The notes under the pieces: generated by a model
The model's database searches: none
Told to the model about the DNA's origin: nothing
The model's input: only the letters and a program-made list of their open reading frames with translations
Program-made: the position numbers and the translations under genes
Assembly: GCA_021734255.1 (NCBI GenBank)
Contig: JAIPJM010000006.1
Span: 1 to 64,000 of the forward strand
DNA from: Fidelibacterota bacterium
GTDB taxonomy: Bacteria > Fidelibacterota > UBA8477 > JABMPR01
DNA: 64,000 nt
Reading direction: 5' to 3'
In this document: piece by piece, positions 1-64,000 of the stretch
How positions within the stretch are numbered: position 1 is the first letter of the stretch
Layout of the letters: each line of letters begins with the position of its first letter

Positions 1-81
1 TTGTTTTAATAATCTGATTGCCTGATTTCTCAGTAACTCCAGATTCTCTAACGATAGTTTTCTTGCGTCTGTTTTTTCCAT
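1..81 (-). CDS. IS630-family transposase, N-terminal fragment cut by the window edge
   Basis: Read from an ATG at 81-79 toward the left edge, 27 codons are open with no stop. The peptide begins MEKTDARKLSLENLELL, which matches the N-terminal start typical of IS630-type transposases (MKTDARxL..., the beginning of a winged-HTH DNA-binding region). The DDE catalytic domain would lie outside the window. The gene points away from the ATPase gene at 258. The 5' end of that ATPase gene looks incomplete, so this insertion sequence probably landed in or next to it. Recognition rests on only 27 residues, so the family call is a good guess rather than proof. Confidence 0.6.
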   Translation of the reverse strand, partial: MEKTDARKLSLENLELLRNQAIRLLKQ

Positions 82-257
82 GGCTCAATATAACATTTTA
101 ACACTTATATCATACGACTATGTTGGGCCGTCTTAATAATTAGTAGTCGCCAGTAGTCCTTAAGACTGTAACCGGTCAAACTTCGGATGGGTATCCTTCT
201 GAGATCCCTGGGGAACGAAGGACCCACTTTCTGGTTAGACCTGCTGCGAAACACAAA

Positions 258-2465
258 TTGGATTGGGGGCATGCTGAACGTTTTGTCAAGCAGCTGTCGA
301 ATTTGCCTAGCCCTCTTTCATTTGAGATCGTTGGCAATGAAGAAGAGATCTCACTATACCTTTCATGCAGTGAGAGTGCTGGTCAACTTGTGGAAACAGC
401 CTTCCAGGCAGAGTATGCTGAGGGTTACCTGGAGAAGGCAAAACCTTCTTGGCTAGGGGCAAAAGTATCCTTCATGGAGATCTTCCCTCCACCACCCTAC
501 CATCACCTGTTTACAGATCCAACTGAACTTGTTCAGTCCCCTCTTAATAGTTACATCCAGGCACTAAAACAGATTCCTGCTCCCCAAAAAGGATTTATCC
601 AGGTTCTGATTCAAGCAGCCCGGCATCCATGGCATGAAAATGTAAGATTACTGACAGATCTTGAATTCCTGTCAAAATCAATCCAACCAGGGAATAGAAG
701 CACCACATTGATCCAACAGACCCCTTCTGTTGAAATGCATCAGCTGGGTCACACTTTAGAGCAAAAAGCACATCCTGATAAACCGTTCTATTCAGTTATT
801 GTGCGCCTGGGGATCACTGGGGAAACAGGTCCAGTTCAGCCAGAGCTGCTCTCTGGGTTCTTGTCTCTACTTCGCCATGGCGGTAAAGCACTTCAGATCA
901 TTCCACCTCATCATATTGATGACCGCTTCAAAGCTTATGAGAAGCGACGAATGATTCAACAGCTCCAAACATATCGGCATGGGTTCTTAATGAATTCAAA
1001 TGAACTGGTTAGTCTACTGCATATCCCTTCATCAAACGTGTTGAAAGAAAACTTTCCCCAACACCCCGTCTTAGATATTCTTCCAGCTAACCCATTCATA
1101 ACTCTCTCTACGAGGGGGATATATATGGGTACATCAATTCAAAACGGACGTAAGGTTCCTGCTCTTCTCAGTTCTGAGGAACGCTCAAAAAATGTTCACA
1201 TCATTGGAAAGCCCGGTACAGGTAAAACCACTTTGCTGGAGAATATGATTTTAGAAGATATTGGAAAAGGTTATGGCCTGGCATTCATCGATCCACATGG
1301 AGATGCAATAAAGCGCTTATTGCGGCTCATCCCTGAGGACCAAATATCAAGAGTGATCTATTTGGACTTCGGTGATCCTTCCTGGATACCCATTTGGAAC
1401 CCGCTATGGGGTCATGAGGGGCCTGCAACACTACGAGTGGCTGATGACCTTGTTAATGCAATCCGGAGCACGATACACATCACACAGTGGGGGGATCGAC
1501 TTGAGCACCTCTTAAGGCATGGCTTTTATGCATTGATGACACATGGGGATGCCAGTATCATTGATATGCTTCATTTGTTTCACCAGGGTCACAGCTCCAA
1601 ACATCAGTCTGAACGTATTCAAATCATAAACGAAATTATCTCAAAGCTGGATAACCCTGCAGCAGAAATGTTCTGGGAGAGGGACTACTCCAGCTACAAG
1701 CGTGAAGAATTTAGCTCTACACATCACAAATTAAGTAAACTCCTACTTGCTTCAGAGACTATATCACTCATGCTGTCTCAATCTCAAAATGCTGTGGATA
1801 TCAAAGAGTGTCTTGAAAAGAGGAAAGTTCTACTACTCGACCTTTCGAGTGTGGGTGATGATGCTAGAAAAGTTCTGGGAAAGTTCTTACTCTCAAGTCT
1901 TTTCCATACCGCGCTATACCGTTCTAACCTGTTGCCTGAGGATCGTGAGCTATTCACAATTTACTGCGATGAGGCCCATAAGCTCACCACCCATTCTTTA
2001 GGGGATATGCTGGTGGAGTCCCGCAAGTACGGCATAAGTCTCGTTCTAGCTCATCAATACCTCAACCAATTTCCACAAGCTCAGATTGACGCTCTCTCCA
2101 GTGCAGGCACTTCAGTCATATTCAACATCGATATCCAGGATGCGATGCACTTGAGCAAGGATCTAAAAGAAATGGCCATCTATGATGACATCATAGACCT
2201 GGAAGTAGGTGAGGCCATCATGAAAATGGGAACACACATCTTGAAAATTAAACCAGATCCACCTGCACCTGTAGGCTCTGATGGTTTTATGAATAGGATT
2301 GTATCACAGAGTCGAGCTCAATATTGTAAGCCGGTTGCGCAAGTAAAGAGAGAGTTGAGAGAGCGTGAGAGTGACTATGGTCCTGAGAACGCCCTCCTGG
2401 AATCAGATAGGGAGCTGATAAGACGTATCATAGCCGAGGGTGATTTCACTTTGGATTACTTTTAA
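258..2465 (+). CDS. VirD4/TraD/HerA-like DNA-translocating ATPase of a mobile element, probably 5'-truncated
   Basis: A 735-codon reading frame from a TTG. The C-terminal half is a RecA-like motor of the coupling-protein class. Walker A is GKPGTGKTT (about residues 317-325), IDPHGDA lies around 344-350, and the Walker B CDEAHK is at about 570-575, followed by a TraG/TraD-like QTK-type stretch (LVLAHQYLNQF). Such ATPases drive DNA through a conjugation pore or act on element DNA. The N-terminal 280 residues have no motif I recognise. The frame stays open upstream to 147 with protein-like content (for example THFLVRPAAKHK just before the TTG) but has no ATG or GTG. The original start was therefore probably lost when the IS630 element inserted upstream. 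No relaxase or other type IV secretion gene is visible, so true conjugation is unproven. Confidence 0.75.
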   Translation: MDWGHAERFVKQLSNLPSPLSFEIVGNEEEISLYLSCSESAGQLVETAFQAEYAEGYLEKAKPSWLGAKVSFMEIFPPPPYHHLFTDPTELVQSPLNSYIQALKQIPAPQKGFIQVLIQAARHPWHENVRLLTDLEFLSKSIQPGNRSTTLIQQTPSVEMHQLGHTLEQKAHPDKPFYSVIVRLGITGETGPVQPELLSGFLSLLRHGGKALQIIPPHHIDDRFKAYEKRRMIQQLQTYRHGFLMNSNELVSLLHIPSSNVLKENFPQHPVLDILPANPFITLSTRGIYMGTSIQNGRKVPALLSSEERSKNVHIIGKPGTGKTTLLENMILEDIGKGYGLAFIDPHGDAIKRLLRLIPEDQISRVIYLDFGDPSWIPIWNPLWGHEGPATLRVADDLVNAIRSTIHITQWGDRLEHLLRHGFYALMTHGDASIIDMLHLFHQGHSSKHQSERIQIINEIISKLDNPAAEMFWERDYSSYKREEFSSTHHKLSKLLLASETISLMLSQSQNAVDIKECLEKRKVLLLDLSSVGDDARKVLGKFLLSSLFHTALYRSNLLPEDRELFTIYCDEAHKLTTHSLGDMLVESRKYGISLVLAHQYLNQFPQAQIDALSSAGTSVIFNIDIQDAMHLSKDLKEMAIYDDIIDLEVGEAIMKMGTHILKIKPDPPAPVGSDGFMNRIVSQSRAQYCKPVAQVKRELRERESDYGPENALLESDRELIRRIIAEGDFTLDYF

Positions 2466-2480
2466 ACTTCCAATGGTAGC

Positions 2481-3032
2481 ATGTCACGATTAAACGAATT
2501 TCTAGATCAGGTAACTGGAGGATCTCTATCTCTTCCTCTTGATATCTCTGGGATAGAGGATGAGTGTAAACAGATAGACTCCCATTCTGAGCTCATGGTC
2601 CTATTGGAGCAATTTTGCAGGATAAATACTATTCCTATTGATGAGCTACTGTGGTGGATAGAAGGGCATTACCAGGGGGATGCAACTTCTGGGATCACCG
2701 GACTCGTCACAGACCTCCATACAAATGAGTTAAGGATCCTGGATATCCTGGAGAGCTTTGAATTGTATCGACACGCAAGAATCGAGGAATCTAGCCTGAC
2801 CTGGTTACTCCAGAAGGACCTGGACCTGTTGGATACAGAATCAAGGCTCTCAATCACCGAAGAATTAGTCACCAAATATTCAGAACTGCTTCCCACAGAA
2901 GTTACGGACCTCCCACATGATCTCTTGAGCCTTCATCTCGAGGATCTGATCCATAGTATCATCCATCTCAGGCAATCCCCATACGTCCAAACAAATTTAG
3001 ATAAATTCTTGGAGCCCCATGTAACATCCTGA
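2481..3032 (+). CDS. Acidic hypothetical protein of the mobile element
   Basis: 183 residues, starting 15 bases after the ATPase stop and ending 38 bases before the primase start, so it is probably co-transcribed with both. It is rich in Asp, Glu, Leu and Ser, predicted to be helical and soluble, with no signal peptide, membrane segment or Cys/His cluster. I do not recognise a family. Its position between a DNA motor and a primase suggests an accessory role in element replication or transfer, which is inference only. Confidence 0.65.
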   Translation: MSRLNEFLDQVTGGSLSLPLDISGIEDECKQIDSHSELMVLLEQFCRINTIPIDELLWWIEGHYQGDATSGITGLVTDLHTNELRILDILESFELYRHARIEESSLTWLLQKDLDLLDTESRLSITEELVTKYSELLPTEVTDLPHDLLSLHLEDLIHSIIHLRQSPYVQTNLDKFLEPHVTS

Positions 3033-3070
3033 TAACCCTGCCCGCTTACCGTACAGAAAGGGTAAGTGGA

Positions 3071-4072
3071 ATGGAAAGTCCCAAACACAGCAAGAAATTA
3101 TCAAGGCATGAAAAATTTGCCCTGTTTTCTGAGCTTTTCCGAGGCTTATCATCAGCATATGGCACGTATGACCCTGCATCAGGTAAATATCGGCAGGTAA
3201 AAGAACCTGTCACTGAGGATGTGATCTTTAACCACCTGGCAGAGATTAGACCCTATGGGTTCTATTTGCTGAAGGGAGATAAAACAAGAGTCGGTGTTAT
3301 TGATGTGGATGAGGATGATCTTCAACTTGTTCAGCAGCTTTATTCCAGATCTCGCCACTATGAACTGACTCCGCTCATCGAAGTGAGTAAATCAAAGGGT
3401 TACCACCTTTGGTTCGTATTCAAGGGGGAAGTCCTCTCGTGGAAAGTGAGAGCCATTCTTCGTCTGCTTCTTGAGGATGTAGGCCACCAGGAGGTCGAAA
3501 TATTCCCCAAGCAAGATGAGGTGACACCAGGAACCTATGGAAACTTCATCAATGCGCCCCTATTTGGCAAAGCCGTCAGGTCGGGCAAAACGGTGTTCCT
3601 GGATCCGGAGAACAACTTCCAACAATTCAAAGACCCCTGGGAACTTCTCCAAAGCCTAGCCCTTCACACTGAATCGCAACTGAATGATCTCATTAATCTC
3701 AACGGGTTGAGTCCGAGAGAAAATGGCAATACCTCTCCACATAAGCATCCATCCCCAAACGGCTATCCCCTCCCTGCCTGCATACGTAAGCTTTTAGCAT
3801 CAGGTACCAGGTTCAATCAACGGATAGCAGCCTTCAGGTTGGCTGTCAACTTGAAAAGGATTGGATTGCCAGAAGATCTAGTCAACACCCTGCTCCTAGA
3901 CTGGCGGTTGAAAAATCAGCCTAATAAGGATAAGCGAATCATCACAATCCGAGAGATAGACTCCCAGGTCAGATGTGCGTACCAGAAGCCGTACACGGGA
4001 ATCGGATGTGAAGAAGGAGTTATCAGTCAATATTGTGAATCATCATGTCAAATAAAGGAGAAGTCATCATGA
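3071..4072 (+). CDS. Archaeo-eukaryotic-type primase (AEP, TOTE-like) of a mobile element
   Basis: 333 residues. The catalytic DxD of AEP primases is visible as IDVDEDD (D78, D80). It is followed by the motif-II-like SKSKGYHLWFVF (H112) and by EIFPKQD...GNFINAPL (around residues 150-170), which matches the FPxQD...GNLIxLPL signature of TOTE-type AEP domains. The C-terminus has four cysteines, C302, C313, C322 and C326, probably a zinc-binding or Fe-S module like those in other AEP primase C-terminal regions. AEPs in mobile elements make primers or carry out repair and replication synthesis. The stop overlaps the next start (ATGA), so the excisionase-like gene is translationally coupled. No fused helicase or nuclease is present, unlike full TOTE conflict systems. 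Confidence 0.8.
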   Translation: MESPKHSKKLSRHEKFALFSELFRGLSSAYGTYDPASGKYRQVKEPVTEDVIFNHLAEIRPYGFYLLKGDKTRVGVIDVDEDDLQLVQQLYSRSRHYELTPLIEVSKSKGYHLWFVFKGEVLSWKVRAILRLLLEDVGHQEVEIFPKQDEVTPGTYGNFINAPLFGKAVRSGKTVFLDPENNFQQFKDPWELLQSLALHTESQLNDLINLNGLSPRENGNTSPHKHPSPNGYPLPACIRKLLASGTRFNQRIAAFRLAVNLKRIGLPEDLVNTLLLDWRLKNQPNKDKRIITIREIDSQVRCAYQKPYTGIGCEEGVISQYCESSCQIKEKSS

Positions 4073-4260
4073 AGGATACGCCTATCTATCTAAACGAGAA
4101 ACAAGTTGCAGAAATCACAGGTTTTGCATTATCCACCTTGCGGAACAATCTGTTCCACTGTCGCGGGATACCTTATGTAAAGATCGGGAAATCTGTTCGC
4201 TATCGTAGGGATGAGGTGATTGAGTATATGGAAAGGTACAAGATCTCTACCGAAGGCTGA
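4069..4260 (+). CDS. Excisionase-like MerR-type helix-turn-helix protein
   Basis: 63 residues from the ATG at 4069, preceded by AGGAG at 4056-4060. An upstream in-frame ATG at 4045 has no good ribosome site. The protein is one winged-HTH domain: LNEKQVAEITGFALSTLRN, then GIPYVKIGKSVRYRRDEVIEYM, the hallmark of HTH_17/excisionase proteins. These bind element ends to steer excision or act as small regulators. The start overlaps the primase stop. No integrase is seen in the window, so it would lie beyond the left edge or be absent. Confidence 0.8.
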   Translation: MKDTPIYLNEKQVAEITGFALSTLRNNLFHCRGIPYVKIGKSVRYRRDEVIEYMERYKISTEG

Positions 4261-4335
4261 ACAAAACACCTACCACTTTCATCTGCACTCTCCCTGTCTG
4301 TGACTAATATGATGTGAGTTTGCAATGAACTCTCC

Positions 4336-4383
4336 GCCCAGTAGCCAATTTCCCCCCAATTGTGTTGCTGGGCATTATTTTTT
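4336..4383 (+). terminator. Rho-independent terminator after the element genes
   Basis: GCCCAG at 4336-4341 pairs with CTGGGC at 4368-4373. Inside it, CAATT pairs with AATTG around a C-rich loop, and the run ATTATTTTTT follows. It lies 75 bases after the excisionase stop and reads in the same direction. Confidence 0.7.
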
Positions 4384-4664
4384 CCAAACCAGACGCAACC
4401 TTAAAAAAATATCCCCTTAAAGAAGTAGGGCGTCATACAAAAGCTACCCGAATGTGCTTACGAAGCCATTTGAGGGCATTAAATCGGTTTAGAATGCAAT
4501 AACTAAGTATGCTGATCAATACCCAAGAGGCGATTGCTTAGCCAGTATTATGTGGGTTTTTCCCTCTTTTTACTAGAAATATGTGGGGTATAGTGTGGGG
4601 ATAGCGGTTTATCAATTTAAACAAGGGGCAGATAATTGATATCTAACCCCTTGTTATTATTGAG
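4384..4664. other. Non-coding junction between mobile element and tRNA
   Basis: No reading frame with protein-like content was found. The stretch contains only the inverted repeat at 4620-4655. If the element is integrated at the tRNA, its attachment site should lie in the right part of this stretch or overlap the tRNA 3' end at 4665. The second copy needed to prove it would be outside the window. Confidence 0.4.
4620..4655 (-). terminator. Inverted repeat, probable terminator of the tRNA gene
   Basis: AACAAGGGG and CCCCTTGTT form a perfect 9-bp stem, extended by AGAT/ATCT. On the minus strand the hairpin is followed by TTTAAATT. It lies 10 bases past the 3' end of the tRNA on that strand. 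The short T-run makes it a moderate terminator. Confidence 0.55.
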
Positions 4665-4738
4665 TGGGCCCACAGGGACTTGAACCCCGAACCGACGGAT
4701 TATGAGTCCGGCGCTCTAACCAATTGAGCTATGGGCCC
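4665..4738 (-). tRNA. tRNA with CAU anticodon, probably tRNA-Ile2
   Basis: The minus strand folds as a 74-nt cloverleaf: acceptor GGGCCCA with its complement TGGGCCC, D arm AGCTCAATTGGTTAGAGC, anticodon loop CTCATAA, and T arm with GGTTCAAGTCC. The anticodon is CAT. The GGGCC acceptor and the overall resemblance to known ileX-type genes favour the lysidine-modified isoleucine tRNA over elongator Met. This cannot be settled without a covariance model. CCA is not encoded. Its 3' end faces the mobile element, the usual geometry for integration. Confidence 0.85.
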
Positions 4739-4906
4739 TTTTATCATATTTCTGGAACCCTGGCAATCTAACCAATTGCCTGTCCCGCCGTAGCCTTTGG
4801 CGAAGGCGGAAGCTATGGGCCCTGTTTTCAAATTTCTGGAACCCAGGCAATTTAACCAATTGCCTGTCCCGCCGTAGCCTTTGGCGAAGGCGGAAGCTAT
4901 GGGTCC
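4739..4906 (-). repeat. Two tandem tRNA fragments interrupted by a 32-bp palindromic element
   Basis: AGCTATGGG occurs at 4727 (in the real tRNA), 4811 and 4895, an exact 84-base period. In both extra copies the tRNA sequence CAATTG|AGCTATGGG is split by the same 32-nt insert (4779-4810 and 4863-4894), absent from the real gene. The insert folds as CCGCC..GCC-TTT-GGC..GGCGG. The copies also lack the anticodon arm and jump from the D arm to a T-arm-like GGGTTCC. They are tRNA pseudogene remnants carrying a REP/MITE-like palindrome. Confidence 0.75.
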
Positions 4907-5314
4907 GATTCGAGCAAATGAAAATAGTCGGAGGTCTCTCTACATCCAAAAGGAATGTATTTTTGTGAAGTCAGGCTGTACAATGGGTTGACAGATGTTA
5001 GCCGCAATAATTTACCTCCCAAAAACAAAAAGTCCCTCATTCGATTGAATAAGGGACTCCTCGCTGTCATTTTTCCATTAGTATTTTAGACGGAAATCAA
5101 AAGGGAGTCAAGCGTCAGAATTATTTTTTTTCCACCCCAATTAGAATAGCTATAATGTTGATTCTTCTTCCTTTAACTTTTTAAGCTCCTGCAGGATGTT
5201 GCCGATGTCACCACCTGATTTTTCAGTATCCTTCAATAAGTATCGAGAGGCGCACGATTTTCCCGCATTTTCAAAAAATCATGTCGTTTCTCTACGAGAT
5301 CACAGCTAACCTAA
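4907..5314. other. Intergenic region downstream of dnaG
   Basis: No complete gene is seen. It holds the terminator at 5021-5058. On the minus strand at about 5151-5310 two short peptide-like frames adjoin across a run of six T: one ends ...LVEKRHDF, and the other continues ENAGKSCASRYLLK to a stop at 5151. They could be the remains of a small decayed gene, or chance. No start codon supports a working gene. Confidence 0.35.
5021..5058 (-). terminator. Rho-independent terminator, minus strand
   Basis: AGTCCCT (5031-5037) pairs with AGGGACT (5052-5058), with an inner ATTC/GAAT stem. On the minus strand the hairpin is followed by TTTTTGTTTTT. It probably ends the transcript that includes dnaG. 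Confidence 0.75.
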
Positions 5315-7117
5315 CTACAGACTCAAGGGTGGTTTAATTTCCTGCTGTTCAGATTGAAGTTTCACCTTTTTTCTATGAAATTCCGAGAAATCTTCGCCCC
5401 TAGAATCTGCTTCCCGTATCAAAATGTTCAATTTGTCCATCTCTCTTTGGATGGACCACCAACGTACCGTTTTATAACATTGATGTGCGTGTGAGATACT
5501 TTCCAAATCTGGAAGCGCCTCAGTAATTAGGTGTGCGATAAATCTCCTAATTTCTGCTGATTCAATCTCATCGAGCAATCTCGAGTGGTTAATTGGTAAC
5601 TCTTTGCGTAACCGCCCCTGGAGTAACTGGAAGATTTCCACATAATGCAATTCTTTAATAAAATTGTCGTCGATTGTTGAGGTTAACCAATTCAACAGGC
5701 TCTCATCTTCACTCAGGTGCAGCCTCAAAAGCTCAAACTCTGCCTTCTCCGAACCAGATTGGGGTCGTCTTAACATCGTATCCCTGGCCTGCTCCTTTTT
5801 GGCTGCAGGTCGTGAAGACTGTGGTCGCCTCGCGCGACGCGTTAATTTACTCAGAAGATTCATGACTGCATCCTCCGGTACATTCAACTCATCTGCCAAC
5901 TGGCCCGCCAACATACCCCGCAATATCTCATTCTCCATTTGCGCCAGATCCGCGACCTGATCCTGAAGAAAGCTGGTGCGTGTGACAGGTGACTTTAGTG
6001 CTTCCGCATTGGATCGCAGCACAAAGCTCATAAAGTCCCGTGACTCTTTCTTTAATTTCTCAAAGTCTTTGGCTGCATTTGTATCGAAAAAACTATCAGG
6101 ATCCAGGCCATTAGGAAGGGCAATAATACTTACATCCACACCTTTATCAAGGAGGATCAGACCTGCTTTTTGGGCAGCTTTCTTACCAGCGTCATCACCG
6201 TCATAGCACACAAAAACCTTGTCTGCAAATCGTTTGACCAGTGCTGCCTGATCTGATGTGAATGCGGTACCTGTGCCGGCCACCACATTTTGAAAGCCCT
6301 CCTGGTGCAAGCGGATGAGGTCCATATAACCTTCCACCAGAATTGCCTCTCGGGTATCACGGATCACATCCCTGGTCAAATTCAAGCCATAGAGCGTGCG
6401 ACCCTTGTGATAAATGGGCGTCTCCGGGCTGTTCATATATTTGGCACCCTCAGCTTCACCAAAGATGCGACCGCCAAAAGCCTGGACCTTGCCATTGATA
6501 TCTGAGATGGGGAACATGATGCGGTTGCGGAATCTATCGTAATAGCCACCTCTGTCCTTAGACATCAGCAAGCCACTGCGATTGAGAATCTCTTTGGATA
6601 ATCCAAGCTTCATCATCTCCAGAGTGACCGTATCCCAGGTGTCCGGTGCAAATCCAACCCTGAATGTTTTCAATGTTTCTTCTGTGAGACCCCGCTTCAA
6701 CAGATAAGACCTGGCTGCTTTACCTGAGCCCTCATTCAGCTGTTTCTCGTACACACGGCAGGCTTTCTCATGCATGTTGTAGATAGACGCACGATCGTCT
6801 TTCTTCCTGGGTTCTGCCTCATCAATTATGATCTGAATGTTTGCCCGGTCGGCCAGCAGCTTGACTGAGGATATAAATTCGAGCCGCTCATGTTCCATGA
6901 TGAAATTGATAACGTTTCCACCTGCACCACAACCGAAGCAATGGTAGATCTGTTTGTCTGGGCTCACACTGAATGAGGGTGTCTTCTCGTTGTGGAAGGG
7001 GCAGCGTCCAAACCAGTTACGACCCGATCGTTTTAGCTGGACATAATCCGAGACCACATCCACAATGTCATTGGCTTCCCGGATCTGTTCAATGGTATGT
7101 TCAGGTATGCGTGCCAT
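5315..7117 (-). CDS. dnaG: DNA primase DnaG
   Basis: 600 residues, normal for DnaG. The enzyme makes RNA primers for replication. The N-terminal CHC2 zinc finger is C39-x2-H42-x17-C60-x2-C63. A TOPRIM catalytic fold follows: VEGYMD (around residue 254) supplies the Glu and Asp, and CYDGDDAG supplies the DxD metal site. The C-terminal 170 residues correspond to the DnaB-binding region and are poorly conserved, as expected. The start fits the family N-terminus (MARIPEHTIEQIREANDIV). It is the last gene of the yqeY-cvpA-mutS2-dnaG run. rpoD, a frequent neighbour, is not here. Confidence 0.97.
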   Translation of the reverse strand: MARIPEHTIEQIREANDIVDVVSDYVQLKRSGRNWFGRCPFHNEKTPSFSVSPDKQIYHCFGCGAGGNVINFIMEHERLEFISSVKLLADRANIQIIIDEAEPRKKDDRASIYNMHEKACRVYEKQLNEGSGKAARSYLLKRGLTEETLKTFRVGFAPDTWDTVTLEMMKLGLSKEILNRSGLLMSKDRGGYYDRFRNRIMFPISDINGKVQAFGGRIFGEAEGAKYMNSPETPIYHKGRTLYGLNLTRDVIRDTREAILVEGYMDLIRLHQEGFQNVVAGTGTAFTSDQAALVKRFADKVFVCYDGDDAGKKAAQKAGLILLDKGVDVSIIALPNGLDPDSFFDTNAAKDFEKLKKESRDFMSFVLRSNAEALKSPVTRTSFLQDQVADLAQMENEILRGMLAGQLADELNVPEDAVMNLLSKLTRRARRPQSSRPAAKKEQARDTMLRRPQSGSEKAEFELLRLHLSEDESLLNWLTSTIDDNFIKELHYVEIFQLLQGRLRKELPINHSRLLDEIESAEIRRFIAHLITEALPDLESISHAHQCYKTVRWWSIQREMDKLNILIREADSRGEDFSEFHRKKVKLQSEQQEIKPPLSL

Positions 7118-7191
7118 GGCCCTCTCAACAATTATGCAGAGAAGATAAGAGAATTATGCTGATTGGGGGATTTGATTTGTGGGGTGGCGAA

Positions 7192-7288
7192 TGGAAATTG
7201 GAAACTTGAAACTTTGCACAAATAAATTTTTACCCTAATGATGAAAAAATTGGATATTCCGACGTCGAGTTTCCAGTTTCCAGTTTCT
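7192..7288. repeat. Imperfect inverted repeat between mutS2 and dnaG
   Basis: The arm at 7192-7213 (TGGAAATTGGAAACTTGAAAC) and the arm at 7267-7288 are near-complements (about 18 of 21 positions), built from GGAAACT units and separated by about 53 bases. The repeat could act as a processing site or terminator between the two genes, or be a small mobile repeat. Confidence 0.45.
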
Positions 7289-7293
7289 AGCCT

Positions 7294-9666
7294 CTACTTC
7301 ATCTCAACAAAAGTGACCCCTGCACCACCTTCATCCAACCCACCCAAGCGTTTCTTTTTCACAGCAGAATGTTTATCCAGAACCTCATGTACGACTTTGC
7401 GGATCACTCCCGTACCCTTTCCATGGATGATCTGCAGCATGGGAATCCCACTCAATACAGCCTGATCCACAAAACGACTGACCTCTGATATAGCTTCCTC
7501 AGCTCGAAATCCCCTGAGATCCAGTTTGAAAGTGCTCTCCGACCGATTCGACACCTTAACAACGGGTGCCCGGGCCTCTACCTCTTTGGATTGCTGAACC
7601 GCTTGACCCAGCCAGGAGATCGGAATGTGCAGACGTTTACCCTCCACTTCGACCATGACCTTACCTCTCACTGGCTCCTCCAGGACGACACCTTGCTGAT
7701 CCAGACTGAGCACAGTGACAGCAACTCCTTTCTGGATGGCATCCTCCTTGATCTTCTGAATCCGGGGTGCTTCCTCTGTTTCTTCCAAGACATGATCAAT
7801 TTGTTCTTCCAGTTGATTCAGCTGGCCATGCACCTCTCGGATATTGGTTTTTTCCGCTTGAGTTTCCTTTATCTGACGGATCACATGTTCCACTGTCTGC
7901 CGTGCATCAGCGATGATCTGACCCGCCTTACGGGCTGCCTCTCGATCTGCTTTACGTTCCGCCTTCTGGACAGTCTCCAGAGCAGAGTCCATCTTTTTCT
8001 GTTTAACCTTTAACTCGCGTTGCAGGTGCATGTTGTCGTCTCGTAACGAAGACAAAGATACACGCTCTGATTCTAAGGTCTGAAGCAACTTTTCCATACT
8101 GTGTCTGGCGACCCCCAGATACGCTTTGGCAGTGTCCAAAAGCTTCTGCTTCAGCCCCAGACGTTTGGATATCTCAAAACCATAACTGCTTCCAGGAACA
8201 CCGGCCAGGAACTTGTAAGTGGGCTTTAGTCCATTTCTATCAAATTCCATGGCACCATTCATAACTCCTTCAGCCTCATGTGCAAAAACCTTCAGGTCAC
8301 CCAGATGGGTTGTGGCTACAGTTTTTGCGCCTATCTCTGCCAGGGACTCCAGAACTGCCCGTGCAAGGGCACCTCCCTCGGCTGGATCCGTCCCGGTACC
8401 AAGCTCATCCAACAAGATCAGGCTATCAGGGCTGGCTGATTCAAGAATGTTAATGATCGTGGACATGTGGGCAGAGAATGTCGACAGGTCATTGACCAGG
8501 GACTGCTGATCCCCAATGTCAGAATATATGGTATCGAGGAAGGGAATAATGCTGCCTTCGGCTGCAGGAATGGGGATACCGGCGTTTGCCATCATGGCAA
8601 GTAGGCCAATGGTTTTGAGCGCTACGGTCTTCCCTCCTGCATTGGGACCGGTGATCACCAGGGTGCGGATACTGGCATCCATGTGCAAATCGAGGGGTAC
8701 GACTTTTCGCTGGAGCGCCAGGCGTGGATTCCGAGCTGCGATGAGCTTGAATTCCCCTGTTTCTGATACCTTGGGGATACTGCATGCGAATGTCTTGCTG
8801 AACTTTGCCAAGGCGATATGAAAATCAATGAGCTGCAGAACCTCGTAGTTCCTATTTATGGTCTCATGATGCTCATGGATGCTGGCTGTCAACTGTCTGA
8901 GTATTCTCTGGACCTCCTGTTGCTCTTCGACTTCCATGGCCTTGATCTGATTATTCAGTTCAATGACCTCATAGGGCTCGATAAAGGTAGTGGTCCCTGT
9001 GTTGGACATATCCTGGATCACCCCTTTTACCTGGTGCTTATAACTGCTAACGACAGGAAGTACCAGTCGTCCCGCTCTTAATCCTGCCTGGCTCTCATTC
9101 AGGAATCCTTCGTCTCCATACTTACGCACCAGGTCATTCATTCTGGAACGGACCGTTCCCGCTGATCGTCGAAGTTTCTGACGCAGGGAGGACAGTGTGG
9201 AAGAAGCGCTATCCAGCACTTCCCCATCATCACCAATAATCCGTTGAATATCCTTCTCCAGGTTGGGTAACGGCTCAATGCGACGAAGATCACCCTCCCA
9301 AATGAAATCCTCTGCAGGAACACTTTTAAGGTATATCGCTTGAAGTAATCTTGTCTGCTCGAGAATATTCCGCAGGTCGGTCAGATTTTCTGGAAAAAGT
9401 GTACTACCGGGAAGCGCCAGCAGACGCAACGTTTCTTTTAGATCTTCATAAGGATGAACAAGGAATCCGTTGTTGGATTCCATGATCGATTCGAACTCAT
9501 GGATACGCCTGAATTGGTTACCGATCCCGTCCAGAGAATGATCAAGCTGGAGCTGTTCAAACTGATCCTTAACGAATGGGCCTGCAGCTTCATCTGCGAG
9601 CCATTGCCTCACATCATCAAAGCCTAGATTTATATCGGTGTATTGAGTGGGGTCGTTATCACTCAT
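7294..9666 (-). CDS. mutS2: Endonuclease MutS2
   Basis: 790 residues with the standard MutS2 layout: core and clamp (about 1-320), ABC ATPase with Walker A GPNAGGKT (340-347) and Walker B LILLDELGTGTDP, a long charged coiled-coil region (about 520-640), then a C-terminal Smr nuclease domain beginning LDLRG (715-719) with the HGKGTG loop (748-753). MutS2 limits homologous recombination and, in some bacteria, rescues collided ribosomes. The start overlaps the end of the cvpA gene by 8 bases, so the two are probably co-translated. No mismatch-binding N-terminal domain is present, separating it from MutS. Confidence 0.96.
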   Translation of the reverse strand: MSDNDPTQYTDINLGFDDVRQWLADEAAGPFVKDQFEQLQLDHSLDGIGNQFRRIHEFESIMESNNGFLVHPYEDLKETLRLLALPGSTLFPENLTDLRNILEQTRLLQAIYLKSVPAEDFIWEGDLRRIEPLPNLEKDIQRIIGDDGEVLDSASSTLSSLRQKLRRSAGTVRSRMNDLVRKYGDEGFLNESQAGLRAGRLVLPVVSSYKHQVKGVIQDMSNTGTTTFIEPYEVIELNNQIKAMEVEEQQEVQRILRQLTASIHEHHETINRNYEVLQLIDFHIALAKFSKTFACSIPKVSETGEFKLIAARNPRLALQRKVVPLDLHMDASIRTLVITGPNAGGKTVALKTIGLLAMMANAGIPIPAAEGSIIPFLDTIYSDIGDQQSLVNDLSTFSAHMSTIINILESASPDSLILLDELGTGTDPAEGGALARAVLESLAEIGAKTVATTHLGDLKVFAHEAEGVMNGAMEFDRNGLKPTYKFLAGVPGSSYGFEISKRLGLKQKLLDTAKAYLGVARHSMEKLLQTLESERVSLSSLRDDNMHLQRELKVKQKKMDSALETVQKAERKADREAARKAGQIIADARQTVEHVIRQIKETQAEKTNIREVHGQLNQLEEQIDHVLEETEEAPRIQKIKEDAIQKGVAVTVLSLDQQGVVLEEPVRGKVMVEVEGKRLHIPISWLGQAVQQSKEVEARAPVVKVSNRSESTFKLDLRGFRAEEAISEVSRFVDQAVLSGIPMLQIIHGKGTGVIRKVVHEVLDKHSAVKKKRLGGLDEGGAGVTFVEMK

Positions 9667-10573
9667 TGTTTACGTTCTGCCGGGTCTTTATCTCTTTTTC
9701 AAGTTCCATGATCGTCTTATGCAGGTTCGATTTCTCTTCAGGATTCATATTTTTCATGACATCCTCCATGAGGGAATTCCCCGATTCATCCTTGCTTTTT
9801 ATGGCACCTTCCAGGAGTGAATTGGCATTGCCTGTTTGCATTGCTTCCATTGCCTTTTCGATTATTTCCCGCTGAGGACCCTGAAGCGATCCCATGGCTT
9901 TCTTAAATACGTCACTCTGTGTCGGGTCTCCCCCTCCATCAAGCATACCGCCCAGGCCAGACCCACTGATTAAATTCATGGCATCGGCTCCACTGATACC
10001 CAGATCTCCACTGGCCCCACCCAGAGCTTCTTCCATCAACTTTGCCTTACTCTGTCCCATGAAGCCCCCAACCGTGGCTTTCATGAGATTCAATTCATCT
10101 TCCAGTCCTGCGACTTCTACTACCAGATCTGCAAATACTTCAGCAAAGGGGTAAAGTTGGGATCGTTGTTGCCAGGTCCCCCGGTAGTCTTCAGGGACCA
10201 GGTCCATAGCCCAGACGAAAGCCGAGAGCAGAATACCACCCTTAGCCGTCCCCAGGATAACACCACCGATCTTGTCAACAGACCCCAGGTGTAGTGATTT
10301 CACAATTGTTCGCAGGAGAAACGCTACAAAAGTGATTCCAGCCATTACAACCAGGAACATGGTAGCAAATCCTGCAATGCTTTTGTAGGCATCAGAGATG
10401 ATGACAAATGGCTCGAGGATGATCTCACCATAGGCACTATAATTCATGGCAGCATACATGGCGGCATACATGCCGACAATTTTGAAAACCCCATCGATAA
10501 GACCTTTTTTGTAGCCCCCTATCGCCAGGATGATCAATAGTAAAGCGCCGAGGAGATCAAAAGCAGTAGCCAT
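9659..10573 (-). CDS. cvpA: CvpA-family membrane protein
   Basis: 304 residues. The first 130 form four membrane segments with the CvpA-family pattern: an early GGYKKGLIDG after the first segment, and later GSVDKIGGVILGTAKGGILL. The C-terminal half is soluble, Met-, Gly- and Glu-rich, and ends in a charged helix. CvpA proteins are needed for colicin V export in E. coli and more broadly for envelope integrity. The soluble tail is longer than in E. coli CvpA. The start shares one base with the yqeY stop. Confidence 0.85.
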   Translation of the reverse strand: MATAFDLLGALLLIILAIGGYKKGLIDGVFKIVGMYAAMYAAMNYSAYGEIILEPFVIISDAYKSIAGFATMFLVVMAGITFVAFLLRTIVKSLHLGSVDKIGGVILGTAKGGILLSAFVWAMDLVPEDYRGTWQQRSQLYPFAEVFADLVVEVAGLEDELNLMKATVGGFMGQSKAKLMEEALGGASGDLGISGADAMNLISGSGLGGMLDGGGDPTQSDVFKKAMGSLQGPQREIIEKAMEAMQTGNANSLLEGAIKSKDESGNSLMEDVMKNMNPEEKSNLHKTIMELEKEIKTRQNVNNE

Positions 10574-11019
10574 CAGCCGCCCAGTATTTCTCTAACTATC
10601 GCTTGCAATCGCTTCCCGTCGGCTTTTCCCGCAGCTTCCTTCATCAGAGGTCCCATGACTTTCCCGATGTCAGCCATGCTGGTAGCACCTGTTGCTTCCA
10701 CAACTTTATTTGCCAGGATCTGCATCTCTTCCTCTGTCATCATTTTTGGCAAATAGGTGTTAAGGATCTCCAATTCGGCTTTCTCAATGTCCACTAGATC
10801 TGGACGATTACCCTGTGTGTACAGTTCGATGGCTTCCTTGCGCTGTTTTGCTGCAGTTTGAACAATTCTCACGAATTCTGGTTCGCTGAGTGGCTCCCCT
10901 TTTTCGATCTCTTTGGTCTTGATCCTGGCCTTCAGGTCCCTGATGGTTTTCAAGGCTCGCTCATCCCTGGCTTTCATCGCTGATTTTAACTGTTCATTCA
11001 GCTCATTTAAAAAATCCAT
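10573..11019 (-). CDS. yqeY: YqeY/GatB-like domain protein
   Basis: 148 residues that match the YqeY family along their length: N-terminal helices with LNEQLKSAMKARD and LKARIKTKEIEKG, the middle AAKQRKEAIELY, and the tRNA-binding-like C-terminal GKVMGPLMKEAAGKADGKRL. The family resembles the tail domain of GatB amidotransferase; its exact role is unknown. It heads the cluster with cvpA, mutS2 and dnaG. The usual rpsU neighbour is absent. Confidence 0.93.
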   Translation of the reverse strand: MDFLNELNEQLKSAMKARDERALKTIRDLKARIKTKEIEKGEPLSEPEFVRIVQTAAKQRKEAIELYTQGNRPDLVDIEKAELEILNTYLPKMMTEEEMQILANKVVEATGATSMADIGKVMGPLMKEAAGKADGKRLQAIVREILGG

Positions 11020-11125
11020 TTCAACCCCTAATCGTTACCGGCTTGGCAAATAAACAAATGAAAGTAAACCAAAACTGTAATCTTTTTAAATGTTTTTGGA
11101 ACTGAACGATCAGATCAGAAATGGA

Positions 11126-11599
11126 TCAGGGGACATCAAAGACGTCTCGAAGTGCATCCAGGGTCGGCTGCAAATAGCGTTTCTCAATGATGGCAGAGAT
11201 TGAACTGATCGAGGTTGAAATTGCCAGAATGTTGATTCCCTTCAATCCCAGGGAGCGAAAGTAGGTGGCGGCCAGGCCGCAGCGCTGTTTGAAATGGGGT
11301 CCATATACCGTGACCAGGCAAGTATCTGATACAACTTGTACCCTTATGTTCTCATCCAGGTCCTCAATGGCACCCACTGCATTTTTAAACCCCCTGGGGT
11401 CGCTCTGCACCACAGCCGCGGATAAGTTGGCGTTCCCCCGACTGTCCATATTCTCAGCTATAAAGATAACGGACTGACCAAAGAAGCAGAATTCCTCCAG
11501 GGCCGAGCCGGCCCAGTCCGGTTCATCAGGCAGATCAAATATTCTGACAAAGGTCAGATCCTCGTCCACAATGATGCCACCGATTGGTTCTTTATTCAC
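11126..11599 (-). CDS. Tandem ACT-domain protein, aspartokinase-regulatory-like
   Basis: 157 residues with two beta-alpha-beta units resembling the paired ACT domains at the aspartokinase C-terminus: one begins GGIIVDEDLTFVRIFDLP, the second VVSDTCLVTVYGPHF...GINILAISTSISSISAII. No kinase catalytic domain is attached, so it is a stand-alone small-molecule sensor rather than an enzyme. Its start overlaps the stop of the histidine kinase by 4 bases, which implies coupled translation and a shared function. A role as ligand sensor for the kinase/regulator pair is inference. Confidence 0.75.
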   Translation of the reverse strand: MNKEPIGGIIVDEDLTFVRIFDLPDEPDWAGSALEEFCFFGQSVIFIAENMDSRGNANLSAAVVQSDPRGFKNAVGAIEDLDENIRVQVVSDTCLVTVYGPHFKQRCGLAATYFRSLGLKGINILAISTSISSISAIIEKRYLQPTLDALRDVFDVP

Positions 11600-12942
11600 A
11601 GGATCTCCCCCAGTGGCAACTCGACCACAAACGTGCTTCCCTGCCCGTCATGACTTATAAGCTGAATACTCCCACTGTGAAGCTCAACCATTCGCTCCAC
11701 AATAGATAAGCCTAATCCGGTACCTTCTGATACATGTTCCTTCGCGCTGGGCGTGCGATAGAATTCTTTAAAAACGTTCACCTGTTCTGACTCGGGGATC
11801 CCAGGGCCATTATCTATGATCTCGATCGTATATCTGTCCAATGAGGGTTTGAGCTGAACCTCGATGCTACCCCCTTCCTGGGTGTAGCGGATGGCATTGG
11901 ATACAAGGTTATTGAAGATCTTCTTCAGAGCGTCAAGATTTCCAGAATAGGGGCAGGGTTTGGCTGGCTCCTGAAATGTGAGTGTTTGCTGCTTCCGTTC
12001 TGCTCCAGCAGACATGTCTGCTACAATCTCGGAGAGCAAGCTCTTCAAGTCCAGCTCTTCTGTTTCCTGATGTTCCTGTAAGTTTCCATATGTGAGGTCA
12101 GATAGGTCCTTGAGCATTTCAATGATCTCGGATGTTTTTCCAATTGCCCGTTTCGCCATGTCACGTACACGATCATCGATCTTATCACCCAGGACCTCAT
12201 CTATTACCATGAGTGTGGATTGAATCGTAGCCACCGGTGCCTTCATCTCATGGCTGGCATAGCGGAAGAATGTGGTTTTTGTCTTGTTTACTTCCTGCAA
12301 TTTTCGATTGGCAATTTCCAGCTTCTCACGGACACGGCGATGCCTTTGCGTCACATTTTGGGCCAGATAAGCTGCCACGATCATCGTGATCACAAAGATG
12401 AACCAGATGGCAATTGCATACCGAATATCTCCACCCAGATGTATCTCCTTAAAGAAGCATTGATGGTCAATGATGCCTATGTGTCCAAGTGCCAGTAGTC
12501 CCGAAAAAAGGAAGATAACGAGAACAGAGTAGTAATATGAAAAACCGCCAGGAAAAATGATGCTGGCTAAAATGATGTGAAAGACATAGAAGAGAATGAG
12601 CGGACTCTCTTCGCTACCTGTAAGGTGAACCAGAAAGGTCAGGAACAGGAGATCAATGACCATCTGTATATTAAGCAGCATGACCAATTCTGTTTTGCCA
12701 TATTGACGTTTTGCGGATGCGAAGAGCAGGTAAGTTACATTCAACAGGATCATGGCTAGACCAGCCAGTCCCATCAAATTCACGTTTTTAGCGGGACCGA
12801 GCTCGATCATCTTTAGGAGAGCGACCCCAGTCAATAAGCCCAGAATGGCCAACCAGCGCAGGCCGATCAACCACTTGTCTCTCCTTAAAAAGGAAGAGAT
12901 TGAGAAAGTCGGGGTTGCCGGGAACAGCTTGATTGCTTGCAC
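11596..12942 (-). CDS. Membrane-bound sensor histidine kinase
   Basis: 448 residues. Six hydrophobic segments lie between about 25 and 195. A short coiled coil follows, then a HisKA domain with the phosphoacceptor in ASHEMKAPVATIQ (H231) and an HATPase_c domain: N box FNNLVSNAIRYT, G1 IIDNGPGIP, G2 GTGLGLSIVERM. The input domain is entirely in the membrane, with no periplasmic sensor loop of note. The CheY-like regulator gene lies 34 bases upstream and the ACT gene overlaps its end. All three follow the hydrogenase protease on the same strand, so they may sense redox or hydrogen metabolism. Confidence 0.92.
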   Translation of the reverse strand: MQAIKLFPATPTFSISSFLRRDKWLIGLRWLAILGLLTGVALLKMIELGPAKNVNLMGLAGLAMILLNVTYLLFASAKRQYGKTELVMLLNIQMVIDLLFLTFLVHLTGSEESPLILFYVFHIILASIIFPGGFSYYYSVLVIFLFSGLLALGHIGIIDHQCFFKEIHLGGDIRYAIAIWFIFVITMIVAAYLAQNVTQRHRRVREKLEIANRKLQEVNKTKTTFFRYASHEMKAPVATIQSTLMVIDEVLGDKIDDRVRDMAKRAIGKTSEIIEMLKDLSDLTYGNLQEHQETEELDLKSLLSEIVADMSAGAERKQQTLTFQEPAKPCPYSGNLDALKKIFNNLVSNAIRYTQEGGSIEVQLKPSLDRYTIEIIDNGPGIPESEQVNVFKEFYRTPSAKEHVSEGTGLGLSIVERMVELHSGSIQLISHDGQGSTFVVELPLGEIL

Positions 12943-12976
12943 AGATCTATGCCCTGTATTGGCTCACGTCGCTGGA

Positions 12977-13363
12977 TTATACCTTGATATTTTCGCGGAC
13001 GACATCCACCAGTTTTTTGGGGTTCACTGGTTTATCCAGAAATGTATCTACTGGTAGGAAATCGGCATCCTTGCCAGGGTCGAACTGAAAACCAGTCTGA
13101 TTGCCAACAGCTGTGAGCATGACAATGGGAGTATCTTTTATCGATTCATCCTCCCGAATCTTATAAGCAACATGGAAACCTTCGTCCATGGCTGACATCA
13201 TGACATCCAATATCACCAGGTTGGGCGCTTCACTTTTGATCATGGCCAGACCGGATTCTCCATCCTGGGCATCTACCACTTCAAAACCAGCAGCTTCCAG
13301 CGTGATCCGCATTGCCTCCACGAGATCGAAGTCATCATCTATGATCAGTACTTTTTTCGACAT
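12977..13363 (-). CDS. Single-domain response regulator, CheY-like
   Basis: 128 residues, one receiver domain and no output domain. The acid pocket is IIDDDFD, the phosphorylation site is D53 (ILDVMMSAMD), and the conserved Lys sits in FLDKPV. A longer-than-usual loop around residues 88-105 (QTGFQFDPGKDADFLPVD) precedes that Lys. It probably receives phosphate from the adjacent kinase and acts by protein contact. It starts 47 bases after the hydrogenase protease gene. Confidence 0.93.
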   Translation of the reverse strand: MSKKVLIIDDDFDLVEAMRITLEAAGFEVVDAQDGESGLAMIKSEAPNLVILDVMMSAMDEGFHVAYKIREDESIKDTPIVMLTAVGNQTGFQFDPGKDADFLPVDTFLDKPVNPKKLVDVVRENIKV

Positions 13364-13410
13364 GTATGTTTTCCTCCCAGGCCTTTCAGCCCTAAAAGTT
13401 AAAATAGTTT

Positions 13411-13878
13411 TTAGGAATTGTCTCCTACTTCCTGAATCTCATTATGAATTTCATGCACAAGCCGTTCGATCGCAGTCAAGACACTCGACGATACAGCAGA
13501 GTTGAATTCCAGCGCTTGGGGTTGAATACCAAAAATCATCAACTCCTTGGGGAGCATCTTGAGTTCAGTAGCCATTTTGAGGGCTTCAGCCAAGCCCAGC
13601 CCATGCAAATTCTGAAGATCATTCTTGAGTAGCATGTCCACCTGATCCGGTCTGAATTTTACGACTTCACCGGGTGATTTTGCCATTGAACAGGCGTCCA
13701 CTATCCAAACACGATTCCGGTCATTCAGATATTCAAGCAGACCAATGGCATCGCTCCCCGCATCGATCAACTCCACTTGAGGATCGTTCAGTTCCATCAA
13801 TCCATCAATGACCATTGGACCTGCAGCGTCATCACCACGCAGTCTGTTCCCGATGCCGATGACAGTAAGCGGTTTCAT
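13411..13878 (-). CDS. NiFe-hydrogenase maturation protease
   Basis: 155 residues from the ATG at 13878; an upstream in-frame ATG would place 21 extra residues inside hydA. The family signature GIGNRLRGDDAAGP is at the N-terminus, and IDAGSD and VDACSM follow. The acidic residues in GDD and DAG bind nickel. The enzyme trims the C-terminal tail of the hydrogenase large subunit once NiFe is loaded. Its substrate is the product of the gene ending two bases upstream, which keeps a tail after the last Cys motif. Confidence 0.93.
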   Translation of the reverse strand: MKPLTVIGIGNRLRGDDAAGPMVIDGLMELNDPQVELIDAGSDAIGLLEYLNDRNRVWIVDACSMAKSPGEVVKFRPDQVDMLLKNDLQNLHGLGLAEALKMATELKMLPKELMIFGIQPQALEFNSAVSSSVLTAIERLVHEIHNEIQEVGDNS

Positions 13879-13879
13879 T

Positions 13880-15184
13880 CTATTCGATAAAATCCACATC
13901 CAGCATATGGACAGAACATGATATACAGGGGTCATAAGCACGGACCAACATTTCCAGGTCAGCTGTGATCTCTTCCTTGCTCTTCGCTATGATCTCTGGT
14001 ACCAATTTCTTCATATCATCATCAATGTTGGCAAGATTCTGGCCAGTTGGAATAATGCAGTTAGCCTCAACGATGCTCCCCTTTTTATCGTAGGTATAGT
14101 CGTGAAATAAGATGCCTCGGGGAACCTCATTAGAACCAATGCCCCTTCCATATCTGGTAGGCGTCTGGTTGGGTTTCTCATTCTTGAGACCCTTTTCCAG
14201 CAGGGTGTCAATGATCCTTACACTATCGAAAATGACATGGACCGCCTCCACCACCTGAGCGATCGTATTCATATAAGGATTGTAGCAGTTGGGCTTTAAG
14301 CCCATGGCTTCTGCTGCTTCCAGTGCCTCAGGTACGAGCTGGGTATGATTGTTATTCCAGCGTGCCAGAGCACCAACAAAGTAAGAACTTCGGTTAAATC
14401 TGGCGTGTTTGGAGGTGCTGTGATCAACAATAAATTCATTGGTTACATCCAGGTAGTTATGAACATCCTGGGCACCACTATCTGAGGAAAAGATATCACC
14501 TTGGTAGAGCGCATATTCGTCAGGATGCTTAAGTGAGATGTACTCCGTTTCGCGCTCAAACTGAGGGATGGCTCCAGCCAGTGATTTCATGGTTTCAATC
14601 GTGGCAATTCCATCAGGCAAGGCCTCTTCCAGCAGGCGTCGCTTCAGCTCCACGAGTTCCGACTTTTCGGGGATCCTGGTAAAACCGCCGGGTACCGGAG
14701 TGATCGGATGAACCGCACGACCAGAAACAATATCACCGATATCATTGGCCAACCTTTTCATCCTCAGTGCTCTGAGAACAACATCCTTATGGGTAGCGAT
14801 CAGCGGAAAGACACTACCAACCTTTAAAAAATCTGGGGCCGCCAGGAAGTAGGCGTGGAGCACATTGGACTGTAGAGTCGCACCATTCACCAGCAGTTTT
14901 CGTAGTAGCTCTGTCTGCTCTGAAATTTCCAGACCGAGGGCATCTTCGGTGGCCACCAATGATGTGATCTGATGGCCCAGGGAACAGATCCCGCAGATCC
15001 TCGAAGTAATAATTGCGGCTTCATGGAAACTACGGCCTTTCATCATCGCTTCAAAGAATCGTGGGGGTTCAACAATGCTCAAATGAGCCTTCTCCAACAC
15101 ACCATCTTTCATGTTAACTACGATATTGCCATGCCCCTCTACCCGAGTCAGGTGGTGTACTTTTATATTTAGATCTTGACTCAT
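13880..15184 (-). CDS. hydA: Group 3b NiFe hydrogenase (sulfhydrogenase-type), large subunit
   Basis: 434 residues. NiFe ligands are C64 and C67 in SRICGICSLGH near the N-terminus, and C420 and C423 in DPCISCSVH near the C-terminus. Eight residues follow H426, a tail for the dedicated protease encoded next. With HydB, HydG and HydD it makes a soluble cytoplasmic enzyme that interconverts H2 and protons with NADP(H) and may reduce sulfur. The gene order B-G-D-A matches the Pyrococcus sulfhydrogenase operon. The start overlaps the end of hydD by 4 bases. Confidence 0.96.
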   Translation of the reverse strand: MSQDLNIKVHHLTRVEGHGNIVVNMKDGVLEKAHLSIVEPPRFFEAMMKGRSFHEAAIITSRICGICSLGHQITSLVATEDALGLEISEQTELLRKLLVNGATLQSNVLHAYFLAAPDFLKVGSVFPLIATHKDVVLRALRMKRLANDIGDIVSGRAVHPITPVPGGFTRIPEKSELVELKRRLLEEALPDGIATIETMKSLAGAIPQFERETEYISLKHPDEYALYQGDIFSSDSGAQDVHNYLDVTNEFIVDHSTSKHARFNRSSYFVGALARWNNNHTQLVPEALEAAEAMGLKPNCYNPYMNTIAQVVEAVHVIFDSVRIIDTLLEKGLKNEKPNQTPTRYGRGIGSNEVPRGILFHDYTYDKKGSIVEANCIIPTGQNLANIDDDMKKLVPEIIAKSKEEITADLEMLVRAYDPCISCSVHMLDVDFIE

Positions 15185-15915
15185 AATTGAACCTCATTTG
15201 AGTTGAATAGTAGCATCCGCTTTTTGGCTTCATCCAGGCTGATTCCGTGATTTGTCATGACTTCCAGCATTCCAATATAGTTTGGTTCATCAAGGAGTCC
15301 GCGGCATCCAGTACAGAACTGCCCAAAACTTGGACAAATTGCGTCACAGCCTCCGCGAGTGATCGGTCCGAGACAGACCATACCCCGATTATAGAGACAT
15401 TCGTTTTCACTCAATTTGCATTCCACACAGACTGGGGAATCATACCTGGGTGCCTGTTTGCCCAGCACCAGGGAGACCAAAAGCTTCAGGAAATCCTGCT
15501 GGGTCATGGGACACCCACGGACCTCGTAGTCAACCTTTACTATTGAAGAAACCGACATAGCAGGCAAGGTAGCGAAGAGATATTTATCCTCCCCATAGAC
15601 AGTCTCTCTAACCTCATCGATGGGCTGCAGGTTTTTCATGGCATTCACACCACCATTTACGGCACACGATCCCAAGGCGACCAGAATTTTACTTCTCCTT
15701 CTGATATCGTGAATACGCTCCACGCAGGATGGGGAAGAAATGGACCCTTCAATGAAAGCGATGTCATAGGCATCAGCTTTATCATCCATGGCTTCACGGA
15801 ATTCAACTATTTCCACATGTTTGAGTATGTCCAGGAGATCATTTTCCAGGTTCAGTTTATTCAACTGACAGCCTTCACAACTGGTGAAATCGAAGAAAGC
15901 AACTTTGGGTTTCAT
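15181..15915 (-). CDS. hydD: Group 3b NiFe hydrogenase, small subunit
   Basis: 244 residues. The proximal 4Fe-4S ligands are C13 and C16 (TSCEGC), C84 (GSCAVNGG) and C135 (RGCPMTQ). More cysteines downstream (around CVECKLSENEC and FCTGC) fit the extra clusters of this class. There is no Tat signal, so the enzyme is cytoplasmic. It carries electrons between the NiFe site and the FeS/flavin subunits. It sits between hydG and hydA, with one- and four-base overlaps. Confidence 0.95.
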   Translation of the reverse strand: MKPKVAFFDFTSCEGCQLNKLNLENDLLDILKHVEIVEFREAMDDKADAYDIAFIEGSISSPSCVERIHDIRRRSKILVALGSCAVNGGVNAMKNLQPIDEVRETVYGEDKYLFATLPAMSVSSIVKVDYEVRGCPMTQQDFLKLLVSLVLGKQAPRYDSPVCVECKLSENECLYNRGMVCLGPITRGGCDAICPSFGQFCTGCRGLLDEPNYIGMLEVMTNHGISLDEAKKRMLLFNSNEVQL

Positions 15916-16769
15916 TATAGAGCCTCCTCCAATGGTTTAATATCTACATAGTTAAATACGGGACCCTCCTGACAGCAGTAGACACCATTGATCTGGCAGT
16001 GACCACATTTACCGACGCCGCATTTCATCCGTCGTTCCAGTGACAGATAGATATGGCTATCAGGTAGCTGTTTAGACTTGAGTGACATGACCACGAACTT
16101 GTACATGATAGGTGGACCAGTGATCGCCGCAATAGTCTTGTTAAGATTCAGATCCAGTTCAGGGATAAGTGTGGTTATCACACCCGTGTTCCCTTCCCAG
16201 GATGGATCGCCCTGGTCAACGGTAACATGCAGTTCAACATCATCTCTCCTTTGCCACACATCAAGCTCATCAGTAAAAAGTAGCTCCGATGGATTTTTGG
16301 CTCCATAGAGAATGATCAGGCGACCAAATTCTTGTCGATTATCAAGTACAAAGTTTATAAGCGAGCGCAGCGGGACCAGACCGATCCCCCCAGCAACAAT
16401 TAGAATATCCTTCCCATACATTTTCTCGATGGGGTAACCTTTTCCAAAAGGTCCTCGAATACCAAGTGTGTCACCTTTTTCATATCGCTTGAGCACCTTG
16501 GTCAGCGTACCTACCTGGCGAATACATAGCTCAAAACTTCCCTCTTTGGATGGGGAGCTGGATATGGATATTGGGGCTTCCCCAATTCCGAAGGCTGACA
16601 CTTCGACGAATTGTCCCGGCTCATGTCCCAGGTCTTGACCGCCAGGCAGCTTTAACTCATACCACTTTTCCAGATCTGTCAGCTGTTTTGCATCAACGAT
16701 CTCACACATGGTGGGATAGTAAAGATCCAGGGCTTCATTTGATTTGACTTCTTGGAGACGTTTCATCAT
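15915..16769 (-). CDS. hydG: Group 3b hydrogenase FAD/NAD(P)-binding subunit
   Basis: 284 residues of the ferredoxin-NADP-reductase fold. The FAD part includes IRGPFGKGYP, the nucleotide part includes IVAGGIGLVPLRSL, and a C-terminal 2Fe-2S site uses C250, C255, C258 and C265 or C266 (CGVGKCGHCQ...YCC). It exchanges electrons with NADP(H) for the hydrogenase. Two adjacent ATGs could start it, preceded by a GGGGGT ribosome site. Confidence 0.94.
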   Translation of the reverse strand: MMKRLQEVKSNEALDLYYPTMCEIVDAKQLTDLEKWYELKLPGGQDLGHEPGQFVEVSAFGIGEAPISISSSPSKEGSFELCIRQVGTLTKVLKRYEKGDTLGIRGPFGKGYPIEKMYGKDILIVAGGIGLVPLRSLINFVLDNRQEFGRLIILYGAKNPSELLFTDELDVWQRRDDVELHVTVDQGDPSWEGNTGVITTLIPELDLNLNKTIAAITGPPIMYKFVVMSLKSKQLPDSHIYLSLERRMKCGVGKCGHCQINGVYCCQEGPVFNYVDIKPLEEAL

Positions 16770-16776
16770 CTACCCC

Positions 16777-17811
16777 CTATACCCGCACCGTTTTGTGAAA
16801 TTGCGCTTTCTCGTCTTCACGGATCAAGTCATTGATTATATCAACCATTGAAATGTCAGCAGGGCAGAATGCCGTACACCTCCCACAACCTACACACCAG
16901 GGGAGGCCTTCTTCATCAGTGATATATTTAAATTTTCGATAGAGACGATGGCGGGTACGGTTAAGCGTATGCTCCCTGAAATTCTCACCACCAGCCACTT
17001 CGGCAAAGGTGCTGAGCATACAACTGTCCCAGCTCCGTCGACGCATACCGTCTTCCGCAGTAACCTCAACCTGATCATTCACATCGAAGCAAAAACAGGT
17101 CGGGCAGGTCAGATTACAGGAACCACAACCGACACACCTCTCTGCCACTTCAGCCCAAACCTTTGAATGGTAGGCATACTGGAAAACGCGAGGAAGTCTA
17201 TTGTAGTGATATCTAATTTTCTTGTTGAATTCCCGTCCCTCGACATGAATCGGTTCTGCCTGTATAAGCTTGTCAAATCCCTTGAGTAGATCTTTTCCTT
17301 TATCCGAGATTATATACAGTTGATAATCATCGCTCACCTTGTTCAGGTATAGATCAAAACCTTCCATCTCCTCTATACTGATCCCGACACTTTCTGAAAA
17401 GTGGTACTCATCAGGTGAAAAAGAGACGCCGATAAATCGTGATTTCTTTCGTCTATTGAAATAATTCGATTCTGCTTTTCCGGAAAGCATGCTGTGGTCT
17501 AAGCGCAGTATGGATTGCATCTCGTAGCTGTGGATCCCAAAGTAGACAGCGGGTTTTATCGGAACCTCAGTGGGTTTGTAGCTCATATCCTTGAGCGAAA
17601 AGTCCATGAGTTTTTCCGTCGGTGGTAAAAAACACTTTTTTAGAGGTAAAAGGGTCCGGTTGTATTCCAGAACGACCTTCTCACTGTCTTTCACAGGCTC
17701 AAATGAATAGGAGACATCTCCTTTTCTATGGGGCGCGATAACCTCCCCATAAGCTCCCAGATGATCGATGAGAGCAGGAACGTCAGATTGTTTGAGAGAA
17801 TAACACTCCAT
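16777..17811 (-). CDS. hydB: Group 3b hydrogenase iron-sulfur (beta) subunit
   Basis: 344 residues. Two ferredoxin-like clusters lie in the C-terminal half: CVGCGSCNLTCPTCFCFDV and, about 75 residues on, CVGCGRCTAFCPADISM. The N-terminal 200 residues resemble the anaerobic sulfite reductase A / HydB family (YFGIHSYEMQSI...DGVS-like region). It is the first gene of the operon, preceded by an AAGGAAG ribosome site and the AT-rich promoter region. Confidence 0.94.
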   Translation of the reverse strand: MECYSLKQSDVPALIDHLGAYGEVIAPHRKGDVSYSFEPVKDSEKVVLEYNRTLLPLKKCFLPPTEKLMDFSLKDMSYKPTEVPIKPAVYFGIHSYEMQSILRLDHSMLSGKAESNYFNRRKKSRFIGVSFSPDEYHFSESVGISIEEMEGFDLYLNKVSDDYQLYIISDKGKDLLKGFDKLIQAEPIHVEGREFNKKIRYHYNRLPRVFQYAYHSKVWAEVAERCVGCGSCNLTCPTCFCFDVNDQVEVTAEDGMRRRSWDSCMLSTFAEVAGGENFREHTLNRTRHRLYRKFKYITDEEGLPWCVGCGRCTAFCPADISMVDIINDLIREDEKAQFHKTVRV

Positions 17812-18060
17812 AATGACTTCCTTGCATATGCTTTCGGTTACAAATTGTCTTTGAATTCATCACCCCCAAGATTGCAAAGCACATGCCATACTGGGACTTT
17901 CTAACTAACAATATTTCACAATAACAAACATGCTTGACTCATGCATTATCATACAATAATCAAGATTGATATATAACAATACCTGCTTAATACAGTATAT
18001 GTAATCCGCTGGTATTTAGCTGATTACCTCAGCTGGTCGGCGATTGTGTTTTTACTCTGA
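17812..18060 (-). promoter_or_regulatory. AT-rich upstream region of the hydrogenase operon
   Basis: About 250 non-coding bases between hydB and the LON gene. The minus strand is strongly AT-rich, with TTGTTATATATC, the short palindrome ATCAATCTTGAT and a TATGATAAT that could serve as -10. The stretch TTATTGTGAAATATTGTTAG repeats TATTGT and has one Rex-like half (TTGTGAA) but lacks the second half. It probably holds the hydBGDA promoter; no regulator can be named. Confidence 0.35.
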
Positions 18061-18726
18061 TCAGTTCAGGGAAATATCGTCTGAGATCTTTGGGTCGACC
18101 CGCTTCAGAAGCTCGATGGTCTCGATCTGATCATCGATGTACCAAAGGGTCTGGTTGGCCCGTTCCCTGATGGAGTCCATTGCCAGGAGTTTATAGTGCT
18201 GATGATACTTCAGGGGAAGTGTGCGAGCGATCAAATTCACGATAGCGACAAAGGAGTCCTCGTTCCCCAGGATGGGACTAAAATCAAGTTCCTCCGGCGA
18301 ATATTCCATAAGATAGTTTAATCTCAGTAACAGGTCCTCACGTTCGTCACCAAAATCTTCCATCAAATCGGATTCCAGGAGTTTTTCCATCTCAACAACC
18401 CGGTATGGATTATCCTGGACAGCTTTTCCCAGACCGACTCGGAACAAGCCTTCGAGAACAATATTGTATTTGCCCCCATCCAGTTCTTCGAATGATTTGA
18501 TCTTACCCAGACAGGCTACAGGATAGACTTCAGGCGCTCCGTAATAATCTGCTTCATAACCTGGCTTTAGAGTCGCCATAGCCAGCAATCCATCCCCATC
18601 CAGGACACTCTTGATCATTTCCACATAGCGAGGTTCAAAGATATGATAACTGGCCGTCGTCTCCGGAAAGAGGTTCACACTTGGTAGCGGAAAGATGGGA
18701 GCAAAAATGGTATCCTTGGTATTCAC
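18061..18726 (-). CDS. LON substrate-binding domain protein
   Basis: 221 residues, only the N-terminal (LAN) domain of Lon protease, without ATPase or peptidase. It begins with the family pattern IFPLPSVNLFPETTASYHIFEPRY and has the mid-domain LGKIKSFEELDGGKYNIVLEG. Such stand-alone proteins are common in bacteria and of unknown function. It is the last gene of a five-gene minus-strand operon and starts immediately after the cupin stop. Confidence 0.9.
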   Translation of the reverse strand: MNTKDTIFAPIFPLPSVNLFPETTASYHIFEPRYVEMIKSVLDGDGLLAMATLKPGYEADYYGAPEVYPVACLGKIKSFEELDGGKYNIVLEGLFRVGLGKAVQDNPYRVVEMEKLLESDLMEDFGDEREDLLLRLNYLMEYSPEELDFSPILGNEDSFVAIVNLIARTLPLKYHQHYKLLAMDSIRERANQTLWYIDDQIETIELLKRVDPKISDDISLN

Positions 18727-19059
18727 TTATAAATTTACTCCAGGAGGTGCCATAAATTTGAGTACACTCAATTGAGAATCACTTTCATTGATAATACCCG
18801 AACTTACACCTGGCTCAACAAGTACAGTGGTGTTTCTTGTCAGAACGAGCACTTCATCTCCTACCTCAAAAACACCTTCACCTGAAAGCACAAAGTATAC
18901 GATATCGGATAAGGGCTCCACTTGCGGGGAGAGATACTGATGAGGGTTCAAGGAGAGTGCCTCCATCTGCAGCTGATCACTTGTAAAGACATCATTCACC
19001 TGCGCCTCATCTTCTGAGAAGTGAGCAACCTGATTTAAATATTTAACTAGATTATCCAT
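18727..19059 (-). CDS. Small cupin-domain protein
   Basis: 110 residues. A single double-stranded beta-helix: LSPQVEPLSDIVYFVLSGEGVFEVGDEVLVLTRNTTVLVEPG. The classic cupin metal histidines are not evident: the first motif would need HxH, and here LSPQVEP replaces it. It may therefore bind a ligand without a metal. It overlaps the end of elbB by 8 bases. Confidence 0.8.
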   Translation of the reverse strand: MDNLVKYLNQVAHFSEDEAQVNDVFTSDQLQMEALSLNPHQYLSPQVEPLSDIVYFVLSGEGVFEVGDEVLVLTRNTTVLVEPGVSSGIINESDSQLSVLKFMAPPGVNL

Positions 19060-19711
19060 CGATCATCCCTATTACTTCATTAACCAGTTTCTCTATACCC
19101 GTGGCTACGTCACCAATGCGGGCATCCAGCATATATGCCGGTGTGGAAACAAGCTTTCTCTGTTTGTCAACAACGTGATCGACCACCGGACACTCAACAT
19201 GAACGCCCCCCATCTCAGTGATGGCCGCGGCAGTATCTTTATCAGAACCGATCGTCAATTGGGCATCAGGTCCATAAATATGAGGTATCATTGCTGGTGC
19301 AATGCACACAAACCCCATGGGGCGACCTAATGTTGCAAAGGCCTGAGTAAATGCCAGGACGTCTTTCTGCACAGTTGATGCTGCACCCAGGGTGGCAAAG
19401 TTCGATAAATTCTTGGCCGCACCAAACCCTCCCGGTAAAATGACAGCGTCAAAATCAGCAGGATCGGCCTCGGCTATGTTTATGATTTTCATTCTCGCGA
19501 TCCTGGCAGCTTCTGAAAGTACATTTCTGGATTCACCTTCACTCACCTCACCAGTCACGTGATCAACCACGTGCATCTGAGGAATATCAGGAGCCATACA
19601 TTGGTATTGGACACCTGCTCTGTCCAGGGTCAGCAGAGTAATCACACTCTCCTGAATCTCGGCCCCATCCAGAAAACCTGATCCTGATAGAATAACGGCT
19701 ACCTTTTTCAT
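19052..19711 (-). CDS. elbB: ElbB-like DJ-1/PfpI-family glyoxalase
   Basis: 219 residues, closely matching E. coli ElbB along its length: VILSGSGFLDGAEIQES at the start, VILPGGFGAAKNLSNF in the middle, the nucleophile elbow GFVCIAPAM, and CPVVDHVVD with STPAYML near the end. ElbB belongs to the amidotransferase-like superfamily, is reported to have glyoxalase activity, and was linked to early isoprenoid synthesis. It lies 15 bases after the Rieske gene. Confidence 0.93.
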   Translation of the reverse strand: MKKVAVILSGSGFLDGAEIQESVITLLTLDRAGVQYQCMAPDIPQMHVVDHVTGEVSEGESRNVLSEAARIARMKIINIAEADPADFDAVILPGGFGAAKNLSNFATLGAASTVQKDVLAFTQAFATLGRPMGFVCIAPAMIPHIYGPDAQLTIGSDKDTAAAITEMGGVHVECPVVDHVVDKQRKLVSTPAYMLDARIGDVATGIEKLVNEVIGMIDG

Positions 19712-19726
19712 CTTGTACCTCCCCTG

Positions 19727-20083
19727 TTACCACTGATATGAAGATGTGTCAAAATTCTCGTCCGATCTCGCAACTTCTGGTTTTACCCAGATCTCATCAC
19801 CCCTGACCTCAACTGGATAGTTGTCAAGCGAGGTCCAGCTGGGCTTGATGCCTGCTCCTGTCGAAATCCTGTATTTCCAGTCATGCCTGGGACATCGGAC
19901 AATATCACCAGAGATCACACAATGCTCAAGTTTGAAGGCATTATGCTTGCAATGTCCGGAGTGTGCGATGAATCCATTACTGGTATTGAATATGGCGATC
20001 TCTACGCCATTAAGATTCACATTTTTTGCTTCATTTTTTGGAATGTCCTGGGTTGAACAGGCCAACATAAATCCGTCGTTCAT
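19727..20083 (-). CDS. Rieske [2Fe-2S] ferredoxin-like protein
   Basis: 118 residues from the ATG at 20083, which overlaps the Nudix stop as ATGA and has GGGAGAG upstream. The Rieske motif is C45-x-H47 (HCKH) and C64-x2-H67 (CPRHDW), 16 residues apart, as in small soluble Rieske ferredoxins. No signal peptide or oxygenase domain. It probably carries electrons in the cytoplasm; the partner is unknown. Confidence 0.9.
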   Translation of the reverse strand: MNDGFMLACSTQDIPKNEAKNVNLNGVEIAIFNTSNGFIAHSGHCKHNAFKLEHCVISGDIVRCPRHDWKYRISTGAGIKPSWTSLDNYPVEVRGDEIWVKPEVARSDENFDTSSYQW

Positions 20084-20643
20084 TCTCTCCCTTCCCATTC
20101 CCCCTTCACTAATTTCTCAGCCCAGAATAGACCAACCATCGTCTTGGCATCGCTGATCTCTCCAGCACGAACCATTTCCAGAGCCTCACTCAACGGCACC
20201 TCAATGATCTCTAAAAATTCATCTTCATCCCGGTTGATACCCTGAAACGAAAGATCCCGTGCTGAATAGAGTGCCATCTGTTCATCTGCAAACCCGATGG
20301 CCGGGTAAAGATAATTTAGAAACTCCCACTTTTCAGCAACATACCCCGTTTCTTCAAGCAGCTCCCGCTTGCCTGTCATCAGATGCTCTTCTCCCGGGTC
20401 CAGTTTCCCAGCTGGTAACTCAATAAATATCTGATCAGGCATATAACGGTACTGCCGTTCCATGATCAGTGTCTTCTCATCCAGGAAGGGAATGATAACG
20501 ACTGCACCAGGATGAAGGATGCCTTCCCGGGTGGTCAGGTGACCATTGGGTAGTTCGGCTTCATCTCGAACCACATGAAGAAGACGCCCTTTGAATACCG
20601 TTTCACGGGATAATCGCTTTTCTGTGAGATTTAAATTTTTCAT
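20080..20643 (-). CDS. nudF: ADP-ribose pyrophosphatase, Nudix family
   Basis: 187 residues. The Nudix box is complete: G79-x5-E85-x7-R93-E94, then E97-E98 and G100. The N-terminal beta domain with GAVVIIPFLD and QYRYMPDQIFIELPAG matches ADP-ribose/GDP-mannose pyrophosphatases. It hydrolyses ADP-ribose or related nucleotide sugars. It is the first gene of the Nudix-Rieske-ElbB-cupin-LON operon, whose genes overlap or nearly touch. Confidence 0.93.
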   Translation of the reverse strand: MKNLNLTEKRLSRETVFKGRLLHVVRDEAELPNGHLTTREGILHPGAVVIIPFLDEKTLIMERQYRYMPDQIFIELPAGKLDPGEEHLMTGKRELLEETGYVAEKWEFLNYLYPAIGFADEQMALYSARDLSFQGINRDEDEFLEIIEVPLSEALEMVRAGEISDAKTMVGLFWAEKLVKGEWEGRE

Positions 20644-20712
20644 CGTGACATAATAAGGGATTAATTGAGTAAAGTGGCAATAGAAAGCTGATCAGGTCTC
20701 AGAATGGGTGTC

Positions 20713-21552
20713 TCACGACCTCAATTTATGTGCCAGTGTTTTTACCAGCAATTCTGAATCATCAGACATCACACCTTTGATCATCGGGTCTGCGGCAAAG
20801 GCTCGCATTTTTGATTCATCATCCACGACCCACACATGCATGGGGATATTTTTTACCCGAGACCAAAAACGGACGCCCCAATTCAGGTCTTCTTCAAATG
20901 GGTGAAAAATGTCAGGATGGGAAAGATGGACACCCAAAGGATGCCTCAATGACAACAAACTGGGGTTATACCAAAGCAGGGCCGTGAAAATTGATGGATC
21001 AGACATTTTGACGCGCCAGATATTCAGGGGATTGAAAGAAGACAGGATAACTCTATCCCGGAGGTGATTCTCTTGTATGAATCGCACAAGCTCAAGCTCT
21101 GTTCGCTGCTCTGAGAAGAACGAAAAATTCTTGATCTCAAAATTGAAGATCACATCCTCTGGGAGGCTGTCCACAACCTCCTTTAAGGTGGGGATGATAT
21201 CAGAGCGGTCGATCCATTTCGCAGCGGCGTTAAGCGCCCTCAGCTCTTCTAGGGTCTTTTCCGCAACACGCCCCTCCCCATTTGTGGTTCTTTCAAGTGT
21301 ATCATCATGGAATACAATCAGGTGCCCATCGATGGTTCGATACACATCCAACTCAATGGCATTACAACCATCCTCGATCGCTTTCTTGAAAGATGCCATC
21401 GTATTCTCCGGTTCATGAACAGGTGATCCACGATGGCCAAACAAGAGGTAGGAATGATTTTTATATAATACGGCTGTATCCAGGGGTTCCCAGATGAAGA
21501 AATGATAGAGCAGCACTGCCGCTACCGATAGAAATAACAACAGAATCAGCAT
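20713..21552 (-). CDS. Membrane-anchored glycerophosphodiester phosphodiesterase
   Basis: 279 residues. One N-terminal membrane segment (about 1-20) is followed by a GDPD TIM barrel with H40-R41-G, E48, N50-T51, E67, D69 and H82 (FGHRG, HEPENTMASF, IELDV, VFHDD). It cleaves glycerophosphodiesters to glycerol-3-phosphate plus an alcohol at the membrane. It ends 69 bases upstream of the Nudix start on the same strand, so it may be co-transcribed. Confidence 0.92.
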   Translation of the reverse strand: MLILLLFLSVAAVLLYHFFIWEPLDTAVLYKNHSYLLFGHRGSPVHEPENTMASFKKAIEDGCNAIELDVYRTIDGHLIVFHDDTLERTTNGEGRVAEKTLEELRALNAAAKWIDRSDIIPTLKEVVDSLPEDVIFNFEIKNFSFFSEQRTELELVRFIQENHLRDRVILSSFNPLNIWRVKMSDPSIFTALLWYNPSLLSLRHPLGVHLSHPDIFHPFEEDLNWGVRFWSRVKNIPMHVWVVDDESKMRAFAADPMIKGVMSDDSELLVKTLAHKLRS

Positions 21553-21612
21553 ACCTGAGATCCAGTTGACCTACTGACCGTATTATTCCTGCGAAAGCGT
21601 CCTATATGCATA

Positions 21613-24036
21613 TTAAGGTTTCATGACAAGGTGTCGATACCCTGAGTTTTTGATCGTGGTCTCATCTGTAGGGAAGGTGCGATATTTCCCGGTGTTATAC
21701 AGCTCAGCCTGATCCCGGTAATGTTCAGAGGATGGCTTCCCAGACTGTCCTGTCGGCAGGATGGTCCTGGACCCATTTTCAAAATCGGCAAAATCATAAA
21801 TATGGCGCACGGATGGCCCCAATACGATCTCAAATGGCTCTGTCATTCGATATTGCATGGCATTTACAGTTGTCTCCGAGCCTGGTGTTTCGAAGGGACC
21901 AACATTCAGCTTGAGCAATTGTTCCAAAGCACTGACCTTGGCCATGGGATGTTTATGGGTCAGGGTGTGCAGTTTACCCCAGCGCCACTGCTGGGGATCA
22001 TCACCCAGTTTAGTTTCCAACTCTGCTACAGCTTCAGAAAATGATCGTTGGGCGATCAAGGCCGGTGTCTCTCTTACTTCCGCGGTGGAGATATCATCGA
22101 ACCATTCAGATTTTGGTACATGTTCCAGTAAGAAGATGGCATTTCTGTTTGCCAGGCTATTCAACTTGAAAAAGCCCTTTTTGAACTCTGGCCCCAGCAG
22201 ATCCATTTCATCTCCGTACAGGTTGTTGGCAAATCTTAACCACATGGTGTTGAACACTGAAGCGGCTACGCTATTCACCGTTAAGCGATAATCCCAGGTA
22301 CTGAGTGCTTCATATGCAGCCTTTTGATTGGGTGTACTCATTTCCATATCTACTAGCAGATCCAGAAAGTGTGGAGTTAGATCTCTGGCGTGGTCTGATA
22401 AGACATCATTCTGAATCACTTGCATGTCTTTGACAGAGTATTTCCGCTCATCATCAGAAAGCATTTCCACGATGCGAGCGGCCCGTGCCGGAGGTTCCCA
22501 GTAAGCACTGATGTAATACGGAAATTCATCGCCAATTGTGCGATTATTGGCAGTTACTATATGCTGCTGCTCGGGATTATACATGAATGGCATCTTCTCG
22601 AAAGGGACGAACCCCTGCCAGTCCCAGGCTGGATCATCACCAGGCAATGGCACCAGACCGGCTCCCTGTGCCCGGATGGGTATCGCGACGGCAGGTCTCC
22701 ACCCAATATTTCCTTCCCTATCTGCATAGATCATATTCTGACCAGGCACCCAGAAATGTTTGACAGCATCTGAAAACTCCTCCCAGTTGCTTGCAGTATT
22801 CAATCCGAAGAATGCGTCCAGTTCAGTCGTATTGTAGTTACCTACCCACGACATAGAAACCGGAGGTGATTCATTTTTGTTGAGAATACCATGAACCTCA
22901 TTGATAATCGGTCCGTGATGGGTCTCCCTCACTCTGAAATGAACAGGAGGTTCCCCTTTCACATTGATGACTTCCTCGTGTATGGTCATGTCCTTCCACT
23001 CACCGCCGAAGAAGTATTGATCAGGGTGATCTTCATCCGTTACTTCCATGTAAAAATCAGTGTCATCCATCATTACATTGGTGAATCCCCAGGCAATATT
23101 CTGATTCTGCCCCAGAACAACGAGCGGAACGCCAGCCAGGGTCACACCGGCAACATCGAATCTGCCACCAACCAGATGCATCTCATACCAAACTGGAGGC
23201 TGTGAAAAGCCCAGGTGGGGATCATTGCATAATATGGGCTCGCCAGTGTCTGTCATTTCACCACTCAGCACCCAACTGTTGCTCCCGATATTGGATCCAA
23301 TTGCCCCTGTGATCTCACGTACGCGTTGATCACTCCTCATGATCTGTTCGGCAACGTCACTAAAGTGCTTTGGAATTTGAGGTACGATGTAAGGTTTGGT
23401 ATCCGGATAAACAGGATAGAGCTCTCTTGCTTTTCGTTCTCCCAGCTTATCGAGCACACCACCGAAGACTACTTCTGGCATCCAAGCCAGGCATAGGTCA
23501 TGGGCCATCAATCGTGCGTAACCGATGATGTGCTCCAGTCTCCATTTCAATGGCTCATAACCAGCTACTTTAAATTCAACCGGAAGATCATCCATATGTT
23601 CATCGATATAGGCATTAATCCCCTCCACACTTCTACTCAAGAGGAGTCTGTTCTCCTCTGACATGGATGCCACAATGTTTTCAGCAGCCCTGTAAAACCC
23701 CCAGACCCGAAGATACTTATCGTCTTCAATCAGATCCGACCCAAAGGCTTCGGATAACCTTCCTTCCACCGCTCTGGCAACAACATCCATCTTATACAGA
23801 CGTTCTGAAGCCTGAAGATATCCGGTAACAAAAAACAGGTCTTCCTCGGTTTCTGCATAAACATGGGGCACACCAAAATCATCGGTGTACACATGCACAG
23901 GAGCAGAGAGTTGAGACATGGTCAATTCACCTTCGTACACATCCGTTGGACCTTTTAAGTACAAAAATTTCAACCACACAAAACTGAGGATAATAAGTAT
24001 GACGATTACACCGATGACAGACCTTAATGTTTTCAT
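21613..24036 (-). CDS. Penicillin acylase-family N-terminal nucleophile hydrolase
   Basis: 807 residues. An N-terminal membrane anchor or uncleaved signal (about 7-27) is followed by the alpha chain, a linker, and the autoprocessing site GSNSWVLSG, where S252 becomes the N-terminal nucleophile of the beta chain. ILCNDPHLGF and GVTLAGVPLVVLGQNQNIAWGF follow, as in the family. Substrates include acylated beta-lactams, acyl-homoserine lactones and peptides and cannot be told from sequence. Probably periplasmic. The gene is followed, 60 bases on, by the GDPD gene. Confidence 0.92.
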   Translation of the reverse strand: MKTLRSVIGVIVILIILSFVWLKFLYLKGPTDVYEGELTMSQLSAPVHVYTDDFGVPHVYAETEEDLFFVTGYLQASERLYKMDVVARAVEGRLSEAFGSDLIEDDKYLRVWGFYRAAENIVASMSEENRLLLSRSVEGINAYIDEHMDDLPVEFKVAGYEPLKWRLEHIIGYARLMAHDLCLAWMPEVVFGGVLDKLGERKARELYPVYPDTKPYIVPQIPKHFSDVAEQIMRSDQRVREITGAIGSNIGSNSWVLSGEMTDTGEPILCNDPHLGFSQPPVWYEMHLVGGRFDVAGVTLAGVPLVVLGQNQNIAWGFTNVMMDDTDFYMEVTDEDHPDQYFFGGEWKDMTIHEEVINVKGEPPVHFRVRETHHGPIINEVHGILNKNESPPVSMSWVGNYNTTELDAFFGLNTASNWEEFSDAVKHFWVPGQNMIYADREGNIGWRPAVAIPIRAQGAGLVPLPGDDPAWDWQGFVPFEKMPFMYNPEQQHIVTANNRTIGDEFPYYISAYWEPPARAARIVEMLSDDERKYSVKDMQVIQNDVLSDHARDLTPHFLDLLVDMEMSTPNQKAAYEALSTWDYRLTVNSVAASVFNTMWLRFANNLYGDEMDLLGPEFKKGFFKLNSLANRNAIFLLEHVPKSEWFDDISTAEVRETPALIAQRSFSEAVAELETKLGDDPQQWRWGKLHTLTHKHPMAKVSALEQLLKLNVGPFETPGSETTVNAMQYRMTEPFEIVLGPSVRHIYDFADFENGSRTILPTGQSGKPSSEHYRDQAELYNTGKYRTFPTDETTIKNSGYRHLVMKP

Positions 24037-24165
24037 CTTTCCAGCTCCTGTTTTTGTTATGCTAAAATGTAGTTTCTCAGAATTCCATTTCCATTAGATA
24101 TTGGGGTTTCCAGCCAAATTTGTTCTGCCCAATAGGATTGTTGAAGCTTCAAATTATATTGAATC

Positions 24166-24912
24166 ATGATCATGAAGAAGGTACAACTCCTCTATGTGGA
24201 TATGGATGGGTTCTTCCAGTCAATGGATTCTGAACCGGTTTTATCCGTTCATAGTATCCGAAAGCGCACAAAATATATGCGAGCGCTTTTGAAGATCAAT
24301 CGGGAGGTTGCACAACAATCACTGGTCATTCTCAAGAATATCAGTCGCATCCTATCTCCTTACCGGGATGCTCAGGTCATGGTGGAGACCTTCCGTCAGT
24401 TTTCAATTTCCAAGACCCACCGAAATGATCCGGTTGTGGAGGAGTTTCTGCTGAACAACCCATTTTACGAAGATCCCCGACCAGATATGTTCGAACAAGA
24501 CACCCTTGCGGGCCTCATGAAACAATTGGCGATCGAGATCAATACACTTACACCTGAAATAGATGATACTCAATTTTCCACATGGCTTGATGCAGGTCAA
24601 TCGCGTGCCTCTAAACACTTCAATCAAGTGCAGTCTGCTTCTGGTAGTGAGACCGTGCATGCCTGGAGAAAAAAGACGAAGCAGGCGTGGTACCTTCTAC
24701 GCTATAAGCATGGAGAGGAAATATCAGATCCGGACCATGTCATCATGAAATATGATGAGCTTGGGAAGTTGCTAGGTGATGTGCATGATTTGGACATGTT
24801 GTTAGAATTCATACTCTCCTACTTCAAAAAGTACCCCTCCCAGCCCATGCTTCAATATCGAAATGAAATTCTGGCACATGCTCTTGATAGGGGCCGGGAT
24901 ATATTTTCCTGA
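24166..24912 (+). CDS. CHAD-domain protein
   Basis: 248 residues, helical and rich in conserved His, Arg and Lys, in two halves that each carry the CHAD pattern: VHSIRKRTKYMRALLKI early, and VHAWRKKTKQAWYLLRY...LGKLLGDVHDLDMLLEF late. CHAD domains bind polyphosphate. No CYTH triphosphatase domain is fused. It stands alone, divergent from the acylase and convergent with addAB. It could start at either of two ATGs two codons apart. Confidence 0.88.
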   Translation: MIMKKVQLLYVDMDGFFQSMDSEPVLSVHSIRKRTKYMRALLKINREVAQQSLVILKNISRILSPYRDAQVMVETFRQFSISKTHRNDPVVEEFLLNNPFYEDPRPDMFEQDTLAGLMKQLAIEINTLTPEIDDTQFSTWLDAGQSRASKHFNQVQSASGSETVHAWRKKTKQAWYLLRYKHGEEISDPDHVIMKYDELGKLLGDVHDLDMLLEFILSYFKKYPSQPMLQYRNEILAHALDRGRDIFS

Positions 24913-24955
24913 ATACCATCCTGCTGCCATTTACATGGTTCTGAAATAATAAGTA

Positions 24956-27900
24956 TCAGCGTGGTAAGCTGGTCTTCCTGCAGATCCTCTCAAAATCACA
25001 ATACTTGCATGCAATTTTCTCATCTCGCTCAGTGAGTGGATAATAATTTTCCGCTATATGTCTGGCATACTCGAGCGTTTCACTTTGTATGCGCTCATAC
25101 GACCATTCAGATTGTTTATCAATGGATATCTGCTCATTTGCTTTTGCGTGTGCTATGACCGGGTGGTTAGATCCAACTTCCCCTACAAATCCTTTTAGAC
25201 CCACTTTACTATCTTTAAAAGACTTTAATTGACCATAGGTCATCACGACTTCTTTTTCAGGATATCTTAACTTGAGAGCGAGATAATAATAAAGCATTTG
25301 GCTGGTCCAAAACTCACGCGTGTCTTTTATCTCCACTTCCCCAGTTTTATAATCTGTTCCCCAAACATACTGATCATTTATTCGAGCGCGGTCTATTTTT
25401 CCCCGAATTCTGAGTTTTACCTTATCACTTTCAATTAAAACACCTGGCCATGACGTTTCTTCATCTTCGTACCCAAACTTCTGTTCATAAAAGCCAGTGT
25501 CCAACTGCTTCAGTAAACCTGATTCTTGAGACAAGCTGTAGGCAATAAGATTCTTATCCTGGTCAGTACAATTTTTAAAGTACGGCTCCATCCTTTTCAT
25601 AGCCAGTGCAGATCCATACTTAAGATCTTCTTTCTCGGCCAGCAGCTTATCGGCAATTTGCTGAAGTTTGATAAGGGCACTGTTCAAGTCATTGGCTGCT
25701 AACTTAAAGCCCCCTGCCTCACCAAACACCTCGAGGACCTTATGCACCAGATTACCAACCCAGGTCTCATCTCTTTTAGAAAGATCCGTTTCGATAGCAG
25801 TCAGGGAGAGTTGTCGCTTGTACCAGTATCTCTGAGGGCATTTCAATAGATCATCCATAGCAGAAGCGGAGATATCGATATCGATAACCACGTCTTGACC
25901 CTGCAATCTTCCAGACCATGCATCTGTTTCATCGGTATTAAGCAGTTCGTTGTGCCTTATTGTATAACTGGACGACGGGTCGGTAATGAGCTTCCCAGCC
26001 AGGCTGCGTAGCTGTTCCAGGTACGTACTGGCTGGCAAAGCAGGTGGGTCAGCCTGTCCTAGGTACTGGCAGAATGTGCTTATTTGAAGTCTCTTTCCTT
26101 CAGCATCACGGTCTGGTGCAGTTATGAACAATCTATCAGGGCTTCGCTTAGTCCAGCGATTGAAAAGATGCACATTCATATACCATGGATTGAAAGATGA
26201 GGTTTTCAAATATGGATGCCTCTCGACAGCCAGCGGGAATTGCCCCTCATTCATTCCGGCGATGAACAAATACTGATTTTCAAGATTTAAGGAATCAAGA
26301 TAGGAGATCACATCGACACCAAACCCCTGACTTCTGGATGCGACCTCTACGCCCTTTAGGCGTTCCTTGATCTCTCGATATAGATCGATGGTGTTGCCGG
26401 CCCGATTCATATATATAGACCAATCCCGACTGATACCGGTGAGCGCGCGTTGCAACGAGTTATACGACTTTAATGCGACACTACCTGGTGCCATCCGTTC
26501 AGATACTACATGAGTATCCAATAGTGCTACAAGCCAATTTACCTGCCCGCTTACGCCACCCTTTATTTCTGAATACCATTCTTTTTCAACAAATTGTTTT
26601 AATTCACGAATGGATCGCTCTAGATGGGCTAGTTTTAATAGATTCAGCGTAGCGGAATCATAATAATAGAGACCAGCCCGCCTTACCTCTACGTCAAGTT
26701 TTAATCTATCCTCACCTTTTTTCCCTTTAGGTATAACTAAGGGATGTAACCAAACAGACATGAGAGAATCCCAGGTGATCTGATGGCTTAGTCGACCCTT
26801 CAACAGGGTCATTGCTAATTGCACAACCGGTCGTTCTAAAATAGGCTCACGTTTATTAAGCCGAATTGAAATACCATAATCACGGAAAACACGCTTTATT
26901 GCTGGAACATATTTCTCCATGGAAGAAACCGCCAAACCAATTTGGCTGAGTTCAGTGCCCTCGTCTAAAAGGGTTCTGATCCTGCGGGCATGGATGGACA
27001 CTTCTTCCTGGATTGAGAAACACGGCAAGTATGTATGGCGACTAGCACTTGTTTTATTTAGCGAGATCTTATTCCAATCATCTCTGGACATGCTGAACCC
27101 TGATTGCAGAGCCCCATCTTCCAGGGGATGCAGGAAGTGAAGCGTATGCTCCATGGATAGCTCTTTCAGAAACTCATAATCCTGTGGAGCTGTAGAATGG
27201 ATGGAATGGACAATGAATTCTGGCGCATCAAAAAGGTCATTACCGGCAGCGCTGTTATCTGGTAAAATGATATTATGCTCACTGCACCAAGCCATAAATT
27301 TTTCAAAAAAGCTTTCAAAAACATCTGCTATGGCCTCGCCCTGGCACGCTCTGTAACATGCTTCAGCCATCCGGCTTATCGTTCCCCATTTTGTATCTCG
27401 CGGCAGCAGGTTCGCCACACCCAATCTTGCTACATGAGTGGTCAAGTGCCTGCCTGTCTGTTCAAACCGCTTCCTGTATTCATTCAGCGTGGTGATATGG
27501 AGTCTTGGACGCAAGAGCTCTCTATCTGCAAGCGCCTGTGATAGATACTCCACACTGGTCTTCGTCGGTTCAAAGAGGACAACGGGTGTGGTGGGTCCCA
27601 TTTTTTTCAATAGATCTTCAAGCATCGGTTCGCAATCAGACCGATGGATGATGACTGGCTTGAGATCCGGCTCAATCACACTGAGGCGCTTGAAATAGAG
27701 TGTTTCGTCTGCTTCAATTTCAATTGTCTTGTCAAGGCGATTAAAGTAGAGCACACCCTTGGCTATGATCCCATACATCAGCCTCAGGATCCAGAGGTAG
27801 GTCTGGATCTGGAACCAGTATGCATAGTTCCCACCGGCCATATCTTCTGGCAGCTCTCTATCTGACTTGTAGTCAAGTATGATCCATGAGTGTCCATCAA

Positions 27901-30900
27901 AATAGAGGAGGTCAATTATACCACTTACTTTGAAAGTTTTCCGCGCATTTTGCATAAACCCAAACACTGGCATTTCGGCTAGTTTATCGTTGGGAGGAAT
28001 ACTTGAAATGGTTTGAAAGAGCTTACTCTGCGTGAATGCTGAAACACAATCGGCAAGGTCTACCATGACCTGCTCACGATCATCTGCGAATATTTCCAGA
28101 TCATCCAGATACTGCTGAATCTGTTCTGCATGTGCCTCGGTACTCAGCCACTCCATTTCCAATATCTTGTGTAGCAGTGTGCCAAACTTTCTCGGGGTAT
28201 CCAGATCACCATAATCACTACCGAAGGCAAGGTCAGGCACCTCCTTGGACTTGTCCTGCATCATCCAGTTCATGATCGTATGGGGTGAGATCTCCTCATA
28301 CTGCGCATCGATCATCGCTGTATGGTCCGCCACTTTTGGTGTTGGCACCCTTGCGGGAGGCGCGCTTCCCTCTACGACCAAGGCTGAAGAAGACACCAAT
28401 TCATACATCTCAGTCTCGGTACTACTCTGTAGCCACTCGTGAGATACGGTCTCCGGCTCTGCAATGATTTTCTCTTTGTCCCACTCTAACTTGAAACCCG
28501 GTTTTAAATATGACTCCCACCACGACCCACTGAGACGGTTGCCCTCTGGTTTTATCCTGGAGATGAATTCTACACCATATTTTGCTCGGGTAAGAGCAAC
28601 ATAGAAGAGACGCTTGTCCTCTGCCTCATTTTCAAGTTTATCGATCTCTTTTAGCCTGGTGAAGGTACTGGTATCTTCGCTGCCGCTCAGAGTGTCCACT
28701 TGAATGCCAAGTGTCATTTTGCCCTGCAACTTCCCTATGAACATACCGCTCTTTTCGGTAGGATTACGGCGTTGACATTCTGGAATGATCACTACCGGAA
28801 ATTCCAAGCCCTTGGCCTTATGTATGGTCATGATCTGTACTTTGGCAGAGCCTGGCTGCTCCGCCTGCCCTGCTTCACCGTGCTGGATCTGAAACCGCAT
28901 ATACTCCTGGACCTCGCGTAGGTTCAGTCCATCCAGAGAGAGCGAATGTATAAGGTCGATCAGGCGATGAATGTTAGCAATGCGTAATTGACCGTTTGTT
29001 TCAGATATCCACCCTAATTGTCTTTCACCTTCTGCAATGGCATCGGTAAGTATCCGGTCGATCGGCTCATATGCACACCTGGACCGCCACGATTTTATCA
29101 TCGCGTATATCGTGGGCTGGACCTGTCCAAGACCTGACCAAACCCACCCCAGGTCATGGACCTTATCTGCAGCATTTCTTAGTTCCTGAATATGCGCATC
29201 TTTTAAAATAAAAAAGGGACTTCTTAATAAACCCACCAGAGCAATGTCATCATGAGGGTTCACCAGAACTGAAAGGAAATGGTAAATATCAAAGCTCTCC
29301 TGCTGCTCAAAGAGTCCCTTGCTTGAGACGACTTCATAATCTATCCCTTTGGCAGTGAAAATACGGATGTAGTCAATAATTCTCGCTGCTGAACGAAGTA
29401 AGACACCGATGCTGGGAGTTTCACCAGTTTTAATTTCATTTTTGTGTAGCCATTGCAACCAAGCGCTTGCTGCATCCGCAGTTTTATATATGTCGGAGAG
29501 ATGACTGCTCTTCGTCCCTTTATCTAAAACAACCGTTACCTTGCTTCTTGTCAGCGTATGTTCGTGGTCTGAAAGGGGGCTATCCTTGGTTACACTGGTA
29601 GGTTTAAAATATGTGTCATACAGTGGTAACTCATTTCGCATATCCTCTGCGTGGAATATTGTTCCGACAACGGGATTGATGACAGAATCAACAAAGGAAC
29701 GACTGGATCTATAAGTAACATCTGCAGTCTCAACAAAGCCCTTTGTGTTTTCCAACTCCTGTCTGACCGTATTCATAACCTGGACATCTGCTTGATTAAA
29801 GCGATAGATGGATTGCTTTGTATCGCCTACAATGAATAATCCACGCTCTCGTAACACGTCGGTCCCGCTGGAAGCAACCATTCTTACAATTTCCCAGCGC
29901 AGATCATTGGTATCCTGAAATTCATCAAATAGAATATGTGTGAACTGCCGTCCATAGGCTGCTGCAATGTCGGGTTTGTCCTTGAGAAGGTCATGTGCTT
30001 TAACGATAATTTCATTAAAACTCATTACATTCTCCCTGTTAAATCTTTTCGCCAATTCCGACCAATAGTTGGAGAAAAACTTTGCCAGGTGATGCTGAAC
30101 AATCAGAGCCTCCAAATCCCATCTGTTGGGAAGGTCGACGTTGAATGTTTGTTCGGTAAAATGTTTGGACACAAACTCAATAATAGTTTTAAGTTTGTTT
30201 CTGATGATATTTTTAACCTCATCTGACCAAACACCATTTTTGGTGTGCGGCGTTTTTCTGAAGGTCCCCTTCTGAGTGAGAGCAAACACTTTAATCTGTT
30301 GAAGCAATTCCAGACCATGCCTGAAATGATCATCGTAAGGGTTATGCAAATAAGCTTTCAGGTTTTCCAGGTTTTGATAGACCGAATCGTTTGTGTTGGC
30401 TACCAGGGAGTCATCAGGCAGCGCGGACACAAGATCTTTAAAGAGAGGTTCTGCACCATAAACTTCTATGGGAACAGGATGGTTTGTTTCATAACCGGCT
30501 ATCAATTCCCGAGGAACCGTCATCACATAGTGGTCAAGCCAGTCTGAGAGCAAATGTGAATTACTCTTGAGCTTTTTAATGTATTCTTCCAGATGGTAGA
30601 TCGATAAATGGTCCAGGAGAATGACCAGGTCCTCGTTTTGATCCTCGCTCTGTGCCTTGAGAAAAGCCTCCCATGTTTCCATCTCCATTTTTTTGACATC
30701 CGCTTCATCCTGAATTCGGAATTCTGGATCCAGGTCTAGTTTCTCAGCATGATCCCTTAATACCTGGGTGCAAAATGAGTCAATCGTGGATATGGAGTTT
30801 TGAGAGAACGTTGCTCTCAAGTGAGTTTTAAATTCTTCTGAGGATTTTCGCAGTTCCTGCCCAAAACTCTTTGGGACATGTTTAAGCTGCTCATCATTAA

Positions 30901-31147
30901 GAAGTGTATTGAGGTCTTCGTAGATACGACCCGACATTTCCGCCTGAGCTTTTTTTGTGAAGGTGATGACCAGAATATTGGAAGCATCCTGGGTCGGTGC
31001 ACCTGGATCCATAGTATTTTGCCTGGCAAATTCATTCATGATCGCTGCATAGCGCTTGGATAGCAGCCAGGTTTTTCCTGCACCTGCACATGCTTCGACA
31101 AAAACATTCCGCTCCAGGTCAAAAACTCTATTTAGATCAATACTCAT
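24956..31147 (-). CDS. addAB: AddA-AddB fusion: ATP-dependent helicase-nuclease in one 2063-residue chain
   Basis: A single uninterrupted frame. Residues 1-1150 are AddA-like: UvrD Walker A AGAGKT (K25), Walker B FDEFQDTND (407-415), motif GDTKQSIYRF, motif VI FYVALTRAK, then a PD-(D/E)XK nuclease with D1079 (GIIDLL) and D1092/K1094 (LDYKSD). From about 1160-1185 an AddB-like chain follows: degenerate helicase, then a second nuclease with D1919, D1932 and K1934 (TDYKTGE) and an Fe-S cluster set C1770, C2047, C2050, C2056, the AddB pattern. In most bacteria these are two proteins that form one complex, resect double-strand breaks and load RecA. Both nuclease sites look intact. The ORF is isolated by gaps on both sides. 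Confidence 0.93.
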   Translation of the reverse strand: MSIDLNRVFDLERNVFVEACAGAGKTWLLSKRYAAIMNEFARQNTMDPGAPTQDASNILVITFTKKAQAEMSGRIYEDLNTLLNDEQLKHVPKSFGQELRKSSEEFKTHLRATFSQNSISTIDSFCTQVLRDHAEKLDLDPEFRIQDEADVKKMEMETWEAFLKAQSEDQNEDLVILLDHLSIYHLEEYIKKLKSNSHLLSDWLDHYVMTVPRELIAGYETNHPVPIEVYGAEPLFKDLVSALPDDSLVANTNDSVYQNLENLKAYLHNPYDDHFRHGLELLQQIKVFALTQKGTFRKTPHTKNGVWSDEVKNIIRNKLKTIIEFVSKHFTEQTFNVDLPNRWDLEALIVQHHLAKFFSNYWSELAKRFNRENVMSFNEIIVKAHDLLKDKPDIAAAYGRQFTHILFDEFQDTNDLRWEIVRMVASSGTDVLRERGLFIVGDTKQSIYRFNQADVQVMNTVRQELENTKGFVETADVTYRSSRSFVDSVINPVVGTIFHAEDMRNELPLYDTYFKPTSVTKDSPLSDHEHTLTRSKVTVVLDKGTKSSHLSDIYKTADAASAWLQWLHKNEIKTGETPSIGVLLRSAARIIDYIRIFTAKGIDYEVVSSKGLFEQQESFDIYHFLSVLVNPHDDIALVGLLRSPFFILKDAHIQELRNAADKVHDLGWVWSGLGQVQPTIYAMIKSWRSRCAYEPIDRILTDAIAEGERQLGWISETNGQLRIANIHRLIDLIHSLSLDGLNLREVQEYMRFQIQHGEAGQAEQPGSAKVQIMTIHKAKGLEFPVVIIPECQRRNPTEKSGMFIGKLQGKMTLGIQVDTLSGSEDTSTFTRLKEIDKLENEAEDKRLFYVALTRAKYGVEFISRIKPEGNRLSGSWWESYLKPGFKLEWDKEKIIAEPETVSHEWLQSSTETEMYELVSSSALVVEGSAPPARVPTPKVADHTAMIDAQYEEISPHTIMNWMMQDKSKEVPDLAFGSDYGDLDTPRKFGTLLHKILEMEWLSTEAHAEQIQQYLDDLEIFADDREQVMVDLADCVSAFTQSKLFQTISSIPPNDKLAEMPVFGFMQNARKTFKVSGIIDLLYFDGHSWIILDYKSDRELPEDMAGGNYAYWFQIQTYLWILRLMYGIIAKGVLYFNRLDKTIEIEADETLYFKRLSVIEPDLKPVIIHRSDCEPMLEDLLKKMGPTTPVVLFEPTKTSVEYLSQALADRELLRPRLHITTLNEYRKRFEQTGRHLTTHVARLGVANLLPRDTKWGTISRMAEACYRACQGEAIADVFESFFEKFMAWCSEHNIILPDNSAAGNDLFDAPEFIVHSIHSTAPQDYEFLKELSMEHTLHFLHPLEDGALQSGFSMSRDDWNKISLNKTSASRHTYLPCFSIQEEVSIHARRIRTLLDEGTELSQIGLAVSSMEKYVPAIKRVFRDYGISIRLNKREPILERPVVQLAMTLLKGRLSHQITWDSLMSVWLHPLVIPKGKKGEDRLKLDVEVRRAGLYYYDSATLNLLKLAHLERSIRELKQFVEKEWYSEIKGGVSGQVNWLVALLDTHVVSERMAPGSVALKSYNSLQRALTGISRDWSIYMNRAGNTIDLYREIKERLKGVEVASRSQGFGVDVISYLDSLNLENQYLFIAGMNEGQFPLAVERHPYLKTSSFNPWYMNVHLFNRWTKRSPDRLFITAPDRDAEGKRLQISTFCQYLGQADPPALPASTYLEQLRSLAGKLITDPSSSYTIRHNELLNTDETDAWSGRLQGQDVVIDIDISASAMDDLLKCPQRYWYKRQLSLTAIETDLSKRDETWVGNLVHKVLEVFGEAGGFKLAANDLNSALIKLQQIADKLLAEKEDLKYGSALAMKRMEPYFKNCTDQDKNLIAYSLSQESGLLKQLDTGFYEQKFGYEDEETSWPGVLIESDKVKLRIRGKIDRARINDQYVWGTDYKTGEVEIKDTREFWTSQMLYYYLALKLRYPEKEVVMTYGQLKSFKDSKVGLKGFVGEVGSNHPVIAHAKANEQISIDKQSEWSYERIQSETLEYARHIAENYYPLTERDEKIACKYCDFERICRKTSLPR

Positions 31148-31270
31148 GATATGTCTAATATTAAGACACTAGCCGCATAGAGCATATACTAATTGAGTAG
31201 GTCTGATGCATTTAAGCGCCTGCCTCTTTCCAGACACAACGAGTTCTCGGATAAGAATTTGGGTTGTACT

Positions 31271-31483
31271 TTAAGTTGTGAATAAGTCGAAGATGTTTTC
31301 CAAAGTCCCTGACTTTCCACCTTTGTAAATCTCCGTGTAGCGGCAATGAGTACAGGTGACGGTGGAGAATTTTTTATTCTGTATATCGAAGATCTTTGTC
31401 AGGCCACCGCCAGTGGCTGCAAATTGATCTGTTTCAAATTCCCTGTTCTTACACTTGGGACACTCCCAGTTGCTGTGCTGCAT
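31271..31483 (-). CDS. Small nucleic-acid-binding zinc-ribbon protein
   Basis: 70 residues. Two CxxC knuckles, WECPKCKN at the N-terminus and VTCTHCRYTE in the middle, flank a conserved GGGLTKIFDIQNKKF stretch. This is the zinc_ribbon_13-type family (formerly DUF2082), predicted to bind nucleic acid. Function unknown. Confidence 0.88.
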   Translation of the reverse strand: MQHSNWECPKCKNREFETDQFAATGGGLTKIFDIQNKKFSTVTCTHCRYTEIYKGGKSGTLENIFDLFTT

Positions 31484-31525
31484 AAATGTCTCCTATACCA
31501 AAGTTTTTTAGCTGTATTGATCCAG

Positions 31526-32398
31526 TTAGATGCCCGGTGCTTCCTCAGGAAGAGGGACGTCGCTGTTCGTGTCGATCTCCATCTCGGGATTTTCTACTAA
31601 TTCTTTTAAAAGTTCCAGGGCTTTGATGCTGTAAAATCCGTCGTTGATACGCTCATCAAAACTGTACCGAATGGTCATCATATCCTTCACAGCAGGACGA
31701 CCTCTGTCATCAAGCATCATACGTGGTTCATTCGTACCGAGAGCCATAAATATTGGAATGTTGCCCCAATTGTAGAGATGGTGATATGCGGGTTGAAGAC
31801 CAATACTTCCCAGGTTGGCAATAAACAGGCTTCCATACAATTCATCACCATCGATAAAGAACTTCGGCAGCAAGCCGAAATGGTTTAACCCGCGTAATAA
31901 CCAGGTGAAGGCACTTACCATGAAATATGGCAGGGCAAAGACCAGCCCCATCTCCACATCAGATGTGGATTTACCACCCCTGCGACCTTTCTCAATCCCA
32001 CCCTGGATGTGGCGCACTGTTTCCTCAAAAGTCCATGATGGATCGATCTTCTTCTTAACAACAACGAGTGGGGCATCGTCTGTCATTTCCTTCTTCATAG
32101 AAAAACTTACCCAGATGCCATCCCTCTGAAAAATGCGACGACCTGCTACAAAGCGGTTCAGATCAGGTCGCTTCTCCAGTACCTGGGCGGCGCGCCAGAT
32201 GATGAAATGTAGGATGCTGGCTTTCAACCCACTCCGTTTCCTGAATTCATCCACGTACTGCCAGGTTTTTTCAACTTCTACATGCTGCTCATAGTAAACA
32301 ACGGATTCCGTCCGGGAGTGCATAAGAAATGGCATGATCCGCCGTGTAAGCGGTAGGTTTTTGACGAATTTTCCGTCCGGTCTCCATCGGAAAGGCAT
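31526..32398 (-). CDS. Stand-alone 2-oxoacid dehydrogenase E2-like acyltransferase with altered catalytic site
   Basis: 290 residues covering only the catalytic (CAT-like) domain of E2 acyltransferases, without lipoyl or E3-binding domains. The end carries SFDERINDGFYS, where active enzymes have HxxxDG; the residue normally His is D248 or E249, while D253-G254 remain. It may therefore not use the standard chloramphenicol-acetyltransferase-type chemistry. Similar stand-alone proteins occur in FCB bacteria. It starts 15 bases after the NlpC/P60 gene and may share its transcript. Confidence 0.8.
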   Translation of the reverse strand: MPFRWRPDGKFVKNLPLTRRIMPFLMHSRTESVVYYEQHVEVEKTWQYVDEFRKRSGLKASILHFIIWRAAQVLEKRPDLNRFVAGRRIFQRDGIWVSFSMKKEMTDDAPLVVVKKKIDPSWTFEETVRHIQGGIEKGRRGGKSTSDVEMGLVFALPYFMVSAFTWLLRGLNHFGLLPKFFIDGDELYGSLFIANLGSIGLQPAYHHLYNWGNIPIFMALGTNEPRMMLDDRGRPAVKDMMTIRYSFDERINDGFYSIKALELLKELVENPEMEIDTNSDVPLPEEAPGI

Positions 32399-32413
32399 TC
32401 CACAACTCCTTTG

Positions 32414-33649
32414 TTAATATTCCAGGATATAACTAAATTGCATGGCGCGCTCCAGTGATCGTTCCTTCGCGCCGATATTACGCCAAGTATAAGCGATACT
32501 AGATCCATTATTAAGCGCAAACTGAAATCCCATATTCCAGGTTATTCCAACATCCTTTAGTAGCATATGATCGAATTCCATGGTGGCAATGAGTCGGCGT
32601 GTGAGCTGCTGCTCAACACCTAGAAAAAGAAAAGCATCCCGAATCCCGTCATAGCTTGCGGATGTGTCATGATAAGCGAATAGATCCGTTGCAGCCAAGC
32701 CTGCGCTTACTCTACCCCGCCCTAAACGGAGTTTCTCGAACCGGTCATATTTGTAACTGGCAACCACATAGGCGTTATGTGCCGGACTCCATTGCCGGTT
32801 TACAACTGTGGCTGTATCTGACTCGGTCGTGACTGTCCAGTTTCTACTATTGCTCTCAGCTCCGAAAGCCAGGGAAGGCATGATCTTCCCCTTCTGGTCC
32901 CAGATCCGTATCTTGGTGTTGACAAAGGGTAATTCAAAACCGAATTCATCCACATCATGGCCAAGGAACTGATTCACTTGTAGTTCTGCTCCCACTTCCC
33001 AGAAATTCCATATACTGACTGAGCTGGCCACCCGCAAATTGCCCTCAACATCGTTCTGGATATCCAATCCTATAAATCGGTTATCAATAATATCAGCTGT
33101 AGGAACATCTATCAAGCGTCTCACCCGGATCGGATAGGATTTTGGGAGCAGATGAAGCTCACCGCTTACCTCTCCTGAGCGAAGGTCAGACCCTGTCAGT
33201 CTTCTGGCTCCGATGTAACGTCGTTTCCAGTAATCAGTGTTCAAAGCGTCAGTGACCACACCTTTACTTGTACTGGCATGGATCATCTTATTATTTCCTG
33301 CGTAAACCCCTACATGGCTGACCCCTCTACCCAGGGTATCAAAAAAGAGCAGATCACCATATTTTAGCTCACTCCTGGATACCTCATCTCCCACCGTATA
33401 TTGCATGCGGGACGTCCTCGGAAGAATAATCCCCTGGTCGCGATACACACCAGAAGTAAATCCTGAGCAATCAACACCTTGACCCGGCTCCGTCCCCCCC
33501 CATCTGTAGGGGGTTCCCAAATACTTATCAAAGGATTTCTCCATCTTCCGCTCATCAAGGTCTGAATAGGTGCCAACTTTTGTTGAGCTACAGGCATTGA
33601 ATAGAAGCATACTGAATAGCGTTAAAATGTATATGTTGTGACGTCGCAT
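32414..33649 (-). CDS. NlpC/P60 peptidase lipoprotein with C-terminal outer-membrane-barrel-like domain
   Basis: 411 residues. Lipobox LLFNAC with lipidated C20. The NlpC/P60 domain (about 35-155) has the catalytic C61 (DCSGF), H112 (SHVGVY) and H124 (IHAS), so it should cut peptidoglycan stem peptides. After residue 185 the chain alternates amphipathic beta strands with aromatic ends and finishes MQFSYILEY, like a beta-barrel protein. The enzyme fused to a barrel-like tail is unusual; most family members end after the peptidase. Confidence 0.85.
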   Translation of the reverse strand: MRRHNIYILTLFSMLLFNACSSTKVGTYSDLDERKMEKSFDKYLGTPYRWGGTEPGQGVDCSGFTSGVYRDQGIILPRTSRMQYTVGDEVSRSELKYGDLLFFDTLGRGVSHVGVYAGNNKMIHASTSKGVVTDALNTDYWKRRYIGARRLTGSDLRSGEVSGELHLLPKSYPIRVRRLIDVPTADIIDNRFIGLDIQNDVEGNLRVASSVSIWNFWEVGAELQVNQFLGHDVDEFGFELPFVNTKIRIWDQKGKIMPSLAFGAESNSRNWTVTTESDTATVVNRQWSPAHNAYVVASYKYDRFEKLRLGRGRVSAGLAATDLFAYHDTSASYDGIRDAFLFLGVEQQLTRRLIATMEFDHMLLKDVGITWNMGFQFALNNGSSIAYTWRNIGAKERSLERAMQFSYILEY

Positions 33650-33780
33650 GGACCAACTCCTAATTACCCAGTTGAATTGTGTTCTGTGAATATAGTCAAT
33701 GCGGGTCTGAGTTCAACCAGCGGTTACTGAGATGAAGGCAGATTGCACTGACTGATAATAATTATCTATATTATCAGCGA

Positions 33781-34779
33781 ATGACAAAATGGAATCCAGG
33801 ATCAATGATCAATTTTCAGTTCAGCCTGTCATTCGGGCTGTTGCTGGTTCTGGTGACGCTGCTCAATGCAAAAACAAAATGCTACCACTGTGGCCTGGAG
33901 ATCAGCGATGATTACGTCATGTTTGAGGGTAAATCCTATCATAAAGCATGCTATGAAGAGCACGTCCAACTGCGCTGTGATCATTGTGGAGAGACCATTG
34001 AAGGACAATTCAATATAGCCGATGGGAAGAACTACCACCCAGACTGTTACCGCGACAACATTCTCCAAAAGTGTGACATATGTGGAGATCCGCTGCAGGG
34101 GAGGTATTACACTGATTACTGGGGTAACTCTTATCATCTGTCTCATCCACGCGATTACCCCGAGTGCTCCAGTTGTGGACGACTGATCTGTGAGTCTCTC
34201 ACCAGTGGGGGATATAAACTCAGCGATGGTCGACACATCTGTACGATCTGCAATGAGACTGCAGTTACCAATGAATATCAGGTCGAATCGTCCATGCGTT
34301 ATGTCAGAAGGTTATTGGCTTCTAACCATATCTCTGAACTGCCGGAGCATATTCCGGTTTCACTGGTGGACCAGGGGAGGTTAAAAAGGGTCTCCAGCCT
34401 CTATTCTGATGCAATGAAAGGATTCACAGATCACAATATGAACTCCAGAAATGGTGTAGTTGTCTCAAAGGAGAGCCACATATATATCCTCTCAGATCTG
34501 CCCCAGACCATGTTCCGCGCTGTATTGGCCCATGAATTATTACATGTATACCTTTTCGATCGGAGCTTGGATCTCCGCTCAGATATCCGAGAGGGGTTCT
34601 GCAATCTGGGAAGTGAGTTGGTCTACAGGGAGAGTGCCTCCAGATTTGCAAAATATCAGCTGGTAAATATGGTGGAAAGCCCGGATCCAGATTACGGTGC
34701 TGGCTACCGGAAAATGTCTGATCTCCTGGCCAGGAGAGGGTGGAAACTGCTGCTGTCAGAGCTGGTTGGCATACACTAG
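33781..34779 (+). CDS. Secreted LIM-domain protein with DA1-like zinc peptidase
   Basis: 332 residues. A hydrophobic N-terminal segment (about 10-30) ends LLNA and looks like a signal peptide; the ATG at 33805 is an alternative start. Cys/His zinc fingers of LIM type follow: C34-C37...H54-C57, C66-C69...H86-C89, C98-C101...H119, C129-C132...C154-C157. The C-terminal half has H251-E-L-L-H255 and EGFCNLGSELVY (E271), the site of DA1-like metallopeptidases. DA1 in plants is a ubiquitin-activated LIM peptidase. Bacterial relatives exist but are little studied. The secreted location implies an envelope substrate. Confidence 0.85.
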   Translation: MTKWNPGSMINFQFSLSFGLLLVLVTLLNAKTKCYHCGLEISDDYVMFEGKSYHKACYEEHVQLRCDHCGETIEGQFNIADGKNYHPDCYRDNILQKCDICGDPLQGRYYTDYWGNSYHLSHPRDYPECSSCGRLICESLTSGGYKLSDGRHICTICNETAVTNEYQVESSMRYVRRLLASNHISELPEHIPVSLVDQGRLKRVSSLYSDAMKGFTDHNMNSRNGVVVSKESHIYILSDLPQTMFRAVLAHELLHVYLFDRSLDLRSDIREGFCNLGSELVYRESASRFAKYQLVNMVESPDPDYGAGYRKMSDLLARRGWKLLLSELVGIH

Positions 34780-34946
34780 GATTATTATGAAGATCAAAAG
34801 ATCTACTGCTATTAGCTATATGGATGTAAATAAGTGATAAAGTATCCTATTAAGAATCTAATCCACAGCTTAAATTGAGATGCATGCAGACTAACTTCAT
34901 GTCCTTTCGAACATATTTTTGCAATGAGATCTAAGAAGGAGAACTA

Positions 34947-36257
34947 ATGGAAAATCAAGCACCAGAAGGTAAACTTGGTGTACTCATTCCAGGGCTGGGA
35001 GCGGTCTCTACCACTTTCATAGCCGGGGTTAATGCCATCATAAAGAATTTATCTCCCCCCATTGGGAGTCTTACACAGATGGGTACGATCAGGTTGGGGA
35101 AACGTACAGATGACCGTAACCCAAAGATAAAGGACTTTGTCCCGCTGGCTGAATTAACGGACCTGGTGTTCGGAGCATGGGATATATTTGAAGAAGATGC
35201 CTATCAAGCTGCATTGAATGCCAGCGTTTTGAGTCCTCAGGACCTGGAACAGGCCAAGGATGCTCTCCAAAAAGTAAAGCCCATGAGTGCAGTCTTTGAC
35301 CATGATTACGTAAAGAATATCGACGGGCCGAATAAAAAATCCGCGGCCACAAAAATGCACCTGGCTGAGATGCTGATGGACGACATCAAACAGTTCAGAG
35401 AAACCAATGGGACCACCAGAGAGGTCATGATATGGTGTGCAAGTACTGAAGCATATATTGAACCCTCTGATATCCACAGCAGCCTGGAAAAATTTGAAAC
35501 TGCCCTCCGAAATAACGATCCGCTTATCGCACCGAGCATGATCTACGCTTATGCAGCCCTAAAATGTGGGGTTCCATTCCTTATGGGGGCACCGAATTTG
35601 GCTGTAGATACACTGGCGATCCAGGAGCTTGCGATGGCTGAGGGTCTACCCATAGCCGGTAAGGACTTTAAAACTGGCCAAACTCTGATTAAGACCATTC
35701 TTGCACCAGGCTTGAAATCCAGGATGCTCGGAGTGGAGGGTTGGTTCTCTACAAATATTTTGGGAAATCGGGATGGTGAAGTCCTTGACGATCCCATGTC
35801 ATTCAGATCAAAAGAGGTTTCCAAAAAGGGGGCGCTGGACTATATCCTTCAACCGGAGGTCTATCCCGATCTTTATAAAGACCTCTACCACAAAGTGCGG
35901 ATCAATTACTATCCACCGCGCGGAGATGAGAAGGAAGGCTGGGACAACATCGATATCTTTGGCTGGATGGGCTACAAAATGCAGATCAAAATTGATTTCC
36001 TCTGCAGAGATTCAATACTGGCTGCTCCCATTGTGTTGGACCTGGTATTATTCGCCGACCTCGCTTTGCGTCATAATATGCGGGGCATTCAGGAATGGCT
36101 CTCCTTTTACTTCAAAGCCCCAATGGTGGCGCCTGAACTTTACCCTGAACATGATATTTTCATCCAACTCACAAAATTGAAGAACACTCTGCGCTGGATG
36201 ATGGGCGAAGAGCTGATCACACATTTGGGAAACGAGTACTATGATTCCTATGAATAG
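34947..36257 (+). CDS. ino1: myo-Inositol-1-phosphate synthase
   Basis: 436 residues. The NAD-binding N-terminus is KLGVLIPGLGAVSTTFIAGV. Family motifs visible: GRDPKT-like GKRTDDRNPK, GAWDI, FLMGAPN, the catalytic KDFKTGQTL and LGNRDGEVL. It converts glucose-6-phosphate to inositol-1-phosphate, the head group precursor for inositol lipids. An AAGGAGA ribosome site precedes the ATG. It starts a plus-strand cluster with the phosphatidyltransferase 15 bases on. Confidence 0.97.
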   Translation: MENQAPEGKLGVLIPGLGAVSTTFIAGVNAIIKNLSPPIGSLTQMGTIRLGKRTDDRNPKIKDFVPLAELTDLVFGAWDIFEEDAYQAALNASVLSPQDLEQAKDALQKVKPMSAVFDHDYVKNIDGPNKKSAATKMHLAEMLMDDIKQFRETNGTTREVMIWCASTEAYIEPSDIHSSLEKFETALRNNDPLIAPSMIYAYAALKCGVPFLMGAPNLAVDTLAIQELAMAEGLPIAGKDFKTGQTLIKTILAPGLKSRMLGVEGWFSTNILGNRDGEVLDDPMSFRSKEVSKKGALDYILQPEVYPDLYKDLYHKVRINYYPPRGDEKEGWDNIDIFGWMGYKMQIKIDFLCRDSILAAPIVLDLVLFADLALRHNMRGIQEWLSFYFKAPMVAPELYPEHDIFIQLTKLKNTLRWMMGEELITHLGNEYYDSYE

Positions 36258-36272
36258 ATACCCGGGATCCAT

Positions 36273-36887
36273 ATGCATCTAAGATCTGACCTGGTTGATG
36301 CCTATTATCGGGCAACCAGGGCTATCATCAAACGCACACCATTGGTTGGAAAAAATCCCAACATCATATCCATTCTCGCTTCGTTGATCGGGTTGATCTC
36401 CGCCTACTATTTCATGATAGGTCGTAGTGCAACGGGTGGGATGATCCTCCTGCTCAGCGGCATTCTGGACACGCTGGACGGCACCGTTGCACGATTAGGT
36501 GAAAGAGCCAGCAAATTCGGGGCAACACTGGATTCCACCCTTGACCGCTATGTGGAAATGTTCGTGTTCATGGGGATCGCTTACCATTTCAAGGATACAC
36601 CCATGTTCTTCTGGGCTTCACTAGCCTTAATGGGGTCCGTCATGGTGAGTTACGTGCGAGCCAGAGCACAATCGTTAGGTGTGCAGAAGCTCGTTGGATA
36701 TCTCCAAAGATTTGAACGGTTCATGATCCTGGCAATAGCGGCGATCCTGAACCCCCTTGGAATGCAGTACTGGGGTTCGGAGATCATCCTGGAGCTTGCG
36801 CTCATTATTTTAGCCGTGGGTACCAATATTACAGCGTTTCAGCGACTCATGATCGTTAAAGCTGAGGAAACTGACGCTGCTTCCTGA
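36273..36887 (+). CDS. CDP-alcohol phosphatidyltransferase, probably phosphatidylinositol-phosphate synthase
   Basis: 204 residues, several membrane segments. The full motif is present: D66-x2-D69-G70-x2-A73-R74-x8-G83-x3-D87-x3-D91. Directly after the inositol-phosphate synthase gene, it most likely joins CDP-diacylglycerol to inositol-1-phosphate. The specificity rests on context, because the motif is shared with glycerophosphate and serine enzymes. Confidence 0.9.
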   Translation: MHLRSDLVDAYYRATRAIIKRTPLVGKNPNIISILASLIGLISAYYFMIGRSATGGMILLLSGILDTLDGTVARLGERASKFGATLDSTLDRYVEMFVFMGIAYHFKDTPMFFWASLALMGSVMVSYVRARAQSLGVQKLVGYLQRFERFMILAIAAILNPLGMQYWGSEIILELALIILAVGTNITAFQRLMIVKAEETDAAS

Positions 36888-37023
36888 ATCAGTCGCTCTA
36901 GTTTTCACACTCCTTTTTGCTCAATATACACTGGGTAAAAAAGTCTCATTTCCGCTCGGTATATTTCTCGGATTTTCTGTTCCGGAAATTGCTATTCTTG
37001 TCATTTTATCAGATTTTGTTCTC

Positions 37024-37356
37024 ATGATCCTCGTGGATAGAATCTTCGTGTGGTCCCTGGACAAACTTCCCTGGTTACAAAAGCTACGAAAAAAATCAGA
37101 GCGCTTTCAGGAACGAATGGGCCAGCGGAAGATCAGCGTCGCCTTGATCCGTCTCGGGTGGCTCGGCCCACTCACAATAACGGCATTACCATTTGCAGGA
37201 GGTGTATGGAGTGGCATGGCACTCTCCCGTTTGATGTCACTCTCCCATCAAAAAACCTTTCTCGCTGTGGGTCTTGGCGTATTAATTGGTTGCCTGATAT
37301 TTGCACTGGCATCCATGGGTGTGTTAAACTTTATTGAGCTCTCAACAGAGCATTAG
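37024..37356 (+). CDS. Small integral membrane protein, Sm_multidrug_ex (COG2426)-like; true start probably upstream
   Basis: 110 residues from the first ATG. It carries GWLGPLTITALPFAGGVWSGMALSRLM and a final membrane helix, the pattern of the small multidrug-export-like family. That family is usually about 150 residues with a hydrophobic N-terminal half. The same frame is open back to 36853 and encodes such a half (FTLLFAQYTLGKKVSFPLG, then IAILVILSDFVLM), but has no ATG, GTG or TTG. Initiation may use CTG (36862, 36871, 36877), re-initiation at the CDP-alcohol-transferase stop, or the frame may carry an error. Function in lipid synthesis or export is unknown. Confidence 0.7.
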   Translation: MILVDRIFVWSLDKLPWLQKLRKKSERFQERMGQRKISVALIRLGWLGPLTITALPFAGGVWSGMALSRLMSLSHQKTFLAVGLGVLIGCLIFALASMGVLNFIELSTEH

Positions 37357-37399
37357 CAGATTTTTAAATTTCAGATATGCAATTAGAAGCGGATGAAAC

Positions 37400-38371
37400 A
37401 TGAATAAATGGAAATTAAGAATTCAAAGTTTACGTATTGAGGAGATCATTTTCCTCGTATTCCTGATCCCCTCGATCTTGATAACCCTTCGAGCTAACTG
37501 GTACTTTTACATGTCCAGTACGGAATCATCGGTAAAGATAGAAGGTGGTATCTGGCGCATTATCGTTACGCTCCTATTAATGATCTGGTTCTATTGGTAT
37601 CTGTGGTTCAAGCCAGAGAAGCGGGTCTTCAAATTCATCCGCAACGTGGCGCCCTTCATCTTTGCCATTGCCATTTACACCAACCTCCATGATACGATCC
37701 ACTTCGTGAACCCCAATGATATACATTTCCAGCTAAATGCCATTGATGAATGGATGTTTGGTGTATCTCCAACTGTCTGGGCGGAGAAATTCTATCATCC
37801 CGCTCTCACAGATTGGCTCTCATTTGCTTATATGAATTATTTCTGGATCACTGTGATCCTGGTGATGTTCATGTACTATAAAAATGAAGATCGACAATTC
37901 AGAACGGTCATGCTTACTATGATGCTGTGCTATTATGGCGGCTATATGCTCTATATCCTGTTCCCGGCAGCGCCACCCAGGCTGGCACTTGCCGATCTTT
38001 ATAGCATCAATATTTTCAAGGGGACATCCCTCATTACAGATAGTGCAAGAAAGGTTGTCAACATAAGCGCGTCCTCAGCACGTGGTGCCTTTCCCTCACT
38101 TCATTGCACCATAACATTCCTGACACTTGGTATGGCTTGGAGATTCCACAAAGTGCTGTTCTGGATATTTCTCCCCATTGGAATTTCGCTCATTATCGCA
38201 ACGGTCTACCTGAGACATCATTACATCATTGATATTTATGCAGGTCTATTTTTATGCATGGCAGTCTGGTGGGTCACACCACGCATTGATACATGGTGGA
38301 GGTCTTACCAACAAAAGCGGGGAATTGTTTCTAACAGCCCCCCCGTCCTGGGTGTCCGCGAAAAGATCTAA
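37400..38371 (+). CDS. PAP2/AUR1-like membrane phosphatase or inositol-phosphotransferase
   Basis: 323 residues, six to seven membrane helices. The PAP2 catalytic motifs are GAFPSLHC (S233, H235) and YLRHHYIID (R272, H274, D278). The long N-terminal region before them and the NLHDTIHFVNPNDIH stretch are like AUR1/inositol-phosphorylceramide-synthase-type proteins rather than small PAP2 enzymes. Beside the inositol lipid genes it may dephosphorylate phosphatidylinositol-phosphate or move the inositol-phosphate head group. A paralogue lies at 40131. Confidence 0.83.
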   Translation: MNKWKLRIQSLRIEEIIFLVFLIPSILITLRANWYFYMSSTESSVKIEGGIWRIIVTLLLMIWFYWYLWFKPEKRVFKFIRNVAPFIFAIAIYTNLHDTIHFVNPNDIHFQLNAIDEWMFGVSPTVWAEKFYHPALTDWLSFAYMNYFWITVILVMFMYYKNEDRQFRTVMLTMMLCYYGGYMLYILFPAAPPRLALADLYSINIFKGTSLITDSARKVVNISASSARGAFPSLHCTITFLTLGMAWRFHKVLFWIFLPIGISLIIATVYLRHHYIIDIYAGLFLCMAVWWVTPRIDTWWRSYQQKRGIVSNSPPVLGVREKI

Positions 38372-39597
38372 TAATCCCAATCCGGGTGGGGTTGTGGAAG
38401 TGTAATGATCTCATCCAGAGAATTCAATAATTCCTCAGGTCCGGAAAGATTACCGGTGACGGCTAATCCCGTGGCTGATCCAACTCCCATCCACAGTCTG
38501 GAGAAAGCGCCTACATCTGCCTTGAGAACGGGCAAGCCCTTTGTGAAGCCCTGGCCTGCATGGGATTCTGGACCGAGAGTAACCGTATACTGACCGCCAC
38601 AGCCCTGCCACTTCTCATGGTCATCCAAATGCTCAACTATTGGATCAGAGAGATCGAGATTGAATGGTATGGAGCCAGTCATAAATGAACTGGCGGCAAC
38701 ACATGCCTCTAAATCACAGATCCTGATCTGCCAGTAAGCATTCGCCCGGTTAATGTGTTCAAATTCGGAGCGCTTGGTGATGATCCGTTTTCTGAAAGGA
38801 TTCAGTATCAGATCCTGCATCTGGATGCCAGCCGGCTCTCTCATCTCAACTAATTTGACCTGATCCCCCAGGCTTTTTACAACAGCCATAAGCTCCAGAA
38901 ACTGTTCAAAATTTCGAAACGCCATGACCTGAATATGAAAGGGACCGCTCTCTCCCTTTATCTTACCCCAGAGAAAATGGGTGAGGGCTTCCTGGTCATT
39001 CAAATATCCAAGACCAAATCCATTTTCTGTCCAACCAAGTTCTGCTTCAGCAATGCAGGGAGGCAACAGGGTGATCGCCCCGTGTCGCTTCTGTCTATTT
39101 ATCATTGAATCCTGGACGATGCTCCAGTCATCCTTGCTCAGTCGTTTCGGTGGGTCAAATGTACGATCGACCTTCAGATCAGCTGGATCAAAGGTGACCC
39201 AATGTTCGTAGCTTCCACCCCCATATCCCAATTGATCATAGAAACCCTGCTCGAATATTCCCAGGGTACTGGCAAGGGCTCCAGCTTCTGCCTCCTGCGC
39301 TATCACTTTGGCTGTCAATCGCTTGGCCAAACCCTGCTTACGAGCAATTCGACTGGTGCCTACGGATGTGACCACGGATATATTCAGATCTTTCTTTTGA
39401 TATCTTAGTTCGCTTGGTTTTGCCGTGACGAGACATTCAGCTTCACCATCAATTTCAGCCACCATGGCGTGGCCCTCTTTTAGAAAGGTGTCCAGCAGCT
39501 TTTCTCCCTTTTCATCTTCGATCCAATTGATCTCTCTCCAGATCCGGTGGGCAGCTTTTCTGTCTTTTTTTACATCAAATTCTCGAAACCGACTCAT
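38368..39597 (-). CDS. Eis-like GNAT N-acetyltransferase
   Basis: 409 residues in the three-part Eis layout: GNAT domain with SVVTSVGTSRIARKQGLAKRL (acetyl-CoA loop), a second GNAT-like domain, and a C-terminal sterol-carrier-like domain. Eis enzymes acetylate lysines of proteins or aminoglycosides. It converges with the PAP2 gene, overlapping its end by 4 bases. Confidence 0.85.
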   Translation of the reverse strand: MSRFREFDVKKDRKAAHRIWREINWIEDEKGEKLLDTFLKEGHAMVAEIDGEAECLVTAKPSELRYQKKDLNISVVTSVGTSRIARKQGLAKRLTAKVIAQEAEAGALASTLGIFEQGFYDQLGYGGGSYEHWVTFDPADLKVDRTFDPPKRLSKDDWSIVQDSMINRQKRHGAITLLPPCIAEAELGWTENGFGLGYLNDQEALTHFLWGKIKGESGPFHIQVMAFRNFEQFLELMAVVKSLGDQVKLVEMREPAGIQMQDLILNPFRKRIITKRSEFEHINRANAYWQIRICDLEACVAASSFMTGSIPFNLDLSDPIVEHLDDHEKWQGCGGQYTVTLGPESHAGQGFTKGLPVLKADVGAFSRLWMGVGSATGLAVTGNLSGPEELLNSLDEIITLPQPHPDWDY

Positions 39598-39697
39598 CGT
39601 TCAACACCTTTGTTTCATATCTACTAAATTGGGGTCTGTCTGTTGTTAACCAGCTATCTGATCAAATGATTCGCTTAATTTGGAATAAAAAGAGGGC

Positions 39698-40120
39698 TCA
39701 GAGAACCATTTTTTTGTGGGGGATGTCTGCCTCGTAGAAGATCTCTCCGACTGCCTTGAAGCCAAATCGTTCATAAAACCCAATTGCCACCATTTGCGAA
39801 TTCAGGTAGACATGGGAGTTGTCATCGATCTGGTCCAGGATAAATCGAAGCAGCGCGGCACCCACCCCTCTCCCTCTGAATGCTGTGGGAACGGCAAATC
39901 TTTCAAGTTTGTATCCAGAATCCGTCTCTCTCCAGCGAGCTGTCCCAACTGAATGACCGTCTAGCGTTGCCAGAACATGGGTTGCCACTGCTTCGAATTC
40001 ATCATACTCGATGGTGGGGTCTACCTTCTGCTCAACGACGAAGACCGCCTGACGGATGGCTAGCGCATTTTGCATATCGTTTTCATCGCTGATAATACGG
40101 ACTTTGATCGAATCATTCAT
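39698..40120 (-). CDS. GNAT acetyltransferase, ElaA/YjcF-like
   Basis: 140 residues, one GNAT domain: IRQAVFVVEQKVDP at the N-terminus, the acetyl-CoA motif FRGRGVGAALLRF, and the C-terminal FYERFGFKAVGEIFYEADIPH. That end pattern is typical of YjcF/ElaA-type transferases, whose substrates are unknown. It lies 10 bases downstream of the second PAP2 gene. Confidence 0.9.
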   Translation of the reverse strand: MNDSIKVRIISDENDMQNALAIRQAVFVVEQKVDPTIEYDEFEAVATHVLATLDGHSVGTARWRETDSGYKLERFAVPTAFRGRGVGAALLRFILDQIDDNSHVYLNSQMVAIGFYERFGFKAVGEIFYEADIPHKKMVL

Positions 40121-40130
40121 ACATCCACCT

Positions 40131-41099
40131 TCACCTCAAAAAGGAGTTGATCTCTGGCTCCAAGCTCTGATTTTTCTGCAAAGCCTGCCATGATAATTCT
40201 AATTTTGGCGCTAACCAAATAGCCAGCAGACTAACTCCAAAACCAGCAATAATATCCACCACAAAGTGATAGCGTAGATAAACTGTTGCCACCGGTAATG
40301 ACAGGGCCATTGGTAGGAACAGCCAAAACAGTAGCCTGTTGTAACGCCAGGCCATGATCATTGTCAGCAGTGTGATGCCGTTGTGGAGCGAGGGGAAGGC
40401 ATCCCTGACTCTTTCTGGGGACAGGCCGACAACTGCTCTCGCAAGCTCGGATATGAACGAGCCTCCCTCCCAGATATCAACAGTAAAAAGCTCCGGCATA
40501 ACCATGTACGGTGATGCGGCTGGAAAAACAAGATAGCCAATAAATCCCAGGTAATTACTGAGCATGCCTGCCAGAATAAGCGTCCTGAATTCCCTGAAAT
40601 ATTTGCGTCTGTAAAGCCAAATAGCAAGGGTTAGTGTCATCCAGTAGTAATTTAAATAGGAGAAAGCGAACCAGTCTGTGAGGCGTGGGTGGTAAAACCG
40701 TTCTATCCAAACGGTCGGCTGAAGCCCAAATATCCATTCTTCTGCAATGAGTAGCCCCTGATGAATATCATGAGGGTTGAGTGCCCGGATCGTATCATGC
40801 AGGTTCAGATAGATCACAATTGTGAATAAAAATGGTGCGAAGTCTCGGATGATCTGCACCGGCTTATTTTCAATCTTGAATTGAATGAGCCAAAAGAAAA
40901 GCAGGGTAACAATGAGGGATAGTGATGCTCTTATAATTCCAGCTGCTGCATTGAATGAGCTCGTCACCTCATCGATGAGGAGTGTTACATTAAAAATCAA
41001 TGATATAAATATGCTCAATCCAAGAAAGAGGATAGCTATGGTCTCTTCGACGCGAAGGGATCTGAGATTGAAACTGAAGTATTGCCGTTCAGAAATCAT
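40131..41099 (-). CDS. Second PAP2/AUR1-like membrane protein
   Basis: 322 residues from the ATG at 41099. It is a clear paralogue of the protein at 37400: the same SLRVEE start, NLHDTIRALNPHDIH, TDWFAFSYLNYYW, and PAP2 motifs DAFPSLHN and YLRYHFVVD. The presence of two copies near the inositol genes suggests different steps, for instance phosphatase and head-group transferase. It is oriented opposite to the first copy. Confidence 0.83.
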   Translation of the reverse strand: MISERQYFSFNLRSLRVEETIAILFLGLSIFISLIFNVTLLIDEVTSSFNAAAGIIRASLSLIVTLLFFWLIQFKIENKPVQIIRDFAPFLFTIVIYLNLHDTIRALNPHDIHQGLLIAEEWIFGLQPTVWIERFYHPRLTDWFAFSYLNYYWMTLTLAIWLYRRKYFREFRTLILAGMLSNYLGFIGYLVFPAASPYMVMPELFTVDIWEGGSFISELARAVVGLSPERVRDAFPSLHNGITLLTMIMAWRYNRLLFWLFLPMALSLPVATVYLRYHFVVDIIAGFGVSLLAIWLAPKLELSWQALQKNQSLEPEINSFLR

Positions 41100-41147
41100 A
41101 TGGTGCAAAATAAGCTTAAGGTAGCCATTTGTCCAATTGGCTTAAAA

Positions 41148-41176
41148 TAAAAAACCCCACCAAAGGCAGGGTTTTT
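41148..41176 (-). terminator. Rho-independent terminator after the tRNA genes
   Basis: Minus strand: AAAAACCCTGCC, loop TTT, GGTGGGGTTTTTTATTTT. It directly follows tRNA-Glu on that strand. Confidence 0.8.
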
Positions 41177-41177
41177 G

Positions 41178-41249
41178 TGACCCCTAGGAGGATCGAACTC
41201 CTGTTGCGAGAATGAAAATCTCGAGTCCTAACCACTAGACGAAGGGGCC
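41178..41249 (-). tRNA. tRNA-Glu (UUC)
   Basis: 72-nt cloverleaf on the minus strand: acceptor GGCCCCT with AGGGGTC, D arm CGTCTAGTGGTTAGGAC, anticodon loop ATTTTCAT with TTC, T arm CAGGAGTTCGATCCTCC. One G-U pair in the acceptor. CCA is not encoded. Confidence 0.95.
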
Positions 41250-41320
41250 AACTCTCAAAGCGCAGCGAAACTATAAATTTCCCAAAGGAAGACAAATAGT
41301 ATTTTCACCGGCTGATGAGG

Positions 41321-41394
41321 GGTGAGCGATGGGACTTGAACCCACGGCCACTAGAGCCACAATCTAGCGCTCTACCAACTGAGCTACGCCCACC
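41321..41394 (-). tRNA. tRNA-His (GUG)
   Basis: Minus-strand cloverleaf with the extra 5' G paired to C73, typical of tRNA-His. Anticodon loop TTGTGGC with GTG; D arm AGCTCAGTTGGTAGAGC; T arm GTGGGTTCAAGTCCCAT. It is 71 bases upstream of tRNA-Glu and probably in the same transcript. Confidence 0.95.
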
Positions 41395-41463
41395 ATGCGT
41401 ATTAAAAAGCGGGTCAATATAGACGACGGAAAAAGCTACTCCAACGGCTTTTCTTACAGGCGC

Positions 41464-42708
41464 TTATGACAGTTTCTGAGCCACCAGATGGCGCATTAAT
41501 TTCGTGTAAACAGGTATCCCATCCTGATAATCCGGCCACAGTTCCCCTTCGATCAATGGGCGGCAATAGGTTCGGAAAGCATCTGTGATATGGAAGCCAT
41601 CTTCCCGGATATACTCTGGAGGAAGTACCTTTTCTTTATTGGCAATATTGGCAATGTCAGTGTGACCTACCGACCATGCATATGGGGTGTCAGAATCGCG
41701 GACAATTGTCACCATTTGACCATTTAAACCCTGAGCGGCCAGATTAACGGCTTCCCGTCCAACTGCGATTGCCTGTTCCACATCGGTTTTAGAGGCAATG
41801 TGACGACCTGATCGCTGGAAATAGTCTGGTAAGGCATTGTGCACTTTTATACTAAGTTTATTCTTGACCAGGTTTGCGATGAAATCGCCTGCGCCTCCTA
41901 ATTGAGTATGACCGAACATGTCAACCGTACCGGCATCAGCGACGAACTTGCCATCTGGGTTTTGCAGCCCTTCTGAAACAGACACCACACAGAATCCCAG
42001 TTTCGCCCGGATTTTTTCAACTTCAGCCAGAAATGCCTCTTCCTGAAAGGGAATCTCTGGTAATAAAATAATATGTGGACCTTCCTCCTCATTCCTGGCT
42101 GCCATGGCAGCTGATGCAGCGATCCAACCTGCGTGTCGTCCCATTGTCTCGGAAACAAACACCTTGGTACTATCCTTGTGCATGGAAGCCACATCGAAGG
42201 TCGCCTCACGGATGGATACCGCATTGTATTTGGCAACTGATCCGAACCCTGGACAGTTGTCTGTAACCGGAAGATCGTTATCCACCGTTTTAGGGACTCC
42301 AATGCAAGTGACCTCATATCCCATATCGTGTGAAAGTTGAGAAATTTTATAAGCAGTGTCCATGGAGTCGTTGCCGCCGTTATAAAAGAAATAGCGGACA
42401 TCATGCGCCTTGAACACTTCGATGATCCGCTCAAAATCAGCGCGATTCTTCTCCAGGGAGGGTAGTTTCTTTCTGCAAGAGCCAAATGCCCCAGAAGGCG
42501 TGTAGGGCAATCTCTCAATATCAGCCGGATCTTCCTGTGCTATATCGACCAGTTTCTCTTCTAAAACTCCATTGATACCGTAGAGTCCGCCGTAAATATT
42601 GTCAATGATACCTGATTCTTGGGCGGCTTTGATCACACCGTAAGCAGATCCATTGATGACACTGGTCACGCCACCAGATTGGGCATAGACAGCATTTGCT
42701 TTGCTCAT
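41464..42708 (-). CDS. pfp: PPi-dependent-type 6-phosphofructokinase
   Basis: 414 residues from the ATG at 42708, which has GGAGA seven bases upstream; an in-frame ATG four codons earlier has no ribosome site. The donor loop reads GGNDS (111-115): Asp follows where ATP enzymes have Gly, and VPKTVDND (138-145) carries the Lys of PPi enzymes. It phosphorylates fructose-6-phosphate, probably with pyrophosphate, reversibly. The Asn in place of the usual first Asp of GGDDS is a mild deviation. Confidence 0.92.
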   Translation of the reverse strand: MSKANAVYAQSGGVTSVINGSAYGVIKAAQESGIIDNIYGGLYGINGVLEEKLVDIAQEDPADIERLPYTPSGAFGSCRKKLPSLEKNRADFERIIEVFKAHDVRYFFYNGGNDSMDTAYKISQLSHDMGYEVTCIGVPKTVDNDLPVTDNCPGFGSVAKYNAVSIREATFDVASMHKDSTKVFVSETMGRHAGWIAASAAMAARNEEEGPHIILLPEIPFQEEAFLAEVEKIRAKLGFCVVSVSEGLQNPDGKFVADAGTVDMFGHTQLGGAGDFIANLVKNKLSIKVHNALPDYFQRSGRHIASKTDVEQAIAVGREAVNLAAQGLNGQMVTIVRDSDTPYAWSVGHTDIANIANKEKVLPPEYIREDGFHITDAFRTYCRPLIEGELWPDYQDGIPVYTKLMRHLVAQKLS

Positions 42709-42731
42709 CTGTTTCTCCATTAAATCGTGAG

Positions 42732-42875
42732 TTAAATAATTCTTTCTTTGTTGCCAAATTCTTTGTCCAGAATGTCCAATTCCTTGAGTTTATCCTCAAG
42801 TTTATTAAGCCTTGAATTGGCAATAAACGCAAAAGCCAAACCAGCTAAACCAAACACCATTCCTATCGTTCCCAT
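42732..42875 (-). CDS. Micro membrane protein
   Basis: 47 residues from the ATG at 42875, preceded by AAGGAGA. A single hydrophobic N-terminal helix (IGMVFGLAGLAFAFIANS) is followed by a charged helix rich in Leu, Lys and Glu. It lies between thyX (10 bases) and pfp (23 bases) in the same direction. No known family. The ribosome site and spacing argue that it is real. Confidence 0.7.
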   Translation of the reverse strand: MGTIGMVFGLAGLAFAFIANSRLNKLEDKLKELDILDKEFGNKERII

Positions 42876-42885
42876 ATAAGTCTCC

Positions 42886-43587
42886 TTACCAGTTTCTGGC
42901 TTTACGGATCGCCTGCACTGCAAATGGAGCGGCTTCCTCTGCCAGGTCCAAAAGCTTAAGTGCATATTGTTGGATCTCCCACTGAGCGCCGGCGTGGATC
43001 CGAAGTTCTATAAAATGTATCAGGTTGTGAAGGTTCACCGTCGCATACATCTCTGTATACATATTCTGGGGAAGTACCATGCGTGCCTGCTCTCTGGCAA
43101 CCCCATTCTCCAATAAGTTCTCAAATAGTGCAAAGGCTTCTTCTGTGTGAGTGGTGATCACTTCCTGGATACTCTTTCCATCCTTTGTTTGGCTCACCAA
43201 CTCATCAGTACTGGCTTGCCTATTGGTCTCAGCCTGCTGACGGTATGCCTTCGGCACATAAAATTCCATATTCACAGAGGTATAGCGACGGCTGATCTCA
43301 TTATAGGACCAAGTGCGATGGCGGTGCCATTGCCGGGTAACAAAAAGAGGACATTTCACATGAAAGGTGAATGCCACATGTTCGAAGGGTGACGTATGGC
43401 GTTCATCTGCAAGATATTGAATGAGTACCTTGTCCTTTTCATCAAGCGCTTCGCGGCGCTTGCCAAAAGATACTCTGGCCCCATTGACGATCTCAACATC
43501 TGACCCCATTGTGTTGATCAGCCGAACGAAGCTGATACCATCTCCCAGGACATCATATGCTTCAAATCTTTTTGTATCTGCTGTCAT
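42886..43587 (-). CDS. thyX: Flavin-dependent thymidylate synthase
   Basis: 233 residues from the ATG at 43587 (an earlier ATG lies within the previous gene). The ThyX signature RHRTWSYNEISRRYT is at 89-103. The enzyme makes dTMP from dUMP with methylene-THF and FAD. Its start is one base past the phosphatase stop, so they are coupled. Confidence 0.96.
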   Translation of the reverse strand: MTADTKRFEAYDVLGDGISFVRLINTMGSDVEIVNGARVSFGKRREALDEKDKVLIQYLADERHTSPFEHVAFTFHVKCPLFVTRQWHRHRTWSYNEISRRYTSVNMEFYVPKAYRQQAETNRQASTDELVSQTKDGKSIQEVITTHTEEAFALFENLLENGVAREQARMVLPQNMYTEMYATVNLHNLIHFIELRIHAGAQWEIQQYALKLLDLAEEAAPFAVQAIRKARNW

Positions 43588-43588
43588 C

Positions 43589-44377
43589 TTAGTTCCCTTC
43601 ACGTTCACTGAATCGCTTCACAAATGCTTCAACCAGGTGTGAGTTCCCCCCGGTCATCCCTGGTTTAATGATCGTATGCTTATTGTTGTAGCTGATCTCT
43701 TCACCTGTATTGGTTTTCATACTCCCACCATTGGCAAGTAAAAGGGCGTGACCGGCACAGACATCCCATTCATTCTTTGGTCTCAGAGTGACAAAGAATT
43801 CCTCGTGCCCGGAAGCGACAAGACCCAGCTTGTAAGCAACACTCCCAATCGGTATGAGTTCTCTAAATTCATCCTTCCAGGGTTCCCATAATCCACGACG
43901 AGTTTCTGAGCGACTGTTTAGACAGGAGACCGATTTCAAATCAGGTGTGGGCACCAGGGTGGTTTTTTGCTCATTGTACCATACATTACCACTTTCGTCA
44001 GTCCGGATCAATTCTTTGCGAACTGGATTATAAAGTACGCCGACGATGGGGTTGCCGTTTTGTACTAATCCAATGGAGACAACAAAATGAGGAACACCCT
44101 CGATAAATTCTTTTGTCCCGTCAAGCGGATCTACGATCCAGACGAATTTCTTCTCCAATCTTTCATCCGAATCAACAGTTTCTTCTGAAAGCCATCCGAA
44201 ATCAGGTGTCTGGCTGAGCAGAAAATCCTTTAAAAAGGCATCCGCTTCATGATCGGCAGTCGTCACTGGATTATGGTAACTTTTATCCTTAATCTCATAT
44301 GCATTTTTGTAATATTTCATAAGGACATCGCCAGCGCGAGTTGCTGCCTCTGCAGCCAGGTCGTGTAGATTTTTCAT
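43589..44377 (-). CDS. cysQ: CysQ-like 3'(2'),5'-bisphosphate nucleotidase / inositol monophosphatase family
   Basis: 262 residues. Metal-site motifs are E66 (LSEET), D83-P-L-D86-G-T and EWDVCAGHALL near the C-terminus. The WIVDPLDGTKEFI form favours CysQ, which hydrolyses PAP in sulfur metabolism. Given inositol genes 7 kb away, inositol-phosphate dephosphorylation is a possible alternative. Confidence 0.88.
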   Translation of the reverse strand: MKNLHDLAAEAATRAGDVLMKYYKNAYEIKDKSYHNPVTTADHEADAFLKDFLLSQTPDFGWLSEETVDSDERLEKKFVWIVDPLDGTKEFIEGVPHFVVSIGLVQNGNPIVGVLYNPVRKELIRTDESGNVWYNEQKTTLVPTPDLKSVSCLNSRSETRRGLWEPWKDEFRELIPIGSVAYKLGLVASGHEEFFVTLRPKNEWDVCAGHALLLANGGSMKTNTGEEISYNNKHTIIKPGMTGGNSHLVEAFVKRFSEREGN

Positions 44378-44449
44378 GCGCGTATCATAACATTTTGCAG
44401 CCCATGGCGCTAGGTGAAAACTGAAATGTTTTTATGGAATAAGTGAGAT

Positions 44450-46642
44450 TCAGAGTGATGTATCTAACTCAAAAACGTTGGGACCAAAATAATTTTCAAT
44501 CTCTTTGCGTAGCTCATTCCCCTCCGGATCAACATGGGTAGCAACCCGCACAAAGAATTCCGGATAATAGGTGTAATTAATGGCTTCGATGAAGCGGGCA
44601 TCTTCAATGATCTCATCTCGGGATAGCCGCCCTTCTTCATCATAGTAAAGCCGGTTTGAGTTTACTATCTGATGCGCATTGGATGTGAAGGCCTGCTGGA
44701 TCAATTCATTGTTTTCTCCATACAGATAATCAATGGAATGGACCAGGCTGTCTTCCTTGTTATACGCCATTTCTCTTTCGACCTGGCCTCTTTCATTGTG
44801 GGTGAACGTGGAAATAACCTCCGGTACGCCCTCTGAACCAAGCTGTGCGGACTTGACCAACCTTCCATTGCGATACGCAAAGCGCCGCTCCCATTCTCGC
44901 TGACCACTGGAGTTCATGGAGATCACATGTATCGTTTCACCAGCCTTATTCAGTCGGCTCACACGCTGGGAAGTTAATTCACCCTTCAATTCAGCCCCTG
45001 GAGGTAAACTTTCCAGATCAACGGGTGCATATGTACTACTCTTGATCGTCCGTTTTTCGGCGTCATAGCTGATCTCTTTAAAAACCCCTCCATCCATCTT
45101 CCGATGGGTCTCAAGCATGATCCTCCCACTGTTATCAAAAAACAGTTCCCAATTCATCTTACCATCATCAGAGAATCGTCGTTGTGAAAGCAGCCGCCCA
45201 TTTGGGCTATATTTTGATTCAATGGTAATGTATTCAATTTGCTTGAACTTTGAATGACGGGTGGTATCACCTGAAGGCCGAACCAGCCATGATTCCATTA
45301 GTTGCGATTCTGGCCCATAATAGAGGATCTTGTTGAGTCCTCCTCCATTGTAATAAAGCCAGCTTCCATCAAAGGAATCGGGTCTCACAAAATGCTCAGA
45401 CATTGCTGGCTGGCTGAAAAAGTCATAAAAGCGGGTGACAGCTTCAGTAAACTGGTCTGGAATTTCGATGACCTCTTCACGAATGATCCTTCGCTTATCA
45501 TCCCTGTATAGTTGATGCTTCCAGGCAGGAGCCCCATCCAGATCATATAGAAATTCATGGTCCACCAGGCCGGTACTGTCATAATTGATCACGACAGCAG
45601 GATGCAAGCCGGCATAGCTGGAGTAGAGTGTGTCACTTATCGGTACGCCAGCTGAACTCGTGATCGATCTTTTGAACAAAGCACCAGTGACAGGAAGGTG
45701 AAAGTCCTTATTGATTAACCCGAGTTTCCTGGACTCCTGTTTAATCGTAAAAGGGTCTTGATGCTGGATACGAAGACTTTGTGGTGTATGGGATGGGGTC
45801 AATGGGTGCCGCCACTCTCTAACACTGGACTGCCTGAGCTCAAGGTCACCTGTATAGCTAAACAGAAATCTTCCGTCGCTGTTGAAATTGCTTCTCGTGA
45901 GAGTGCCATCTTGATTGTAAAAGATATCTGAGGTCCAATGCGGTGTACCATCGTCCTGTAGGTGAGAAATCTGAACGATCTGGCCAGCTTCATTCATGTC
46001 GTAGCGATATATCCGATCATCTGCAAGATAGGATGTCTGGCTAACGAGCGCCCCAGTTGGAGAGTACACGTTTTGAACTTGCATCTGATCCGTGCCCGCC
46101 TGGTATATCTCAGAGAAAAGCAGCTGGTCAAACTCATCAAAGACCATTCGCATCCGGCGATTACCTGACGGATCGAACAGGAAAAATTCCCTGGAAAGGA
46201 GCTCACCCACACTTCCAAACCATGACCGCTGGCTTAATTGTCCCTGTTGCTTATAGTTTAGAAATTTCAGGATCTGTCTATGCTCAGGTTCAGAGAAGTA
46301 ATATCCGGCGATCAGATCTCTATCATTCGAGTATACCAGGGAGTCAAACCGGATGATCGCTCCTGCTCTATTAAAATAGCTGATCGTCTTTAAAAGGTCA
46401 TTTGCATCGAAGAACCGCTCAAGCGCGGGACGTCCCTGTCTGTAGTAAACAGCCTCGACGCCGGTATTTCCTTCGTATTCGATCATGTCCACCCAGAAGT
46501 TACGTTCCTTATTCAGGACACGCTTAACCGGGTGAAAATATTTATCCAGATAAAGACCTGGTATTGAACAAGAGCCCAACAATGTGACCAGCAAAGCGAG
46601 ACTCACCACCTGCAGACTGGGTGGTGATCCATTCATTTTCAT
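44450..46642 (-). CDS. Large RHS/MORN-like repeat lipoprotein
   Basis: 730 residues. Lipobox LLGSC near residue 25 marks a lipoprotein. The rest is a long run of short beta-hairpin repeats of the type YD...G..., for example YNQDGTLTRSNFNSDGR, YSPNGRLLSQRRFSDDG and YNKEDSLVHSIDYLY. This resembles YD/RHS or YwqK-type repeats and probably forms an extended beta sheet on the cell surface. No toxin or protease domain is fused. Its start overlaps the 32-residue membrane peptide gene (ATGA). It ends a long envelope operon. Function unknown. Confidence 0.75.
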   Translation of the reverse strand: MKMNGSPPSLQVVSLALLVTLLGSCSIPGLYLDKYFHPVKRVLNKERNFWVDMIEYEGNTGVEAVYYRQGRPALERFFDANDLLKTISYFNRAGAIIRFDSLVYSNDRDLIAGYYFSEPEHRQILKFLNYKQQGQLSQRSWFGSVGELLSREFFLFDPSGNRRMRMVFDEFDQLLFSEIYQAGTDQMQVQNVYSPTGALVSQTSYLADDRIYRYDMNEAGQIVQISHLQDDGTPHWTSDIFYNQDGTLTRSNFNSDGRFLFSYTGDLELRQSSVREWRHPLTPSHTPQSLRIQHQDPFTIKQESRKLGLINKDFHLPVTGALFKRSITSSAGVPISDTLYSSYAGLHPAVVINYDSTGLVDHEFLYDLDGAPAWKHQLYRDDKRRIIREEVIEIPDQFTEAVTRFYDFFSQPAMSEHFVRPDSFDGSWLYYNGGGLNKILYYGPESQLMESWLVRPSGDTTRHSKFKQIEYITIESKYSPNGRLLSQRRFSDDGKMNWELFFDNSGRIMLETHRKMDGGVFKEISYDAEKRTIKSSTYAPVDLESLPPGAELKGELTSQRVSRLNKAGETIHVISMNSSGQREWERRFAYRNGRLVKSAQLGSEGVPEVISTFTHNERGQVEREMAYNKEDSLVHSIDYLYGENNELIQQAFTSNAHQIVNSNRLYYDEEGRLSRDEIIEDARFIEAINYTYYPEFFVRVATHVDPEGNELRKEIENYFGPNVFELDTSL

Positions 46643-46737
46643 TCGTCGTCCTTCTTGAGCAAGCGGTAAACGGTAACCAGAAGGACCACAACTCCCGCCA
46701 GGAAGTAGAGGCCACCAGGAAAAACAATATCGAACAT
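46639..46737 (-). CDS. 32-residue membrane peptide
   Basis: From the ATG at 46737 two bases after the phosphodiesterase stop. The peptide starts MFDIVFPGGLYFLAGVVVL, one membrane helix followed by RLLKKDDE. Its TGA overlaps the ATG of the large lipoprotein (ATGA), so translation of the two is coupled. Too short for standard gene calling. The composition, position and overlap support a real gene. Confidence 0.6.
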   Translation of the reverse strand: MFDIVFPGGLYFLAGVVVLLVTVYRLLKKDDE

Positions 46738-46739
46738 AT

Positions 46740-47999
46740 TTATTCTGTGCTGAGCATTCTGGGAACGATCATATGCTGTACGTTCTCAAGTTTCCCGTCT
46801 GTTTCCGCAGGTTCCAATCCAAGAATTTTTGCAAGCAGCGGGTAAATATTCACATTCTCTGTTGTTGCCTGGATGTAACCCTCTTTGAAGGCAGGGCCCT
46901 TGGCATAGAATATCCCATGCATGTCCTTGTACTGGGGTTCATATCCATGAGCACCGCCTACATAATCAGTAGGGACTTCTTCCGCTCTCCACGCTATACT
47001 CCAGTTGATATCGGGAACGGCAACGATCTCCATAACTCGTTGATTTGATCCATAATGGAGGTGTTCAGGAATGCTATCCTTTTCCCAGACATGAAGATGA
47101 GGGTGGCTTTGCAGGTTTAACAGAACCGAATCTTTATACCCTTCTTTTGGGTCGAACATCCAAAATGGGTTGGACCCCAGTGCTGTATCCAACCAGGCAG
47201 TCTCTATGTAATCGTCAAAGTAAATGACCTTGTCTCCGCTGATCCGAGCCATGCCATGATCTGAAGTAACAATGACATTGATCTGGTCAGCAATTGTCAG
47301 TGCTTCCAGTTTGGTAAGAAAATCTCCAATCAAGCTATCCAGGTACTCTACCATGTTTTTCACCTCCTGGCTCTCAGGACTGTAGTGATGTCCTACTCCA
47401 TCAGGTTCAGGATAGTACCAGGTGATCAATCGTGGCCTTTCCTTTTCGGGTAAGTTCAACCACCCGATCACACTATCTACCCTTGCTTCATAAGAAAATT
47501 CATGATCATAGCGTTTCCATTGAGAAGGATAAACCCCCTGAACAGGTGCTTCGCTCCCGACCCAGAAAAAGGAGGCAGTAGTTAAGCCCTGGTTTTCAGC
47601 AGTGACCCAGATCGGCTCCCCCTCATAAAATGCCTGGTCTTCAACGGCTTGACGGTCGCCGGTTTTGTAATAGCGATCCAATTCAGGGTCATAAAAAGAA
47701 TTTTGAACGATTCCATGATTGTCCGGATAAAGTCCAGTAGCAATACTGTAATGATTGGGGAAGGTCTTGCTTGGGAAGGAGGGTTGGAGCGACTCCATTT
47801 TTACCCCATCACGGGCGATGGATTCAAGATTTGGCGTATCTGCCAGCTGGCTATAATCCCACCGAAAGCCGTCAAGGGACAACATGACGACATACTGTTC
47901 TTTTGGGATCTTTCGAATGTATGGATTGGATGTGCATGAAACGATGATAAACAGCATCGGCAGCAGGAGCAGCAGATTTAGCAAATAGCGATTTTTCAT
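46740..47999 (-). CDS. Ectonucleotide pyrophosphatase/phosphodiesterase-like lipoprotein
   Basis: 419 residues from the ATG at 47999 with AGAGGGA upstream; a longer frame exists but lacks a signal sequence. Lipobox FIIVSC. The alkaline-phosphatase-fold active site is clear: SLDGFRWDY, then the nucleophile Thr in PSFPSKTFPNHYSIATGLYP, VTSDHGM and GGAHGY at the end. Enzymes of this type hydrolyse nucleotide or lysophospholipid phosphodiesters outside the cell. It lies upstream of the micro peptide in the operon. Confidence 0.92.
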   Translation of the reverse strand: MKNRYLLNLLLLLPMLFIIVSCTSNPYIRKIPKEQYVVMLSLDGFRWDYSQLADTPNLESIARDGVKMESLQPSFPSKTFPNHYSIATGLYPDNHGIVQNSFYDPELDRYYKTGDRQAVEDQAFYEGEPIWVTAENQGLTTASFFWVGSEAPVQGVYPSQWKRYDHEFSYEARVDSVIGWLNLPEKERPRLITWYYPEPDGVGHHYSPESQEVKNMVEYLDSLIGDFLTKLEALTIADQINVIVTSDHGMARISGDKVIYFDDYIETAWLDTALGSNPFWMFDPKEGYKDSVLLNLQSHPHLHVWEKDSIPEHLHYGSNQRVMEIVAVPDINWSIAWRAEEVPTDYVGGAHGYEPQYKDMHGIFYAKGPAFKEGYIQATTENVNIYPLLAKILGLEPAETDGKLENVQHMIVPRMLSTE

Positions 48000-48111
48000 T
48001 TTTCCCTCTTGGGCTTTATCAATAGAATCCAGTAAAATTAGCGATTCAAGATAATATAAATTCTTGTAAGATATGAATAATTCCCTGACTTTGGGCACAG
48101 CTTGAGTGTTG

Positions 48112-48741
48112 TCATTGCTTTGGAACAGCCGATCTGGCTGTGCGATAAGCTCCGTAGAAATCAGCTGCCCAGAACAAACCTGCAGTCAGACCATACACAC
48201 TGGCGCTGAACGTATGACCCGCCTCTACATGCATTGCTGAGTTAAGGGCAAATCCCGACACGAAGAAAAAGCTGAATAGTCCATCTACAACGTGGCCAGC
48301 ATAACTACGCCCCAAGCCAGGGATGACTGAAAGACCTAATGCGATATAGGGGCTCCTTCCTGGTGCATGTCCTGGTTGGACCCGCATGGGTTCCACAAGT
48401 CGACCATCCGCTTGAATCATTGAGTATTCTTCTTGTAAATGGTAATGGCGTGCTGCTGGATTGCAACGAACGATGCGGTCGGTCCCAATAACGAGACCGG
48501 GAAGAATACCTTTCACTCGAATGGCGTGGACCATGTAGTTGGAGCAAGAGCTCTCGAATTGACAATTCATGGCAAAAGAGCGATAGCTGAAATCCTGCCA
48601 GATCTGGATGGGTTTAAGCAGGATGCGTGAACCCAGGGAGAGTTCACCTGAGGCATAAAGAGAATCAAGCGGTGTCATGAACTGACACATCCCAATTTTT
48701 ACTGCTGTCAGAATGCTAAGTGCTAATAGTGTTGATCTCAA
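48112..48741 (-). CDS. YidD-like protein with extra membrane domain
   Basis: 209 residues. A signal peptide or anchor at the N-terminus (1-18) is followed by a YidD-like core: C60-QFESS-C66-SNY, AIRVKGILPGLVIGTDRIVRC93NP, matching CRFYPSCSxYA...RxxRCHP of YidD. Then two or three hydrophobic segments (about 130-200) that YidD lacks. YidD assists YidC in inserting membrane proteins. The added signal sequence suggests another location, and the function may differ. Confidence 0.75.
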   Translation of the reverse strand: MRSTLLALSILTAVKIGMCQFMTPLDSLYASGELSLGSRILLKPIQIWQDFSYRSFAMNCQFESSCSNYMVHAIRVKGILPGLVIGTDRIVRCNPAARHYHLQEEYSMIQADGRLVEPMRVQPGHAPGRSPYIALGLSVIPGLGRSYAGHVVDGLFSFFFVSGFALNSAMHVEAGHTFSASVYGLTAGLFWAADFYGAYRTARSAVPKQ

Positions 48742-48756
48742 TCGTCCTACCAGGTT

Positions 48757-50349
48757 CTATTCCACGAGATTATAACTTGGGAAGCCAGAATCCAGATACT
48801 GCTTTGTCATACTTAGGATCGCATGCTTCTTTTTATCATTGAGGTCACCAGGTGTTAATTTCAATTTCTCAAAAGGGACAAAGTTCAGCTGGTACAAATC
48901 GCGGTGAGTCAGACCATATAAGAGTCCGCCAACACCACCCAAAGGCGCCGTCAAGATCCCGATACCAAGCAATTCAAACTCATCAGCAACGAGAGCAATT
49001 GATAAGGGTATGCCTATTCCCACTGCACAACCTGCCAGGGCTATGCTCCCTGCTTTTCCCAGTCCATTCGATGGCGTACCAAATGTAATGCTATGTATCC
49101 GCTGATAATAAAGCGTCTCCCTGGGTTGGTTACCGACTCCCTTATAGTTTATCACAATACCTTGACCATTCAGGTCCATCACTTTCGCATTTACCTCTAA
49201 TCCATTTAGAGCAAGAATCCTCAACCCCTTCACGACCAATGCCGTTTGTTCCTGGGGGTTAAGCAGTGATGCCTCAGGTGATCTGGTTGGTCCCTTTTTT
49301 TCTAAAGGCAGTCCTGTCAGTGGATCGAACTGTAATGGTTTTTCCTGAGGAATGAGATCACCGGTTACTGGATCAAATATCTGTGATTCATCTTTTTTCA
49401 TCGGTTCACCAGTAACTGGATCGAATTGGAGGAGCGGTTTTTCATGCTTATTTTTCACTAATTTTCCGGTAAAGGGATCATAGCGTAATTCAGTCTCTGT
49501 TTTTTTAGCTGAGACATATTGGTGAGAGACTTTTCGATTCACTCTAGTTGTTCCAGGTTTCTTTTTAGGTGCTAGATAACACGCCATCCCAAGTCCGAAA
49601 TGGACGGCTGTCTCATTCATTGGATCAAATCCATTATAGTAATCACGATCGATATTTCCTTCAATCAGACTATTGCTATGGCTGAGAAGGGAAACATCAA
49701 ACTGCGTTTGAACGATCAGACCAAACAGACGTTGCTCATGCCCTGCTGTAACACCCACTCCCGCTGTCGTAGTGTTAAAGGAAACACTTAATTCACTGGT
49801 CTGAGTGTTATAGTAATCTTCCCAAAAGGATTTTTGGATCATGCCAAAGCCCAGGATGCCATGGATACCACCATAATACTTGCTGGAGGCTGAGGTCACT
49901 GTGCTAATTGCTGGTCTAAATTGAAAAGCACTCCCCCATATGTTATCATCCCAATAAGCCTCCTCTGACCTGTAAATCCCGTTAAATTCTGAGTACAGAC
50001 TGTAACGATACTGTCGTCCATCTTTTTCAACAACTTTCCGAAAATCATAGCCTAGAATGTAACTGGACGAGATACTCAGAGAGCCCAATCCCAGGTAAAT
50101 TCCATGCTCAGTATTGTTTATATTTGTCAAATAGGATAGTCCCACCCTGAGACCACTTACCCCATGATCATCAATTCGATACGAATCATGATCGCCAGGA
50201 CCACCAACCGACAGGTTGGATCCTACAGATACGATCCGTTCACCAGGCTCGATTACCCGTTGCGGTCTGACATGGCTGTTGTTGTAACAGCCCATGATCA
50301 GCATTACTGAAATTGCAGTGGTAACGATATTTCTGAAGGATCTATTCAA
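48757..50349 (-). CDS. Outer-membrane lipoprotein with FDPxTG repeats
   Basis: 530 residues. Lipobox MLIMGC (C21). Residues 35-260 look like a beta barrel. A linker then holds four repeats with core [YF]DP-x-TG: YDPFTG at 290, FDPVTG at 309, FDPVTG at 325, FDPLTG at 341, spaced 19, 16 and 16 residues. The C-terminal region (about 370-500) has a small beta-barrel fold and two glycine-rich membrane-like helices, like the protein encoded at 50342. Family unknown. It overlaps the preceding gene by 8 bases. Confidence 0.72.
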   Translation of the reverse strand: MNRSFRNIVTTAISVMLIMGCYNNSHVRPQRVIEPGERIVSVGSNLSVGGPGDHDSYRIDDHGVSGLRVGLSYLTNINNTEHGIYLGLGSLSISSSYILGYDFRKVVEKDGRQYRYSLYSEFNGIYRSEEAYWDDNIWGSAFQFRPAISTVTSASSKYYGGIHGILGFGMIQKSFWEDYYNTQTSELSVSFNTTTAGVGVTAGHEQRLFGLIVQTQFDVSLLSHSNSLIEGNIDRDYYNGFDPMNETAVHFGLGMACYLAPKKKPGTTRVNRKVSHQYVSAKKTETELRYDPFTGKLVKNKHEKPLLQFDPVTGEPMKKDESQIFDPVTGDLIPQEKPLQFDPLTGLPLEKKGPTRSPEASLLNPQEQTALVVKGLRILALNGLEVNAKVMDLNGQGIVINYKGVGNQPRETLYYQRIHSITFGTPSNGLGKAGSIALAGCAVGIGIPLSIALVADEFELLGIGILTAPLGGVGGLLYGLTHRDLYQLNFVPFEKLKLTPGDLNDKKKHAILSMTKQYLDSGFPSYNLVE

Positions 50350-50827
50350 GATATATCACTTCACTCTCGTAAAATGTGGAGTAGCCCCACAGTCCCCCTC
50401 CGATCAGCCCAAGCAGAGTAGCGATACCAACCTTGGTTTCATTGTTGTCCTCGCCTACCAAGTGCATGGCACCTCCTAAAAAGCCTGCACCCATAGCAGC
50501 TGAAGCAATTGTCAGCATGACCTCCGGGAATCCTGGACTGAAGCTGACCATGGTAACATCACTCAGGGGCACTTCGACAATTGACACACCTATTTCCAGA
50601 TGGTACATATTTCTGCTGACTTCTATCAACCTACCATGGATCTCATCGCCATTTCTCGTATGGAGCGTGAGAAGGGCGCCCTGCCACTCGTTGGCAATTT
50701 TTTTGATCCGGATTAGTTTTGTTTGCTCTGATAAGTTTTGCTGCTCATCGCTCGCATTCATTTTGACAGGGGTGCTCACCATTAAAATGATGAGCACCAA
50801 TACCAGCGACTGTTTTACGGTTGTCAT
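50342..50827 (-). CDS. Secreted SH3/LSm-like domain protein with glycine-zipper helices
   Basis: 161 residues. Signal peptide (about 1-25), then a small beta barrel (GALLTLHTRNGDEIHGRLIEV...VPLSDVTMVSFS) and two glycine-rich hydrophobic helices (MGAGFLGGAMHLVG, GLIGGGLWGY). The same order occurs at the end of the 48757 protein, and a similar small barrel occurs in the 50848 protein. It is probably an envelope partner of these. Unknown function. Confidence 0.68.
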   Translation of the reverse strand: MTTVKQSLVLVLIILMVSTPVKMNASDEQQNLSEQTKLIRIKKIANEWQGALLTLHTRNGDEIHGRLIEVSRNMYHLEIGVSIVEVPLSDVTMVSFSPGFPEVMLTIASAAMGAGFLGGAMHLVGEDNNETKVGIATLLGLIGGGLWGYSTFYESEVIYLE

Positions 50828-50847
50828 GTTGCGTACCTCCTGAGCCG

Positions 50848-52344
50848 TTAAAGTTCATAAAACTCCCAGTAAAACGCCAAATAGGGTTGTTGAAAATGGA
50901 TACCGATCCGGAAGGTTTCACTCACGGCATAGAGGAAGCCAAAGTCAAAATCTAACATGCTGTATTCACCTTCTGTCCCATCCAGGACGAAGCGTGTCTC
51001 ATCACCAAAATAGTCATCCCATGATTGTGAGAATGAGCGATACTTGTTGCCATTGTCTGCCCAAACCTCAGCGATGAATTTCATGTTCTTGGAGAGATCA
51101 TATTCGAATCCTGCGAAGAGTCTGAACGGAACCTTGAATCCATCGTCCCACACGTAGCTTGAGTCAAGCATACTCCCCTGGAATAGCGGTAAACTGTTCG
51201 TACGGGCACCAAAATGAGCGCCTACTTTTCCTCGACCACTCTCCATGGTTCGACGGTATGACATGACGTAGTACAACTCGGCATAAACTCCAGATTCGAT
51301 ATTAGCTTTCATGACATCACTGGCTGAGAGCACTGGACTATCATTCAAGGTGTGGCCGGTGCTCTCGTCAATAACAAATTGTGAGTAACGGGCAACCAGG
51401 TTTTCCATTGGATAGTTACGATGCAGACTCATCCCCACTGCTGCAGCAGATTCTTTTGCTGCGGTTGGGCGATGGTAAAATCTCCAGTGTCCCTGTATAT
51501 TCAGATCACCAGAAAAGTTGCTGCCAAATTTGGTCCGGAGCATGAAACGATCGGTAAATCCATAACCCAGTGACAGACCACTGATGTAAAAGGTATGTGC
51601 TGGTAGTGGAAAAGCAGTCGGATCCAAAAAGATGTCAGTCAACACCGCCTCACCCTGATAGAAGGTCTTTTTCTCTTCAGCCCATGCTACTCTGCGGCCA
51701 CCGTGATATCGATCCATTTCCTTGATGTCTTTTTTGTTGATCACAACATCACCGTATTTCGAGCGGATGACAATTTCCTGCATGCTATCTTTCAGTACTG
51801 GACCAACATATCTTGTATCATCTTTTTTCGTGATCTTGGCTGTTTCCTCAAGGATATCCGATTTGGGTATCCTGAGCGTACCATCCGGTGTTTCAATGGA
51901 ACAGATATCATTTTTGATTTCCAGGATCGTTCCTGTAATGATATTCCCATCCACCAGATAAAAGCGTTTTGACATTCCTGCTTCCAGGATACTGGCTCGT
52001 GGTCGCGCTTCTTCCTGGTCAGCTACTGTTTTCTTTGGTATAGCCGGTTGGACCGGTCCCCTGATTGGCTTATTTGCTGGTGTAGGAGCATATGAGGTGA
52101 TCGGTGTTGGTTTAACGTCTGACTGAAATGCCTGGATAACTACAACTGCATTATTTCTGGACAAATTGTCCAATGCTGATCCATAATTATTTAGTAGATA
52201 CTCGTCCAGCTGTTTCAGTGTAAACCCATTCTGAGTAGCCAAAGTTTTGATGGCCATCTTTTGGGCTGAAATAGCAGTACCATCCTGAGCGATCGAACTG
52301 ATCGCCAGTAGACTGGTCAGCAACACTAGGTTCATCGTTTTCAT
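50848..52344 (-). CDS. Outer-membrane barrel protein with SH3-like repeats
   Basis: 498 residues from the ATG at 52344 with GAGGAGG upstream. Signal peptide MKTMNLVLLTSLLAISSIAQ. Then a proline-rich linker, two small beta-barrel repeats (FYLVDGNIITGTILEI and IVIRSKYGDVVINKKDIKEM), and a long beta-barrel-like region ending FYWEFYEL. It is the first gene of the operon and faces the TetR gene across the operators. It probably forms an outer-membrane pore or sensor. Unknown family. Confidence 0.72.
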   Translation of the reverse strand: MKTMNLVLLTSLLAISSIAQDGTAISAQKMAIKTLATQNGFTLKQLDEYLLNNYGSALDNLSRNNAVVVIQAFQSDVKPTPITSYAPTPANKPIRGPVQPAIPKKTVADQEEARPRASILEAGMSKRFYLVDGNIITGTILEIKNDICSIETPDGTLRIPKSDILEETAKITKKDDTRYVGPVLKDSMQEIVIRSKYGDVVINKKDIKEMDRYHGGRRVAWAEEKKTFYQGEAVLTDIFLDPTAFPLPAHTFYISGLSLGYGFTDRFMLRTKFGSNFSGDLNIQGHWRFYHRPTAAKESAAAVGMSLHRNYPMENLVARYSQFVIDESTGHTLNDSPVLSASDVMKANIESGVYAELYYVMSYRRTMESGRGKVGAHFGARTNSLPLFQGSMLDSSYVWDDGFKVPFRLFAGFEYDLSKNMKFIAEVWADNGNKYRSFSQSWDDYFGDETRFVLDGTEGEYSMLDFDFGFLYAVSETFRIGIHFQQPYLAFYWEFYEL

Positions 52345-52530
52345 AATACCCTCCTCGTTATCATGATGGCTGGCACACAGGATCGCAGGCAATCGTCATG
52401 ATCTGTTGATTTATGCTTTTTAATAATAGTTGAATATCTCATATCAGATTGAGACAGGCTTGGATTGGCTTGATAGAATTGCATTTCATCTTGTCCATTT
52501 CTTCATACAATAACCATACATTCTCTTTGA

Positions 52531-52569
52531 TGACAGTGTCAACATAAAACAGCATATTGACATTGTCAA
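52531..52569. promoter_or_regulatory. Two palindromic operators between the TetR gene and the envelope operon
   Basis: TGACAGTGTCA at 52531-52541 and TTGACATTGTCAA at 52557-52569 share the core TGACA-N-TGTCA, with centres 27 bases apart. They lie 22 to 60 bases upstream of the TetR start and about 190 bases upstream of the divergent operon. TTGACA in each arm can serve as -35 on either strand, so a bound dimer would block transcription both ways. The TetR protein is the obvious ligand. Confidence 0.7.
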
Positions 52570-52590
52570 CATTTTTTTTATCTTTAAAAC

Positions 52591-53199
52591 ATGAAAAATG
52601 AAAAGAAATCGTATCACCATAAGAACTTGCGCCCCGTCCTTATGGATGAAGCTGCGAAGATGATTGCTGAAGGGGGCGCAGCCAGCGTTACTATGCGTGA
52701 ACTTGGGAAGCGTGTTGGCGTGTCCAGGGGAGCCGCTTACCGACATTTCAGTGATAAGGATGCATTACTGATGTCCGTCTCTGCCAGTGGCTTCGAGAAG
52801 CTTAGCAGCGAGGTGCAGTCCGTTATCCAAAACGGCGAGATGTCCTTTGAATCCCGACTACTCGCGCTGGGGAAAGTGTATTTGCAATTCGCAATTGAGA
52901 ATCCCGCCCACTATAGATTGATGTATGGGAAAGAGGCTTTAAGCAGGTGGAATCAACCCGTTTTGAAAGAATCTGCCGATGGTCTATTTGATCATTTATA
53001 TGAGGTCATCAAAGGGTTTCAGGGAGAATGTGACATATCTGAAAAGGATACCCGAACCCTGGTCTATGTGGCCTGGAGTTCAGTTCATGGACTTGCATCG
53101 ATTCTCATTGAAAAGCATATCATGGCAGAAGTTGAAATAGAGCCGATCATCAATGAAGCCATGCAGACCATCATTAATGGCTTTAAAGCCGCATCGTAG
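52591..53199 (+). CDS. TetR-family transcriptional regulator
   Basis: 202 residues. The N-terminal HTH is MRELGKRVGVSRGAAYRHFSDK. The C-terminal ligand domain includes NPAHYRLMYG and the WSSVHGLASILIE stretch of the WHG-type subfamily. It probably represses itself and the divergent operon through the two palindromes upstream; ligand unknown. Confidence 0.93.
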   Translation: MKNEKKSYHHKNLRPVLMDEAAKMIAEGGAASVTMRELGKRVGVSRGAAYRHFSDKDALLMSVSASGFEKLSSEVQSVIQNGEMSFESRLLALGKVYLQFAIENPAHYRLMYGKEALSRWNQPVLKESADGLFDHLYEVIKGFQGECDISEKDTRTLVYVAWSSVHGLASILIEKHIMAEVEIEPIINEAMQTIINGFKAAS

Positions 53200-53241
53200 A
53201 GAAGGCTTTTCTTATTACCTCGCTAGATCCGAGACAGGTCC

Positions 53242-53931
53242 CTATCTGTTCACTTCCGTAATTAAGCGACTATAAAAATCGGTGAAGAAAGCCTCGCTCT
53301 GAACCGGCCCCGATTCAGTGATGCGTGATCCTTCACGACGCTGCCCCTGGACGGTGGTGCGGACGCGTGTTTGCCCGGGGACAATCTCCTCAAGCATAAT
53401 TGTCATCGTGTATAGATACGCATCGGGACCATCATTGCCATGTCCGATGTAGACATGGGATTGGCTATGATGGTGTGGCCTGGCGCGCCAGCCCCTGTTG
53501 CTATCCTCGTCATCTTCATCCTCTTCATCATCCTCGGAATCATTGAACACCAGGGCAAGAATTATCCCAACGACTGCAATGACCCCGGCAACAATAAAGA
53601 AGGTTTTGATCCCCTGATCGACTTCCTCTTCATTCATGGTTTCACGGCTGATCGGGGTTAAACGTCTTTCCGATGAACGCTTTGCAGTGATCAACCCCAT
53701 CCCCATGTCCACATTGTCCAAGGTATAGTGCATATCCTGGAGAACAATGACAGCTGCTTTGGCAATGTCATCAGGGGTCCCATTCAATTCCCGAGTTTGA
53801 AGTAACCGTGCCTCTTCGGGAGTTAACTCAGCTGGCCGAAATGAACAGCCTGTGAGGAATATGGAGAGATAGGCAACCAATAGCCAGACAGCCATTCTTG
53901 TATAGCTATGAAACAATCCAGTTTCCTTCAT
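53242..53931 (-). CDS. Lipoprotein with internal membrane helix and acidic stretch
   Basis: 229 residues. Lipobox IFLTGC (about residue 29). A second hydrophobic helix (TFFIVAGVIAVVGIILALVF) is followed by 14 acidic residues and a His-rich segment. The two flanking regions look like one alpha-beta domain split by the helix (AAVIVLQDMHYTLDNVDMGMGLITAKRS before, LYTMTIMLEE..RVRTTVQG after). Family not recognised. Confidence 0.65.
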   Translation of the reverse strand: MKETGLFHSYTRMAVWLLVAYLSIFLTGCSFRPAELTPEEARLLQTRELNGTPDDIAKAAVIVLQDMHYTLDNVDMGMGLITAKRSSERRLTPISRETMNEEEVDQGIKTFFIVAGVIAVVGIILALVFNDSEDDEEDEDDEDSNRGWRARPHHHSQSHVYIGHGNDGPDAYLYTMTIMLEEIVPGQTRVRTTVQGQRREGSRITESGPVQSEAFFTDFYSRLITEVNR

Positions 53932-54081
53932 CGTGACCCCCGTTGCGCCTTATTCAAATCAAATTACCCCAGCTATCATTACTTGTTTGAGAATTCATGC
54001 GAATTCGATTAATTTTCATAATAATTTGACGGTATCTGGTATTAATCACAAGGACTGTTTACCAATACAGAGGGAAGTATC

Positions 54082-55035
54082 ATGCAAATAAAAACACTGC
54101 TAACAATCATATTAACAATATCCCTTATGTCTTGCGCATCAACCAGCAAGAAGGATGAATCCATGAGCTTGGCTAATTTTGATGAACGGTGGGATTACAA
54201 TGACCCGGCCGGAACGGAAGTGATCTTCCGGGCAATGCTCGACGAGATCGCTTTCAAAGACCATCCAGAGTATCACCTGGAGTTGAAAACTCAAATCGCT
54301 CGAACTCTGGGTCTCCAGCAAAAATACAGGGCTGGGCATACCCTTCTCGATGAAGTTGAGCAGGCCCTCACCCCAGCGTACACGATTGCCCGTATACGCT
54401 ATCTTTTGGAACGGGGACGGATCTATAATTCAGCACAAAACCCTGAATTGTCTCTCTCTTTTTTTATGGAAGCCTGGGAGCTTGGCTTGAAAGAAGGGGC
54501 TGATTACTATGCTGTGGATGCCGCCCATATGATGGGAACCGCAGCAAGTCCAGACGTGCAATTGGAGTGGAATGAAAAGGCTGTTGAGCTTGCTGAAAAG
54601 AGCCAGGATCCCCGCGCCAAGGAGTGGCTTGGTTCCCTTTATAACAATATTGGCTGGACATACCATGGTAATGGGGAATTCAATAAAGCATTGGATGCCT
54701 TCAACAAAACCTATGACTGGTACGCGTCAAAGAATGATCTAAAATTCATGCAGATCGCAAAATGGTCCGCCGCCCGCACCCACAGGTCACTCGGAAATAT
54801 AGACATAGCCCTGGAGATGCAGACAACGCTCGCTCGAGATATGGCCACCTCTGGGGAAGAAGATGGCTATGTATACGAAGAGATCGCCGAGTGTTTTCAG
54901 GGCATGGGAGAGCCGGAAAAAGCCCGACCCTATTTTCTGAAAGCGTGGAAAATTCTTTCTCAAGACCCCTGGCTTCAACAAAATGAATCGGAGCGTTTGG
55001 AGCGATTGAATGCACTCGGCCAGCCCGCACCGTAA
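54082..55035 (+). CDS. TPR-repeat lipoprotein
   Basis: 317 residues. Lipobox ISLMSC at 13-18. Tandem helical repeats follow, including YNNIGWTYHGNGEFNKALDAF and AECFQGMGEPEKARPYF, both standard TPR units. A scaffold for protein contact in the periplasm or outer membrane. It lies just before pabA in the same direction (6 bases) but is not obviously related. Confidence 0.85.
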   Translation: MQIKTLLTIILTISLMSCASTSKKDESMSLANFDERWDYNDPAGTEVIFRAMLDEIAFKDHPEYHLELKTQIARTLGLQQKYRAGHTLLDEVEQALTPAYTIARIRYLLERGRIYNSAQNPELSLSFFMEAWELGLKEGADYYAVDAAHMMGTAASPDVQLEWNEKAVELAEKSQDPRAKEWLGSLYNNIGWTYHGNGEFNKALDAFNKTYDWYASKNDLKFMQIAKWSAARTHRSLGNIDIALEMQTTLARDMATSGEEDGYVYEEIAECFQGMGEPEKARPYFLKAWKILSQDPWLQQNESERLERLNALGQPAP

Positions 55036-55041
55036 ACCTAT

Positions 55042-55605
55042 ATGATTCTTCTCATTGATAATTATGACTCTTTTACATATAACCTTTATCAGCAGATCAG
55101 CAATTGTGGTGCTGAAGTACGGGTAGTAAAAAATGATGAACTCTCGGTTGATCAAATTCTGGAGCTCAAGCCCGAGCAAATTGTTCTAAGTCCCGGCCCC
55201 AAAACGCCTGCCGCTTCAGGCGTATCTATCCCCCTCATTCAGGCGCTGCAGGGGTCCATACCACTCCTGGGTATTTGCCTGGGCCATCAGTGTATTGCTA
55301 AGGCCTATGGTCAGACTATCCGCCCTGCACAAAAACTGCTGTTCGGTAAGACTGCAGCGGTTACCCGGAGCGCGTCGAGGTTATTAGTGGATCTTCCCCA
55401 AGAATTTCAAGTTGCGCGTTACCATTCCCTGGTCATCGATGATATCCCGGATGGTTTTTATGGCACATCTACCGATGCGTGGGGAGACATCATGTCCATG
55501 GAGCACGAATCAGATGCCATCTTCGGTGTCCAGTTCCATCCGGAATCATTTCTGATGCTGGAGCAGGGGAATATGATCATCAAGCGCTTCCTGGAGTTCG
55601 TTTGA
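55042..55605 (+). CDS. pabA: Aminodeoxychorismate/anthranilate synthase component II (glutaminase)
   Basis: 187 residues, class-I glutamine amidotransferase: C79 (LGICLGHQ), H166 and E168 (QFHPES). The IDNYDSFTYNLYQQI start is typical of PabA/TrpG. It supplies ammonia to the synthase encoded next. Because that neighbour looks like PabB and no trp genes are present, p-aminobenzoate (folate) synthesis is likely. Confidence 0.93.
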   Translation: MILLIDNYDSFTYNLYQQISNCGAEVRVVKNDELSVDQILELKPEQIVLSPGPKTPAASGVSIPLIQALQGSIPLLGICLGHQCIAKAYGQTIRPAQKLLFGKTAAVTRSASRLLVDLPQEFQVARYHSLVIDDIPDGFYGTSTDAWGDIMSMEHESDAIFGVQFHPESFLMLEQGNMIIKRFLEFV

Positions 55606-55606
55606 C

Positions 55607-56731
55607 ATGATTCCCAGCGATAGCCAGATCAAGAATGTATTCTTCACGGATGGGCCTGAGAATCCTGAGTGGCGACACCTTCTGGCTTTCAATCCAGCAA
55701 GCACCTTTGTGCTGAATGGGTTGAACGAACTGGAAAATCTCAAAAAATTCTATGAAACGCACAAGGGTCTGCTCATTGCTGGCTATTTCGCATATGATCT
55801 GGGACTGCGGTTACTGGGGGTCGAATCCAGACATACTTTCTCTAATCCCTTAGCAGTGCTCCATGCTTATGACACGTGGGAAGAGGGTCATCAGGAGAAA
55901 CCAGTACCACAGAGTACATTCCCGCCCCTGAGCTTCCAGGCCAGTCTCACCCAGGAGGAATATTCAACATCCATTGACCGGATTCATGCGTATATCAGGG
56001 CAGGCGATTTTTATCAGATCAATTTCACACAGCAATTGAGGGCCAGGACTACACAGCAACCACGAGAACTATTTGCTCATTTATCGCAACGTCATCCCGC
56101 CAGTCATATGTGTTATTTTGAGTGGGAGGATCTGACGATCCATTCCCTGTCACCCGAGCTGTTTCTCCACTTTGCCGGGGGTACATTGACCACCGAGCCC
56201 ATCAAGGGCACGCGACCGCGAGGGAACAGTGATGAAGACGATGAGCGGCAAATGACAGCGCTCCTGGAGAGTGAGAAGGAGCAAGCTGAACTCTTCATGA
56301 TCACAGATCTTCTGCGCAATGACCTGGGGAAGGTATGTGAGATCGGAACGGTCGAACTTGAGCTGGTCAAGGGAATTCAAAAATTGCCCCGGGTATGGCA
56401 TACTTATTCTCGGATCAAGGGTAAATTAGGGAATGAGTACACACCTCTTGATGCACTATTCTCCATGTTACCGGGTGGCTCTATCAGCGGTTGCCCAAAA
56501 AAAAGAGCTCTGGAGGTTATCGATGACCTGGAATCTGAGTCACGTGGGATATATACAGGCTGTCTGGGATACTTTCATCCTGCAGGGGACTTCAGTTTTA
56601 ACATTGCTATCCGAACCCTTATTCAGCAAGGAGAAAATCTCAGTCTTGGTACTGGTGGTGGGATCACTATCGATTCGAACTGGGAGGATGAGTGGAACGA
56701 GCTGCTAACAAAAGCTTCAACTTTCTACTGA
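55607..56731 (+). CDS. pabB: Aminodeoxychorismate synthase component I
   Basis: 374 residues. Chorismate-binding fold with TTEPIKGTRPRG (the Lys of PabB), MITDLLRNDLGKVC, PGGSISGCPKKRA and YTGCLGY. It makes 4-amino-4-deoxychorismate with PabA. The N-terminal domain is short, as in many PabB. It starts one base after pabA. No pabC lyase gene is nearby. Confidence 0.93.
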   Translation: MIPSDSQIKNVFFTDGPENPEWRHLLAFNPASTFVLNGLNELENLKKFYETHKGLLIAGYFAYDLGLRLLGVESRHTFSNPLAVLHAYDTWEEGHQEKPVPQSTFPPLSFQASLTQEEYSTSIDRIHAYIRAGDFYQINFTQQLRARTTQQPRELFAHLSQRHPASHMCYFEWEDLTIHSLSPELFLHFAGGTLTTEPIKGTRPRGNSDEDDERQMTALLESEKEQAELFMITDLLRNDLGKVCEIGTVELELVKGIQKLPRVWHTYSRIKGKLGNEYTPLDALFSMLPGGSISGCPKKRALEVIDDLESESRGIYTGCLGYFHPAGDFSFNIAIRTLIQQGENLSLGTGGGITIDSNWEDEWNELLTKASTFY

Positions 56732-56805
56732 GGTTTGTACAAACTATTTACAATCTTTGCATTGTCCGCTCATGGTACATGCAGAAATACTTGAAAGGTA
56801 CGCTC

Positions 56806-58770
56806 ATGTCCAGACACACCATTTACCCGCTTGTCATCCTCCTGCTTGCTGGCACACTCAGTGCCCAAATGTGGGTTCAAAATGACCTTATTTTTAATCC
56901 AAGTGGCATCCCCTCTCTCCCCTTCTCGCAACCACGGTTTGCCGATCTGGATGATGATGGCGATTTAGACCTGATCCTTGGGAGTATTAGCAAGCCCCCA
57001 CGCTATTTTGAGAACCATGGGACCTCAACCAATCCTCGGTTTCAGCCAGGTGACAATATTTTCTCTGCAATTTCTGAATTGGACTGTGAGGTAGCAGTCT
57101 TTGTAGACCTGGATGGTGATGATGACCTGGACGCCGTCACTGGGGGCTATACCGGTTTACAACTATACGACAATCATGGTGGAAAAAGCGCGCCGGCATT
57201 CACCAAAAAAGAGGGTGCCTTCACAGGGGTAAGTGCTGGTATTAATCCAGTTCCACATTTTGCTGACCTGGATGGAGACAATGATTTTGATCTCGTGTTG
57301 GGCTACAGTGAAAGTGGTGCAGTGAAATATTATGAGAATCAGGGCACTGCAGATAGCGCCGCATTCAATGCAAATGGTGTTGAAACCTGGTTCGATGTTG
57401 GGCTTTATGCATACCCGTATTTTTCAGACCTGGATTCTGATGGGGACTATGACCTCCTTGTCGGAAGAGATGGCTATGGATTTCATTACTACCGCAATAA
57501 TGGGAATCAGTTCAGTTGGGCTTGGATCGATTCCGACGTCCACTTCAATGGCCTGGGACAATCCACCTACTGGAACTCACCCAGTCTGATCGATTTGAAC
57601 GGCGATGGAAAACAGGACCTGGTCCATGGAACTGCCTCAGGTCCACTTCGATACTATCGCAATACAGGCTCATTGGACCAACCCAGCTGGCTGGAAGTAA
57701 CCTCCCTGTTTGGTGGTGTCCTGGATGTCGGTGGAGCCAGCACGCCAATTTTTATCGACTTTGATGGGGATGGAGATGTGGACATGTTGTCCGGTTCAAC
57801 CCTGGGAAGCATCAAATATTTTGAAAACATCGGCACTAGATATAACGCTGCCTGGAAAGCAGACCATACCCGCTTCTCCAGCATTGATCACTCGATCTAT
57901 GCAGCCGTTACTGCTGGAGATCTTAATGGTGACGGATTGATAGACCTGGTTGTTGGCGATTTAAGCGGAAATCTTTTTTATCATCCAAACTCTGGAAGCG
58001 GTTTCCCTTATGATGCCAGCATGTTCAGCGATATCAACGTGGGTGGATTCGCGGCACCCAAACTTTATGATATGGATATGGATTCTGACCTGGACCTGAT
58101 AGTGGGTCATGAAAATGGTGAAATATCCTATTATGAAAACACGGGCTCTTCCGCATTACCCGTCTGGACACATGATCCAAACATGTTTTCCGGGATCGAT
58201 GTGGGGAGCAATGCTACCATGACCTTCGGTTATGTAGACAATAACGCAAACCTGGATATGATCACCGGAGACCTGTTCCGGGAACTTCAGTTTTTCTCTT
58301 TCGAGGGCGGTATCTGGGTAGAAAAAACCGACATGGTGTCGGACCTGACGGTTGGTCAAAATGCCACACCAGCCCTGGTTGATCTCGATGGAGACACGGA
58401 CATTGATCTTGCGGTGGGAAATTATGACGGAACGTTTAACTATTTTGAGAATACCACTGTTGTTGGCATTAGGGAAACACCTGCCCTGCCTGCAAGAGCA
58501 ACCTTGCATAATGCATTTCCCAATCCATTCAACCCCTCAACTCAAATTGGTTTTTCCGTGACCCAGACAGGCCAGATATCAGTCAAGATCTACGATCTTT
58601 CCGGTCGTCAGATAAAGGAACTGCTCTCCTCAGAACTTGCAGCTGGAGAATACAGCCTGGAATGGGATGGTACCGACACCAAGGGCCATGGAATGACCGC
58701 TGGCGTATATCTTGTCGTTCTTAGTGATGGGCATAATTACCAGACCCAGAAGATCACTTATTTGAAATAG
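56806..58770 (+). CDS. Secreted FG-GAP/VCBS repeat protein with T9SS type-A sorting domain
   Basis: 654 residues from the ATG at 56806 (AAAGGT upstream). Signal peptide MSRHTIYPLVILLLAGTLSA. About a dozen repeats of about 50 residues follow, each with a calcium loop such as DLDDDGDLDLILG or DLNGDGLIDLVVGD, and FENHGT-type ends. This is the pattern of beta-propeller VCBS/FG-GAP proteins. The last 75 residues (from NAFPNPFNPSTQIGF to the final QKITYLK) are a type IX sorting domain with FlgD-like fold. The protein should be exported to the surface. Longer in-frame starts would add a non-signal N-terminus. Confidence 0.9.
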   Translation: MSRHTIYPLVILLLAGTLSAQMWVQNDLIFNPSGIPSLPFSQPRFADLDDDGDLDLILGSISKPPRYFENHGTSTNPRFQPGDNIFSAISELDCEVAVFVDLDGDDDLDAVTGGYTGLQLYDNHGGKSAPAFTKKEGAFTGVSAGINPVPHFADLDGDNDFDLVLGYSESGAVKYYENQGTADSAAFNANGVETWFDVGLYAYPYFSDLDSDGDYDLLVGRDGYGFHYYRNNGNQFSWAWIDSDVHFNGLGQSTYWNSPSLIDLNGDGKQDLVHGTASGPLRYYRNTGSLDQPSWLEVTSLFGGVLDVGGASTPIFIDFDGDGDVDMLSGSTLGSIKYFENIGTRYNAAWKADHTRFSSIDHSIYAAVTAGDLNGDGLIDLVVGDLSGNLFYHPNSGSGFPYDASMFSDINVGGFAAPKLYDMDMDSDLDLIVGHENGEISYYENTGSSALPVWTHDPNMFSGIDVGSNATMTFGYVDNNANLDMITGDLFRELQFFSFEGGIWVEKTDMVSDLTVGQNATPALVDLDGDTDIDLAVGNYDGTFNYFENTTVVGIRETPALPARATLHNAFPNPFNPSTQIGFSVTQTGQISVKIYDLSGRQIKELLSSELAAGEYSLEWDGTDTKGHGMTAGVYLVVLSDGHNYQTQKITYLK

Positions 58771-58792
58771 CTCTGAAATTATATGTATATAG

Positions 58793-58824
58793 AAAAAGAG
58801 CCGATGTTCGTCGGCTCTTTTTTT
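58793..58824. terminator. Bidirectional terminator between the T9SS cargo gene and frdB
   Basis: AAAAAGAGCCGA, loop TGTTCG, TCGGCTCTTTTTTT. A near-perfect hairpin with A and T runs on both sides, serving the converging genes. Confidence 0.9.
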
Positions 58825-58841
58825 ATTCGTATGGTCTTTGA

Positions 58842-59585
58842 TTACATTTCCAGGTCTGGAACTGCGATCTTCACTCCTGCGTTCATTTTCCGCCTGATAT
58901 AGGAAAAGACTTCCAGAAGGGGTAGATCCTTGGGACATACATCATCACAAGCCATCATACCGATACAGCCGAATACACCCATATCCGTCGAGACCAGCTC
59001 GAACCATTCCTGATCACCCCTTTTATCCCGGGGATCAAATAAGAAACGACCAATACGGTTCAAACCTGCGGCTCCAAGGAAGTCAGGATTGACCTGGGCG
59101 GTTGCACATGCGGCCACACAACAGCCACATTCGATACAACGCTCAGATTCATAGATCTTATTTGCTGTGGCATTGTCCATGCGTTCTTCTTCGGCAGTGG
59201 GATCAAATTCCTTATCCGTGTGGACCCAGGATTCAACACGTTTGGCCATATCATGGAACCAGACGCCAGTGTCCACCGATAGATCTCCAAGCAATTTGAA
59301 GAACGGGAGCGGAAGAAGCTCAATCGTATCATCCAGGTCGGAGGTTAAGGTTCGGCATGCAAGGGTTGGGCGACCATTGATCATCATGGCGCACGATCCA
59401 CATATCCCTGCCCGACAGACGAAGTCGTACATAAGATCTGGTGCCTGTTTCTCCCTGATCAAATGAAGTGCCGTAAAGATGTTCAAGCGGGGTGTCTCTT
59501 CCAGTTCGAAGGTCTCTACATGCGGCTCATCGTTGTCCTTGGTAGGATTATATCTAAATATTTTAAAGGTTAGTGTTCTTGCCAT
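58842..59585 (-). CDS. frdB: Fumarate reductase/succinate dehydrogenase iron-sulfur subunit
   Basis: 247 residues. 2Fe-2S ligands in CRAGICGSCAMMINGRPTLAC. The 4Fe-4S and 3Fe-4S sites are in CIECGCCVAAC, and CIGMMACDDVCPKDLP. It aligns closely with the Wolinella-type FrdB (SVDTG.WF, AAGLNRIGRF). It passes electrons between the flavin and the quinone subunit. Its start overlaps the frdA stop (TAATG). Confidence 0.95.
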   Translation of the reverse strand: MARTLTFKIFRYNPTKDNDEPHVETFELEETPRLNIFTALHLIREKQAPDLMYDFVCRAGICGSCAMMINGRPTLACRTLTSDLDDTIELLPLPFFKLLGDLSVDTGVWFHDMAKRVESWVHTDKEFDPTAEEERMDNATANKIYESERCIECGCCVAACATAQVNPDFLGAAGLNRIGRFLFDPRDKRGDQEWFELVSTDMGVFGCIGMMACDDVCPKDLPLLEVFSYIRRKMNAGVKIAVPDLEM

Positions 59586-61534
59586 TATTTTGCATCCTTA
59601 TAGGGTGATTCTTCTTTCCAGGCTTCCTTGGGGAGTCCCGTTCCAATGGGTTCCTCTGTAGGAAGTTTCCCCAGTGCAGCCTGTTCAGCATCTACTTTGG
59701 CATTGTATTCATCCAGAGTCAGATCCATGTCGATCATTTGTCCACCCCCATATCCTCGATCACCGGGAGGAAGATCCAGCTGCCCTACCGGTTCATAATT
59801 GAATTCGGGCTCATTTGCACCAGCTGGCCAGGTTGCCAGCGTCCGATTCAACCAGTTTTTGTCATCACGTGCAGGATAATCCTCTCGTGTGTGCGCACCC
59901 CTGGATTCTGTTCTCAGGAGGGCACCCTTGGCAATGATGTAGGCCTGTTTTGCCATCCCTTCGATGCGAAGTGCCTGAGAGAGTTCAGGATTCATTCCTG
60001 GTGCTGTCGTACTCACTTTTACCTTATCGACACGACCGAGAATATCTTCCAACCCATTGACTGCTTTTTCCAGCCCTTCACCCGTTCTGAAGATATGAAC
60101 GTGGTCCTTCAGGAGGTGAGCGATCTCATCGCGAAGTGCATAGACATTTTCATTACCTGTATTATTGACCAGGTGAGCGATCTTGTCGGTTTGTTCCTTG
60201 GCAAACTTTTCTGCCAGTAATATATCAGCATCCAAAGTCGCAGATTTTGCATAATTCGCGATCTTTTGGCCGACAACCATACCGGCAACGACTGTCTCAG
60301 CCAGTGAATTTCCTCCCAGGCGGTTGAAGCCGTGCATATCCCAGCAGGAAACCTCACCCAGGGCAAACAAACCTTTCAGTCCGTAGGCTTGACCATCCTT
60401 ATTCACGCGAATACCGCCCATTGAATAGTGCTGTGTGGGCCGTACCGGGATCAATTCCTTGATGGGATTCACACCGATGAAGTACATGCAGATATCGTAC
60501 ACTTCTCTAAGTTTGGTTGTGAGATGCTTCTCACCCAGGTGACGCAGATCCAACCAGAGATGCTCACCATAGGGGGACTGCACGCCTTTGCCCTTAAGTA
60601 TGTGCTGCTTCATTCTTCTGGATACAACATCTCGAGACGCTAATTCTTGTTTATCGGGTTCATAATCCGGCATGAAACGATACTCATCCACATCCAGCAG
60701 TAATCCACCATCACCACGACAACCCTCGGTTACAAGAATATCCGTGGGTACGATACCGGTTGGGTGGAACTGTACAGCTTCCATGTTACCCAGGGGTACT
60801 GATCCTGTTTGGAGGGCGATCCATGAGCCAGTGCCTTCATTGATGATGGCGTTGGTTGATTCACCATACAGACGACCGTAACCACCTGTGGCTATGGCTG
60901 TTGCTTTGGACATATAGGCCATTATTTCACCGTCGCGAAGTGACCTGACAATGGCGCCAACACAGACGCCATCTTCATGGATCAGGCTCAGAGCCTCCAT
61001 GCGATCATGGATGGTGATATCCAATTGGATGGCCAGGTTATCCATTGCATATAATACGGTATGTCCTGTTCCATCCGCCGTATAACAGGTTCTCCATTTT
61101 GCTGTACCGCCAAAGTCGCGGGCGGTTATCAAGCCTTCTTTCTCGTGGTCCTCGACGATGGTTTCCTTCTTGCCTTTGATATAGACCTCTCGCGGGCCAC
61201 CCTCTACTCGGTTCCATGGCACCCCAAAGTGGGCCATTTCACGCATGGCAATGGGTGCACTGTCAGCAAAGATCCTGGCAACTTCCTGATCGGCTCCCCA
61301 ATCGGATCCTTTCACGGTATCGAGCCAGTGAATGGTCGGGTTATCGCCTTTTCCTTTAACAGAGTTACCCAGGGATGCCTGCATGCCGCCTTGAGCTGCA
61401 GCTGAATGACTTCTTCTTGGAGGAACCAGGGACAACATGGTAACATCGAGACCTGCCTGTGCACTGGCAATAGCAGCTCTTTCACCCGCCAGACCAGCAC
61501 CTATGATCAGAACATCTGTAATTATGGTCTTCAT
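59585..61534 (-). CDS. frdA: Fumarate reductase/succinate dehydrogenase flavoprotein
   Basis: 649 residues from the ATG at 61534, which overlaps the frdC stop (ATGA). FAD-binding GAGLAGERAA; covalent FAD His H43 in RRSHSAAAQGG, the same position as in Wolinella FrdA. HPTGIVPTDILVTEGCRGDGG and RPTQHYSMGG hold active-site residues. It interconverts fumarate and succinate at the inner membrane. Confidence 0.96.
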   Translation of the reverse strand: MKTIITDVLIIGAGLAGERAAIASAQAGLDVTMLSLVPPRRSHSAAAQGGMQASLGNSVKGKGDNPTIHWLDTVKGSDWGADQEVARIFADSAPIAMREMAHFGVPWNRVEGGPREVYIKGKKETIVEDHEKEGLITARDFGGTAKWRTCYTADGTGHTVLYAMDNLAIQLDITIHDRMEALSLIHEDGVCVGAIVRSLRDGEIMAYMSKATAIATGGYGRLYGESTNAIINEGTGSWIALQTGSVPLGNMEAVQFHPTGIVPTDILVTEGCRGDGGLLLDVDEYRFMPDYEPDKQELASRDVVSRRMKQHILKGKGVQSPYGEHLWLDLRHLGEKHLTTKLREVYDICMYFIGVNPIKELIPVRPTQHYSMGGIRVNKDGQAYGLKGLFALGEVSCWDMHGFNRLGGNSLAETVVAGMVVGQKIANYAKSATLDADILLAEKFAKEQTDKIAHLVNNTGNENVYALRDEIAHLLKDHVHIFRTGEGLEKAVNGLEDILGRVDKVKVSTTAPGMNPELSQALRIEGMAKQAYIIAKGALLRTESRGAHTREDYPARDDKNWLNRTLATWPAGANEPEFNYEPVGQLDLPPGDRGYGGGQMIDMDLTLDEYNAKVDAEQAALGKLPTEEPIGTGLPKEAWKEESPYKDAK

Positions 61535-62319
61535 AGCACGATCCCTCCCCAAACGCCTGTTCCGGCCAGAATTGTAATGGTCCCCAGGACGATGTAGAAT
61601 CCGAATAATAGATAGAAAAAGGCTTTGGCATAATTTCTCACGAACCAGGTATCAGCAAGCCATTTTACCAGGAGACGATATACGCCAATTGCCATGTGAG
61701 CAACGACGGAGGCCATGAGCGTGGCGTAGAGTATCCAGAGCCCGCTACTCATCCTGGAAACGGTAAGGTCAGCGGTAAATCCGGGTGGCTGGCCAGCATA
61801 CCCCATATCAGAGAATAGATTCCAGGTGATCAGGATCAGGTGGAATGAACCGGTTGCCAGGACAATCATGCCTGTCCGCACCTGCCAGATCCAGAGTGAT
61901 GTTTCAAAATGTTTTCTCAGCTTGATGTCTGACGCCGGGTCCTGCTGCCAGGTCTTTCGGGAAGCCTTCAGGGTCTTGCCCAATTCCATCATGCGCTTAC
62001 GTTCTCTCAGTTTGCCGGGAATTTTTCTACTGGCCCAGATGAAGTGAACAAAAAAGGCAATGGATACCAGGAACACCACTGGCTGGGCCAGAGGGATGGT
62101 GTGTTCCATGAAGTTTGCTACAACATCGTAAGTCTCTCGACCAAAAATTATGGATGATTCTGCTAATAAATGACCCCAGATAAACAGGGCAAGAAAAGCA
62201 CCAGTAAAACCACTGATCCGCTCATCACGCAACGCTCGCCTGGCATTCTTAAAGGCACTGCTTTTCTGCGAATGTCTTGATTCTGCCTTGGGATATAATT
62301 CAGTATCAATTCCTGTCAT
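61531..62319 (-). CDS. frdC: Dihaem cytochrome b subunit of fumarate reductase
   Basis: 262 residues, five membrane helices. The four haem histidines of the Wolinella-type subunit are found as H50 (FIWGHLL), H92 (FFVHFIW), H160 (GSFHLIL) and H208 (VVAHMAIG). The glutamates that Wolinella uses for quinol oxidation and proton transfer (E66, E180) are not at the aligned places here (HTIPLAQP and SVVAHM). The quinone reaction may therefore differ, or the enzyme may run as succinate dehydrogenase. Confidence 0.93.
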   Translation of the reverse strand: MTGIDTELYPKAESRHSQKSSAFKNARRALRDERISGFTGAFLALFIWGHLLAESSIIFGRETYDVVANFMEHTIPLAQPVVFLVSIAFFVHFIWASRKIPGKLRERKRMMELGKTLKASRKTWQQDPASDIKLRKHFETSLWIWQVRTGMIVLATGSFHLILITWNLFSDMGYAGQPPGFTADLTVSRMSSGLWILYATLMASVVAHMAIGVYRLLVKWLADTWFVRNYAKAFFYLLFGFYIVLGTITILAGTGVWGGIVL

Positions 62320-62593
62320 GATACCAGCTCCGATCTTTTATAAGTATATGAAGAGTATTTTATATGGCGTTCCTTCACCATGTAAATATCAACTCCCCAA
62401 TTCAAATTTCAAGTGTCAACTCTCTGACTTATCTAATATCGACAAGTTAAGTATCGTTGTTCTGTCAATTGCTTGAAGCAAATAATGCACCAGCTCAAGC
62501 TTTTGACCAAAAATTTATTCAATCGTGGATAAGCGTCTCTTCACACCTTATTTTGTACCACCAATTAACAGCACATAATATTAGGGAGTTGGA

Positions 62594-63766
62594 ATGAAAG
62601 AGCGGATGATATCACTGGATGTTTTTCGAGGATTAACCGTTGGTTTGATGATCCTGGTAAATAACCCCGGTAGTTGGTCGCACATCTATGGACCGTTGCG
62701 CCATGCAAGGTGGCATGGATGGACACCAACTGACCTTGTTTTCCCTTTCTTCCTCTTTATTGTTGGTGTAGCCATGGCGTTAAGCTTTAGTAAGCGTATT
62801 GAGGCAGGTGCTGACCTTAGCGACCTGAAGAAAAAAGTGTGGTCCAGAGGCTTTATCATTATCGCTTTTGGCCTCTTCCTGAATGGCTTTCCTTTCAACA
62901 TTCCACTGAATGCACAGATGGCAGCAGACTTTGAGTTTCTGGACATTTTCAGACGGTTCCAGACCATCAGGCTTGTCGGTGTGCTGCAGCGTATCGGTCT
63001 GGCCTATCTCATTGGTGGCCTGATCGTGCTCTATTTCCGTAATAACAGAGACCGAATTCTTGCCGCCGGAGCACTGGTCCTCATATATGAATTTTTCATG
63101 AGAGTTCCCCTGCTCGATGGCTGGGGCGCCGGTAGTTTTGCGCTCGAGGATAATTTCATTCGCTACATCGATATCCTCATCCTGGGAGAAGCACATATTT
63201 ATGGTGGTATGGGCATCCCCTTCGACCCGGAAGGCCTTTTATCAACCCTGCCGGCTGCTGTAACACTCCTCAGCGGGTTCTGGCTGGGTGAATACCTGCG
63301 GCGCCCTATTGACCATCAGGAGCGCCTGTCCAACCTGAGTGTTATCGGGATAATCCTATTCATATCAGGCTCGCTTATGTCTCTGGTAGAGCCCATCAAT
63401 AAGCAGCTCTGGACGGTCTCGTATGTGGTTACCATGGATGGACTTGCTGTGATGATGATCGTGGTATCATCCTACCTCATTGACGTCAAGAAAATGACCT
63501 TCTGGACCAAACCAGCTATTGTATTCGGCAGCAATCCCCTGGTTGTATTTGTTGGCTCAGGTATAATCGGGCGGATCATGTATATGGTAAAATCAACTGA
63601 TGCAGAAGGGAATATCATATCCATCAAACAGGCTATTTATTCCGGTTTTTTTGTGCCCCTGGCTGGAGAGCTGAATGGATCATTACTCTTCGCCATCACC
63701 AATATTCTGCTCTGGTTGGCGATCTTGTGGTACCTGTACTCAAAGAAGATCTTCGTTAAGATCTAG
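62594..63766 (+). CDS. Multi-span membrane acyltransferase, NagX/HGSNAT-like
   Basis: 390 residues, about ten membrane helices. It begins RMISLDVFRGLTVGLMILVNNPG and has PTDLVFPFFLFIVGVAMALSFSKR, the pattern of the DUF5009/heparan-alpha-glucosaminide-N-acetyltransferase-like family. These transfer acetyl from cytoplasmic acetyl-CoA across the membrane to sugars. The gene is divergent from frdC with a 274-base gap in which nothing else was seen. Confidence 0.88.
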   Translation: MKERMISLDVFRGLTVGLMILVNNPGSWSHIYGPLRHARWHGWTPTDLVFPFFLFIVGVAMALSFSKRIEAGADLSDLKKKVWSRGFIIIAFGLFLNGFPFNIPLNAQMAADFEFLDIFRRFQTIRLVGVLQRIGLAYLIGGLIVLYFRNNRDRILAAGALVLIYEFFMRVPLLDGWGAGSFALEDNFIRYIDILILGEAHIYGGMGIPFDPEGLLSTLPAAVTLLSGFWLGEYLRRPIDHQERLSNLSVIGIILFISGSLMSLVEPINKQLWTVSYVVTMDGLAVMMIVVSSYLIDVKKMTFWTKPAIVFGSNPLVVFVGSGIIGRIMYMVKSTDAEGNIISIKQAIYSGFFVPLAGELNGSLLFAITNILLWLAILWYLYSKKIFVKI

Positions 63767-63868
63767 TAACGCTTAGTTTAGAAAATCGGGAGGACACAGA
63801 GCTTTCCTGGTGGGTAACCACCAAGTACCCCTGTGGTCTCCATGTGCTTCGTGGTTTACGCTTATTTT
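63767..63868. repeat. Intergenic sequence with CACGAAG-like repeat unit
   Basis: The minus strand reads AAACCACGAAGCACATGGAG, then GGTGGTTACCCACC, a short palindrome. ACCACGAAGCAC-type sequence is a common dispersed intergenic repeat in many bacterial genomes. Its function is unknown. Confidence 0.35.
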
Positions 63869-64000
63869 TTAGTACTGAAATTCGAAGTTCAGGCGCCAGC
63901 ATTCATGATCTTCATAGGTGATCATGGTGGCAAATCTGTCCTGAATGGCGATCAGTCTCAACCCCACCTGCCACTGGAAGGTATCGTTAAACCTATTTCT
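63869..64000 (-). CDS. C-terminal end of an outer-membrane protein, cut by the window edge
   Basis: 43 codons plus TAA are open to the right edge. The peptide ends TYEDHECWRLNFEFQY, alternating polar and aromatic residues with a final aromatic, as in beta-barrel proteins. The Cys-Trp near the end resembles the end of LptD-like proteins, but this is too short to be sure. It converges with the acyltransferase gene. Confidence 0.6.
   Translation of the reverse strand, partial: RNRFNDTFQWQVGLRLIAIQDRFATMITYEDHECWRLNFEFQY

Follow-up and report, generated by a model that had tools for sequence, protein, structure and literature searches.

An AddA-AddB gene fusion in the phylum Neomarinimicrobiota/Fidelibacterota and its predicted single-chain helicase-nuclease

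The helicase-nucleases AddAB and RecBCD are standard textbook examples of machines with several subunits. In AdnAB, a motor-like domain and a nuclease are found in each chain, and RecC lacks a working nuclease. No described enzyme of the AddAB class is known to be built other than as separate chains, although this is not a biochemical requirement, and a single-chain form can be expected to surprise specialists for this reason. In Bacillus subtilis AddAB as described in PMC4824097 and PMC5443536, AddA is the pulling motor, cutting is done by both nucleases, AddB searches for Chi, and the enzyme, once modified by Chi, leaves a 3' tail for RecA.

The gene analyzed here lies in a window of 64,000 nucleotides, the whole stretch of DNA that was analyzed (contig JAIPJM010000006.1), from a member of Neomarinimicrobiota/Fidelibacterota, a mostly uncultured phylum. 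By analogy with known enzymes, its product is most likely (probability of about 0.88) a single-chain AddAB helicase-nuclease that resects double-strand breaks for RecA. B. subtilis AddAB (Protein Data Bank [PDB] entries 3u44, 4ceh, 4cei, and 4cej) is the best match of each half of this protein and shares with it the AddA motor and nuclease, as well as the AddB nuclease and Fe-S cysteines. However, the B. subtilis enzyme consists of two separate chains, whereas the fusion is one chain in the order A-B.

The fused gene and its two halves

The original prediction described a single open frame without stating its strand. The frame is real and is located on the minus strand, where it runs unbroken from an ATG start at position 31147 to position 24956 and, as judged from its translation and its relatives, comprises a single gene for an AddA-AddB fusion protein of 2063 amino acids (aa) plus the stop codon (24956..31147; all coordinates below are for the minus strand). 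The plus-strand reading from 24956 is full of stops. In 11 of the 11 bins of 200 codons, the G+C content is lowest, or tied for lowest, at the second codon position, and this pattern across all bins is expected of one coding frame.

Residues 1 to 863 (28559..31147) represent the AddA helicase, with Walker A residues K25 and T26 and the DEFQD motif at residues 408 to 412, as seen from Pfam, NCBIfam, the alignment, and the predicted fold. In the 2063-aa protein, Pfam recognizes UvrD-helicase at residues 8 to 464 (E value of 9.7e-50) and UvrD_C at residues 691 to 857. The AddA nuclease domain of the PD-(D/E)XK type (approximately residues 950 to 1155; 27683..28300) is identified from Pfam, where a Cas4-like match covers residues 1076 to 1151, and from the alignment and the model; its fold matches RecE, MGME1, and Cas4 chains. 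The first half of the protein matches the NCBIfam AddA models TIGR02784 (5e-75) and TIGR02785 (1.6e-72), albeit all 18 of the listed NCBIfam families that match the fusion protein score below their own curated cut-offs. The top structural matches of the AlphaFold model of residues 1 to 1200 are the AddA chains of B. subtilis AddAB. All 27 AddA halves contain the Walker A pattern, and the motor residues K25, T26, D408, E409, Q411, and R480 are identical in all 27 aligned fusions, as are the nuclease residues H993, D1079, D1092, K1094, Q1113, and Y1117. The roles of the tested motor and nuclease residues are those assigned to them in these protein families. Sequence profile and predicted fold thus both assign residues 1 to 1155 to AddA, in agreement with the prediction of a complete AddA-like helicase-nuclease.

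The second half starts around residue 1163. Its helicase-like part (approximately residues 1163 to 1758; 25874..27661), recognized from the profile, the predicted fold, and a pattern search, lacks the Walker A motif, and this pattern is absent from all 27 AddB halves. It is followed by a PD-(D/E)XK nuclease domain (residues 1759 to 2063; 24959..25873), assigned from Pfam and the alignment, in which H1802, D1919, D1932, K1934, Q1950, and Y1954 are identical in all 27 aligned fusions. The best stretch of the PDDEXK_1 match in the window protein is 1759 to 2057, and PDDEXK_1 is found in nine of the nine AddB halves searched. Translation and alignment place the first putative Fe-S cysteine at C1770 (25838..25840) and the other three at C2047, C2050, and C2056 (24980..25009), exactly where the original prediction had put them. 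These four cysteines are retained in 23 of the 27 aligned fusions, counting the window protein, and have been lost all together in the remaining 4 (from genomes G024, G208, G211, and G212).

The assignment of the second half to AddB, also part of the original prediction, is supported by its profile and predicted fold. In a comparison with PDB chains, the best match of the AddB-half profile is B. subtilis AddB (3u44_B), with an E value of 6.9e-15 and colinear stretches. In NCBIfam searches with E values of up to 0.1, addB_Gpos was matched by all nine AddB halves and addB_alphas by seven of them; on the window protein the addB_Gpos match is weak (2.9e-8; 36.6 bits compared with the curated cut-off of 903.7). 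The AddB half is also shorter than B. subtilis AddB (∼900 versus 1166 residues) and differs from it in lacking Walker A. The structural models are of moderate quality (mean pLDDT values of 65.3 and 69.5, with a pTM of 0.41 for each), and structural alignments with known AddB chains show 13 to 17% identity, the AddB rows spanning only positions 505 to 1200, in model numbering, of the model of residues 864 to 2063. AddA chains and AddB chains rank first for the respective predicted folds in the structural comparison that the original prediction had proposed.

The second half could instead be an AdnA-like or RecC-like partner, given that the VIA-align Z score of the model of residues 864 to 2063 is tied between AdnA (17.1) and AddB (17.0), with RecC lower down. 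However, the same profile that gives 6.9e-15 with AddB gives at best 1.5e-4 with AdnA, and Foldseek places AddB chains at ranks 1 to 5, ahead of AdnA, which makes an identity other than AddB very unlikely. AdnAB (PDB entries 6ppj, 6ppr, 6ppu, 7sjr, and 9np6) accordingly resembles the fusion in the fold of the second half but differs from it in having two chains and a weaker sequence match. Likewise, the AddA half resembles RecB and the AddB half resembles RecC in fold, but RecBCD has three chains and the RecC model TIGR01450, which gives matches in the control genomes of E. coli and B. subtilis (one of them over the cut-off), finds in the genome containing the window (G000) only a stretch of a UvrD gene on contig C54, below the cut-off. 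With the second half taken as AddB, the Chi latch described in PMC4824097, a salt bridge between AddB residues E129 and R629, was sought in the hmmsearch alignment; this alignment is uncertain around E129, which could not be placed, and R629 falls outside the aligned stretch.

Distribution of the fusion

Intact fusions, defined as frames of at least 1930 aa matched in both halves, are encoded in 30 of the 245 searched genomes of Neomarinimicrobiota/Fidelibacterota and are distributed over seven families. They include 12 of the 19 genomes of the same genus, 7 genomes of genus g18, and 11 others (G019, G021, G024, G026, G031, G036, G040, G042, G208, G211, and G212). In G042, the search marks one stop within the match, yet the frame comprises 2060 aa without a stop. 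Nine further genomes contain pieces compatible with a fusion (G008, G010, G011, G012, G015, G017, G043, G044, and G045); in seven of them the frame was seen running to the contig end, whereas G043 and G044 were judged from coordinates and frame length. No fusion was found in 3 of the 23 genomes of the same order (G006, G020, and G022). In a set of 40 relatives, full-length frames recur with identities to the window protein of 48 to 50% within the genus, 32% for another genus of the family, 39% within the order, and 28 to 30% for other families. The alignment used throughout contains 27 fusions from 26 genomes; those of G046, G050, G052, and G053, intact by the search, were left out of it.

The genome that contains the window is a draft in 59 contigs, and in principle such a frame could be an assembly chimera or could result from the loss of a stop codon between neighboring genes. 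Since full-length frames recur across the genus, the family, the order, and other families, the fusion is neither a chance event nor an assembly artifact. One of the 30 genomes with intact frames, G036, which belongs to one of these other families, is a single contig of 2,788,509 bases. Therefore, an assembly error or frameshift is ruled out, and the concern raised with the original prediction, that relatives might have separate genes and the frame here might be misassembled, is answered; its proposal to look for the same fusion in relatives has been borne out. Loss of a single stop codon is also at odds with the order of the separate genes (see below), so that both of these explanations are of negligible probability.

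None of the 147 sampled genomes outside the phylum (392 less 245), of which 38 were matched at 1e-40, contains a frame of fusion length (at least 1900 aa) in this search, which would miss strongly divergent fusions and those truncated where a contig ends. The longest outside frames comprise 1727, 1507, and 1396 aa (G361, G381, and G371, respectively). On inspection by eye, the first two were judged to be spurious extensions rather than fusions, because the added length runs over an AddB-like frame situated upstream. Matches at 1e-60 were obtained in 66 of 84 genomes of the phylum of G283 and in 4 of 8 genomes of the phylum of G335, none of the frames exceeding 1277 aa.

The original prediction called the fusion rare or undescribed. 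Rarity fits the sample from outside the phylum, but within the fusion clade the fused state is the usual one. As for the second term, no description of a natural AddA-AddB fusion was found in searches of Creative Commons-licensed papers in PMC; the term is consistent with this result. The fusions in PMC5443536 are two-hybrid constructs, and the words "fusion" and "fused" are absent from PMC1193525. The single-origin support, the later fission, and the reversed gene order discussed below, as well as the loss of the Fe-S cysteines in a subgroup, are new with respect to that prediction.

Origin of the fusion and its probable splitting in one genus

Separate addB-addA pairs of the phylum (families f3, f5, and f9) encode the same two subunits by profile but do so in two genes, B preceding A, and lie across a branch from the fusions. 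In all 13 inspected pairs, 8 from the phylum (G023, G025, G029, G030, G034, G038, G233, and G241) and 5 from outside it (G247, G306, G330, G331, and G388), addB is located upstream of addA. Given that the fusion has the order A-B, it cannot be explained by a single stop-codon loss, and a prior rearrangement, e.g., a tandem copy, was probably needed before the fusion.

Separate trees were built for the AddA half (41 rows) and the AddB half (34 rows). Each tree places 19 fusions and the genes of genus g19 (see below) on one side of one branch, and this branch, which divides fused from separate genes, has SH-aLRT support of 99 in the AddA tree and 99 in the AddB tree. The trees were obtained with LG+G4 in short searches, with long branches and uneven composition flagged; for shortness, they include 19 of the 27 aligned fusions, and separate frames were used only if they comprised at least 700 aa. 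Six separate AddA sequences for which the fetched stretch contained no AddB frame (L069, L071, L073, L077, L078, and L079) are represented in the AddA tree alone. A frame of 996 aa in G172 (family f22) was rejected as AddB, having a weak AddB-half match and a higher score with the AddA profile (116 versus 51 bits), and was also omitted from the AddA tree.

Because the fused proteins fall together on the same side of a single branch in both half-trees, a single ancient fusion event is favored. The scatter of fusions over seven families, with other members of the phylum keeping separate genes, could be taken to indicate several independent events. However, such a history would have to account for the grouping of the 19 fusions and the g19 genes by each half analyzed apart and for the identical A-B order and junction place in all 27 aligned fusions, and it appears highly improbable.

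A different arrangement is seen in genus g19 (family f6). Here, gene 1 encodes the AddA helicase and the beginning of the AddA nuclease (1038 aa in G054 and 1044 aa in G056), and gene 2, on another contig, begins within the AddA nuclease and continues into AddB; it is complete in G054, with 1005 aa, and truncated in G056, where the contig ends. In G054, both genes are away from contig ends. In G056, gene 1 is an open frame of 1044 aa in spite of a stop marked in its search match. In G055, only the start of gene 2 is seen, and gene 1 was not found at 1e-40. The frames on either side of gene 1 are alike in G054 and G056, and those that precede gene 2 in G054, G055, and G056 (373 to 378 aa) likewise resemble one another. 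The motifs of the AddA nuclease are thereby divided, the histidine motif being encoded by gene 1 and the others (GIID, DYKTD, and Q) by gene 2. The g19 genes are placed among the fusions with inner support of 87 in the AddA tree and 99 in the AddB tree. The best explanation for an AddB gene that opens with half an AddA nuclease is that an ancestral fusion was broken; g19 would have separated the chain once more, but at a new position within the AddA nuclease domain. An intein at this split was rejected, since none is visible, by eye, at the gene ends. With the g19 split, nature offers a way to test whether two chains can together form a working PD-(D/E)XK nuclease.

Junction, proposed function, and genome context

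The junction is a short loop of approximately residues 1156 to 1162 (27662..27682), delimited from the alignment and the model of residues 864 to 2063. In this model, the last AddA strand (1140 to 1144) and a helix (1148 to 1155) precede the loop, and AddB starts with a strand at 1163 to 1165, a helix at 1174 to 1183, and a strand at 1189 to 1193. Judging from the model, this strand-helix-strand unit probably occupies the position of the Walker A element in the RecA fold. Ten-residue blocks of the junction and its flanks have mean pLDDT values of 75 to 90, and residues 1167 to 1200 fall under 50 in the model of residues 1 to 1200, where AddB is cut off.

If the polypeptide were cut, or an internal start used, near residue 1160, the product would be an ordinary two-subunit AddAB. 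Proteolysis is conceivable, and the window protein has methionines at 1175 and 1183. However, these methionines are not conserved across the 27 aligned fusions, the junction of ∼7 residues is predicted to be ordered, and g19, the genus with a separated gene, was split at another place. Division of the chain near residue 1160 is therefore unlikely, and the single-chain form is the preferred reading.

In the proposed single-chain enzyme, AddA, with its UvrD-type motor and nuclease, is tied by the ∼7-residue loop to AddB, which is predicted to be a helicase-like scanner that has a dead motor and carries an Fe-S nuclease. The enzyme would bind a double-strand end; the AddA motor would unwind it, the two nucleases would cleave both DNA strands, and AddB, scanning the 3' strand, would alter the activity in such a way that RecA is provided with a 3' tail. 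A single translation event would yield a 1:1 unit, with equal amounts of the parts, no assembly step, and the nuclease kept near AddB. That the fusion fixes 1:1 assembly can be fairly inferred, and the natural single-chain form may provide a defined 1:1 enzyme that can be expressed from one gene. The short junction would limit the movement of the AddA nuclease with respect to the AddB scanner, a point of relevance to the Chi regulation of this enzyme class.

A more tentative proposal, with somewhat less than even odds, is that the chain boundaries are movable: one ancient fusion was followed by the cut in g19, which would leave an AddA nuclease site built from two proteins, the histidine in one and the D, DYK, and Q motifs in the other, the second being fused to AddB. 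Combined with the ordered ∼7-residue junction, this proposal predicts that the AddA nuclease is docked on AddB throughout and that any Chi switch operates without the nuclease swinging away.

RecA is present in the genome containing the window, which is 91.3% complete. As for a separate AddB, the AddB-half profile and addB_Gpos each find only the fusion in this genome. A second AddB, very divergent or missing from the assembly, may exist, because addB_Gpos scores even the fusion at just 7.9e-4 and because of the genome completeness.

Chi-like k-mers were sought in the one-contig genome G036, which has a G+C content of 46.3% (six stretches, 119 kb). Among 7- and 8-mers in 454 kb (23 of 26 stretches, with three near the presumed origin or terminus dropped), none passed both cuts, an over-representation z of over 4 and a strand bias of over 3. 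The 7-mer nearest to these cuts, CGCAGAG, was seen 56 times against 21.9 expected (z of 7.1; bias of 2.9) and is a weak candidate for Chi.

Apparent absence, renewed splitting and possible doubling of the fusion gene

The single-chain AddA-AddB fusion was not found in 3 of the 23 genomes of the order to which the window belongs (G006, G020, and G022), in which the AddA matches were limited to UvrD; its absence reflects either incomplete bins or genuine loss. In the genus g19 of the family f6, the fusion gene is split again, with the break located within the AddA nuclease domain (loci L047 and L048 in genome G054, L049 and L050 in G056, and L051 in G055), and in G054 and G056 the two parts (L047 to L050) sit on separate contigs. 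Two bins, G007 (L010 and L026) and G046, each contain two differing copies of the fusion, the second copy in G046 being truncated by the contig end. Because contamination of 3% and 5% is listed for these bins, they may be mixed.

Fe-S cysteines and an over-represented k-mer

All four Fe-S cysteines of the AddB half (C1770, C2047, C2050, and C2056 in the window protein) are gone from the fusions of the families f4, f27, and f28 (L021, L053, L054, and L055), which still retain the tested nuclease residues. In the sample (L085 to L110) of G036, a one-contig genome with the fusion, the 7-mer CGCAGAG is over-represented (56 observed versus 21.9 expected) and displays some strand bias, slightly below the cut-off applied for candidates for Chi, the AddAB regulatory DNA motif.

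Other genes in the window

Inspection by eye pointed to three frames at positions 258-4072: one similar to HerA/TraD ATPases, a short one, and one resembling archaeo-eukaryotic primases. They might represent a mobile or conflict element. Also suggested by eye were a NiFe sulfhydrogenase-like gene cluster with a putative maturation protease (13411-17811) and two similar PAP2-like membrane proteins, encoded on opposite strands (37400-38371 and 40131-41108) and separated by a few kilobases.
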